From the NCBI RefSeq assembly GCF_963576615.1, contig NC_088716.1, positions 59,846,228-59,910,227 on the forward strand: a stretch of 64,000 nucleotides of DNA, given 5' to 3'. Position numbers and translations under genes: made by a program. A model generated the notes under the pieces. That model saw only the letters and a program-made list of their open reading frames with translations, was not told the origin of the DNA and made no database searches. Positions 1 through 64,000 of this stretch are shown one piece after another (position 1 is the first letter of the stretch; the number at the start of each line of letters is the position of its first letter). This DNA comes from Watersipora subatra. Taxonomy: Eukaryota > Bryozoa > Gymnolaemata > Cheilostomatida > Watersiporidae.

Positions 1-613
1 CTGCTCTCTGTGATAGCGATGAATAATACAGTGATGCGCGTAAATATTTGGCTTTTCCTATGGATATACTATATATACTGTATCCTAGTATACTGAATGG
101 AAGCTTAGGATAAAGTTAATTTGGGTTTCCATATTATTAACCTATAAATATACATGCATTTACATAAACATATTTAAATATAGGCTATATACAAATACAT
201 ATATATATATAGTACATACTATTATTGTTAGAAAAGATATTTTAATAAAGAATAATAAAGAGAGAGCACTCAGTACACTATGGTACACAATTAATTTAAT
301 TATAATATAGAATATAAAAAGAACTTAGCAAAAAATTACAAATTTGTTTCATATCAGATTGAGTGTAGATCTATATCTGCTTAAAACAATTGTTGTGATT
401 AGCCAATAGCTAAGTACTATTTATATTTTATAACATACTATATACTATAATGTATTGATCATCACTTGAGTGACAATAATAAAAGCATACATAACTTTCA
501 TAGATTCATAGATTTATAGATCCATAGATACATAGTTCATAGATTTCATTACTAGCATATCTAGAATACAGGAAGTACTTTCACTGTTCTACTCATTTAA
601 ACCGCCGACTTAC

Positions 614-3600
614 TGGAAAGAATCCGAGGATGATTGGGTTTAAAAGTGTTCCCACAGAATAATATACTCCAGCATTCAATCCTAAAAGAGAGTTATCTAC
701 TCTTACTGCATAGAAGTTATGCCTTTGATATTCATTAGTTACTTTGCAAGTATTCAGAACATCAGAATAGAGCTCATGTTAAATACATCAAAGCAGCACT
801 TGGTAAAAACATTTTGTTATCAGTGGAGATATAAAAATATTTTTGTGAAGTCATGTAATATAATATCATATTATAAACATAGTTGGTACTGATTGGGTTG
901 AAAGGCAAACAGATTGTAGTCCATACAGGCAAGTTACATCACTGGACTACTACTCATTGGCTGGTAGAGTCCATTTTTATAGACATTGATTACAGAATAG
1001 CTAAAACAAACACAAACAGTTGATGCAAATTTTGATATCAACCATATTTTACATAAGATAGTCTTGTTGGTATTCGGATACAATCTTGTCAGCTGATGAC
1101 TTAAATCTTTGCCACTTTACTGTATGATTTACCAATGTATGACCGGCAATGTTCTTCGAAAAGCCATGGTTAAAGTTGAACTCTATCTAGTCCAGCTCAA
1201 GCCAATAAACCCCTTGCTTACCATAGGTTAGAACCAGAAGACAAAATGGGAAGTTCTTGGATAGTTGCCTCAAAGAAGAAAGGTAGTTTACTTGAGAGGA
1301 GTTGGTCACAATCTTATACTGAGCTCTGCTCGGAGGCAAGCTTGGATAACTCCGAAAAACTGTAACCAATCGTACCTAAGAATTGATCATGTTAGAAGTC
1401 TCATGAAGACATTTAGTCTCTTAAGTCTAGCAAGTCAAACAGGGAGTTATAGAAAGTGTGAGACAATAATTTTAACAACACTACAATATTATACAGTAAT
1501 AACTTTCTGATGTTTTAATGTACATCAAAATCAATCATATACCTATTTGCACAAATTAATTAATTGCACAGTTTTTATATTACCGGTACAGCTAAAATGG
1601 AAGATTTTGAAAGTGTTGTCCTTTTAAATATTTCTATAATTATCAAAATATTAAATTATACATTTAAAGAAAGTTGAAAAAACAAAAATTAAACCCTTTG
1701 CTGACTTTCAAGCTACTGCAAAAGAAATAGATTATAGTTCTTAGTGTTTGATCAACTGCACCTTATTACGGTTTACCGCACATTATTATGGCAGCCGCAC
1801 TTTTTTACGGTCGATTGCACCTTATTACAGTCGACCACACCTTATTACGGTAGAACATACCTTATTACGGTTGACCACACCTTATTACGGTCGTCCGCAC
1901 CTTATTACGGCGGCCGCACCTTATTACGGTCAATCGCACCTTATTACGGTCGACCACACCTTATTACGGTACATCATACCTTATTACGGTTGCCCACACC
2001 TTATTACGGTCGTCCGCACTTTATTACGGTCGACCACACCTTATTACCAAAATTACTGCTAGTGAGCAAGTGCCTTGAACGGCTATAAATGTTTCATTAA
2101 TACATTACACTTGATGAAAGTAAAGTTGTCTTCCCATGGCAATTTTTGTGAGAAAAATACATCGACTGGCAGATTTCAGACATTCCTCAATTAGGCCCAA
2201 AACATAAAAATGCAAAAAATATTTGCATATGATGCTTATCTAAAATCCTAGGCAGGTGTAACAGCTATAGATTGATGCAGTTCTCGCAGCATGCGAAATA
2301 GCTCACCTAGGACAACAAGGATGAAGAGCAGGGTTGTGTATCCAGCCCCGCCATAAAAGAGGTAGCTCAAGCTTTTCCCTGTTAGACTGAGGTCTTCATG
2401 CAGCTCTACTATGTAGGGTGAGAGCACAAATCCAACAGCAGCTCCGAGCTAAACAACAATCAATAATTGTGAACATGAGCAGCTCTTCAAACTGTCACCA
2501 AGTGTACATAGTACTCTTTATGCTGTTAGCAGCACACAATGACACTATACTCTCGGCAGCAGTTGGATCAGTTATCAGAAATCCATTATATGTAATGCAC
2601 CCATATGCAATACTATCAGTACATCATGCAATAATACTAATGCCCCATTACATTGGGGTTATGCCTAAAAAGTAATTGATACCGCGACATTTTTTATGCC
2701 GTGATGCCAAGAGACCTTTTTCATTTGAAACGATTAGCCTTGCACTCCCTCCATTCCTACATAAGCTTTACCTGGTTTCCAAATACTCCAAGAGAAGTGG
2801 CTGTAGATACTTCATCCGGTCCAAACCAAACAGCCGCAAGCCGAGGAGGAGTGCCTAATATAAACACTTGGGCTATGGCACAAATAGTCTGAGCCACTAA
2901 TAGCAGCAGGAATCGGTTGGGAGAGACTGCGGCGCACTTGAGCCACGCGCCTAAAATCAAAAATCAACAGATAGACAAGCAAGATATTTATGCTATTCTG
3001 CCACATTTTTATGACAGCATGCTGCACTCCTCTATCAACAAAAAGCTAAATCCATGAGGAGCTACATTTGTTTCTCATGATCAACAAATGAATTAATTTC
3101 ATGCACTGAGTTGTATCCAATGAGGTTAGCGCTACTATATTACACTCTCAAAACATCAAGATTGGTCAAAGAAGTGATTATTGTCGCAGTTTTCAGAGAA
3201 TTGGTTATTTGATATACAGCGTGTAGTTGTATGTTGCAGTTTTTCACATGTAATGTTCAGGATGTAACTACAGCCGGTACCAAAATTTACAAATGTGTAG
3301 TCATACTAATTTATATAAAAACACTAGCCAAATGTCCGGCGTTGCATGGGTATTAAAAACAGCTTATAAACAGTGGCAGGTCATGTAATTGCCAGCCGCT
3401 TGCCATTAGCCTGGCGCATTGCCAATGACTAATTTGAGCAAGCTAGTATTGCTAAACTTACTAATGAGAGCCGCGAGAGCAAGCTTTAGTGACATTGCGT
3501 AATGCCGAGTGCTATTCGTATTTTAACCAAAAATATGATTTATTTTGCCTAATGAATCTATTGCATCTCGTGTAGCTTATTTGGTTAGGTTATTGCCTGG

Positions 3601-6600
3601 TGAATGGAAGGTCCGGAGATCAAATCCAGCACGACGGGGATCTTTCATTTTTAGATTTTAATAGCTATAGCTGGACAGACCAAACGACGGGCCTTAAGAT
3701 TTAAATACATGTATTTAAATCTCTAAATCTCGAATCTGTTTAAAGTCGATTACACTTATGTATGTATACATAAGTGTAATCGGCTGAACACAAAGTATAG
3801 TAGACTGAAGCTTTAGATTGATATTTATTCGACCTCTATCTGAATCTATTATATAGGTAGATGGATAGTGAATAGGTAGATAGAAAGGACTAAAAACGGC
3901 AGTTTTAATAGCAATATGAACAAACATATCTTTTAAAACAACTTAATTATTAAATATCATATCACAATAGAAGTATATCACTTCTGAAGTTTGCTTCTTA
4001 AAGCTTTGATTTGAGACATATTTTGAAACAGATTTCAAGTACAAATTCAGAAGCTTGAGTGAATATTTAGACGTAGTCTTCTCTCCCTAAGGAAGCATGT
4101 ATGCAGCCACCCTAATTGTTGTTAGTAGTGCAGGTTGGGTAAGTCCTCAGGAATATTCAATAGACTGCCTTCAATGTCTTTAAATAAAGTCAATATCTAT
4201 CTATTCCACATTAGTATTAAATATTTCAACCAGTTGCGCATAGCCTTTGTTCCATATTACGACTCTTTTTGGTTGGGTAGGATGCTCTAGGACTCTATGT
4301 AGGTCTACTCAAGAACAGCTTGAAAACCTAAAGCAACTTTTTATTCAAATATCAAACTGGGAAAAAAACAAATGAAGTATGAACTTCTCCAATTGAGAAA
4401 CTTAAAATTAACAGTGCCAATTCTACCAAAATAGCTGTAACTGTCTGATTAAAACAAAGTGTACACTTGTAGGTTCCTCTTGCTACAATATTCTTGTTTG
4501 AATATTTATGTTTAAAAATTCAAACTACAAGGCTGGAAAGTAAAGATGCTAGGTCTACCTAAGGTCAACTTAACATGAATGAGCTTTTAACATTTAATAA
4601 TTGTTAGAGAAATTTAAACTGAGTAAAAGCTGCGCTGGGCAATGCTACTAACATTGTAAGGCTTTATCTAGAGGCAGATTATAGACTATAGTTTGTGTAC
4701 TATTCTTCCTTGGAGTCTGAGAGCAAGAGGAATAAATACAGAGCAGACAACTTCACTACAGAAAAGCTAATAGTGCATTTATTTATGAGCCTCCATAGTA
4801 CATGAAAGAATAAAAAGGGAAATTTGTTAAAGTGCAACCAAAGATACATTTGTCAGTTAAAAGGGTGGAAAGTAGTTCTACTGATTTAACAGATTAATGG
4901 TCTATCGATATTGTAAGGTTATAAGATTAATGGTCTATCGATATTGTAAGGTTATAAGATTAATGGTCTATCGATATTGTAAAATTATAAGATTAATGGT
5001 CTATCGATATTGTAAGGTTATATTAATACATCAACGGCGATGTTATTTGGACTATAGTAGCACTGGTAATACTGAATATAAAAAACATCGCCACAAGTGG
5101 TTTGAGAGCCCAGGGCTGATACTCTGAAAGAACCACCCACCTGGATAGGCCCAGACTTGGATATTGTACCCCCAATCACCTGGTTGGTCAATTTGAATTT
5201 GGATATTGTACCCCCAATCACCTGGTTGGTCAATTTGAAATACACCCCCTAAACACGGGGAGTTCTCTAGAGGGCGGCCAGGTTTCACGCCCCACTAAAC
5301 ATCCAATATGATTCATGCATTAATATAGCAGAAAAAAGCTACAAACAAAATTCCCAATTTATTTAAATATGTTTTTATTTCGGATTTTTCGTTTGTTTAG
5401 TATTGCAAGAACGATCGTTTTTTCTTCTTCTTCTGCAAACGGCTTATTTTTTATTGCTAACAGAGACCAATATATGGTAGTTTACTATTGGTAAGAAAAT
5501 TAAAAAAAAAGGCAATTAGCTAACCATAAATCAATTTATAAAAACCGTTCGTCTGGTGACATAATAGTCGCTCTGCCCACTAGCATCAGTATCGCAAAAC
5601 AACAAAATGTTGCTATGCCTGCAAAACATTTTCATTTACAAAGGAAAACATAATGAATATCAATGAAAGAAATATCATATTATTCATTCTGAGTATATTG
5701 AGTATTGAGTATATTATTCTGAACCCTTTTACTTGCTTGGCTGTGGAAACCCCCCTAAATTAGCAGATTCACTGACAGTGCCCCATGATCTAAAAACCCC
5801 CCCCCTAAAACGTGATTTTGGGCCGAACCTAATGGGCCTTTTAGGGGGGAGTATCAGCCCTGGGTTTGAGAGTCATTGATATTTGATTGTTTCATTATTT
5901 TTTTGTATTTGTGAGGAGCTGTTAATTTATTGATAGCTTTGATTGATCTTGTTATCAACACATATACATACTATGCTTATATATATACAAAAGTCAAGTT
6001 TTACAGCAGGTAATGCTCGCATAGCAAGTCATTTTAAATGTATTGCTAAAAAGAGTTGACATCAACAGCTAAATTATATACAAGTGTTATGATCAATGAT
6101 ATATATAAATTTTGATAGCAGCAAATACAGTTTTCACAACAAAGTCGCATTCAAAAAAGATTTTTAATGACAAACATCAAATGTATCCTTAATTACCGAT
6201 GGACTTGCATAGAATTTTTACAGATGTTATCATAAAGTATTCGTATTTTTTATCATTTGCGGTTGCTTTTGATGTTTGAGGTGATCTGACTGCGAGTTTG
6301 TTTCAAAATTAAAATCTTGATCAACCGAAAGTCCGATTATGACGTGTATATTTGCAAAGCGACCAACAGAATAGAGACGCTTTATACTGCAGCATGATTG
6401 CAATAGTCGATATCAACTATTGCAACGATAACAGCTAGTGACATCATTTCGCACATATTTTTCTTTTGAGCATTTTAACCGCGATCAAGTTTTTTTTATT
6501 TTAATTTTGAAACATCCTGACAGTCAGATCATCTCAAACATCAAAATCAATTGTCGATGACGAAACACTATGATACTTTTTGATAAAATTTACTAAAATT

Positions 6601-9590
6601 TTGAGCATGCTCATCTTTAAATCAATTTTTCATCAACCACCAAGTACAATATGACCCAGATATATGACCCAGATAATGTACATGTATTAGCAAAGCAGGT
6701 TTTATTGGGTTTTCCTGTAACAAGCTCAGTTCTTACCCAGGCAGTTGAGAAAAGAGCCAAGAATGGCAGTGAGACGGAGGCCTTTTTGATCTAGTAGCCA
6801 CGATTGTGGCAGGATGAGTGGAATGTATGCCAGCATATATACCATAGAGAGCCAGTCGACAGCTAAACTCTGTCAAAATCATACAGGCTATGAGAGTCAC
6901 TTGATCATTACTGAAGTGCAACTATTAAACACAGCAGGGAGGAGATTTCATTAGTTCGAACAGCATTCCATATGTAGGTGAGCCTGATCTTACTTACCTA
7001 CATATGCAATGTTACGATACTGAATTTTGCTATATATTAACACAGAGCATTTAGTAGTATTTAACTTGTGAACTTTAACCAGTCAACTTTAATCTATGAA
7101 CTTCTTGAAAAAATAACTAGCCAGCGAGAAAGAATCTGACATAAAACTCATCCAGCAAGCACTAACAATACTGCGGCCTAGCGCGGTCTACAACACTTGA
7201 CCGGTGAAGGGAAGGCTTGGGTTCAATTCCTAGAAGGGCCGCAGATGGTGACAGAAATGGTATTGAACCTTAAAGTGCTCTTTGCAGCAGGTGATTATTC
7301 AGTTGTCAAGGTTCCCTTGCCATTAAGGCTTTATAAGTCAGGCTAGGAAGGCCTCTAGTTATAGTAATTGAAGCAAACATACTCAGTCTCCGAGTGATTG
7401 AACACACAAATACAATGCAGCGGTAGACAACAGAAGTTTTGCCGATCATTGTGCTTATTTAGCTGTCTCTAAAGATGAAGAAAACAAGCTTCGGAGTTAT
7501 ACCTCTCGACAACAACGCTTCCTTCTTGGTCCACTGTACTACAAATAATTTGCTGGCGGTATTTCTGCAAAGAATCTGCTACTCATTTAATTGTTTGACT
7601 GTTCTGAGACAAGAAGAAATATTTTTCTATTTTCACACATACATGTATAAATAAAACTGAGTGTTACATAGTGTGATACAAGAGTTTCTGTTAACAAACT
7701 TGCCTTTTGTTGATCGTCTGCTCCTGGCAGACTCTCGTTGTAATAGGTTTTGATGACATCGAATATAATATTAAGATGAATCCACTGGTAAGCACTTGTC
7801 ATGGAGTAGAGGGTAAACAGTACTAGTAATATCCACCTCCTTCTGTATACCTGTTGCGAGTTAGCAATGTACAGTATCGCTTACAAATCCACCCTATTAG
7901 ACCCAGTTAGTGTAAACTAAATTTTCAAAACTATCATTACTCTGAGATTTTCAAAGTAATATCAAACCTGGTGCTGTTTTACTATTGCTAATACGCATGG
8001 CAAGCTCAGCATTCCTTTTTTTAAGTTTAATGAATCTTTGATTTTAAATAAACTGAACTTAATTAAGTGAGCTAAAAGTGTAAACACAAAATTTGCAAAA
8101 ATAGAGAGTTGTCTGCTTACATTTACCGATGCCAAAATGGAGGGATTCTAGTTACCTAAACTACACGTAAGCCCAGGGCTGATACTCCCCCCTAAAAGAC
8201 CCATTAGGTTCGGCCCAAAATCACGTTTTAGGGGGGGTTTTCAGACCATAGGGCACTGTCAGTGAATTTGCTCATTTAGGGGGAGTTTCTACAGCCAAGC
8301 CAGTAAGGGCCCATGCTCATTAAGGTTTTATTCAGCCAAAGTAATACCAAGAAGTTGCACCGAAATTCCAGTCTTCATTTTAATGCAGATTGCATTAAAA
8401 TCTGCATGCTTGCTGACGGGAACGTAAGGGAAAAGAGAGAGTCGGCATTGCATCATCTTAGCAACCCTTTAGCAATATACTCAGAATGAATCATATGATA
8501 TTTCTTTCATTGATATTCATTATGTTTTCCTTTGTAAATGAAAATGATGATCTGATGGTTGATGTTTGTAATCAGTTTTATTAACCCTTTTGCAAGCATA
8601 GCCACAATTTGTCGTTTTGGGATACTAACGCTAGTGGGCAGACTATTATGTCGCCACACCAACGGTTTTTATAAATTGATTTATGGTTAGCTAATTGCTT
8701 TTTTTAGTTTAATTTTTTTCCAATAGTAAACTACAACATATTGGTCTATTAGCAACAAAAAATAAGCCGTTTGCAGAAAAAAAAGATCATTTTTGCAATA
8801 TTAAACAAACGAAAAATCCAAAATAAAAACGTATTTAAATAAAATAGGTTATTTTGTTTGTAGTTTTTTCTGCTTTATTAATGCATGAACCATAATGGAT
8901 GTTTAGCGGGGCGTGGAACCTGGGCGCCCTCTAGGGAACTCCTAGTGTTTAGGGGGTGTATTTCCAATTGACCAACCAGGTGATTGGGGGTACAATATCC
9001 AAGTCTGGGCCTATCCAGGTGGGTGTTTCTTTCAGAGTATCAGCCCTGGGCACGTAAGTATCAATGTTGGCCAACATGAGCATAAAGTTTTAATGCTTCC
9101 TACACATTTCTACATGTAGGAATTACTGCAAAGAATAACGAGTAGCAAGATTACTGACAAACATTGACTTAGTTGAGTAGTATTTAGTCTCCACAGATAA
9201 ATAGACCTGCACCTGAGCTGACTTTTGTTATTGACTATAAGATGGCAAGGTCATTAATAAATGTCATCAACTTTCATAAACATTCTAATTAAGATACGTT
9301 TTGAGATGCATAATCAATGCTGGGGCTACTTATCATAATTGCCAGGAGTATTTCCTCTGGCAGCATACAGCATTGACAGATATTTTTAATATGCTCCGCT
9401 GACTTAGTTCTGATGACTTACTTTGGTGCCTTGGGCTAATGACTCACTTTGATGACTTACTCAGATGATTTACTTCTATGAATTATATCTGAAGCTGATG
9501 ACTTACTCTGATTGAAGCGGGTGCCTGGGGATTATCCAAGCCGGCAGCTGACGATAACTTCTCTTCTAAGCTGCTTTCTTCATCATCCAT
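614..9590 (-). CDS. FLVCR: FLVCR-family major facilitator transporter (3' end outside window)
   Basis: Multi-pass transporter of the FLVCR1/2 family (major facilitator superfamily; family members move haem or choline across membranes). Eight exons are visible in transcript order: 9590-9507, 7850-7704, 7564-7503, 6867-6737, 2950-2772, 2448-2307, 1359-1222 and 681-614. All phases join, giving the first 317 residues. Diagnostic stretches are [15 protein letters not shown] (TM1), [18 protein letters not shown] (TM2), [67 protein letters not shown] and [19 protein letters not shown]. The start is the first ATG of exon 1, which encodes a short acidic 28-residue N terminus. The second intron uses a GC donor at 7703. 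Exon 3 (7564-7503) is the weakest call: it lengthens the TM1-TM2 loop by about 30 residues over the vertebrate proteins. The remaining C-terminal half should lie left of position 1. FLVCR1 and FLVCR2 cannot be told apart here. Confidence 0.93.
1750..2052. repeat. 21-bp minisatellite, about 14 copies
   Basis: Unit built on CACCTTATTACGGTCGACC. The length is a multiple of three, so it keeps several frames open without coding. FLVCR intron 6. Confidence 0.9.
3330..3690 (+). mobile_element. SINE-like repeat, copy A
   Basis: Starts ACTAGC...CCGGCGTTGC and GGGTATTAAAAACAGC, runs through a tRNA-like internal promoter (B-box-like GGTCCGGAGATC near 3612) and ends with TAGCTATAGCTGGACAGACC. Same family as copies at 36.8, 40.5 and 56.2 kb. 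FLVCR intron 4. Confidence 0.7.
3747..3782. repeat. Hairpin, 16-bp arms
   Basis: CGATTACACTTATGTA and its exact inverse with a 4-base centre, preceded by a 22-bp palindrome around ATTTAAATACATGTATTT at about 3700-3721. Next to SINE copy A. Confidence 0.9.
4890..5025. repeat. ~33-bp tandem repeat, about 4 copies
   Basis: Unit contains TTAATGGTCTATCGATATTG. FLVCR intron 4, just left of the hAT-like copy 1. Confidence 0.85.
5109..5864 (+). mobile_element. hAT-like non-autonomous DNA transposon, copy 1 (756 bp)
   Basis: Begins CCCAGGGCTGATACTC and ends with its exact reverse complement. It is flanked on both sides by the 8-bp target duplication TTTGAGAG (5101-5108 and 5865-5872). Contains a direct duplication of a ~39-bp segment at 5158-5236. 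No transposase ORF. An 8-bp duplication and short TIR starting near CAGGG point to the hAT superfamily; this is inference. Lies in FLVCR intron 4. Confidence 0.9.
5925..6085 (+). repeat. Dispersed repeat, copy 1
   Basis: Shares two blocks with 11128-11480: ATAGCTTTGATT-type text and, later, ACAGCAGGTAATGCT followed by TTGAC-TCAAC-GGCTAAAT text. The blocks are close here and about 250 bp apart in the other copy. Confidence 0.55.
6205..6612. mobile_element. Palindromic MITE-like element
   Basis: Two arms of about 120 bp (roughly 6205-6330 and 6475-6612) are imperfect inverted copies; each contains a GATCATCTCAAACATC-type core and a run related to TATGATAAC. No ORF. Target duplication not resolved. 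FLVCR intron 4. Confidence 0.6.
7171..7380 (+). mobile_element. tRNA-derived SINE head, different family
   Basis: Contains CTGCGGCCTAGCGCGGTCTA and GGGTTCAATTCCTAG (A- and B-box positions) and closes with GGGCCGC, so the head could pair CGGCC with GGCCG like a tRNA acceptor stem. A non-tRNA body follows. In FLVCR intron 3. It carries a spliced-looking, non-functional tRNA shape, so I call it a SINE rather than a tRNA gene. Confidence 0.5.
8172..9050 (-). mobile_element. hAT-like non-autonomous DNA transposon, copy 2 (879 bp), inverted
   Basis: Same element in opposite orientation to the copy at 5109-5864, with the same 16-bp terminal inverted repeats and its own 8-bp target duplication CACGTAAG (8164-8171 and 9051-9058). 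About 120 bp longer than copy 1. Lies in FLVCR intron 1. Confidence 0.9.
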
Positions 9591-11127
9591 TTTGTTAGCT
9601 GTTGAATTACGCACATGTAGAGTTACGCAATGCTTATACATGTAGTTAGTTAGCTAATCATCCCATTAGCACTTACTACAGGTCCATGTTCTTTATATTT
9701 AGCATTGCAATCGCTATTCCTTCCCACACAACAGCATTGTAACTGTATAAACTCATGAAAATGCTCTCATGGGCATGCAAGTATATGTATGAGGAGACAT
9801 TATACCTTTAAGATACTGTCAAGGTTATCTACCTTGCAGCAGGCATTCGTAGACCATAATCATATGTTGTAGTTACACAACTTTTTATACAAGAGAAGGT
9901 AATGATTCTATCTATGATTTGGCTTTATGCAGAAAAAGGCACCTCTAACTGGCACATCTACATGCATACACTGCATAGATAATGAGTATGAATACAGCAT
10001 GTTGGTAATGTGAATGCCTATTGTTAAGTGTGTCTTGCTGTAAAAGAGTTATGGGACATCTAAGTTTCTCTGAATCAATTTATCTATCAAACTATTTGTT
10101 TATAGATCTATGCATTCATGTCTCTATGCATTTATCAACAATTGTCTCTACATTTATTTATCTATGCACCTACCCATATAATACATATAAACTAGTTGCA
10201 AAGGCGTGAATTAACAGGTCAGCTGCAGATATGACAAGCCCTTTATCGAATCAATACAGATAGTCAGCTTTATTTCTGACTATGCAGAGAACAGTTAAGA
10301 CCACAAAGTTAACAGATCTGTAAAAAATCAATGGTATTGTGTGACAAGGTTAATTATCAAGGGGCTCGGCATTGACTCGTCACATAAAAGGCGATTGGCC
10401 AGCAAACTAACTAGACAGAAGACTAACATAGCATAAAGGTTCAGAGATGGTGTCTGTTCTTACATAAATGCATTAAAACACGGTGAGAATATGTAGATGT
10501 CATTGTCTTTCCGATTTTGAAAAGACCATCTTAGGGTGCAAATTCATAGATAAAACATATAAATCTGCCAGTTACTCGTTACCATATCCTCACTTGTAAT
10601 GAATGTTTTAGGGAAATAGTTGTAACAATCATAGCTTTCCAGCATTCAAGTCTCAAGGAATCCTTTTTAAATGCACAGCTGCTTCTACTGAAACTGAAAA
10701 CTAATTGTAAAGTTAGATAAATAGATATGACTTTTATTTTTGCCTTTCAAGGTCGTTCAGATCAGACCATAAGACAAACAACTAAAGAACAGTAAAGTTA
10801 ACCATGTACTGAGAGATATCTAGTCTGTTGTGAACAGTGTAAAATACAGAGACAGTACAGCATACATGTGACTTACCATACGAGTAGTACTAGACGGAGT
10901 CAGCAGCTATTGACAGAACGCTGACCTTTCGTCCACTATACTCAACTTAGCCGTCAGATTGCATAGTACGTGTTCATTTCTATTCGCATAATGAACTCGG
11001 CCTAATCAATAATGGTTCCATTATATAATATCATTTCTATTTGCTATCACCTTTTGTTTCTGTGATTACTGTGAGAGCCTTTTGTTTACTTAACATATCG
11101 TGGCTTGACTAGGTAGCCTTTTTATTA

Positions 11128-11480
11128 ATAGCTTTGATTTATTTTGTTGCTAAAAATAGCGAACCAAATAAAAAGTATGTTCTTATCATACTCATGCTAC
11201 AGACAGTACTGTTTCGGCTATTGAAGTCTCATCAGGGCAGCTAAGAGTCGGCAAGGGAGATAACTCCCTTTGCCAATAGGAGCTGATTTCTTGCTATAAA
11301 ATGACTAATTTGCCTCTCAGTCTTTGAGAAGGTCGATGTGCAAAACAAGAGTGATAAAATCATAAAAAATGATGAGCTTTGCACTAAGGATTAGTGTTTA
11401 ACAGCAGGTAATGCTGACATAGCGAGTCACTTTGAATGCTGTCTTAGAATGAATTGACGTCAACGGCTAAATCAGTTTAA
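11128..11480 (+). repeat. Dispersed repeat, copy 2
   Basis: Longer copy of the repeat at 5925-6085. The extra middle part contains GGGAGATAACTCCC, a short palindrome. Confidence 0.55.
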
Positions 11481-12313
11481 TTTTATCTTAATGCACAAGA
11501 GTATGAAAAACATTGCATAAAATGAACAAAATTTTTTAGAAAAGGCCTACATGTACTGGTATTATCATTCTTAAAAAATAATACCTAAAAATGTATTGAT
11601 TTGATAAACAAAACTTTCCAATAAAAATATTTTCTCAACTGTCTTATAAGCCTTTGACCTCAGTCTTAATGCTTTGAATATACTCTACTTATGATTCTAT
11701 ATTATTATTATTATTATTATTATGTTGTGCTCTAATGTTAAGCAATGTCGACCATAAAATGAAATATGAAGACACAGTATCTGTGATCATATTTACAAAG
11801 TACTTTTTATATTATATTGTTAAGATAGCTCTGCTGACATGGTTTTTAATACCCATTATGTTAACTAAACTTACCCGCTGCTGTTAAAAACTTTTCACTC
11901 CTTATTGTTTTCAGAAGCGCAAGTTTTAATAATCAGCTTATGCTGGATGTTTATTTTACGTCAATTCAAGGTTTCAAGATCTTTTATGGTTTGTGTTCTC
12001 AATTATTACATGACAGTTACAGGTTGTCAACTCATTTCAACTCGTGTGATATAAATAAATTGCATACAACCTACAGCAACTAGTTTGAAATGTCATTGCT
12101 GGTTGCGATCTCCTACTTAATATTTATTCTCTAAGCAGAGAGAGGCGTTTTAAATGCTGCATTTCAAACCATTTATTTGATTTTATTAGCTAACTGTTGC
12201 CCTTTTTATTTCACGGTTCTTAGATGGCATAATTTAAAAATAATTTCTGTTCAGAATGAAATTATTGCCAATAAGATAATAAACATAATATTTACGACTT
12301 ATGATATAGGTAC

Positions 12314-12355
12314 AAGTGTAGCTATATCATAATTCATAATGATATAGCTACACTT
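12314..12355. repeat. Hairpin, 16-17-bp arms
   Basis: AAGTGTAGCTATATCA and its exact inverse, loop about 8-10 bases. Intergenic. Confidence 0.9.
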
Positions 12356-13846
12356 CTGCATGCGCTTGCTATCAATTGGTATTTTACAGTGAATAATACT
12401 AGCATTAGTTTGGCTATTGGAGGAGTCACTATGAAAGTCAAACAAGTAGTCTACAAGTACCACAATTATGTGAAAGAGAGCCAGTGTATTGTCTTAACTG
12501 TATTTCAATAAAGAACACAAAATACAAATGTTTCAAGCAAAGGAAAGAAGAGAAAGATGTATTACAAGTATTCTGTGGAAATTGCGTATGGGGCTTGAAT
12601 ATCCGCTAGGAATTAAGTCATCAATCATCCTGTTTTACAGACCATCAACTATAAAACAAACAAAGTTTCTTTCATCACTAACGCCAAATGAGTTTAATTT
12701 TAAATATGACATCAGTAGTAGAGATGAAGCCCCAAGGTTTTCTAAAGGAAAAAGAGACAACTGGTGTTTCATTAATAACAAAATTGACAGCGCAATGAAA
12801 CTGGAAGGAATCTGTACTGCATTAAATCTAGCTAGAACTAACCGGCTTGCGACGCTCAGCTCACAAAGCATACGATATAATACAATGAGTCTCTTGACAA
12901 CAAAGTAAATGCAGCATTTTATATTTAGTTCAGATGAGGCATGATTTAGGAATATTAAAAATGGCGATATGCTGTGGTAAAAGCAAACTGTTTTGAAAAA
13001 ATCTATTTCTGTTATGCAGGCCACAAACATTTAGGGGATTAGTAGAGTAGAAAGGGTTGTCAGCTCTTGAGAATTTAACTAAAGTAGGGTAACCGCTGCT
13101 ATGTTTTGAGGCCGCAGCTAAGCTTGTGCTATTGTAGTTTAGTTAGTTGCTAATTTAGTACTAAAATAGCTAAACTAGAGCTGAGTTACCATTTTTGCTT
13201 AAATTATCCAGCGTGGGTACCCATGGCTCTAAAGAATGCTGTGACGAACCCTACCCGATAGAAAAAAGAAAACATTTAAAATAAAACCCTCAGGTCACTG
13301 TCCAGACTTGACTGTAGGCCACATTAGCTAACCAACTGTATGCAGCTAGTAAACTGTCACTTACCTCTCCTTCCGTACCCATTTTCATTTAGCCGACTGT
13401 GTGTTTGCTGTACAGCTCACTTTTTAAGTTACAGAACATTCCAGGCAGAATTGTTTATCTAACCAGTTTGGTCGGTTAAGCAGCAGAACAAACCAACACT
13501 AGCTCGCTGGCACTAATAAAGTTTACAGATATGACAATACGCGTTATGAAATGTCAGCCAATCGCTGAAAAGATTAGTTCTGTTTGACCTTGGGACAATC
13601 TGGAAAAAGAACATCATTATGGTAACATAAACTGGGATAGGCATTCTTCACATGTGCGTATGAGTCATTCCATCTATGAGATCACTTGAAAGACTTCTTT
13701 AGTTGCTAGTAATCTAACTTATCCTAACTTGTCATCAGCAGCATTCCACCGTGATTATGTACTTCATGTCTCTCTATTTAGCATAGGTTGTGTGTGCGTG
13801 TGTGCAGGATTAGAGTAATATATCTTGAGCAGGCATAAGCAAATCG

Positions 13847-14536
13847 CTAAAGAATTGAACAACATCGTTGTTTTTCTTTGTCGGGGCCAACATTTTCCGA
13901 CACTGTTGCAACCGGCATAATTGAATCCTCTTTGAGCTCAACAGGAACAGGCTGTGTGACTAGGTCAGGTGAAAAACGTTCTGTTTCCAAACCTTGTACT
14001 AGCATACTAGTCTTGCGTTTACTCGATTTCTGCTGACCTCTCGCCTTAAACTTCACGTCATTTACGGACTTTGAACTCCGCCTTCTTACTGATTTTTCAG
14101 TCTCTTTTCTGTATTCCGTGCTCAGCTTTTGACCGAATCGGTGAACAGGTTTATTTCTTGTTTTATCCCTTTTTGCATTTACCCGAATCGTTACTGGAAT
14201 TCTCTGTTCTGTGTTTTCTGGGTGCTGCTCTTCAATTTTGATAGGCTCTGGATGCCAGAATTGATATGTCACCTGTCGTTTGTGACTGTGAGTGCTTTTG
14301 CTACGGCCATCGCGAGCCGCACCTCCATTCTGTCTTTCCACCGTATGACTAGCTGATCGGCCCAAATGCAGTCGAGGTTTATGCCGCTCACCATGATTTT
14401 GAGAACGAACCTGAGACCGGCAGGGCTTTGTATCTGCCTCAATTGAATCGAGCGTGTCCAACGAGATGCTCAATGAGAGAGAAGATTCAGTTCGTTGAGG
14501 GACGTCGTGTATTTTGTAGACCTTGAGTATGCTCAT
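13847..14536 (-). CDS. Basic 229-residue protein with C-terminal CaaX box, function unknown
   Basis: Single uninterrupted ORF of 229 codons. I do not recognise the family. The N terminus is Ser/Leu-rich and acidic (about residues 17-36). The rest is strongly basic and low in hydrophobic residues, so it is probably disordered, with Arg/Lys-Ser clusters such as VRRRSSKS (about residues 150-157) and KSSKRKTS that look like basophilic kinase sites. The last residues are KEKQRCCSIL followed by TAG. CSIL fits a CaaX prenylation box, and Leu at the last place favours geranylgeranylation; the preceding Cys could be palmitoylated and the upstream Lys/Arg would add membrane affinity. An in-frame TGA lies two codons before the ATG, which fixes the start unless an upstream exon splices in. 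No transmembrane segment or signal peptide is visible. The membrane-anchoring role is inference from the tail. Confidence 0.68.
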   Translation of the reverse strand: MSILKVYKIHDVPQRTESSLSLSISLDTLDSIEADTKPCRSQVRSQNHGERHKPRLHLGRSASHTVERQNGGAARDGRSKSTHSHKRQVTYQFWHPEPIKIEEQHPENTEQRIPVTIRVNAKRDKTRNKPVHRFGQKLSTEYRKETEKSVRRRSSKSVNDVKFKARGQQKSSKRKTSMLVQGLETERFSPDLVTQPVPVELKEDSIMPVATVSENVGPDKEKQRCCSIL

Positions 14537-14654
14537 GCCTCAACATCGTCAAAAGAAGATATTTGTCACAAATTCTTAAAATATATTTACTGATTGTTAA
14601 AATTTAAGTGAAAAATTCTTTGGAAGCTAAACTTGTTACATGTACCCTTAACAC

Positions 14655-14800
14655 AATTTAAAAAGCTGCAGACATTAAGAAATCAGTCTTCATGATATCT
14701 GCAGATGTCATTAGAAAATCAGCCTCTATGGTATCTGCAGATGTCATTAGGAAATCAGTATTTATAATATCTGCAGATATTAATAAATTTGTCTCCATCA
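14655..14800. repeat. 36-bp tandem repeat, about 4 copies
   Basis: Short direct array with unit containing ATCTGCAGAT and ATCAG, upstream of the CaaX gene. Because the unit is a multiple of three it yields a short repetitive ORF on the minus strand that I do not consider a gene. Confidence 0.75.
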
Positions 14801-15399
14801 ACTCTACATAAGGACTGCCCATAGGTACTTTAAAGAGATGCCAAGAAACGTATTTGACCATCAGGAATTGTATTGCGAGTATTACCCAGTTTCATATTGC
14901 TCACACTTTTCTTCTTGACAAATATGTTAGCATATTCGTTAATATTAATGCATTAAAAACTTTTAAAACTGTTAAAAGACTACAAAATTTCCAAAAAAAT
15001 TCCTTGCACGATTAATGGTCAAGCTAAATTGTGTATGAAGTTTTTTTCTACAATTATTTGAATTTTTATATTACCAACTCATGTGAATGACCAATCTTTA
15101 GTAAGCCTGATTCAAATTTGACGGAAACAATTGCCTATTTTCACTTTACTTTTTTTTTTCATTTTTTGTAAACACTAGCAAAGTAAGTTTTTGCGTTTCT
15201 AAGCTACTTATATCATTTCAAGTTGTCTAACTTTTGACGGCTCAGGCTATGAGAAAACAGTTTTAACATTTATACATTGCGTAACAACATATATGGTACA
15301 AGAGGCAACCAACAAAAATGATATGCAAGCATTCCACAATGGAATAAGGGAGGTTTACGGGGCACAGAAAAAAGTAACCACCTGGCTTTTTTTACCGTA

Positions 15400-17440
15400 T
15401 TGGTAGCATTGAATTAAGCAATAGGGATGAGACCTTGAACTGTGATCAGCTCTTAAATATTCCTGAGACTATGGATCAATCTGCGATGAACAGTTTACCA
15501 GACTTGAGAGCACTGCCAAGCCGCCTTCAGCCAGCAAAGGTGTTTGGTTCTACTAGAAAAATATGGCCCCTGGTGATTGTGGAATTCCTGTAGAAGTTTG
15601 GAAGTATGGCCGAATGAACGCAAAAGATGTAGTCGACATCTGGAAGTTTGAGCAAATACCACAGAATTGGGAAAAATGCAAACATGCTCATTTTTGAAAA
15701 AGGTAGCTGGAAGGAACAGGACAACTATAGTGGTGTCTCTTTCATATCAATTAATGGAGAAACAATGGCACGTCTAATTTTGAACAGAATAAATTCACAA
15801 AACTTTCCCAAGATCTGAGTCAGAGAGGCTTCCGAAGTAACAGAAGTACTATTGATATGGTCTTGAGTCTTCGATAAATCCAAGAAATGTGCACAGAGGA
15901 GAAGCAGGAGCTGTATGCTGTTTTTATGGACTTTAAAAAAGTTGATGTTGGTTAAATTTTTGTTAGAGCAATCAATTTTGGTAAGAGTAACTGAACAAAA
16001 ACAAGCTGTTATAAAAAAGTAAAATATTGGTATAAATCAGAAAATGTTGTCTAATGCTGGTTTATACAAATCTGAAATTATAAAATTTTATTGTAAATGT
16101 GGAGATTGGGTTTCCCGTTCTATATTGGTCCTTGAAATTAGCCTGCAATAGCTGGCGCGCAACCTTTATAGACGGGCTGAATTAGCAGTATCACAATAGT
16201 TTTATTACAATTTTATTACAACAATTTTATAAACTTTACAAAAGCGTTTGACACAGTATCGCGAGAAGGCCTCTGGTGTGTGTTAAAGAAGTATGAATGT
16301 ATGAACAAAGTGATTAACTTGATTCGAGCTTCACACAGCTACCGGAGCAAGCTTAATGCAGGGAGGTTTTAAAGGAGTTGCAGTAACAAATGGTGTTAAA
16401 CAGGTTAGTGCTATTGGCTAAACTATTTTCACTTTACTTAACCACTATGCTGCAAGTTGCATTTAAAGATGTCAATGAATATCAATATCTTCAAAATATC
16501 GATCAAATAATCAACTAATATCAATATCATTTGAACATTCAAAGCAGAAATCCATATCAATCTAGGGATATTCATACATACTAGATATGCGGCTGACCCC
16601 TTTAACACCTCACATTTCAAAGCAAAGACACTCACTACCAAAATCCTTGTGGGATAAATGTTATTTCTAGATGATAGTATAATGGGACACAGTGCTGAGA
16701 ACATGTAATTATTGCATGACAAATTCTCACATATGGCAACAAAGTTCAGCCTAATATCAATGTCAAGAGAAGAGAATGCCTTTACCAGCTACTCTAACTA
16801 TTCTATCTCATTCCTGAGCCCAATGATCAGCGTAGATCATGAGACTCTTGTTCAAGCATCAGACCTTACATAATTAGCTAATATTGTTTCAAGGTCCTCC
16901 CAGATCGATACGAAACTTAGTAACAGAGCAGGAAAGGCAAGTAAGGATTTTGGTAAACTTCAGCACAGTCTATGGAACAAGAAACATATGTTCCTTTACA
17001 TATAGATTTAAAAACTGGATTACATACAGAGACCAGGTGAAGAAACAACATGCATAGTTGGTGAGACAGCTAAGGAACTTTATGGGAATCAAGTGATCTG
17101 ACAAACTCACAAATCTAAGGTGCAAATCTGACCTTAATGACTGACATCCTCATTGAGACAAACCTCAGATGGCTAGACTATGTGCATAAGATGGAGCAAG
17201 ACAGACTCTCTAAACAGTTGCTATACTCACAGCTCCGTGAGGAAAAAAGTAAACAAGGATAGCCTAGACTGAGATTTAAAGATTTTGCCAAACAGAACAT
17301 GCAGCAGAAGAACGTCCATCTCAGTTCCTTGCGGAAGATAGCAAACATCAGAGCATTATAGATGGCTGCCATAAAGCAGTAGTCATAACTGACTGCAAGA
17401 GAGTGAGAAACATCTAATATTTTCTTGGCCATAGCCTCAT
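15400..17440 (+). mobile_element. Decayed non-LTR retrotransposon (LINE) reverse transcriptase
   Basis: Plus-strand fragments in several frames match LINE reverse transcriptase in the right order. They include DGIPVEVWKYG-like text near 15570-15620, QRGFRSNRSTIDMVLSLR near 15820-15880, LYAVFMDFKK near 15910-15945 and KAFDTVSREGLWCVLKKY near 16235-16295. A C-terminal block near 17200-17380 resembles the LYGELxxGKRxxGxPxxRFKD region of long LINE ORF2 proteins. A ~280-bp unrelated stretch around 15950-16230 separates two parts of the RT core, suggesting an insertion or rearrangement. Many stops and frameshifts make it inactive. The clade is not certain; the sequence style matches the family common in marine invertebrates and annotated as 'craniofacial development protein 2-like/endonuclease-reverse transcriptase'. 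Confidence 0.8.
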
Positions 17441-18235
17441 TGAGAGTTTAACTAAGGAACATTGCAGTCAGTTAGCATTCATGATGTTTCCTTATTTAGA
17501 AATGTTACACATACTGTACAACCCTTAATGAAACTGTTCTCAAATGGGTATGCTTGTTGTCACACACGAGCTTGAATTGTAGCCACATATATTATCTGGG
17601 ATTCAAACTGTACTTTAATGAACTAGCGTAATCCTGGTACAGCCAGTGAGAATTCCCTGAACAGGTTGTCAGCCACTTAAAATGGCTGAAATGGAATGGC
17701 ATCTTCAAGCTCCCCCAAATATTGTGAAAGGCATATGCATACCTAGAGAACCTCTGTGCAGCCGTGACGTCAGAACGACTGCTGCCAAACACTGACTTTG
17801 CTTTTGTGGCAGTTGTTTGATTACATAATAGGTATTTAGGGAAAAATCAGTTTTGCACGAAATGTCTAATTTACCATGTAGATTGATTTACAAACACAAG
17901 GTGAACCATAGACAGAGAGTAGAAGGAGCCAGGTGCTGTATACAGCCCATAAAGGAGGCGATAAAATATAACATGTGGAGAGAAAAACTCCAAAGAATAA
18001 GGGTATATTAAGAATATATATAGCTTAGTCATATTATTATTATTGATATAAAACAATGACCTATGTAAATTGAAAAAGTAGCAGCTCACAAATGTAAAAG
18101 GATAACTGCTGACAACAGTCAAACAATGAAGAAAACAAATTCTCTTGAAAATGTACCATTTGCCATGAAGTGAAACCCAATGTACAAACTCAGGGAATAT
18201 GGGTTACACAATTTACAATCTTATGTAATAAACAT

Positions 18236-18241
18236 TTTAAT
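18236..18241 (-). terminator. Possible poly(A) signal of MRPS9
   Basis: ATTAAA on the minus strand about 120 bases past the MRPS9 stop codon. It is a common variant signal, and no better hexamer was noticed nearer. Confidence 0.35.
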
Positions 18242-18363
18242 TAACAGAATTCTAGCTGCGCAGCCTCTACGCTATGAAGCTCGATGAATCATCCTCATTC
18301 CTGTGCTGCCAATTGCATGCGAGTGTTTGATTGGAGTAACACAACCCTGCATTCCACACACTC

Positions 18364-21300
18364 TTATCTTTTTTTCCACGTTTTCTTGGCACGGGCCCCA
18401 CGCTGTCCTGGTTTTTGTCGCTCTTTTCTTCGTGGATCAATGGTTAACAACCCAGCTGAAAACAGCAAGCAGTGATTTCATGTAAACATCACTATACAAT
18501 AACAAAAAATACTCATGATGGGACAACTCATAGAGATGCCAACAGCAAATAACTAGATTATTTATTGGAGTCATTAACCAGATATATAATAGCATAATTA
18601 TACATACACACAGTTATATATACACACAAAGCTATACATACATGTGTATGTGTAACTTTGTGTGTGTGTATGTGTAACTTTGTGTGTGTTTGTGTAACTT
18701 TGCGTGTGTGTATGTGTAACTTTGTGTGTGTGTATGTGTAACTTTGCATGTGTTTGTGTAACTTTGTGTGTGTTTGTGTAACTTTGTGTGTGTGCATGCG
18801 TATGTGTGTATGTGTACACACATAACTGTGTATATATATATACACACACAGTTATATATACACACACATGTATGTATATACACACACATGTACAGTGTAC
18901 ATATAACTGTCTCAGATAGAAATATTTATCAGTGTCCCATGAATCACCAGACTAATGGGTAATAACGGTCAACATATCGTCATACTATCTGCTCTGCTGC
19001 TGCCTTAATCATTTAAAATTTGAAAATAAAACAATTCACTGTGAATAATTTGATAACTTAATCATGAAGGAAATAACAACTAATCAAAGTTATTCTACTA
19101 GTATTCATTCAGTATACTTTATTGGATAAACAGTTAGTTATAGCAGACATGAGTCACCTAACACTCTCACTGATAATGAGTCAGAGAGGCGTGTCACATA
19201 GGTCACCTAACACTATTACTGATGGTGAGTCATAGAGGAGTATCACATGAGTAACCTAACACTATTACTGATAGTGAGTCATTGTGGAGTGTCACATGAG
19301 TCACCTAACACTATTACAGATAGTGAGTCATAGTGGAGTGTCACATGAGTCACCTAACACCATTACTGATAGTGAGTCATAGATGAGTGTCACATGAGTC
19401 ACCTAACACTATTACTGATAGTGAGTCATAGATGAGTGTCACATGAGTCACCTAACACTATTACTGATAGTGAGTCATAGAAAAGTGTTAAACCAATACG
19501 TATCATAAGGTAATGATCGATACCTTGACGCATTTGCTCTTGAACATCTGTCTCCTCGAGAGCAGCAAGAGCTCGACTGAGGGCAAGCCTGACAGCCCCT
19601 GCATTGGCATTGCCTCCAATTCCTGTAACACTGCCCTCAACATCAACTCGCCCAAGTTTGTTGACAAACACCAGGGGAGACATCAACTGTTCCCTGCAAC
19701 ACGAGGGTTATTACCTGACAATCTGCATGGTTCAATAATGCACAAACAAATTGTTACAATTTATATCGCTGCTTTGTGTACTTTCCTGCAAGAGATCGCG
19801 AGACATGGACCCACCTCTGACCAAGCTCAGGAAAGTCTTCCAATCCTCTGCCATTGATGTCGAACAAGCCAGTGCCCTTTTCTCTAACAGTTACCTCAGC
19901 TTTAGAGGTTTTCCTTGAGCCCTCGGCACTCGCTTGCCTATGCCCGGTGTCAGGGGCGGCAACTACATCTGGAATTAGGACTTTACGAAAGCCTGAGGCT
20001 ATTGGTTTCCTATAACGCATGATGAAGTCCTTCTCAAGGACAGCCTTTGGGTGTCCCGCCAGCTTGTCCATGAGTACCACAAACTCTTCATACTGTATTT
20101 GAAAAAAACATGACAGCATAAGGCAGCAGCTGAAACAGAAAGTCAGGTGACTTAGTATCAGTATCATAAAGCGTAAACAATATAAAAGCCTCCTGGTGAT
20201 TGGTCAGTTATATTCTAGTGAACACTTCTATGCTATTATAAACTGCTAGAGAAGTATTTGATTCTAAACACTTTATATGCTGTTAGCTCAGAACCAAATT
20301 AAAAGGTAAAAAGATTGCCTACACATTCGAAGAGAATGTAAGACCCCGGTGCGTGAGCTAAGATTCAAACGCACACACAAGGTGTTGAATGTTTCACACG
20401 GTTTTATCATCAAAGTTAGCATGAACGAGTGTTGCAGCCCAACTCACTCTGCATTCACCAAACGAACATTAGTATGAAACTCAACAAGCATATATTTTAC
20501 TGATTGATTAGTTTATGGAAAAACAACAACCGGCGCTGCAACTATAAAACAATCCGTATTGAACGGCTTATCAAAATGACAGGAGACAAAATTTTATACG
20601 ATCGAACAGATTCTCACTACAAAAACACCCGTGTAAAATTTAACAACTAAACAGAGTTGATTGAAACACTCCAGTTAGACAATGGTCAGTCACTACATTA
20701 TGCTCTACTGCAATGTGGAAAGTTGGAAATTGAAACAAGTATAAACACGATTTATTTTATTCATTATACCAATTTGCTTTATTTTATTACTTAATTTGCT
20801 GAGTAATCTTATTATTAATTTTAATGAGCAAAATAATGAATTTTGTGGCAGTCTGACTGTTTGACCGGAATAAACTTTGACGTTTGTTATTTAGAAACTC
20901 GAACTTCACTAGGGGTAGATTAACCTACAAACTTGTAGGTTAATCTACCCCTAGTTTAACCTACTAAGGGTACCTTTATACCTACCTTTAAACTAACCTA
21001 CCCCTTGTAGGGTAGTTTCCCCTAGTTTTCTAGGGGAAACTACCCTACAAGAGCATTGAAATGTAGAAAATTTAAGCCGAAGCAAATAACCAGAGATTGT
21101 TGGTTTATCTGGGCATAACAAAGTAGAGTGATTCAGGGCAGATCTCTACCACTGAAACGTTTGAACATGTCCGCCTTTTGCTAAGAGCTAACCATGTGGG
21201 CAATGGCAGAGTTACTAATATTGATTAACAATTCAACAAGTGAACACGGCTGAAGTTAAACTCCCCATAAGTGGTAGAAGCATTACACTCACCAAACCCC

Positions 21301-24300
21301 CCCCCCCATTTAGAGACAACATTACAATAAAAAGAATAATAATGAAACAACAGATCTAGAATTCTATTCAGTACAGATGAGGAGAGACAGAGACGCTGGT
21401 GAAATGCAGATGAGGAGAGAGACAGAGATGCTGGTGTAATGCAGATAAGGAGACAGAGATGCTGGTGTGATGGAGATGAGGAGAGACTGAGATGCTGGTG
21501 TAATTCAGGAAAGAGACTGAGATGCTGGTGTAATGCAAATGAGGAGAGAGACTGAGATGCTGGTGTAATGCAGATGAGGAGAGACAGAGATGCTGGTGTA
21601 ATGCAAATGAGGAGAGAGACTGAGATGCTGGTGTAATGCAGATGAGGAGAGACAGAGATGCTGGTGTAATGCAGATAAGGAGACAGAGATGCTGGTGCAA
21701 TGCAGATATGGAGACAGAGATGCTGGTGCAATGCAGATAAGGAGACAGAGATGCTGGTGTAATGCAGGAGAGAGACAGAGATGCTGGTTTAATGCAGATG
21801 AGAAGAGAGACAGTGATGCTAGTGTAATGCAGATGAGGAGAGACAGAGATGCTGGTGTAATGCAGATAAGGAGACAGAGATGCTGGTGCAATGCAGATAA
21901 GGAGACAGAGATGCTGGTGTAATGCAGGAGAGAGACAGAGATGCTGGTGTAATGCAGATGAGAAGAGAGACAGAGATGCTGGTGTAATGCAGATGAGGAG
22001 AGAGACAGTGATGCTAGTGTAATGCAAATAAAAAGAGAGAGAGATGCTGGTGCAATGCGGATAAGGAAACGGATGAAATAAAGGTGATACTTACATTTTC
22101 CTCTGTTACTTTTTCTACTAGCAAAGCTTCCAGCTGCTCCCGACCCAGCCACTCGGTTCCACTGAGAAAGTCAGTGCTGTAACATACGTGCATTTCATGT
22201 CTTATTTAAACATATCATCAGTAGGTGAATGTTTGGCTTCCGGAAAATAAAGGTCATGCGTCTCACAAAAGAATCTATTGACAAAGAAGAGATCCTAAAC
22301 TCGGTGGTAGAGAAAGAGACACTCACCCTGATGCATAATCTTTATCTGTCACAATTCGTATAGAGAAGGAAGCTAGTTTTGTTGCTATGGCCTAAAACAT
22401 GTCCACAATAGAAAATTGCTGACAAATATAGTAGCGAATGTAACAAACTATTCCCAAACATGTTCGTTAATAATGCGCATCTTATGCCTACATACTCACA
22501 TGAAGTATATCATAATAATTAGGAAGTCCAGTATAGAAGAGGAAGTGGTGTGGTCGACCAGATGCATCAAATTCTGCAGCTGTAACAGACAAACTCCGCT
22601 GCTGTAGCTTACAACACGTGAACATTTTCCACTTAGGCAGATGAAAAGCAGCCTGCTCACATGATCAGTCTATAAATATTGTCCAATCATAAACTAGGCC
22701 TCCGACTGATCAGTAATAATGATTTAAGAGGAATACTAGAGTTGTCTCCCTCACATATACATTGACTACACAAAGACACGATAAATCAATGCTGAACCAC
22801 TGCTACGGTGCTGATTAGCTGATATAAAGAAGGTAACACTGCTAAAACTAGCCTATCCTATTTATTTCTTTAAAATATGTTCTTTACAAAGAGATTTGTC
22901 AGTTGAGCTCGGTAAACAGGAAGCATGGTATGTTCATGGCATGTTCAAGCATTGGCATGTTGAATGGCAACAAGGGATGATAGCCAGTAGATAATATTTA
23001 TATTATAGTGTTATGACTTTGCTCATAGCTATCACCAATAATGCATATTTATCTATTCTATTTGTGGCATCCATTACAGGAAATAAAAGCTTTTTGACAT
23101 ATAAGTTTTTATATCCTGCCTTTTACACGTAAGAGAACAATGTAGAATATCTATCCATAACTTCAGCAATTCGCACAGACTTCACCATATTACAAAAGCT
23201 TAAACATGGCATAGTAAAACTTGAGTCATTCAGGCCTGGGAACAACATAGTGCTGTATAATACAGTACTCATAGGTAACTCTCCTCGCTATACATTCTCT
23301 TGTCTCATGCATAATTATAATATATAAATGTACATGAAAAATTCGCATACAGTATATTATGGTAACACAAATTCTACAGAAGTAAGAAAGAATAGCAAGT
23401 ACTTCTCCATTCAATCACACTGTGTGTCAACCTCACATCTTTACACTCAGTGTATCACAAACCTTTTCTAGGTGGGAATATTTCCTCAGGAGGCTTCATG
23501 ATGGGTCGAGCCTTCTTACTGAATAGGCCAGACGGAAGGAGGTACGAAATGGCCTCCTGCAACAAAAACATAAGAAACTCTGTACCCACACCAATATCTT
23601 TGTCAGGCGATATTGTCATGCTAAGGCTGTACCAAGTTGCATTGCGATTTGCCTATCTCAGCATCTATGGTATGGTATGCTATGGCATCTATGGTGTTTG
23701 CCTTTATACTATAGTAATATAGCTGCTACTACATTAGGCTCTGACAATGAATAGCATGTTGACAGTTGTATGTCACAGAACAATATGATATGCATGTCAT
23801 AAAAAATGAAAGATATAAAAGGCATAGCATCAGTTTTTAAAACAAATGTTCATCTTAGGGGACTCCACAGAGGAGGCAGTTTTTACAAATGTTATTTTCC
23901 CGAGGAGACAACGTCCCTAAAAGATATTAATCACAAAAATGCCTTACGATTTAATAAGAGGATAAGATTTTATTAAGTCTTGTAAGCTCTGGCACAAGAC
24001 AGCAATATTAGACAATAATATATAAATAATAACCTATTAGTTTCCAAGTGATTCTTGTGAATAGCTTTTCATCAATTTGGAACCATGATGGATAAGCCCA
24101 TTATAACTGAGGTTGGCTCTACTGACACATAGTTTTCAACTGGCCATGCTGCTTTTTAACATGAAATAAATGACTCTTTACTGTATCAGTAGTCACTAGA
24201 TAGAGGTTGGATAATCCTCACTCAAACTTCAATCAATTTAAGGCTATCAAACCTGAAGGCAAAGTCATTGTTTTTAGGCAGATTTTTTAGAAAATAATCT

Positions 24301-27300
24301 AGTAATTGATGGATTAAGCTTGAGAATGCCACATTAATATTTATTGTCAAATGACCCTGACCTACATAGAATTGCACGGTTCCAGCATAGAACACATAGC
24401 TATGCCTAGCAAGAAAAAAGAGATTTCCCCGTATGGTATGGCCTTAAAGGTTGACTTGCAACAAAATTCAAATTACAGTTATTTGGTATCAAAAGATTCA
24501 CCATGTCTTACTCTGTTGTGTTGTAGGTGCCAAATATGTGGAAATGTGATTACAAGCCCTTAAAAGCTCCAAAACGAAAAGCTGCCTTAGATTGGAATCT
24601 GTTTATTTATCTGACGTATTCATTACAGTTTGGTTATCGTCTTGTCACGTGATGTTCTCACGTGTATTGAAAGGCCAATAAAAAGCTCACTATAAAACAT
24701 ATCGTAGCACTAGTTTATGACAAACACTTCGGGTTTTACCGAAGTCCCCGTATTAAATATAGATGCTCGCTACTTTACAGTTTTGTTTCGGCATTATTCA
24801 TATTCAATCGTCAAGTCGTACCCTAGGACACTTATGTATTCGCGGCATCTAACTTTCGCATTTTCGCGGTGTCATCCTCTCGCGAAAGTTTCATGTGCGA
24901 AACTAAACTATCATAACAAACGAGCGAAAAAGCGAAACTAAATAGCTTTGTTCATTGATACTGTAGAATGGAATTTTATAACATTTATTTTAACATTTTT
25001 AACGACCACTATAGCATCGTTAAAATATAAACCAACAAAATAATTTGACTGTCAAAATTTATTACATTATTATTTTGCAATTAATTATGATTATTTTCCT
25101 ATTAAGAATGATTTATAATGATAGGAATTTGATGTCAATGCACACGCATTAGTAGCGTTATTGTTTGTTGGGGACATCAATCAATGCAGTGAGCACCGTG
25201 TGTTGAAAGAAAATAAGACACACTGACACTCACAGTAGTACACAAGCAGCGTGGCTCTGGAAAGGTTTGGATTCACCACTGACACCTCTTCAATAACTTG
25301 TAATTTTTTGAGATTTGTTTTGTTTTAAGTGATGTGACTGACGAGACATTTTTAAATTAAAATAGGCAAAACTTGAACGCAGTTAAAACGCTCAGAAAAA
25401 AGACATCTTTTTCTTTTGAGCGTTTTAACAAAGATCAATTTTGCGGATTTCATTTTAAGTTCATTCGGAGGCTTTTACACTTTCGATGGGACATGGCCAA
25501 GCGGGTGTTTGATAAAACTTAATCTTCTGCAAACCTTTATAAAAGTCGTTAACAAAAAGATTTTGCCTCTGATGATGATAATAATGATGCCTAAGAACTA
25601 CTAAAAGTTGATGTTTGTCTCTATGGCTTGGAATGAAGTGATATTCTACAGCGATAAAAACCGTGTCCGTTGGGCAAATAACTTTTCAAATAAATGATGT
25701 TGAGGTCGAGTTATCTGAAGCAATTTATCATTGCGTTGGAACTGACCAAACAAATCTGTTTGAGTTAACCTTGTGTTTGAGATGAAATGTTACATTTTAT
25801 TTGAGGGCGAGTTATCCGAGTTGGACTGTACTTACCATAAAAAATTCCCAAAAAGTTGGGGCGGCTCAGCCGGCCAGCCGCCCCAGTGAAAACGGGCCTG
25901 TTGATAGTCCAAGAAACAAATGGCAGCAAGCGATCAAATTGCATTATCGACCGTGCCCACACCATTCTACCTGCGGTTCACAATTACAAACTAGTGGCCA
26001 AATGAAATTTTTTTTATCGGTGAACTGAACCTGAGGAATCTAATTATGTTTGTTCCACTACATTTATTTTCACATCACTATATTTTCGCACTCATCAGAG
26101 CTGCGAAATTAAGTGGCTGCGAAATTTTACTCTGTGAGCTACTCACGAAACTAAATACTAGCGAAATATAAGTGTCCTAGGGTAATCTGATAACGTGACC
26201 CAATACTTCGCAAATAATTTTTGCAGCACTTTTCGATTATCACAGGTAACCAACAGGCTCGTCATGATTATCAGACAATGATATGTACTCCTTCGAGCTA
26301 AGGTTAAAAAGTTTAACGATTTTTTACGGTAAGTTATAAGATATCAGTTCTAAAAGTGACAGCATAACAATGACGATAAAACAGACGCGTAAGAACAATA
26401 GACATGGTTTTATTGAATGCGTGAAGTATATTTGTGAAAATATTTCGACGAATGAGGTTGCATGAAAGTGTAAACAGAAACGATCCTGTAACAACTACAT
26501 CCCATTTGAGCCGTCTTGGAAAGTGAATCCAAACTACGGCAGTCTCGTGTGGCTGCGATTAACTGTACGTTTTTTTTAGATTTTAAGAGCTTGTAATCAC
26601 ATTCCCATATATTTTGCACCTACAACACAACAGAGTAAGACATGGTGAGTCTTATGATACCAAATAACTGTAATGTGATTTTTGTTGCAAGTCAACCTTT
26701 AAGTTAAGACATCATGTAAACCATTCTAGGACAGACGTTACACTTGATATCACACAGAAAATAGACCGCACACTTGATATCGCACAAGAAATAGGCGGTA
26801 CACTTGATATTACACAGAAAATAGATGGTACACTTGATATCACACAGGAAATAGATGGTCCACTTGATATCACACAGGAAATAAACGGTATACTTGATAT
26901 TACACAGGAAATAGATGGTACACTTGATATCACACAGGAAATAGACGGTACATTTGATAGCATACAGGAAATAGACTGTACACTTGATATCACACAGGAA
27001 ATACACGGTACACTTGATATTACACAGGAAATAGATGGTACACTTGATATCTCACAGGAAATAGACGGTATACTTGATATCACACAGGAAATAGACGGTA
27101 CACTTGATATGACACAGGAAATAGATGGTACACTTGATATCACACAGGAAATAGACGGTACACTTGATATCACACAGGAAATAGACGGTACACTTGATAT
27201 CACACAGGAAATAGACGGTACACTTGATATCACACAGGAAATAGACGGTACACTTGATATCACACAGGAAATAGACGGTACACTTGATATCTCACAGGAA

Positions 27301-30300
27301 ATACACGGTACACTTGAAATCACACAGGAAATAGACGGTACACTTGATATCACACAGGAAATAGACGGTACACTTGATATCACACAGGAAATAGACGGTA
27401 CACTTAATATCACACAGGAAATAGATGGTACACTTAATATCACACAGGAAATAGACGGTACACTTAATATCACACAGGAAATAGACGGTACACTTGATAT
27501 CACACAGGAAATAGACGGTACACTTGATATCACACAGGAAATAGACGGTACACTTGATATCACACAGGAAATAAACGGTACACTTGATATCACACAGGAA
27601 ATAGACGGTACACTTGATATCACATAGGAAATAGACGGTACACTTGATATCACACAGGAAATAGACGGTATACTTGATATCACACAGGAAATAGACGGTA
27701 CACTTGATATCACACAGGAAATAGACGGTATACTTGACATCACACAAGAAATAGATGGTATACTTGATATCACACAGGAAATAGATGGTACACTTGATAT
27801 CACACAGGAAATAGATGGTACACTTGATATCACACAGGAAATAGACGGTACACTTGATATTACACAGGAAATAGACGGTACACTTGATATCACACAGGAA
27901 ATAGATGGTACACTTGATATCACACAGGAAATAGATGGTACACTTGATATTACACAGGAAATAGATGGTATACTTGATATCACATAGAGAATTTGATAAC
28001 AATATAGGATGACAGTGACTAAATTGAGTTAAAGCAAATAACACAATAGAAAAAGCATAACATGTTCTCTTTGAACTCGTCAAACTCTTGTGAGAAAATA
28101 AACTCAAAATGTACATACATATTTTTCTGCAAGACTAGTTTGTGACATTTTGAATCTCATAAAAATACCTATACAGAGCTTATGTAAGATCAAATATAAC
28201 TCATACAGGGCTTATGCAAGATCAAAGATAATTCAACAGGGCTTATGCAAGATCAAAGATAACTTATACAGGGCTCATGCAAGATCAAAGATAATTTATA
28301 CAGGGCTCATGCAAGATCAAAGATAATTTATACAGGGCTCATGCAAGATCAAAGATAATTTATACAGGGCTCATGCAAGATCAAAGATGATTCATACAGG
28401 GCTCATGCAAGATCAAAGATAACTTATACAGGGCTTATGCAAGATCAAAGATAACTCATGCAAGATCACAGCAATAGCTTGCCTACATTTCCAGGCAAGA
28501 ACTTCATTCGTTAAATATTTAAATGGAGGTCAAAGATATCAGAGCTAATCGCTTATTGTGGGTAGTGAAATGAGCGTATAGTTAAGATAACTCCTCGGGT
28601 TCTGTTTTTTATTAAAGATACAGATTGGCTAACACTCAACAGACAGTCTAGAGCTGAACACACAAATATGGCGCATCACCTACAATATCAAATACCTACA
28701 GTAGCAGATCATATCAGATGTATTGCTATATGAGCTCACATCAATGTGTTCCTGGGTAAAGGTTTCAGGGTCCGCACCCATCATGTTAGCGAGGTATCGT
28801 CTTCCCATCTCAAACTCCTCCTTATGTTCAGCCAACATGTTCTCTGACAAACAAAAGCAACCATTTATAAATAACACGCTTCGATGAAGCAGCCCAAGTT
28901 TGTAAGTTTTGTGGCTTGTTATGAAATCTTGATAAAATATCTCCGGTGTCAGATCACTAATAGTTGAAAAGAAATAACTAGCTAAAATGTAATGGCCAGT
29001 TAAGAAAACCAGATGAATCGTTACTCCCATAGTGCCCATATGACATATATGTAACTCAGATGAGTAGTTAACTCCACAGCACCCCATGTGACATATATGT
29101 AACAGCAGTTTTGTAGAGTTGCCCTACCATCAATATGCATTTACGCGTAAAACTCCTAGTTTAATACTAAAGTTGATTGGTTTACAACAAGTCATGTGAC
29201 AGAGGAGCCATTTTTATTTAGTTTTCTCCAGATTTTATGTAACGTGTTAAATGTACTGGAGCTATCAAGCTGAAAGCATCATAACGTGTCATGTCAATAT
29301 GTCACATAATAAAAACTAGTAATATAAACAAATAATATACAGTAATAATATAAAACAGCAATTTTTGTTTCTATATCATAAAATATGGGTGCAAATGAAT
29401 GTGCAGCATTAAATATCCTACCATTATCCTACCTAATATTCATTATCTGGGTACTGCAAGATTAAAACTAATCTATAAATAAAGACAAAAACAAAAGTAT
29501 GCACTAGTAAATATAGTTTTAACAACTGCATCAACTTGATTACATAAACTGTTTTGTCAATATTTCATATTACCAACATTCTACGAATGTTGATAAAATA
29601 TATAATGGTGAAGTTGCAAACACATTACCTTGAAATGCATGCTTTAAACCTTAGATGAGGCGATAACTTTGGAAGCAGTCACCATTTAACTTCTATACTA
29701 TGATTGGGCAAGCGTCTGTCCCAACTATCATATAACCAATGTTAGTTGGGACATCAGGTGCTTACCATAACAGTATCGCCTGGGTTAGGACCAAGTTATA
29801 AAGCAAAATTCAAGTTGAATAAAAATAACTGTACTGCAGGAAAAACAAAATACAAATGAAAATAATTCAGACATCGTTTGGGAATGATCGAACTATTTTT
29901 AAAGTCAGAATTTTTATCACTCCAACAAAATAAAACAAAGATTAAAAATAGCCAGAAACTAACAGTGATATTACCATGGGCTCGAGCTTTTTCCAGATAG
30001 TCCTGCATAGCTTTGCTTATCCGCAATACTCTGTGGTGGGTTGTGTCTTCTGTGGCGGGTAGCTTTTGATTTGAAGTTGTACAGGTACGAGTGTTTAGAT
30101 GTTGCAAACATTTTGCATGAGAAAATGGCTAAAATATTACAACATGCTGGTTGATTGGATGAACGATGTGCATACACATTCTATGTAGATGTTTGGTTCC
30201 ACCATGTATAGCTACAATTGTTGCAAGATTTGCTTTAGATCAAGATTCAACTTTGAGCTCTTAAAACAAAACAGAATACAACTTAGTATGGCAGACGATT

Positions 30301-31090
30301 TTAATCTATAAAAGAATGTCACTCAAAATTGAGCAATGCTAAGATAGTAAAACTAAACAAACTAACAACTTCAAAACAGTAGTCTTTGGCATTATGAGAT
30401 TCGTATGAAGCTTCCAAAAAAATGGCAACTAAAAAATTTTGAAATTTCATGAAACGCTGACTGCAGGATGAGTTTCTCAAGAGAGGGGTTAACACCATTG
30501 ATTTCTTATCTCATGTTTCCTATGGACACTACTGTTGATAGACGCTACTGCTGCTAGACACTACTGCTGCTAGACACTACTACTAGACACTACCACTACT
30601 AGATACTACTACTAGTAAACACTATTGCAACTAGATACTATTAGTACTAGACACTACTGCCATTAGACACTACTGCTACTAGGCACTACTGCTACTTGAC
30701 ACTACTGCTACTAGACACTGCTGTTACTAGACACATGCTACTACACGCTTCCGCTACTAACCGCTACTGCTACTAAACACTGCTACTACTAAACACTGCT
30801 GCTACTAGACACTGCTGTTACTAGACACTGCTGTTACTAGACACATGCTACTACACGCTACTGCTACTAGACGATACTGCTACTAGACAATACTGCTACT
30901 AGACATTCCTGCAAAATTGGCATTAAAAAGGCAAAAATATGTTTGTATCATATTGTTGTTTTTACAGTAAAACAAGAGTACTTGTCAAAGTAGCACAGAA
31001 CTGTCTAACATAACCAACCTCTAAATATGGAGAAATTAATTTTCTAGAATGGTGCGCTGCAGTGAGCGCTCTCCTGATGGAGGCCGCCAT
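18364..31090 (-). CDS. MRPS9: Mitochondrial small ribosomal subunit protein uS9m
   Basis: Complete ten-exon gene: 31090-31019, 30128-29975, 28843-28740, 23556-23463, 22573-22500, 22391-22327, 22176-22095, 20092-19815, 19693-19524 and 18455-18364. All phases join into 394 residues plus TAA, close to the vertebrate length (about 396). It encodes the mitochondrial form of ribosomal protein S9, whose C-terminal tail reaches the decoding centre. The N terminus ([14 protein letters not shown], then RTCTTS) is Arg/Ser-rich and acid-poor, as expected of a mitochondrial transit peptide. Family text includes [54 protein letters not shown] and [20 protein letters not shown]. The universal S9 domain spans about residues 275-394: [32 protein letters not shown] and the basic end [14 protein letters not shown]. 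Introns are loaded with tandem arrays. The start ATG sits in a Kozak-like context (AAGATGGCG). Confidence 0.97.
18630..18835. repeat. GT-rich compound array
   Basis: Repeats of TGTGTAACTTTGTGTGTG, with runs of TG and TATG. MRPS9 intron 9. Confidence 0.9.
19150..19490. repeat. 49-bp minisatellite, about 7 copies
   Basis: Unit contains CACCTAACACTATTACTGAT and GAGTCATAG; spacing of CACCTAACAC is 49 bases. The array ends about 35 bases from exon 9 of MRPS9 (exon end 19524). Confidence 0.9.
20908..20955. repeat. Perfect hairpin, 23-bp arms, 2-base loop
   Basis: Arms 20908-20930 and 20933-20955 are exact reverse complements (core CTAGGGGTAGATTAACC). MRPS9 intron 7. Confidence 0.95.
21004..21051. 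repeat. Perfect hairpin, 22-bp arms, TTTT loop
   Basis: Arms 21004-21025 and 21030-21051 are exact reverse complements (CTTGTAGGGTAGTTTCCCC...). It shares the CTTGTAGG/CCCCTAG motifs with the hairpin 50 bp to its left. Confidence 0.95.
21370..22065. repeat. ~27-36-bp minisatellite, about 23 copies
   Basis: Unit GAGACAGAGATGCTGGTGTA followed by ATGCAGATGAG of variable length. Ends about 30 bases from the exon 7 donor of MRPS9. Its three open minus-strand frames are repeat artefacts. Confidence 0.93.
24448..26698. mobile_element. TTAA-flanked DNA transposon with ~110-bp terminal inverted repeats
   Basis: Left end AGGTTGACTTGCAACAAAA at 24448 and its inverse at 26698 are flanked by TTAA (24444-24447 and 26699-26702). 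Similarity between the ends extends about 120-150 bp inward. TTAA targets are used by piggyBac and Kolobok elements; which applies here is unknown, and no transposase is left. A second element is nested inside. Lies in MRPS9 intron 3. Confidence 0.8.
24821..26182. mobile_element. TA-flanked element nested in the TTAA element
   Basis: Starts CCCTAGGACACTTATGT and ends with the inverse near-copy (ATAAGTGTCCTAGGG), with TA on each side (24819-24820, 26183-26184), as for Tc1/mariner-type elements. 1362 bp, no recognisable transposase. Both ends carry TTCGC/GCGAAA-rich subterminal text. Confidence 0.7.
26732..27990. repeat. 30-bp minisatellite, about 42 copies
   Basis: Unit with CACTTGATATCACACAGGAA and ATAGACGGTA, very homogeneous in the middle (27000-27750). 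Starts about 30 bases after the right end of the TTAA element. MRPS9 intron 3. Its long open frames are repeat artefacts. Confidence 0.97.
28178..28470. repeat. 32-bp minisatellite, about 8-9 copies
   Basis: Unit with ACAGGGCTCATGCAAGATC then AAAGATAA. MRPS9 intron 3, between the 30-bp array and exon 3. Confidence 0.92.
30530..30905. repeat. ~15-18-bp array of CTACTAGACACTACTG type
   Basis: Irregular copies of GCTACTAGACACTACT across 370 bp in MRPS9 intron 1. Confidence 0.88.
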
Positions 31091-31379
31091 CTTTGATACA
31101 CTTTGGTTCAGGAGGTACAAATATTTCCTCTCGCTTTAAAAAGCGTTCTGTTGCGCTGCAACGACACTTGAGCTCTCATACCCTCTACAATACAAATTGT
31201 TATGTTTTGTACCGGATACTAATAAGGCTAAGAGAAAGTGCTAGAAACCTACGCTACGCGTTGTTTTTTCTTAGCGATAGTTAGCAATAAAATATCCTCT
31301 TGCTTTAGGACAACAACCATCATAAAACGGACACGGTTTATTCAGGTGTAGTCATTAAAATTTATCGACATGATAGGTA

Positions 31380-32880
31380 TTGGCATTTTTCAGAATCAAT
31401 CGAGTGGTTTGATGGCTTTGTTTTTATGTGTTGTAAAGCTGGGCCAGACATGCTTCGTAAAGAAGGTCTACAAATAAATGTGAAATTAACTTCTAAATGC
31501 ATAGCTAAAATATACAATTATTTTTTTGAAATTGGATAATTGCCAAAAGCATAGAAATCAGCAAATGTTACTCTGCACAAAAAAGGGCAGAATGGAAATA
31601 CCAAATAACTATAGACCCGTTTCACTAATAAGCATCCCATGCAAAATTCTAGAACATGTGGTTTTGAGAACACTTGATTTTAAACTAGACTCTATATTCC
31701 ATAACCGCCAGCATGGATTTAGGAGAGGACTTTCTTGCAAAACCCAGCTTTGTGGAACTCTACATGACTTATTATACTCAGCTGAAGCATCAAACAACAT
31801 ACATGCGGTTGTACTTGATTTCACAAAAGCATTTGACAAGGTACCTCATGAGCTTCTAATGCAAAAACTTTCTACTATACAAGGTATTGACAGTTACTTA
31901 TTAACATGGATGCATGACTTCTTGTCTGAGCGAAATCAATGTGTGGTGCTCAATGGAGTTAAATCTACTGTTCTGCCTGTGACCTCAGTAATACCATAAG
32001 AATCTGTATTAAGGCCTACTCTCTTCTTAGTGTACATCAATGACCTCTCAGATTGTATAAACTGCTCAGTAAGTCTGTTTGCAAATGACACTCTGAGTTA
32101 CCAAGTGGTCAACAACACAACTGATGAAAATAGTTTTCAAAAAAGCATTGATTCACTGCAACAATGGGCAGATAAATGTATAATGAATTTCAATGCAACT
32201 AAGTGTCACATTATCGGCTTTAACAACAGTAGAGTAATATCAAAATACGCTCTTGGTGATGAAGTTCTAGACTGTGTAGAATATACACTCTATCTTGGTG
32301 TCCAGTTACAATCTAACCTAAGATTTAACAAGCATACATGTATTTCTGAAAAAAAACAGTAGTTGCAAAGCAACAACTAGGCATGATAAAAAGAGCCTTA
32401 TACTGGGCTCCACAATCTGCTCGATTGCTGGCATACAAGTCACTTTGTCGTCCACATCTTGAATATGCTGCAGCAATATGGGGTCAGTTTCTAAAAAACA
32501 CATAGCATGTGTAGAAGCTGTTCAGAATCAAGCTGTATGTTTTATAAGCCACATTAAAGGATGAGAAAGTGTTAGTGAAGCGAAATAAAAGCTCGGTCTT
32601 GGGCTATTACAAAAGAGACGTCGTGACATCAGACTACAACTTTTAATGAGGATACTTAGTGAAGAGGATAAGCATTCAGCACTGAACAGTTCATACGACC
32701 AACTTATTAACCAATCCAAGCCTCACATTCAAACTTGAGCAAACGGTAAAGGACTATCATCATCCGTACATGCCACTAAAAGTGAATACTTTAACAGTTT
32801 TTTACCTAGAACCATAAGAGACATTAAAGGTCTTACTTATAACCACTCAACTAAAGCACCATAAACTCATGTAGCAAGTT
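31380..32880 (+). mobile_element. 5'-truncated LINE (CR1/jockey-like reverse transcriptase)
   Basis: Starts in the thumb-side part of the RT domain and runs to the end of the protein. Text in order: NYRPVSLISIPCKILEHVVL, QHGFRRGLSCKTQL, AVVLDFTKAFDKVPHELL, WMHDFLSERNQCVVLNG, LVYINDLSDCIN, LFANDTLSYQVV (normally FADDT) and a C-terminal block near 32370-32720. An in-frame stop falls just before the usual VPQGSVLGP motif (near 31998), and further frame breaks follow, so it is inactive. It inserted in the gap between MRPS9 and CFAP298. The 3' end is placed near 32880 where protein similarity stops; no clear tail repeat seen. Confidence 0.85.
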
Positions 32881-34271
32881 AAGCTTGCACTACTGACTAA
32901 CATTAAACTCAATTACTCGAAAGCTGAAAACTACTGCAAAAAAATTAAATCATGAGGCACACCACTTCCACATTAAGTGGTCTAGTGTGAAGGCAAATAC
33001 GAGGTAATTGGAGGTAGTTATAGTTTTTGTGCGCATTTATTCTTGCGCTGTTGTTCTAAAACATAAAAAAAACAATCATTTGATTGCTGAAATTTTGATG
33101 CGCCTGATATCATGACGAATAGGTTTAGCATAATATTACAATAGATTCACTGTTTGTAGTGGTATTCCTTTTTTTAAAGTCACCACTAAGCTTGATAAGC
33201 TAAATAATGTCTGAGCGTTTGAGTCTCATTATGAGTTCCTCTCTTCTTATATTTTCTTGCACAGAAATGGCTAGTTTTAATTTTTGCGTAATGAGCAGGC
33301 ATTACCATGTCTTTCATCTTAATGCAAAATATAGCACAACATGAATTGCACACTCTATAGGTGGACGTTTTTCAAGCAAAAAATTTGTGAAAACTCTGAT
33401 CACATTAATTATCTAAGCTAAAATATTTCTAGTTTACTTCAAATTTAATTTTATGCTATCCAGTGCAGGACTTTGTAATGGGCAGACTTTGGGGTTTATT
33501 CATTGTAATCTTTTGAAATGTCACTTCTAACAAAACTGTTTATCACCTTGCAAGTGCCTTTCATCAAGTGTAGTTTTTAGTTTATAAATGATGCGTAGCT
33601 GTTAGATATGATTCAAATGATTTTACTGTTAATTTTTTCTAACTATTTTGTGTGTGACATAAATAGAAATTTCTTGAAATAGTATGTCTGATGAAGGTCA
33701 TTATGATTGTGCGATGGTCATATAAATATACAATTGCAAAGTGTTGTGTGACAAAACTTTATGGAGTGTTATTTGCTATATAATCTGGAAATTTCAAGCA
33801 ACTAAAAGAGTGCTGTCTGTTTGATAGTTCAACAAAGTAAAAAATTTTTATCACGTTTGGCCATCCTATATTGTAGGATGCGTAGGTCATGATATAGATC
33901 ATGCAAGTCTACTCATGGAGCAATCTAATAAAAAATGATAACAATGAAATGAGTAATTTACAATTTATTCATTAGACCACCAAGTTATATTGAAGCCATC
34001 ATGCATCAGAATCAATACTAACCTATTTATAAGAAAAGGCAACTCCAAAGTATGCTACACAAAATAATGTAATTTTGATTACACCATATCTCACAGGTTC
34101 AGTAACATTGCTAAGATGTTTTTTTGAAACTCTTTGTGGTTGGAGGCTCAGGAATATTCTCTAAAAATCAAATCACCGGAATTGATGTAAAGCAGAGTTT
34201 ATTGAAATAGGAATAATCTCTATCAAGACTTCATGTGATTCATTCAAGAAGTAAATGTATGTAGGGAAAAG
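32881..34271. other. Gap before CFAP298, nothing recognised
   Basis: AT-rich sequence between the LINE fragment and the CFAP298 start codon. It must hold the CFAP298 promoter, but no element is visible. Confidence 0.5.
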
Positions 34272-37200
34272 ATGGTTAAGATACATGTGAAAAAGGGAGA
34301 CGAGAGCCAGTTTCTAATGGATACGACCGTCAGTCGGCCCGTAGATGATCTTCTTGCCGAAGTCGCCTTCACATACAATGGCAGGCTCAAGGTCATGAGA
34401 CTATGTGCAGGTATTTAAAGTGATGCCTTTTTTATGTCAGCTTTGTTTATAGACCTTTTTCATATCATTCTGGATAGAAAAGTTTAAAACAATTCATCGA
34501 TTAATTTTAGTTTATTACCCGTGAGAGAAAATTAGCTGGGGCTTTTTTGAGCGAGGTCTGCCGACTTGGTACTGATGTAGCGCGGGAGCACTTGTGGTTG
34601 GATGCCCTTCCTAACGCTACCAATGATCCTTTTGTGACTCAAACCATCGACCTACTGATCAAACGTCGACACTCTAACCACCGAACCACAGTTGCTAGTA
34701 GAATGTTTTAAAAGACATTTGTCTTCATTGTAGAGATAGAAATGCTGGCTGACCATGGAATTACCCTGCCGCCTAACATGCAAGGTCTCAATGATGAACA
34801 AATAGAGGATCTAAAGCTACATGATGAGTGGGCTGACAAGTGCAAGCCTAGTGGGGGCCCTGTTTTTAGTGCAGACAAAATTGGGCGGCGCAATGGACAA
34901 GGTGAATATTTCCTGTTAAGGTTATTAAAGTATTAGTAGGAGGTCTGCATCGTTTATAGCTGTATTAGTGTTCTTAGTAACAAGACCAACTCAAGCTAAC
35001 GCTGTTGTCACTTGAGAATGCGTCATCGTTGCAAGAATCACATGGAGAGCTTTCCAGTGATTGCATAGCTTTGCGAATCATACGCTTGTCTTCACATGTT
35101 TATTCATTTTCATCAGGCTATAATTTTAGTTTAATTTTTTATTTTGATGTTAGTAGTAGTGTATTAAATCTACTCTGAATGGGTGATTTTATGGACAGTG
35201 AAGGTAATATTGACAGCCGGTGAGACTTCACCTAGTTTTACCAGAACATGCATCTATGTTATATGGTTTGTTACAGCGATACTTTATAATATTAATGCAC
35301 ATATGACTGCATGAAAGGCAACATGGAAAAATAGCTCCTAAAAACCCGCCACAATTTATATAATATACTAATATTTGAAAAAGTTTAAAAAGAATGTATT
35401 ATTATTCAGCTTTAATATGGCTAGTCTGAAGACATTGTTTGAGCTAGAAGATTAAAAAGGAGACAACTTCAAATCTGTAATCAGACAATAAGCAAACACC
35501 ATTATTTTTTTACCGTCAGGCTAGTTAAAACAAGCCGATTTCAATCGAATTTTGTTTAAGCTTTATCACAATGCGCTTGCTATTGGTTAGTTGCTATAAA
35601 AAACTTGCTTTAAAAAGAGTTTGCTAAGCAGCTGGTATTTTTAGATATGCATTTTTTAAACCTAGTAAGCATCAATGTAGCTGAGAATTTTTATAACGGC
35701 GCTAGCTAGCTGCTAGCTATGTAGATATGGCATCAATCAAAACAGGAAACTATCTCTCCACATTAGCTCCCTATCATGCATCGCTGTTTTATTGCTTAAA
35801 CCTTGAGCTAAATAAAAAATGGGTATCTTATTGTTGCATCAATGCTATAACTTACCGTTGAGCATTTAAATTCTTTAGATATTATTGTACCTGATTGTTA
35901 CGAGCGTGCTCTGCATAGACTCACCACAAGCACTTGTCACTGCTAGTCATGAGTTCTTCTTTTTCACCTCCTGGCACACTTCCAAGGTTATCCTGGATAG
36001 ATAATAATCAGGTACATATTGGCTGGAGGGGTATCATGCATTAGACCAGTCTCTCACGCGTTGCCTCCCGCCATGTTGACAAAGTCTTCCCACCTCAATA
36101 CCCTCAACTAAGTGAATTCAACTGATGTTCTTTGCAGCCCCAAACAGTCAGATGAAAGAAGTGCTACAGAAGACAGTGAAGGAAGCAAAAGATATGATAT
36201 CAAAGAAACAGGTTGCATCCGATATCTGCGTCACCCCGAAGGTAGTGTCACAAGCAATAGACATATTGAGGGGAGCTGTCACGATAGTTTATCCCATGGG
36301 ACTCCCTCCTCACGACCCTATACAGGCTGAATTTGACAATGAGGAGGACCTTTCAGGAACTCAGGCAAGGCATAGTTGCAATTGCTAACTCCTAGTATCC
36401 ACCCGACCTACATATTTATCACTTACTGCGCTGCTTATTGCCATCTGCTTAAGCTTATTGCCATCTATCAGTCATATACTCTCATGTCTTCAGGCTGCCC
36501 TGGACGTGATTGAAGAGAAGGAGCTCTCCATGTGGTGGGCGCAGAAAGAGTTTGTGCGAGGAAAGAAACTTGAGGATTATCTTGGCAAAAATGAAAAGAC
36601 TAAAATCATCTCAAAAATACAAAAGGTCTGTACATTTCATAATTATATATTAGACTGAGTTCTGCATTATCAGTATCTTGCGGTCTTTTTGGAGTTGTAA
36701 CACCACGTTGTCCTGTTGCACATAATTATATGTCTAACAGGCTACTGGTAGGGCAGGACTCGGAAGTCACACAATATTCAGCGTTAGCTGTAGCAGGTCT
36801 AGTACATCTATATATACATATTTCTCAAAGTTTGTCATCTGTCCCTCGGTATGTCCAGCTATAGCTATCGATTAATCCCTTGGAATAAAGAAGCTGTATC
36901 GCAGAATATTTGATCTCGGACCCTTCGGTTCACCAGTCTAATGCTTTATCAATTCAGCCACATGAGCTTGATGGATTCATTAGGTGATATATGTCGCTAC
37001 ATGGGAGCAAATACGCTACCGCTTTCCGTCACAATGCAAAGTGATGTCATAACGTCATGAGAAGTGTATTATTAGTAAGCTTACTCAAATTTTTCATAGG
37101 CATTGTGCCCGGCTAATAGCAAGTGGCAGGCAACTCTCATTACCTCATTGTTTATAAGCTGATTTTTAATACTCGGGCTATGCCGGGCTTCCCAGCTAGT

Positions 37201-39412
37201 CAGTTCCTAAGATGACCAAAGTTCTTCTTAACAATGTTAATTTTATGTCCGAGTTTTTTGCGAGCTCAGTCTGTGTATGTCCTTTTGGAGTCCCACCATT
37301 TTTCTAATCCTTCCAATGTTTGATAGAATTCACTGTGCCAGGTTGCCTGTTTCTATACCCAACCAGTGCAAATGGTGCTAACAGCCTCCGCTAATCATGG
37401 CCTGCTAGGTTAGTTATATGTTGTAGTAGATGAGACAACTATGCTGTAAATGTTTGTGATTTTTAATAAAGGTTTTGTCTCTAAACTTGCGGTCTTGACA
37501 AAAGTCACAAGCTTGCATGCAGGCTGACTGACAAATAGTCTTCAAGCAGTAGACAGCCACAAATACACGTGATGGGGGTGGTAATACTTTGTTATGTTTT
37601 GGATACAGCTCCCTGGCTAAGCAGCAAACATATGTGAACTGTGTTACAAACATTTAATATATTTAGTTTACCGTACTGTTTGTGGAAACAGCTGGATTAT
37701 ACATTCAAATTAGGTTAATAGTGTGCGTAAGCGCTTTTTATGACATAGTAAAATATCTAAAAGAATTATTTTATATGATTTTTGAGTTTACTCAGTAGAA
37801 AAAGTTAAAAGTCCCAGTTGCTTTTGTTGCTAAGAATGCTTGCTGGGTTTCACCCTTACTTGCGTTACGTTACAGAGAGGTGGTGGGGCGCCATCTAGAG
37901 AGCCTGTGGTCTCAGAAGAGGAACAGAAGAAGATGATGGCTTACTACTACAAAAAACAGGAAGAAATGAAGGTGAGTGCATTACAATAAACTGCTATCTA
38001 ATGCAATGATAGTTAATGCATTACAACACTGTCATCTAATGTAACGTTAATTACTGCATTACAATACACTGTCATCTAATGTAACGGTGATTACTGCATT
38101 ACAATACACAACAATCTAATACAATGGTAGTTAGTGCAGTACAATACGCTGTCATCTAATACAATGGTAGTTAGTGCAGTACAATACACTGTCATCTAAT
38201 ACAATGGTAGTTAGTGCATTGCAATACACTGTCATTTAATACAATGGTAGTTAGTGCATTGCAATACACTGTCATCTAATACAATGGTAGTTAGTCCATT
38301 GCAATACACTGTCATTTAATACAATGGTAGTTAGTGCATTGCAATACACTGTCATCTAATACAATGTTAGTTTGTGCATTACAATACACTACCATTTAAT
38401 ACAATGATGGTTAGTGCATTACAATACACTGTCATATAATACAATGGTAGTTAGTCCATTGCAATACACTGTCATCTAATACAATGTTAGTTTGTGCATT
38501 ACAATACACTACTATTTAATACAATGATGGTTAGTGCATTACAATACACTGTCATATAATGCAATGGTAGTTAGTGCATTAGAATGCACTGTCATTTAAT
38601 ACAGTATTAATTAGTGCATTGCATTACACAGCCACCTAGTGCATTGCTAGTTATTGCATTACAATACACTGCCATCTAATACAAAGATAGTTAGTGCATT
38701 ACAATACACTGCTCACCATTCTTACTGCTAGTATCAATATGTTGCTAGGCACATTGCTAGACACGTAAGATGTTGCTGCATGTTGTTTACTGTTATTAAA
38801 ATTTGGAAGCACCTCCTTCGATTGTCACAAACTCATCTTCTCTAGCTCTAAACAGCTGGCTCTACTTCATGCTAATCGGAGCAGACTTTTAGAAGACCTT
38901 GAAAAGCAGTTTCAAAAGAGTAGATATTGCAAACCCTTTCGATGAAAAGAATTGCAAAACTGGCTAATTATACTTCTGATGACAGCGTGTCTCGTAGCCA
39001 TTAAAATTGTAAAAACAATTCATCTTTGAGTAACATCCCTACATGAGCACATACTGCTAATAGCATTTGCCCTGCAACTGAATTTTTAGATGTCCGTCTG
39101 TCTGACACCTTTCAAAATAACGGTAGCCTGTAAAGCTATAAATTTGTACGTAGCCGATCTTTCCCGTGTTCAAGAAGTTCCTACACGCTATTTACCACTC
39201 ATAGATTAAGCGATGCAGGACTGGGCTTAGCACCCTATGTAAATCAGTGTCATTGAGTGCCGTCTCTAGTTTCATTTACCAAGAGTTGTCTTTCCTTGTA
39301 GAAGCTGGACAAGGATGCCGAAGATGCATACCTTGATAGTGAGTGGGCTGATTCTGGAAATTTGAAAAGACAGTTTCAGGGTCTGACCAACATCAAAATG
39401 GGACCTCGATGA
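34272..39412 (+). CDS. CFAP298: Cilia- and flagella-associated protein 298 (kurly)
   Basis: Complete six-exon gene: 34272-34410, 34734-34901, 36138-36364, 36494-36625, 37876-37971 and 39302-39412. The joined product has 290 residues, equal to the human C21orf59/CFAP298 length. The protein is needed for dynein-arm assembly and motile cilia and for planar polarity of cilia. Characteristic text includes MVKIHVKKGDESQFL, VAFTYNGRLKVMRLCAEIE, GITLPPNMQGLNDEQIEDLK, IGRRNGQAPN, RGAVTIVYPMGLPPHDPIQ, EEDLSGTQA, YLGKNEKTKIISKIQ and GLTNIKMGPR at the C terminus. The third intron uses a GC donor (CAG then GCAAGG at 36365); the others are GT-AG. The last intron holds a 40-bp tandem array. Its presence implies an organism with motile cilia. 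Confidence 0.97.
34545..34695 (-). mobile_element. tRNA-derived SINE, short copy
   Basis: On the minus strand: TGTGGTTCGGTGGTTAGAGT (A-box part), GGTTTGAGTC (B-box part), then a body with TAGCGTTAGGAAGGGCATCC, a phrase common in invertebrate and fish SINE/LINE tails. CFAP298 intron 1. Confidence 0.6.
36830..37205 (-). mobile_element. SINE-like repeat, copy B
   Basis: Minus-strand copy of the same family, with an A box TGGCTGAATTG and a B box-like GGTCCGAGATC, followed by the family end TAGCTATAGCTGGACATACC. CFAP298 intron 4. Confidence 0.75.
37973..38710. repeat. 40-bp minisatellite starting at a splice donor, about 18 copies
   Basis: Unit with TTAGTGCATTACAATACACT and GTCATCTAATACAATGGTAG. 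The first unit begins GTGAGTGCATTACAATAAAC, i.e. the exon 5 donor of CFAP298 itself. Fills much of CFAP298 intron 5. Confidence 0.93.
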
Positions 39413-39540
39413 TATCTGATTATGTCTTGGAATGATACATCTACATCTCTGATTGAGCACTTTGCTCAGCGGAAATCATCACTAACTGGTTTACGCGAAC
39501 TTAACACTGTTCTGTGTACCATGGTAGCCAATTTGGGTTG

Positions 39541-40180
39541 GTCATCTTTTATCTACAGGAAATAGTTTGTCAGCCGCTTTCTGTCTTCAGCTGAGTATCA
39601 CGGTCTGTACTCCAACCAGTAGGAAAAAGTGCAGTGTCCGTAACACTGTATTTTATCCTATTTGTTATAAAACTAAAAAAACACCTATTCAATAATGCTG
39701 TGGGTGTCACAGCAGCGAAATAGTTCCAATTCTACAAAAAATGTATAGCTATTTAGGTATTCTATTGTTATTGGTTGAGCTGCCATATCTTTCTGCCTGC
39801 CGTCCAATCACATTTTAATAAAATGAAACATTTAAATTTGAATATGTAATTGCTCAGGATTCACTATTAGCCCTCATCTAGCTTTTCTTTTAGCCAATTT
39901 AATGTTTATTAGCTGAAATTCTCCTCAAATGTCTCCTCTCAAATGTGTATCTATATAATTATTATTATCACTAATTACCTTCATCATTACTATTGTTATA
40001 AACAATACAAACTCTACAATTATTCCGATATGCATCATTAATTTACATCATCAGACTCCTTGAGTCAACCTCAGATAAACTCAACCTGTCTCTTTGTGGC
40101 TACGCCTGCTACTATCCATTGTTCCTTTCTTTATTTCTATTGGTTGGCCAAAAGAAGGCCTGACTCGTGCCCGTCTCAAA
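39541..40180 (+). repeat. Inverted ~640-bp repeat, left copy
   Basis: Matches 47210-47860 in reverse orientation along its whole length, e.g. GAAATAGTTTGTCAG, the GAGTCAACCTCAGATAAACT part and GGCTACGCCTGCTACTATCC. Starts 129 bases after the CFAP298 stop. No terminal inverted repeats or coding content seen. Confidence 0.85.
39817..39822 (+). terminator. Candidate poly(A) signal of CFAP298
   Basis: AATAAA about 400 bases after the CFAP298 stop. It lies inside the repeat copy at 39541-40180 and is not conserved in the inverted copy near 47.6 kb. Confidence 0.35.
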
Positions 40181-40507
40181 GATCTGCATATCAGCTACTG
40201 ACTTTCTGGTTCGTTGTAGATGATCACTTGTGGATTCAATTTTCTTCATAACTTCCTATCAGATGTCACTGTAATGCACATTATATAATCCTTTACTAAA
40301 ACCTGCATGCTGTTATCCCTTTTCGAATATACATACTGGGAACCATATTCTACATATATCAGTTAGCAATTATTGGTTTGCTCCAGAGCAGGTGCAAAGT
40401 AGAAGTTCTATGAATTCTTTAAGAATTCCAGCAACACCAAGCTCTAAATTGGATGATGCACATCAGTATGTGGCGGGTATATTAGGGTTTCAATATATAT
40501 ACAGTAT

Positions 40508-40910
40508 ATACTAGCTGTACCACCCAACGTTGCCCGTGTAATAAAAAAGCTTAGACAGAAAATTTATTTGTGTTTAATATAAAACAACATTTACCATTCT
40601 AACCTTCAAACCACATATCATGAAAGAGAAGTGTTTTGTGTAGTTGAAATAAATTAAGAGAAAAATGAAAACAACTGTAAAGGTTTTAAAACTTTGTCAA
40701 ACAACTGTAACTTTCAAGCTATTAGTCTGGCACATTGTCAATATGAAAATTGCAGTAAGCTGCTAGGCTTCTAATGAGGGTACTCCATGACATTGCATCT
40801 GCATTATTGTCCAGCTGCAGTTATTCTAATAATAGCTATAGCCGGAATGCAGACAGACATACGACGCACGGACATACTTTAAGAAAGATGTATATAGATA
40901 CGTATATACT
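40508..40910 (+). mobile_element. SINE-like repeat, copy C, lacking the tRNA-like part
   Basis: Starts ACTAGCTGTACCACCCAACG and ends with AGCTATAGCCGG and ACTTTAAGAAAGATG as in the other copies. No clear A/B box segment is left in the middle. Confidence 0.6.
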
Positions 40911-43257
40911 TTTATTGGGCAGTCTGTCATCATTTTTATCGGAAAAATGTTTTGTGTATGGTGCCACCAAAAAAAATATATAGCTTCAGAGTCCAAAGAG
41001 ACTATCCTTTTAAAGCGAGTTCAATGTTTGCTTATCACGAGGGTAATTTTTAAATTAATTTATGCTTGACTGCAGAGCTAGTAAGAAAAGTGTGTTCATT
41101 CTGAGTTCTCTCAGTCCTGCCGGGGAGTCTATTTATGTTTGACAGCATTGCACCCTAATCCATTGACTTCTATAGAATGATGACTGTTTTGGCTGAAGTC
41201 AGCCACTCACCAAAACAAGTCTCAATCTAGCGATGCTGTAATCTATCTTATTGAGGCTGACCTCGACTCGTTTAGTCATGCTTGCGCTTAACCGCATTCA
41301 AGTTTCAGATAAAAAAAGAGTATTAGGGGTGGAATCTATTAGTTGGGTCATGACAGTTTAATGATTTACCAAGGTGTGATTCATAGTGGCAACCAGAAGG
41401 CATGTGACAGGTACAAGTATTTTTTACCATCAACCAGCCGATGAAACCAACATTTTATAAATACTGAAAGTTAGCTTACGTAAACATGAGCCTACATGTA
41501 TATACCAGTTGATCAGCCTCCTTTCTGTGGTCAAATCCCGCTTTAAAACTGGCTTCATTTCAACATGGTTTTTCATATACAAGATGTCTTGCCCTGTTAC
41601 CAGCATAAATAGGTCTACTACAGTATGCAAAACAACTGTAAGTTGATATAACACTTTACTAACATACTAGCAAAATGAGACTGATACGGTAGTATAGGGA
41701 CACTAAAAGGAATTAAATATGCATCTTTGTTCATTGTCCTAGAATGTGGTCTACTTTAAACTTGTCTTGCGCGTACTTGTTCATCAACATAACTGCTGAT
41801 TGTAAGTTGTCTCCTCCCAAGTTAAACAAAGCTGCAAAGCAAAAGAAACTACTTATTAGCTAATTATATGACAATAACTAAGTTATTATCATAATTTGCT
41901 CAAAGTGAATTTTTAAAAATTTTACTGTGGTTAATTTCATCCTTGAGAATTTCTCCTATGCGATTGCGTATTTAGTGCCTCGCGGCGAGGTAAAATTAAA
42001 ATCAGGAAGGGTTGGTATATCTGTCAAGATCTGTTTACTTGCGTGACAATTTTTATTTGTGCAAAGAAAATTTTCAAAGAAATTTGTAGTTTTACTCTCA
42101 AATTATAAACTTCTTTTGGTGGCGAAAACTGTAAAAAACAAATGTTAAAACATAGTTTTGTCTAACTTTTTTCCTGCTAAGATTTAAATATAAACACTGC
42201 TAGTGTTCAATAAAAGTTTGGCAACCAAACTTCAACCTTTCTACCTTTACTATGCAGATCTGTATTCTACAACTGTTGGAGGTATACACTTTACAATAAT
42301 CATACGTACCAGATGATACCAATGGACTTGCTTGATACCAGAACATTCCAAACAGCCTGTGTATAAACAACTCCAGCACTTCACGGCAATATGTTGGTGT
42401 AATAACCACTGTTGCAGATTATATAATTATATAATAATTGTAGAGACCATCAGATGATAATAAATTTTAATTTCTCAATTTTTATTCAAGCGATTGAATG
42501 ATCTAAATTATTAATAATTGTCATTACTTGTTCAAACTGAGTTTTTAAAGATGGTATAATACTAAAGGGCTAAAAATTATTTTTTAGAATATTTTACATG
42601 TTTCAGGTATTAAAAATAATATAATATAATATAGTAGATTATATAAGTACAGTCATTTCATAAACCTAACCCTTAAGTCAGTAAGATCTACCATTATTGG
42701 GGAAAATGATCGTAATTGAAATGCTACATTTTGCTTTTGACAGTCATTTAAACTTTGTTCATATTTTTACAAATGTATACTTTAATATACTCATGTACTC
42801 TCTCTAACATTGTTCTAGAAAGGCTTAAAAAACTACAGTTAAAGACTATTTGTTTTGCTTCTAATTACTCCAATAAACAAGACATAACACACTCTGTGAC
42901 ACTGTATGCTGAGTGCTTGCTCAGTCTGATGACAAGACCACCAGGTTATTATGCTCACCACTCACAGGAATCTCACCAGGACTAATGTCAGACATGATCT
43001 TTTAATTAAAGGAAGCTGATAACAAGATTAGCCAAGATGGAGGCTGGAAGAGACACACTTCTATTTATATAGTCCACAGTGCTGGCACCAGCCTAGTCAA
43101 TAACAATAGGAAAGAGGCTACTTTTGAACTCATGCGGGTATCGCTGGCCACCGAATTCTATGCATAATTGATCATCAGATACTAATGAGGGTGTGACAAG
43201 CACACTTTGAGTTTAACATCTTGATGACAACAGAGGGCGTGTGCTTGCATTTCTTGG
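40911..43257. other. Gap before the bHLH gene, nothing recognised
   Basis: AT-rich, with no exon or repeat that I can support. It would hold distal control regions of the bHLH gene. Confidence 0.45.
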
Positions 43258-43266
43258 TATTTAAAG
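43258..43266 (+). promoter_or_regulatory. TATA-like box of the bHLH gene
   Basis: TATTTAAAG lies about 80 bases before the bHLH start codon, a reasonable TATA-to-ATG spacing for a short 5' leader. Transcription start not shown. Confidence 0.3.
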
Positions 43267-43344
43267 AGTGCGCTGTGGGTACTAATCTTTATTTACAGAC
43301 ATTAACTGCGTAACTCTCTGCTATCTAAAAATCACATAAACGAT

Positions 43345-44515
43345 ATGGATAAAGAACAGAAAAGAGAGAAGTTGACCACAGCTCAAACTGGTATGTATAG
43401 CAACATATAATTTTTGTAAAAAAGATTTCAAAATCTTTGCAAAATTTAGCTCAGGTTCTTCTATAATACCACAACTTTTTAAAGCTCAAGTCAAGCAAGG
43501 CAGACTTGCATGACTGGGCATTGAAAAAATTGGTTCTTTAATGCCTTTTTGTCTATTCTAACCAATAGGAAATATAACTTTATATTTTGGTAAACTATAT
43601 TGATGAAAGGTTAAAAAGCATTGGCATACTTGAAGTTTTGAATAATATATATAATAATAATATATAATATTGTATAATAATGAATAATATACCATGAAGT
43701 AAAACACCTCAAAACACTCGCTTTGAATGAAGTTACAATGGATACAATAATTGGTTGATTGTATTATTGTTATTACTATTGTTTTAGAAAATGGTTGCAA
43801 ACCAAAAAGAGTAGTAGAGAAGCGTAACACGAGAGAGAGGACTAGAATAGGAGTCATAAATACAACTTACCAAACTTTGAGGCAGTTCTTTCCTCGCAAG
43901 AAGTGTGGTCGTCGAATGAGCAAGCTCGAGATACTTCAGAGAACGATAAATTACATAAAAGACCTGAAGAGCGCTTTGAATGACGAGTTACCAACTTCTC
44001 CCAGTAAGCTAGCAAACACAGCGCTGCCAAAAAAGCCTCGAAACAGACGAGCCAGACCTACCGAAATATTTCCTAGACTATCGGAAAAAAACTTACCATC
44101 AGCGGCTCAAATACCTAATCGATTACCCCTCTCTATGACAGAAAACACTCCACCAACAACCAGCGGCATATCAAACCAAGGAAATTTTGAGCAAATGCCA
44201 TATTGGCAAAATGAGCTACACATGTCTCAAGGAGACAACTCCGAGAATACTAGGAGTTGTCAGTACGCCCTTCCTATGAATGAAGCAAACACTTGTTTGT
44301 ATTACAATCAGCATAACCCTTTGCCACATTCCTCTCCTGTAAACTCACAGTGCAGTTCGGCTTATGGTACGTCACCAATCACCGATAGTCCAGAGAACAG
44401 TCAGTGGCGTATTGATTTTAGCAAAAGCCCTGTCGAGGATGAGGGGGCATTTTACCCTCATAATAATTCGTATCAATATTCAAGCCATGATTGGTTTGTA
44501 GAAAGCAGCTACTAA
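43345..44515 (+). CDS. Achaete-scute-like bHLH transcription factor
   Basis: Two exons, 43345-43390 and 43788-44515, joined in phase 1 to give 257 residues ending in TAA. The bHLH domain spans about residues 23-79. The basic region is EKRNTRERTRIGVIN, with Glu32 and Arg33 where family proteins contact the E-box (CANNTG). Helix 1 is TTYQTLRQFFP, the loop RKKCGRR, and helix 2 MSKLEILQRTINYIKDL. The MSK-x-E-x-L start of helix 2 is typical of achaete-scute (ASCL) proteins, nuclear factors that act as heterodimers with E-proteins in neural or secretory fate choice. The basic region is divergent from ASCL1/2 (RNTRERTR against RNERERNR). The long C-terminal part is Ser/Asn/Pro-rich and ends SSHDWFVESSY; ASCL proteins often end in a short acidic-aromatic motif with WF. 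Orthology to ASCL1/2, ASCL3/4 or another group A factor is unresolved. The gene lies alone between inverted repeat copies. Confidence 0.85.
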
Positions 44516-45014
44516 TATCGTTTTTATAATTTTTGCATTTTTAGTCGATGGATTTGATAAACATATTTCCTTGAATATCCTTATTTAACCAACTTATTGC
44601 ATGAGCATGTATATTGGCAAGCTACAAATTATAGCAAATATATGCTATAAAATTTTGTTTTTCTTCTAAACATTTTTTTATATAGGCCAACCAAATGTGT
44701 AACTGAGATACTAGCAGAGAGATCGCTACAACGTAAGGTAACAAAATTGGCCTACCCTTTCATTACATGCGTTGGTGGAATATATTTTTTGCATAGTTGC
44801 ACAATATCCATCTTTATTCACAATCTTATGTGTTGCCGCAATACTAATATCTACAAATAATTAAAAGACGCAATTGTGTAAAAACCTAAATGATTTAATT
44901 ATTTAAGTTGAATAATAATTAAATAAAATATATTATTCTTTTATAGCCAGCATCACACTTCAAAAAACTTTTTCGGCTGATGAGTTGGATAAAAATTATG
45001 AACAGTTTTATGGA

Positions 45015-45020
45015 AATAAA
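45015..45020 (+). terminator. Poly(A) signal of the bHLH gene
   Basis: AATAAA 500 bases after the stop, followed directly by a T/GT-rich run (45023-45062) of the kind that serves as downstream cleavage element. Confidence 0.55.
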
Positions 45021-46095
45021 GATTGTCTTTTTTGGTATTTGTTTTGTCTGTTTGTCTGTTATTTAATTTTCTAATGTTCGAATAATATAAATTTTATTCA
45101 TCCAATTATGCAAAAAGTAGAGTACAATCGAACATCCAACAAACAATGAATAGGAACATTTGCTGCCGTATATACCTTGATATACAATGAGAGATGGCTA
45201 GTTAGGTTCAAATGTTTTAATTCAGGAAATATTTTACTGCTCCTTTGCTGATACAAATCCACTCACGGCGGTACGCCAATTTAATAGCATCTCTTGCAAC
45301 TGCTGCATATCAACAAACCTGCAAAAATAATTCCTCAACTCTAGTAGACGGCACAGAAATGAGTGTAAAGGATGATGACTGGACGGACTTGTAAAAATAG
45401 ACCTGCGCTGACAATCAAGAATGATCTTTTGTTGCCAAGATTCTGTCGCATTTAAACATATGCAGTAACAGCGCATAAAAATATTTCATGCCACGCTCAT
45501 CACCAGGTAGTTTGTCAAAGAATTTAAAAATGCTGCTGAACAAGTCAGCAGAGCATAATATTATTACTTAGGCACATAATTTTTTTCTTTTTTAAATGCA
45601 AAGCCGCACATTTAGCCATAATATTCAGCTTCTCTTTTTTGAAAAAAAATGAAAGGTTGTTGGTTAGTTTCTATTATTATTTATAGTATTTCATAACAAA
45701 ACAAATTAGCAGCGCATTTCCTGCGTAATAATCCATTTGTTTTACATTTTCCAACTTTAATTATTTTCTCTGCACAGTTCTTTTAAGATGTTGAACAAGT
45801 GCTAGTATGCACTTGGATTGTATAAAAAGCTTATATTAATATGACTGCTATAATTGTTACCACTGTTACTCGGTGCGCCGTGAGAGATCGGCAGTAGTAA
45901 GTAGCAAACAACTGTACAATTATTTCATAATATGGTAAGGTGGTTGATTGGTAGGAGAGATGAAGTACCAGTCTACTGAAACAAAAGCCATGAATTTGAA
46001 TTCGGTTAAAAGCAATTTTTGTCTAGCATTTATTCGTGACATTGAACGAACAGACAGGGATTTTATTGTAGTAAAGATTACAGATTGTTGATTCG

Positions 46096-46492
46096 TGAGT
46101 AGTACTAGTAGCAGTAGTAACAGTAGCAGTAGTAGCAGTAGTAGTAGCAGTAGTAGTAACAGTAGTAGTAACAGTAGTAGTAGTAGTAGTAGCAGTAGTA
46201 GTAACAGTAGTAGTAATAGTAGTAGCAGTACTAGTAGCAGTAGTAACAGTAGCAGTAGTAGTAACAGTAGTAGTAGTAGCAGTAGTAGTAGCAGTACTAG
46301 TAGCAGTAGTAACAGTAGTAGTAGTAGTAGCAGTAGTAGTAGCAGTAGTAACAGTAGCAGTAGTAGCAGTAGTAGTAACAGTAGTAGTAGTAGCAGTAGT
46401 AGTAGCAGTAGTAATAGTAGTAGCAGTAGAATTAGTAGTAGCAGTAGTAGCAGTAGTAGTAAAAGTAGCAGTGGTAGCAGTGGTAGTAGATA
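46096..46492. repeat. (AGT/AGC)n trinucleotide microsatellite
   Basis: About 400 bp of AGTAGTAGC-type triplets with a few AAC variants. The poly-serine frame is a by-product. Confidence 0.95.
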
Positions 46493-47209
46493 GTCAGCTA
46501 GTTGGTTTAATCAAATGGTGAATGGCGAAACTTAGAGAATGTTTACAATGCTAATGCACATTAGCATGCAAGAAGATAGCCATTACGGTTACACAGCTAT
46601 AAGAGTGAGCTGAAGTTTTTTTTTCAATTTTGTTTTTAATGTGTATTTATGAAACTTAATTTAATTTTGCCTTTTTGGTAAAGAGTAGCAAAGTCTCGGA
46701 AAATTCCAAAAGCTAACAGATGCTAATGCTAACCAAACACCATCCATCCTATAGCCCATGCAGTGTTGCTTTTTTATATTTTTTAAAAGCAAGATATATT
46801 TCAATACTGGTACTATATAATATAAATGGTCTTTTAGCATTTCATTAAAATGGTTTTAATAATTAACTAAATATCTATAACTGGTGGTTTACAAAGAGCA
46901 ACAGGATTCCCATAAAGCTTTTGAGAGGAAGATGCAAGAGCTAAAAGAACAACAAGTAACCATGAGCTGCCATATCTGTCCGTGAAGTCATTGCATCACA
47001 ATTACAATAATCTGCATAAATCACCATTGCAGATGGATTTATTGAGTCACAATGCATGTTTACAAAACAAAACCTCTTGAGTGAGCTACTGTTTATGCAA
47101 CCGCAGTGAGCGGGCGACTCACCATTACGCTGAGCACAAACAATCGCTGTTAATATATCACTATACATTTGCTACACCGCTGTACATCAAACAACAAGTC
47201 AAAATTATT

Positions 47210-47860
47210 CTGATACTGGCACGCGTCAGGCCTTGTTTTTGACAACCAATAAAAATAAAGAAAGGAACAATGGCTGGTAGCAGGCGTAGCCACAGAGAGA
47301 CAGGTTGAGTTTATCTGCGGTTGACTCAAAGAGCCTGATGATGTAAATTAATGATGCATATCAAAATAATTGTAGAGTTTGTATTGTTTATAACAATAGT
47401 AATGATGAAGGTAATTAGTGATAATAATAATTATATAGATAAGTTTTATTGAGTTCTATTAGGAGCAGATGAGGACACGTTTGAGGAGAATTTCAGCTAA
47501 TAAACATTAAAGTGGCAAGAGAAAAGCTAGATGAGGGCTAATAATGAATCCTGAGCAACTACATGTTCAAATTTAAATGTTTCATACTAATGCAATGCGA
47601 TTGGATGGTAGGCAGAAAGATATGGCAGCTCAACCAATAACAGTTGAATGCATAAATAGCTATACATATTTGTATATTAGGAACTATTTTGCTGTCGTGA
47701 CACCAACAGCATTATTGCATTAGTGTTTTTGTGTTTCGTAACCAATACTATAAAACACCGTGTTACGAACACTGTACTTTACCTCCTGGTTGGAGTATAG
47801 GCCGTGATACTAAGATAAAAACAGAAAGCAACTGACAAACTATTTTCTGCAGATAAATAT
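47210..47860 (-). repeat. Inverted ~640-bp repeat, right copy
   Basis: Reverse-oriented partner of 39541-40180. By eye about 80-85 percent identical with small indels. The two copies flank the bHLH gene. Confidence 0.85.
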
Positions 47861-49855
47861 CAGGTAGTAAACCTTTAACGGGGCTCACTAAAGCCTTTGC
47901 TCATTAATTTTGGATGGAAAAGTGTTAAGTTTTTGATAGCATACGGTATGTGTGTTTAAAGAATCTGACTGATAGACATGGTGCGGTAGTCCTTTATGAA
48001 TGTTCGTCATCAAATCATCCGTGACGGTTTTGTACTCTCACTACTTCCATTCTTCAAGTTTTGCTTAGAGAATTCGCTAAAACACGTCACGCCCTAACCT
48101 GAGAGATCATTTTCGATCTGCTAATGCTAATACCTAACTTATTAAAATTATCAGATAAATATATTTTACAATATGAAACAAATGAATGTATTTTAATAAA
48201 TGTATTACCAAGCCAAATTTGTTGAGATGATAATACAATAAATATATGCTTTAACACCAAAAGGCTATTTAAGGTTACTAGGTTTAGTTGGGAATTATTG
48301 CAGACAAACATGCATCAAGAGCTGCAAAAGAAACTCTAGAATTTTTTTAGAATGAGTAAGTTCAAAGAAATTTTAATGAAGATAAATCTAGTATTTGCAG
48401 CTATAATTACTAAAATTACTAATTAGTGCAAGAGATTTATTGAAACCATTGTTTGAGGGCATCTCAACAACTTCAGGCAGCCAGACCTTGCCATCCTTAA
48501 TGTAATGTAATTTGGTGAACATACTCAAATACTACCGCTGAAAGAGAGACAGAGTTTATTTTACTATTATTGACAAATATCAAATACTCTAAAAAATTAT
48601 TCTATAAAATATTGTTGAACAATATTTTATATATTGTTTTTGTACTTATTACTAATTAGTAATTACTACTCATGCTCTGGCAGCTACCCTGAACCAACCA
48701 TCTCTCTCGGTACTTGTCGAGTTTGTTTGCTATTCACTGCACAACTTTCTTATTTTTTATTTAAATAACATTAATTTAGATTATAAGCTTGTTGCACACT
48801 AATTTCTATATTTGTTTTGTGAAAAATATCATTGCCTTTATGTTGAGGAAAAACTGAACAGATGTCTTTTTCACCTAGTTCTATGCGAAGCAAAAAACTT
48901 GAGCAATGCCTGGAAAGCTTATAGAATCCAGCTGCTACAATTTTGAAACGCTAACAAGCTATGCTGACCGACCTCAGCTCTCACAGATATTGCTGAACAA
49001 GTTTAATAGAAAAACAATCATTGCCCAGGTTTCAGCCTTCATAGCAACATCAGTGAGTTGGGCAGCCTATTGTTTTTCATACTTTTAGAGTTTTTATAAG
49101 TTTTTATAAATAAATAAGAACAACCCTTAGAGGAATTGAAATATGAAGCACGTCTTGCGATCAACAAAGGAATTCACAAGCTGGTTTAACAGTAATGTAC
49201 TATTAACATCAGCTACCTGTTCAATCAACTGCCATGAAGAATGAGTGTTTAGCTATCATAGTTGATATATTGACAGATGAAAGGCTTTTAGGAAGACTTT
49301 GGAAAGGCTCTAGGAAGGCAAAAATATTGCTGTTAGAAGGAGACAGCATGCAGTGTAAACTTGTTCAAAAAAGAATGCATCTTGTGGACGGAATCTTAGA
49401 ATTTAAAAACAACTATAATAAGAAATATGAAGGACATAAAATAATCTCGAAAAGCTTCATAAAAAATCTAATCTACACAATATTTATTGAAAAACCTTTA
49501 CAAAAACCTTTATTAAAAAATCCTTTACAATTCTGATTGTTTGTTGTTTTCTTGGTAGACTCTAACATTTATGATGTCACATCCAACAATATATCTCTTG
49601 AAGTGGATCTACTTCCACAGATAATTTGCTTTGCTTCATCAGATCAGTAAATGATCAATCATCTAATACAACAGCTAAGATACGCCAAAACTAACAAATT
49701 ACTGGAGTTGTCTTTATATGGTGTGAGAAGACAACGGGAAAGAAACATGGCGTGTTTTGCAATAGAGAAACTAATGGTGTCTGACAATTGCATAGCAATA
49801 GAGACACACTGATATACATGTGAACAAAGGTACACTAAGATGCAATAGAGCGATT
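47861..49855. other. Gap after the bHLH region, nothing recognised
   Basis: Two short ORFs (48906-49088, 49234-49536, plus) have no family resemblance or clear exon borders. A hairpin-prone AT stretch lies near 48600-48635. Confidence 0.45.
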
Positions 49856-49861
49856 TTTATT
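49856..49861 (-). terminator. Poly(A) signal of the EF-hand/death-domain gene
   Basis: AATAAA on the minus strand begins 12 bases after the TAG stop at 49873-49875, implying a very short 3' UTR. Confidence 0.5.
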
Positions 49862-49872
49862 GACACACTCTA

Positions 49873-52800
49873 CTATCCATAGATGTGGGGAATAAGATCA
49901 GGCCTGACACTACGAAGTGATGCTTTCATAGCCCCAACCGTAGCATCTTCTTCTTGCAAGTTTCGCCAAGACTTCAACAGCGCTCGGATCTATGGAAGAG
50001 TAAAATGTCAACATCAGTATCCTGACCAGTGTCTGTCGATGTGTAAAATTATAAGCATAAAGGTAATGAAATATTTTCTCATAGCGTTCATATACCAAGT
50101 ATGGGCTTTGCTTACCTTAGCGGCTGAGTCTGAATACTTCATGTGAATCCTGTCGATCTGACTGTCTGAAAAGCCTAGAGCTGTCATAGCAGCTTCCCAA
50201 TCTGGTGAAGAGGCCAAAGCGGCAGCTAAATCGCTGTAACTGTCTAGACTAACCATTGCCTCTTCCGAGAGGTCTTTGGCAGCACTTGTGTCTTGTCTGG
50301 CTCTCAACTGTTGAATAAATTTGATATAAAGGCTGACTCTAGTGTTTGTGATATATGGTGGTCTACATGAGCATATAGAATGAAAAAGTGCAACAGTTCT
50401 AAGGCCGGTTCACAATATGTCGCCCTATGTTGGAGTTGTCCTCTCGGTGATTATTCCTGGAGGATGTGACCATAAACCAATAGGATCGTCGAGGAAACCT
50501 ACTTCGGTAGAGAATGCAGCTCACAAACTTTCCCGATAGTTCACTGAGCATCCACGACGGCCTGTGCGATGCGCACCATTTCGGAAATGATGCTTTGCCA
50601 TCGCGAGTTGCTCAATCTCTATTCTCTTTAATGACAGTTGTGAAACTAGTACAGTGGAACCTCGGTTCTCGAACATAATCCATTCCAGTAAAGCAGCAAA
50701 CATAACACTAAAGGCTGTGTGTGTGGTCAGTGAGTGATGGTACAGTCCCTGAGTGCTGGAGAGGCACCACACACCAGTTTATAATTATAAACAAATATGA
50801 TTATACCTGAGGTGAGAACTTGTCTTTGGACTCCAGATTAATGTGGGGAGGAATAACATCAAATTCTAATATGGAACTTAATTGCTCAGAAGGGAGCTGG
50901 TGGACGAGGCGCAAAAAATTCTCATAGGTTAGATCTTCAGGCCTGCCTAAAGACATTAAAAATATTTTACTTCAGATGTTCAGGAGAATGAAAAATGAGT
51001 GCAGCATTGGCACTTTAAAATACCAAAGAAAATCGCAAACGTGTAGCATTTGCGATGATCTGAGTATTGCATCTACTTCAAACACTATTTAGGCTTCTAG
51101 AGTTGCGTTACTAGCATATTGTATCAGTTTGGTCACTACATCCACCATCCATATAAAATAGAAAGATGAAATACTAGGAGAACCCTGCGCTAGACTATCT
51201 CTGACATTAGAGAAAAGCTGTCAGCTGACCTGATGAACAATGTTACACAGCAATAAATTTGGACCAATTTTGGCCGACAGCAGAGCTAACGCAGCAGAAC
51301 TAACGCAGCAGAGCTAACGCAGCAGAGCTAACGCAGCAGAGCTAACGCAGCAGAGCTAACGCAGCAGAGCTAACGCAGCAGAGCTAATGCAGCAAAGCTA
51401 ACGCAGCAGAGCTAACACAGCAAAGCTAACACAGCAGCTAGCCCATGTCTGTGTAAAGGTACGGCCACACATGCCGATTTGTTCGTTGGTTCTGACGGAA
51501 ATCACGAAATGAACAAAAAATACAGAATTATTCGGCCAAAATTCACAGAATTGTCAGTGCTATGCATGCACACCGAGATCGTCGACGAAACGCTTTTAAT
51601 TGGCTAAACAAATTATTGGCGAGCACTATTCTAGCATCTTTTGCAATTTATATATTTCGAGGCACATAAAGCGAAACTCAAGAAAAATACTAACGCAATT
51701 TGCCATAGTAAATACTATGCAATTGATTTGATTGCGCTAAAGATGGCAACTCTTTCTACAACGGAAATTTTGCTAGTAAATAAAAGTTTTTATTATTAAA
51801 AAAGAAATGATTCATAGCCTGTGTCCAAACGATAAAAAAACAACAATACCGCAATCTAAGCAGATGCATCGTATGTACCATGTAGAATTACACTGGTACT
51901 TTTATTGTGTGTCTTAAAATGTGTCTTGGACTATACCAATTGCAAAAGCTGCATAAATAGCGCTTGTTAATAATTTGTTTAACCAATTGAAAGCATTTTT
52001 CCGACAATTTCGGTGTGCGTACACAGCTCCAAAAATTTTGTGAATTATGGCCAAATAATTGTTTTTCGTTCATTTCATGATTCCGGTCAGAGCCAACGAA
52101 AAAATCGGCATATAGGCCTATGGCTGTACCTTTAAAAGGCAATGTAAGATTCTAGAATATTCTAAAAAACATTCATTATCACTAATTTGTAGCATCTATG
52201 CAATTCTAGTTCACTTTTAGCATATCTAACCAAACACAACAAGAATTAATATCTAAGAATACAACTGCAGTAGACGCTCCCATAACGTATACCTCCTATA
52301 ACGTAAATTCCAGATAATGTAAAAAATTTATGCGAAGTTTTTGCTTCATACTACGTAAAAAATTCCAAATAATGTAAAATGTCAAGTCGGGCGAGTTATC
52401 AAACTGGATTAAAAATTACAATGATTGATTACTAGTTTATCTCGCCGCAGTGTGAAAGAAAAAACGATGTGCGTATAACGTTATATCTATTATATAGCGT
52501 TATATCTATTATATAGCATTATATCTATTATATAGCGTTATATCTATTATATAGCGTTATATCTATTATATAGCGTTATATCTATTATATAGCGTTATAT
52601 CTATTATATAGCGTTATATTTATTATATAGCGTTATATCTATTATATAGCGTTATATCTATTATATAGCGTTATATCTATTATATAGCGTTATATCTATT
52701 ATATAGCGTTATATCTATTATATAGCGTTATATCTATTATATAGCGTTATATCTATTATATAGCGTTAAATCTATTATATAGCGTTATATCTATTATATA

Positions 52801-55800
52801 GCGTTATATCTATTATATAGCGTTACATCTATTACGTAGCGTTATATTTATTATATAGCGTTATATCTATTATATAGCGTTATATATATTATATTTGTTT
52901 GTTTATTTTCATCTATAATATAACTACAAAAAATAATATGAAGAGTGTGATATGTAATTTACATGATATTCTAGTTCATCGTAATAGATCGTCAAATGTG
53001 TCGACAAAATAGAGAATAGGACAGCTGCGCATTGTTTTACAAATGCTTGAAGACGATCGATTACCACAGGTGTTACAGCGTCGGTCTACCAATCTGAAAG
53101 TAACAAGTGGATTATCGTCGAAAGTTATCTTTTATCCTAACCTTGACCTTTAGATACAGATAAACGACAAACAGGTAGAACCATTTTTTACAGTAAGAAG
53201 ATTTTGTTGTTTTGCCTTATCGAAAATGTATAAAATATTTGTTATTAGTTTTACTTTGCAGTACAGACTTTGCTGTTTGGATAAAAAGCAGATCATTGTA
53301 AATGAATGTCGAAAATGTGCAGTCCACATCTACTTGTAAAATTACCACAATCAAAAAGTCTATAAAACCAGTGAAATTGATCTTATGGAGAAAAGTTGTC
53401 GATGCAAACCAATAATACTGCAGCTACGGTACAGCCCACAAAATAAAAGATTTAAGTCAAGTTTTTCCTTTTTGCATGGCCAAAGGAGTGAGTTTCGAAA
53501 GATGTTGAAACAAATTAGGCAATTTACATGTATTTTACTGTTCTCATAACGTATATTCCCTATATCATAAACATTCCTGGAACGGATTATCTACGTTGTA
53601 GGAACGCCTACTGTATGTACTTGTGTCGAAAGTAATAGTCAAGTCAAAGTAATAAACCATAGAAGGCAGCCTTACTTAGGATAGAAACACCATCTAATTG
53701 TCTATAAAACAGAACAAAGAAGTACAGTGCACCCTCAGGATACGATTTTGATCCGTTCCAGGATTGGAATCGTCTGATAAAAAAATCGTATGTCGGGGTA
53801 TAAAAATATAGTAATTATATAATGCAAAATCATCTGGTAAAAATTGTCAATATTTTACATAAGGGCTGTACATATTAAAAATTAATAACAAAATAGCATG
53901 TTAAAGATGTAGTTGCGTCAAAAATGAAATTAGGACCCATAAAAGGCTAAAACATCAGCTACAATTTGATGCCATTTTTGTCTTTGTAGACCAACCCTGT
54001 CCAGAGATATATGCGTTTGAATGAGGCCCTCTTTTAAAAAGCTCACGTTCCAGCGGGTGCCAATTTCGTGACGTCACTAGCTTGTTTTCTGAAACGAAAC
54101 CACGAGCGATAAATATGAGGTCGCTTCGTTAGCCAATCACGATCGCGAAATTTTTATATAGACCGTAATAAATGTTATCACTCGTAAAACGCGTTGTCTG
54201 TGATCTCGAAGATTCTCATCGCTAGAGAATTCATGCTCATCGTTACTGATTCAACGCGTTTCAACAATTACTAAGTTATACATAGTTTTAAAATGGCTTC
54301 AAGTTCGAGCGACCGCTACTCAGAGTTATCTGAGCAACGTTTAGTAAAAGATTAGAGTAGACAGCCTATGGCCAAAGCTGACAGGCGTCAGCAGCGTTTT
54401 GCTGCAGAAGAAGACAGAATGGAGGTAAATTAACTTAGAGTCTTCTATACTTTAGTAAATGTAATATTTTTTATAGTCATAAAAACATATACTAATTAAT
54501 AAAATGATAATTCTTTGCTATCTCCAATCATCGTTTCATAGCTTATCTGCCGTTTTACCTAGCTATAATATTTTTTTCGAATTTTCTTTGGTAAATTAGA
54601 GTCATGATTACAAATTATTTTCACACGTAGGAAGTGGGTAAAATCGATTGATCATTGCAAATCTTTAATTTCCAGAACCAAAGCTTCGAATAGTTGGCTT
54701 GGCGTACTTGTGCCTTTATTAAATGTTTATTCGTTTTTAAAATTACACTCGCAATCTATTTAACTCCCAATTTGGAAGCTGTCAATAGATACGCTTTAGA
54801 ATGACATATCTATGAATGACATATTTATTGCATCTACTTTGTTTACATTTACTTGTTTTACTGATTACAGAATGTTTATGTCGTCCCACCAGCCGAAGAA
54901 GCTTTGTCAGTGTGGAAACTGCTATAAAGGAGAAAGCAAGACTTGAATGCGTGCTGGATGATGTTTTGTTTGAGTTTGTTGCAGTAGATGAATTTGTCTT
55001 ATTGTATCAGCTAATACTATGTGAGTGGCCACGACTTGATGAATATTTTTAATAAAAGCTTTATGCCGAGATGAAAATATTTTTGCTTGTAAAAATTATA
55101 TAATAAAATAATATTGTTGAAGATAACGCAAAACATGATTTGCAGAATATTGTAGTGAATCGGATATGGTATATGGGTGTCCGCAGAACTGGAGAATGTG
55201 AGTTCAAATCCAGTTTGCAGCAGACTTCTCATCCTTAAAACTCTATCCCTGTCTATATTCTTTTCAAAGAGGTGGCTTGCTAGTAGTAAGAAACTAGTAC
55301 GTAGGCAATAGGTAATAGGCGACACAATGTGGGCGGGGCTTATGGGAGGCTGTATATCGTTTATATGGGTAGCTGCAGAACTGTGCTGATACAAAGACCG
55401 CGTTCTACATAAAGTGACTAGACAGAATTACCGTAGACCGGTAGAATTGGTAGTCGGTACCCAAATGTTTACACAACATTTGGAGAAAGTGAGTAGAACA
55501 AAATTTCAATTTTCGTTATTTGAGGCCTTTTAAACATTCATAATAATGCATCTGTAGCAGGATTTAAAATTTTATTCTAGCCAACACGAGCAAATACAAA
55601 ATAAGATATATGCCAATAGAGCCGCGTAAGACTAGACTTTTATCGCAAATAGCCGATGTGAATACGAGAGATAGAGAGAGGTTGCCAAACGCGTGACATC
55701 ATTTTTGGCGAGGCTGGGCACGTTTTTGTGGCCTGAGCGTTTTTACGGTGATCAGATTTTTTCGGTTTTAATCTTCAAATATCTTGGCAATGCGATCGCG

Positions 55801-57996
55801 TAACACAACAAACAACATATCAACTAATAGAGAAAAAAAATGCTTTCTTTTAAAATCAACTTAAATTTTGACGCAACTACATCTTTAACCTTAGCAACTA
55901 TAGTTACCTACAGTAACTTTAGTATATTTAGTACTAAACACACACATCAAGCTAAGTTTGAGTATGTATTTTTAAGTACTTCATTGGATTTACTTGAAAT
56001 TTATCACCTATTAGTTTCGGGCTTGATTTTCAATATAATTTTAGCTGACCTCATTAAAACCTTTTCCAACCTAAAAAATCCAAATAATGCTGTTTTCGTA
56101 ATGAAGTGGATTTTTGTTAGCAGGTTGAGGGAAGTTGTCTGACCACTAAATGTATATATATCTTTCTCAAAGTATATCTGTCTGTCTGTCATGCCGGCTA
56201 TAACTATTAAAATCTTGGAATAACGAATTTGCATCGCAGAAGGTTTAAACTCGAACCTTCCAGTTTGTTAGTCAGACGCCATACTAACTCAGCTACAATC
56301 ACTTGATCAATTCACACGGCGATATATGTCGCAATATATAGGAACAAATACACAATGGCTAGTGCATACTACAAATTGCGTAAGGTGATTGCGTAAGGTC
56401 ACAGTGAGGGTAGCTCTTATTAGTACATTTACTCCAATTATGCATTGGCAATGTGCCAGGCTAATAGCAGTGGCAGGCAACTCTCATTACTTCTCATTGT
56501 TTACAAGCTGACTTTGAATACCCGAGCAACGCCAGGTAGCACAGCTAGTCTTTTGTATAAAAGGATCGCCACTCCAATATGGCTTCTGGTTTTAAAGGGA
56601 AAGTATTATCGATTTACACACGAGAATTGCTGAATTGAGAGAAATTGGTCATCGGGTCTATTTCAGGTGTTGTGAAAATATTTTCGGCAAGCAGCATTCC
56701 AGGGTCTTTGTTATTTTGATGTACGTAATAAGCACACCAACTGCTAAATTTGAACTGGGTGAAAACTTTGTTAAATTCATATGATGAACAAAGATTCAAA
56801 TGGTGAAGTGAAAAAATCATCATGTTCCACTTCGTAAATGAAAAAATCGTATATTAGGGTGATCGCATCCTGAGGGTGCACTGTATAACTAAGGAGCAAC
56901 TTATGTTATGGTCTAATAGTGAGAGCCTTTAACCAGATCTTTTGGATTTTTAAAGATTAATTGACCTTTGACATTTTTAATCAATTCAGAAAAAAACCTT
57001 AACAGATCGGGGAAAATACTATGAATGAACTAATAGGCTGTTTTGACCGACCTGCTGCCTTGCTGCCAGAATCAAAGACTGTCTTCACATAAAGAGTTAA
57101 TGCTGCTTCATTCTTATCAGGGTAAATTCGCTTTAGTATCTTCCCAAACAGGTCCTCGGTCAGAGCGCTGCCTAACAAGTGAGTAGTCAAGTTGAGGTCA
57201 AGGTAGCTATGTAAGGGCTAGCAGCATCCGACTATACTTTGTATACATTATGTATACATTATGTATACATTACCTATACACACTGCATACATAATGTATA
57301 CAATACGAATACCACATCTATACATAATGCATAAATGATGTACATATCAAGTATACAGACAACATAAGAATAACTGACAGAAACTACTTCTTGATCTAGT
57401 TTGGTTTTCGACAGTACATAGAGGCATGCAGGTAGACACGAATGTTCCAACAATATACCTACCATTGTTAAATAAGGCAAATATAGCCTTAGTTCTCTCA
57501 TCAACACTAGCGGTATTCACCCAACGCATAGCATTTAGGAAGGTATGGAAGTAAACCTGCTCCCCATCAGCCATAGCCAGTAGCATGTTGCGTAACAATA
57601 CATTATCCTGAAATGAGGAATATATGAATGTTACGCTTGTACAAGGAAATATAAAATCCGTAGAAAGGCTTGAGCCTGAAAAATAATGCCAAGCTTAATT
57701 CTATCTAAGTCATATTTGGTCTAGAGTCAATGACCTCCTTTGCACAGTTAGGAAGTATGGGGGAGGGTTTTGATTATGGCATAAAGTGATTTTACACAGT
57801 TGTAGATATATTGTTATAATTGATAATATTAACCTTGTATATTATTTATTTAGGAATGTTGAAAAGGCATTAAGATGTTTAGCCTTCAATATATACACCA
57901 AATATACATCAACTAAGTTATTATATATATGTGTATATATGTATATATATATGTGTATATATGTATATATATATATATATAAATATATATATACAC

Positions 57997-58032
<36 letters not shown>

Positions 58033-61000
58033 TATATATGTATATATACATATTATATATGTATACATACATATATGTATATATATATACATGTATATAC
58101 ATATATGCTTATATACATATATATACACATATATATATAAATAACCTCAGATTAAAAAATACCAGTACAAAGGGTTGCTGAAAGCAAAAAAATAATGCTT
58201 GCCTTAGAATTGAAACAAGGAATTACAAAGAAAATGAAATTTTTCATTTGATTCTTTAAAACATCTACAAAGCGGCAGTTATCACCAAGAAGAACGTGAC
58301 AGCGATGTCAAAACCCTGTAGTAATTACAAGTGAAGAGGCTAGAGGAGCTGTTTAAAATATATTCATAATAAAAACAAAAAATATAAATCTATAAACTAT
58401 GTTAATTCCAAGATCACGTATCTTACATTGGACTAACTTTAGATGTCTGCTTCACGTCTCCTTTATCGCCAAATCTATGTCTCCATTCACTTGTCTCACA
58501 CATAGAGACCAAGTGACACTAAACCTCTGTTCAACGTTTACCTATAACTTGATTTATCCACTTGATTCCTTAACACACAAATGCACCATTTAGTTTCTAC
58601 ACCTACATGTAGTAGTTCACATAGTGTTACAATGTATTATATAATGTATTCCTTTAAACTCTATAGGAAATGCCTAAAATATCTCTCATGATGTTTGTTA
58701 GGAATAGAACAAATTAAACAAAAAATGTTTATGTATTCTTATAAAAACATTCACTTCAACTTCCGACGATTTCGACATATGAAGCAAATATCAGAATGGA
58801 TTAGTTTCGTGTCGAGATTCAGCTGTTAATAATTTGCTATGTATATGAGATGTGGCAGATATCATACTTTTTAATAGTCTCAAAAGTGCTTCCTGGAGTT
58901 TTGGGAAGTTTTCGTGCAATGATTCTGTAACATGATTACCAAAGGATTGTGATCCTTTTGTAACATTTTGATCCATATCTGTAACAAGGACTTTTCTCAC
59001 GCCTGAACGCAATTGCCAAAAGTTCATTCATGTATTTGTGCGATATTTCACACGATGTGCCATGAGATGATCAATTTGAAGCAAAACTTTGCCCATGCTG
59101 GTCTGTGATGAGTACGACCATAAATTAGTTAGCTTTTGAGTGTCATTGTACTGTAATACAAGCTGACTGGTCAGTTTGTCTTTTACTGTGTTCATTACAT
59201 TACTATCGAGTTCTCAATTCCAAAACCTGCTTCAAAAAGCCCTCACAAGGATTAGGTTATGATGGTCATTTCTGTCATGATTTGTTTGAGAAATTTGAAA
59301 GTCCCAACTAGTCTCAGAACAGTATTCTTGTCTGTTGGATTAGGCATATCAGTGATGGTTTATATCTTGTCAATGTCAGGTTTGAAACCATTTGCCAATA
59401 TTAATAGTTGAACATAAGTTATCTTCATGATCTTCAATTGTGACTTCTCAGAGTTGAACTTCATGTTGAGCTCAAGTACTGTAACTTCATTAGAGCTTCA
59501 TCTAAGTCCTCTTGATCCTTGCTATTTTGTAAAAAAAAACATTTACTTGTAAACGACTAAATACTTCTTTCAGACGTTCTGCAGAATCTCAGCAACAGGT
59601 CCAATGCCTTTGGGTAGGCAATTGAAGGTAAACTGGTCAAACAGTGTTATAAAGATTCAAATCAGGCAGACATTAAATTCAAATAGTCAAATCTTTTCAT
59701 CTGACTTGACATGCCAGCGACTATGCATCATGCCAATCTGAAGTAATGCTTTTCTTATGCCAGCAACCTGGTATACGATGTCTACTAATGTTGGTAAGTG
59801 ATGGTGTTCTTTTAGCATATCTGTTTCAGTTCTTTCAGATTTAAATAAATGTTAGTTTTAACATTTTTGTAACTAGTACCTCGCTGCTCACTCATTCTGT
59901 TGGTTGACCAGCTTAAGCTATTGTAACATAGGTTTGTATTTTGTTTTGCTAGGCCTTAACCATATCTATTATAGCCAAGTAGCACTATTAAAGGTCTTGA
60001 TTACAGGCTTTTTACTATTCTTGTCAATCCTGACGATTCGTTCATATTCCAAACACCCCATAAGTGTAAAACAGTCTTGGTAGTTAAAGAAAGAATTTTC
60101 GGCCCAAAAAACATTTGAGTGTTGAGCGAATCTGGGATAGATGTCAACATCAACTAATTCAAACCAAACAATGGCTTGATTTTTACTCATCATGGATAAC
60201 ACGCTTCTCCCAACATTATCTATTCCAAGTCATGCATATGTGTCAGTACATCTTAACCTGAAGTGGGGAAGAAGGCTGGCTTCAGCATAAGTGTCTATTT
60301 TGAACAAGTTCTCCCTTGCACAATTATTGTGGGTGAAATTTTAACACTTGGTAGGGCTTTACAATCCAGACATTGCAAATTTCTACAATACCTACAAAAT
60401 AACCGTTGAGGACATTCCCTCTGGCGGAAATGGCATTTACACTCCCAACTTTTTATTGACATTTGCCCACATTTGTGGTACTGCTTTCCATTTCCATTTG
60501 ATTTTAAACAAGGCTTTTTCAGTTTTGTATTACATCACTGCATCAACATACTTGCTTCTCAACACGCACGCTTATATAGGGATTGGTAGCCACCTTACAG
60601 ATGTGAAAAAAACTACCAATTACTGGTGGTGTGTTCTACTTTTCTAGTTAGAATCTAGACGCACCACAACACTTGCTGCAGGTATGCGATATTGATATTC
60701 ACCAAATGTTTTTGGCCTTTAGTCAACGCCTGGAATATTTGTTAGTAGTGGATGGCAGCTGAGGACTAAAATAGGCAGAATACCTCGAGTGTCTTTGTTT
60801 CATTAAAATTACTTTTCCATGCACTGTAGAACATTACTTCGATGTAACTATAGATATATATATATATATATATACGTATTTAATATAGGGTTTTCAACTA
60901 CCCATAAGAGTGGTTTAATAATGGCCATTATCATAAGGTGAAGACAGCCAAAGAGTTGGTGAAGACCAATTAAAGGCGTGCCACTCAAACAGCACAGCCA

Positions 61001-62845
61001 ATTTTAAAAATAAGACCTTTGAGACAACTGAGATTTTTAATGAATACTCTAAAGTTGTTTTTCACAGAATGACTAGTGCCCCTCTGGACCATGTTGATCT
61101 TCCCGCAAACAAATGTCCATTAAGGATAACAAGCGATGGAGCACTAAAACTGCTGAAAGGCCTGAAAAGCGGAAAAACTTCCAACCCCTGATAAATTGAG
61201 GCAGAAGATCTTAATCTGGATCCAGATGTTGCCAGTAAGATTTTGGCAAGCATATTCTAGTACTTGTTAGTCTTAGAGGGAGTTGCTTCTAAAGAACTGT
61301 CTGTTTCATCGAGGGTTTCTCAGGGTTCTGCACTCGGTTCCTCCTTGTAATTAGTTTATATCAATGACATTTTAGCCATCCTCAGAGCATCCTCGATTAA
61401 GCTTCTTGTGGATGACAATTTACACCGTTGTCTTGACAATAGCTCTGCGGACTCGTGAAATTTCAAAAGGATTTATCTCTGCTCGATCAGTGGGCCATTA
61501 ATTGTAAAATGAATTATAATCCTGATAAATGCCAAATTGTCCGGTTTGCCAGAAAAGTCAGCGGCAATCGAAATGTCTCATATTACCTGAATGGCAAATC
61601 ATTAACATTAGTAAACAGTTTTAAATACTCGGGAACTTTCATTTCAAATGATTTGATTTGGGATATGTATATAACATCACAATAAAAGTCTAATAACGCC
61701 TAAAGTCAATAAGAGTAGTGAGCGATTAGGCCTGATGAAACATATTTTGTTTAATGCTCTGATGGGGTAAGGTGGGTGGGCATACCTCACTTTTTGTCAA
61801 CCACTACTGGAATACACAAGTTCGGTATGGAGTCCCATTGAACACACCAAATAGAGTCACTGGGGGTGTTCAGAAAAAGGCAGTTAGATTCATAGCAGGG
61901 ATCAGGGTAGGCAGAAAATTACAGAGGTGACAATGTTTTTGGAAATCGATTTCTTGAAGTTGGGATGCAAAAATGGCCAAATGTCTCTGATGCTAAGGAT
62001 TTGGCAAGATGACAGTCATGTTTCCTATATTGATAGACTAGAAAACTAGAACCTATTTGATCAACTAAAAACACTATTCATGATTATGAGACTAGATTGG
62101 TTGCAGGTGGTGCTCTGTTGGCGGTGAGTGCAAACACCGGATTTTATCTCTTAGCTTTTTCTATCTGGAACATCACGTAATTTGCGCGGTATACCATAGT
62201 TTTAAAGATCATTATTTTAACACTGAAGTAATGGCCTTTTTTCACCCAAGTTAGGGATCTATAGGCTCTCGATATACCTAGACCTACAGTCATGAGTAAA
62301 CCACAACGTCGACACTAAAAAGTAGATTTATGGTAAATCTATAGGCCTAAAGATTTACCAATCATTATAGCGTCGAAGTGCAATAGATGAAAGCATATTT
62401 TACCTGTCCCTTGAACCTACAACGACCATAAATTACCGATGAAAGTACTTTTAAAAACTTCGACTAAACTCAGTAGGTCGACTCTAACAAAAAACTGTTA
62501 TTTCGCTAACACAATGGTAACACTTTTTGATTAGATGAATACAGGTACGCGATAAAGCCCAAAATATTTGCAAATACCTATTACATGTAGGTTGCTATTC
62601 GAAAAGAATGCAACAGCAAAACAAACCTTAAAACGAGGCATTTGCAAAATACTTTTTCTATCAAGCACTCCATTTTCATCACAGCCCAGCTGCTTAAATC
62701 GAGTCCATAGTCGTTCCACTTCAACAATAGAAAATCTGGTTAACGTTGCATGCTTTGTTATCCAATCTTTTTGCTTGGGATTTGTTACAGTTTTCGCTAG
62801 CCCGTTAGGATAGTTGTGAAATGATTTTGAGACGATATCCCCCAT
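49873..62845 (-). CDS. EF-hand (calcineurin-B-like) plus death domain protein
   Basis: Six exons: 62845-62627, 57607-57463, 57171-57052, 50946-50807, 50307-50116 and 49989-49873. All splice phases agree and the product has 310 residues. The start MGDIVSKS fits N-myristoylation (Gly2, Ser6). Residues about 35-210 follow the calcineurin B/CHP plan. First EF helix: [20 protein letters not shown], then a loop [11 protein letters not shown] ending in the family-typical MP. Next come [10 protein letters not shown], a helix [20 protein letters not shown], and a last EF-like unit ending [18 protein letters not shown]. The acidic calcium ligands are mostly lost, so calcium binding is doubtful. Residues about 228-306 read as a death domain: [20 protein letters not shown] with Trp245, then [24 protein letters not shown] and [13 protein letters not shown]. 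Death domains form homotypic signalling complexes. I know no named family with this order of domains; a membrane-tethered signalling adaptor is inference. Introns are crowded with transposons and satellites. Confidence 0.88.
50652..50692 (+). mobile_element. Solo end of a Tc1/pogo-like element
   Basis: CAGTGGAACCTCGGTTCTCG after TA is a typical mariner/pogo-type terminus; no partner end was found nearby, so it is a remnant. Confidence 0.45.
51285..51440. repeat. 14-bp minisatellite, about 11 copies
   Basis: Unit AGCAGAGCTAACGC. Intron 4 of the EF-hand/death-domain gene, next to the MITE at 51455. Confidence 0.93.
51455..52133. mobile_element. MITE with ~120-bp terminal inverted repeats
   Basis: AAAGGTACGGCCACACATGC at the left and an inverse related sequence ending GCTGTACCTTT at the right. 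The arms match with about 80 percent identity by eye over roughly 120 bp. 679 bp, no ORF of note. It abuts a 14-bp tandem array on its left. Confidence 0.75.
52268..53613. mobile_element. Tc1/pogo-like element carrying an internal 19-bp satellite
   Basis: Left end CAGTAGACGCTCCCATAACG, right end the inverse of CAGTAGGCGTTCCTACAACG. Both begin with the CAGT that marks many Tc1/pogo/Tigger elements. The similarity continues inside (AACGTA, ATTCC). 1346 bp; about a third is a 19-bp tandem array. No transposase ORF recognised. Confidence 0.7.
52466..52895. repeat. 19-bp satellite, about 22 copies
   Basis: Unit GCGTTATATCTATTATATA, highly uniform. Contained in the Tc1/pogo-like element. Confidence 0.96.
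53725..56883. mobile_element. TA-flanked DNA transposon, 3.16 kb, degraded
   Basis: TIR CAGTGCACCCTCAGGATACG at the left and its inverse (one mismatch) at the right, each next to TA. Of Tc1/pogo type by ends. Inside are short ORFs without clear identity. One stretch near 54870-54960 reads CQCGNCYKG in one frame, which I could not place. A SINE copy (56155-56552) is nested inside. Confidence 0.7.
56155..56552 (-). mobile_element. SINE-like repeat, copy D
   Basis: Minus-strand copy with A box TAGCTGAGTTAG and B box GGTTCGAGTTT, ends related to copies A-C, nested in the TA-flanked element at 53725-56883. Confidence 0.75.
57236..57350. repeat. TATACATTATG-type short array
   Basis: Degenerate repeats of GTATACATTAT in intron 2 of the EF-hand/death-domain gene. 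Confidence 0.7.
57918..58140. repeat. (TA)n-rich microsatellite
   Basis: About 220 bp of TATATA/TACATA repeats, open in all frames. Intron 1 of the EF-hand/death-domain gene. Confidence 0.95.
58790..60660 (-). mobile_element. Ty3/gypsy-like LTR retrotransposon fossil (pol part)
   Basis: Minus-strand protein remnants in the order of a gypsy pol gene. There is a possible protease remnant (FKIDT near 60.3 kb), the start of reverse transcriptase near 60.0-60.1 kb, the RT end with [10 protein letters not shown] near 59.35 kb, and RNase H-like text at 58.8-59.05 kb. No LTRs, gag or integrase were recognised, so it looks like an internal fragment. It is thoroughly broken (roughly ten or more breaks) and looks old. 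It lies in the first intron of the EF-hand/death-domain gene, same strand. Confidence 0.75.
60990..62140 (+). mobile_element. Decayed LINE fragment (CR1-like reverse transcriptase)
   Basis: Plus-strand similarity to the RT of CR1-type LINEs in broken frames. A piece near 61060-61260 contains [20 protein letters not shown] and [14 protein letters not shown]. Then near 61300-61440 come [21 protein letters not shown] and VDDN. The best preserved part (61455-61680) reads [20 protein letters not shown], then [14 protein letters not shown] final part near 61790-61990 includes [10 protein letters not shown] and [10 protein letters not shown]. Inactive, with several stops and frameshifts. It lies in the first intron of the EF-hand/death-domain gene, on the opposite strand. 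Confidence 0.8.
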
Positions 62846-63430
62846 AGTATAACATTAAAAGACACAACTTCCATACATCTTAGCGAGTGCTCGCAAGTTC
62901 AGTAGTTGTAGTAACGAACGAGCAGCAATTTTCGCAAATCAAACAGTCAGCCTGAGAACCTAACACAAACAAAATTAAAAAACCTTGTATGTGGGGTGTG
63001 CGTGTGGTTACAATGGCTATCTTTGACGAATTTATGCTTCTGCTAGAATTATAGGATCATTAAAAATAAATATGCATTACTAATTAGATAATATTGCAAT
63101 TGTTTGTATTTTATAATATAAATGCATTATCATTAAACACATAGTCTGCCAGAACTGCATAAAATAGCATTAAGCCATTTTTGGTGCAACATCGAATGAA
63201 TTTGGGCTATAGCTTTGACATCGACATCAACACGCACGGTTTTAATATACATTGGTTAATTAATCAATTTGTACCACAAGACTATGAATCAGTTATACGC
63301 CACACCACTACTCGTATGAGATCATCACGCGAGTAACATAATAAACGTGTATAGTGTAGCAAATAAAACAGGAAAGTTATTAGCAGATATCTCTTTACCG
63401 AATAGTTATACTCAGCGTTGTTATTTGCAC
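62846..63430. promoter_or_regulatory. Shared head-to-head promoter interval
   Basis: The 585 bases between the divergent start codons at 62845 (minus) and 63431 (plus). No core element stands out; the interval is AT-rich. A bidirectional promoter is inferred from spacing only. Confidence 0.4.
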
Positions 63431-63780
63431 ATGGCAGCTTCTCTAGCTTTATCAACGGAGGACGCTGATAAAGTAATACTTTTCTGCTAATGCTATTGCT
63501 ATTTTGCTAATGCTATTTTGCTCATGCTATCTGGCAAATCTGCTATCTGCTGTCCGCATTGATTACTAAAGATTGATCATTTATATATTACATTTGTACA
63601 GAAGCTGACAATACTGGGATGCATAGATTGTGAAATCACAGTGAATATATATAACATGTTATTGGTGTACTTACTCGTTGTGTGTTGTAGATTTTTTACA
63701 GCGTTCCAAATACATGCATCAAAGCTGGATTGAGAAATAAAGAACAGCTAATAAGTGGCAATCTATATATAATTGACAAG
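63431..63780 (+). CDS. First two exons of a gene, possibly TBC1D15/17-like (3' part outside window)
   Basis: Exon 1, 63431-63472, encodes MAASLALSTEDADK and ends at a GTAATA donor. Exon 2, 63691-63780, begins after a TTGTAG acceptor and ends before GTAGGA. Both are in phase 0, so 44 residues are read through without a stop. The text IFYSVPNTCIKAG then EQLISGNLYIIDK resembles the start of the N-terminal domain of TBC1D15/TBC1D17 Rab GTPase-activating proteins (IIYEQ..GVYI, then LISG.L...EK), which act on Rab7 at late endosomes and mitochondria. The resemblance is short and recalled, so the family call is weak; that it is a real gene start is more secure. It starts head-to-head with the EF-hand/death-domain gene, 585 bases apart. 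Confidence 0.55.
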
Positions 63781-64000
63781 GTAGGAATGAAATGTTTGAT
63801 TTCGTTATATGTATGTATATAGGTATATGTATCTATCATTTATATCATATAAAGTTAGTTAGTATAATTGTATGTAATGAATATAAGCTAACTAGGGCCG
63901 ACTAGCGTGACATTACACATTGTTTATACATGTACATTCTGGCGTCTTATGTTTAGGAAAGTCGTCTGGACTAATTAAATCAGTCGCTAAAAGTATATGT

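Follow-up and report, generated by a model that had tools for sequence, protein, structure and literature searches.

A minus-strand gene of six exons, read here in Watersipora subatra, would encode a 310-residue protein that joins a calcineurin B (CNB)-like module of degenerate EF-hands to a C-terminal death domain. The reading that we prefer, with a probability of roughly 0.55, is that of one gene whose product carries a degenerate, calcium-independent module of the CNB/CHP type (residues ~35–180) and a FADD-like death domain (residues ~240–306), and acts as an adaptor. The gene lies in a stretch of 64,000 nucleotides (referred to below as the window), which corresponds to positions 59846228–59910227 of contig C9 in the assembly used for all genome searches (784 Mb in 239 contigs).

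The exons, their content and the neighboring signals are listed in Table 1. A preliminary description of this DNA had proposed six exons with agreeing phases and a single 310-residue product, and splicing and translation reproduced this model, with GT/AG at the exon borders, intron phases 0/1/1/0/0, and a TAG stop. The protein stretches quoted in that description (24 and 10 letters long) were found in the translation, as were the two tryptophans that it had singled out, Trp245 and Trp280; further tryptophans are located at positions 28, 47, and 102. The start codon has an A at −3 and a G at +4. An out-of-frame ATG is located 10 bases 5′ of the start codon, at 62855 (minus strand), and could lower translation if it is within the mRNA.

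Table 1. Exons and associated features of the candidate gene (positions within the window).
Feature	Position	Strand	Content
Exon 1	62845–62627	−	start codon, residues 1–73; N-terminus MGDIVSK, pseudo EF-hand 1; donor AAG/GTTTGT
Exon 2	57607–57463	−	residues 74–121 plus the first base of codon 122; pseudo EF-hand 2 and beginning of pseudo EF-hand 3
Exon 3	57171–57052	−	residues 122–161 plus the first base of codon 162; pseudo EF-hand 3 and beginning of pseudo EF-hand 4; donor CAG/GTCGGT
Exon 4	50946–50807	−	residues 162–208; pseudo EF-hand 4 and linker
Exon 5	50307–50116	−	residues 209–272; linker and first part of death domain
Exon 6	49989–49873	−	residues 273–310; remainder of death domain, stop codon
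AATAAA polyadenylation signal	49856–49861	−	begins at 49861, 11 bases past the stop
Dispersed repeat in intron 4	about 50401–50640		intron positions ~167–406, ~240 of 499 bases; located by a genome search with the intron

The introns are not uniform in composition. Intron 4 has a G+C content of 0.43 and each of the other four one of 0.35; the dispersed repeat in intron 4 may explain its higher value. Intron 3 contains a short tandem array with an AT-rich unit, at about 52470–52890. Elsewhere in the window, we observed an open frame that encodes a basic helix-loop-helix domain (43751–44512, plus strand; Pfam E 9.1e-13), a reverse-transcriptase fragment, perhaps of a LINE (31505–32362, plus strand; RVT_1 E 2.5e-15 for the scanned part, 31505–31999), and a long array of repeat units that is free of stops in several frames of both strands (26674–28028). 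A subthreshold match to ribosomal protein S9 (19757–20203, minus strand; E 0.0028) may represent an exon of a gene for a mitochondrial ribosomal protein.

Residues 37–178 gave the top match of the whole protein in the PDB set, which was calcineurin B (5b8i_B, E 3.8e-7). When the EF half was used alone as the query, the same chain was matched with E 2.1e-7 and p22, which is CHP1, with E 6.7e-4, and the 19 PDB matches with E up to 10 included neither CIB nor mEAK7 chains. The similarity to CNB amounts to 23.9 bits, whereas residue shuffles of the EF half did not exceed 9.2 bits (480 of 500 shuffles scored), in line with the earlier view that the first part of the protein is CNB-like. Of the proteins encoded in the same genome, CNB scored 21.3 bits and CHP 14.8 bits against the EF half; hence, the tie to CHP is weak. 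Next to this best match, the candidate shares with calcineurin B (PPP3R1) and CHP an N-terminal MG and the hydrophobic EF pattern, and the LP that follows loop 1 in these proteins has its counterpart in an MP. It differs from them in its added C-terminal death domain, in the positions of the three introns of its EF half when compared with the same-genome genes, and in its four calcium loops, all of which are degenerate. No Pfam EF-hand model appeared in a scan at E up to 10, in which the HMMER filters drop most matches above ~0.1.

CNB has four functional EF loops and CHP has two. In the alignment of the candidate to the CNB chain from the PDB, positions 1 and 12 of loop 1 are occupied by Gly and Ser, respectively, loops 2 and 3 are shorter by two and three residues, respectively, and loop 4 carries a three-residue insert together with Gly, Lys, Ala, and Asn at positions 1, 3, 5, and 12. 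No loop of normal length has preserved both ligand 1 and ligand 12, and the loss of calcium ligands that had been pointed out earlier extends, as missing ligands or altered length, to all four. From these loops, we strongly infer that the EF half is independent of calcium.

Two other EF-hand families were considered as the parent of the EF half. mEAK7 (TLDC1) resembles the candidate in starting with MG and in having a degenerate EF-like N-terminal part, and it carries TLDc, not Death. The mEAK7 sequence, which is identical to a PDB chain, scored 0.3 bits against the candidate, and this parent was rejected by score. The second family is CIB, represented in the genome by a gene that we named CIB-like from its likeness to human CIB1. 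The EF half scored 3.9 bits against the protein of this gene and 2.7 bits against human CIB1; CIB was set aside as a parent with one intron in common and without sequence support.

Intron positions were compared among the same genes. The CNB and CHP genes of the genome (L027 and L038) have three intron positions in common, with identical phase (columns 38, 136, and 204), and intron positions in the CNB/CHP superfamily therefore look old. None of the three EF-half introns of the candidate matches an intron of CNB (four placed) or CHP (six), so that the gene structure gives no sign of a recent copy of a CNB or CHP gene. An extra CNB intron, adjoining the CNB start codon, was seen outside the intron alignment. 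The first coding intron of the candidate coincides with that of the CIB-like gene at column 81, phase 0, in all three alignment modes. A rough count, in which 3 introns are compared with 12 over ~480 possible places, puts the chance of one such match at ~7–8%, and the common intron is suggestive only. As to the parent of the EF half, the sequence points to CNB/CHP and the one intron to CIB.

The death domain that had been read in the C-terminal part was recovered by HMM search. Pfam Death (PF00531) matched residues 242–299 with 34.9 bits, compared with a gathering cut-off of 22.6 (E 1.7e-8), and was the sole model above its cut-off in the scan of the protein; one DUF stayed below its own. An NCBIfam match to a NACHT antiphage protein was rejected as subthreshold, with 14.3 bits where the cut-off is 1000. 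Residues 243–306 also matched FADD death-domain chains in the PDB, with E values from 1.1e-5 to 5.7e-5. In the PDB set, no death domain is closer in sequence than that of FADD, which is, like the candidate, a two-domain protein with its death domain at the C-terminus. Unlike FADD, the candidate has a CNB-like N-terminal half and no detected DED, none having been listed by Pfam up to an E value of 10 (the same filters dropping most matches above ~0.1). Its death domain scored 12.8 bits against that of the FADD-like protein of the same genome, compared with 30.9 bits against the PDB FADD stretch. The death fold comprises six helices. An AlphaFold model built from the single sequence of the 64 residues of exon 5, with the end of the domain absent, has four helices at a pLDDT of 74. 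A Foldseek search with this truncated model returned seven weak matches, the best with E 4.3 and none a death domain, a negative result that carries little weight.

Genome searches, in which the best candidates were scored, gave no second copy: the whole protein yielded six matches, all to its own exons, and the death domain alone yielded two, both its own. Related genes exist separately, namely CNB on contig C7, CHP on C5, the CIB-like gene on C9, and, on C1, a FADD-like gene (L002) that combines DED with Death. A Pfam search of the genome found eight Death places, not including the candidate, in which an intron splits the death domain. Six of the eight were rescanned (the minus-strand places L003 and L008 being left out), and all six exceeded the cut-off.

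That a single copy was found, that all four EF loops are lost, and that an out-of-frame ATG precedes the start codon would also be compatible with decay, that is, with a fusion that has been retained and yet is non-functional. Against this stand a frame of 310 codons open across six exons, two folds that are still recognizable with E values of 1e-7 to 1e-8, and the presence of a polyadenylation signal, and we regard decay as very improbable.

The single-gene reading depends most on the joint between exons 4 and 5. Exons 1–4 are linked by unbroken homology to CNB and exons 5–6 by unbroken homology to Death; the 4–5 joint is the only one without such continuous homology, and the phases agree there. 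The splice signals at this joint are weak: among all minus-strand GT and AG in the window, donor and acceptor rank at the 93rd and 83rd percentiles, respectively. In a splice-score test, the gap was shuffled 2000 times, and an equal or better in-frame path arose in 252 cases; the splice weights were general animal frequencies and not trained on this genome.

Two genes or products could therefore be envisaged on the strength of this non-significant joint: a CNB-like protein of 209 residues with its end in intron 4, along with a small, 85-residue death-domain protein that starts at Met226. Readthrough beyond the exon 4 donor adds a Val and then meets a stop, so the EF-only product (residues 1–208 plus Val) would have about the usual size of CNB and CHP, and intron 4 offers an ATTAAA, at 50632, as a possible end of its transcript. 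However, this ATTAAA, the only one in intron 4, sits inside the dispersed repeat. The repeat was traced in 39 of 40 scored places elsewhere in the genome (of 1382 first-look places), on both strands and with 70–77% identity. AATAAA, the only other hexamer sought, does not occur in the 499 bases of the intron. Once the repeat is subtracted, the distance from exon 4 to exon 5 is ~255 bases, which leaves little space for a gene end and a new promoter. Furthermore, the exon phases agree, and Met226 is the first in-frame ATG in the open frame of exon 5. The position of the ATTAAA within an inserted repeat, the lack of AATAAA, and the short remaining gap favor one gene, and we consider two separate products unlikely. 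Exons 1–4 and 5–6 thus probably form one gene, as judged from the genomic sequence, and are likely to be joined in a single transcript.

The preliminary description had also proposed a myristoylation signal and, through it, a membrane-tethered protein. The N-terminal MGDIVSK retains Gly2, Ser6, and Lys7, and, according to PMC7048800, Lys7 forms a salt bridge with the enzyme. The myristoylation pattern G-{EDRKHPFYW}-x(2)-[STAGCNDEF]-{P}, as given in PMC1885993, bars a set of residues to which Asp3 belongs, and the N-terminus does not conform to it; the same source mentions many false positives and false negatives for the PROSITE myristoylation signature. The proposed signal is therefore not confirmed, and we regard it as doubtful. 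The notion of a myristate tether is weakened accordingly: attachment to a membrane is possible in view of Gly2, Ser6, and Lys7, and disfavored by Asp3.

Both modules are known, and their pairing looks unusual. Domain shuffling joins death domains to many partners, and we know of no named family with a CNB-like part followed by Death. In open-licence literature, we found no protein that combines a death domain with EF-hands or a calcineurin-B part. In Aplysia, an EF-hand has been described in a TIR/ROCO protein, and the labels in a figure legend of the same work include Death and EF-hand; the passages concerned leave it unsaid whether the two occur in one protein (PMC9334734). Mammalian calmodulin binds FADD and TRADD, as described in PMC4313936, so that EF-hand and death-domain proteins act together there in trans. 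These are separate proteins, and the contact with TRADD depends on calcium, whereas the candidate is a single chain with its calcium loops lost. Pattern searches for relatives gave seven matches in viral contigs and 22 in genome contigs, none of which was confirmed. This absence says nothing about animals, since the collections consist of viruses and prokaryotes.

CNB and CHP clasp amphipathic helices of partner proteins, and death domains form assemblies with one another. By analogy, the CNB-like half of the candidate may hold the amphipathic helix of a partner, and its death domain may recruit, or compete for, other death-domain proteins, in which case the protein would be a scaffold that connects a helix-bearing partner to a death-domain complex. 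An adaptor role in immunity or apoptosis, as suggested earlier, would suit the domains and the existence of another gene with DED plus Death.

Alternatively, the product of a single gene could be inhibitory, its death domain being a decoy that occupies death-domain assemblies and its EF half merely a stabilizer or locator. In favor of a decoy, Pfam lists a single death domain, and no part that could relay a signal (DED, CARD, caspase, or kinase) accompanies it. It is established, however, that noncatalytic adaptors of two domains, FADD among them, are activators, and we consider a decoy rather improbable, somewhat more so than two separate products.

Under the preferred reading, an adaptor encoded by one gene, we tentatively suggest, at less than even odds, a class of death-domain adaptors that take their input from a calcium-dead helix clamp of the CNB/CHP type and not from a receptor death domain, so that a membrane transporter or a phosphatase-like partner would be wired directly to the complex. 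If the halves were separate products, the locus would hold an ordinary pair of divergent genes. If the adaptor reading is true, a calcineurin-B-type clamp would be a new input to death-domain complexes, and the protein would be a natural cis version of the contact between calmodulin and FADD in mammals.
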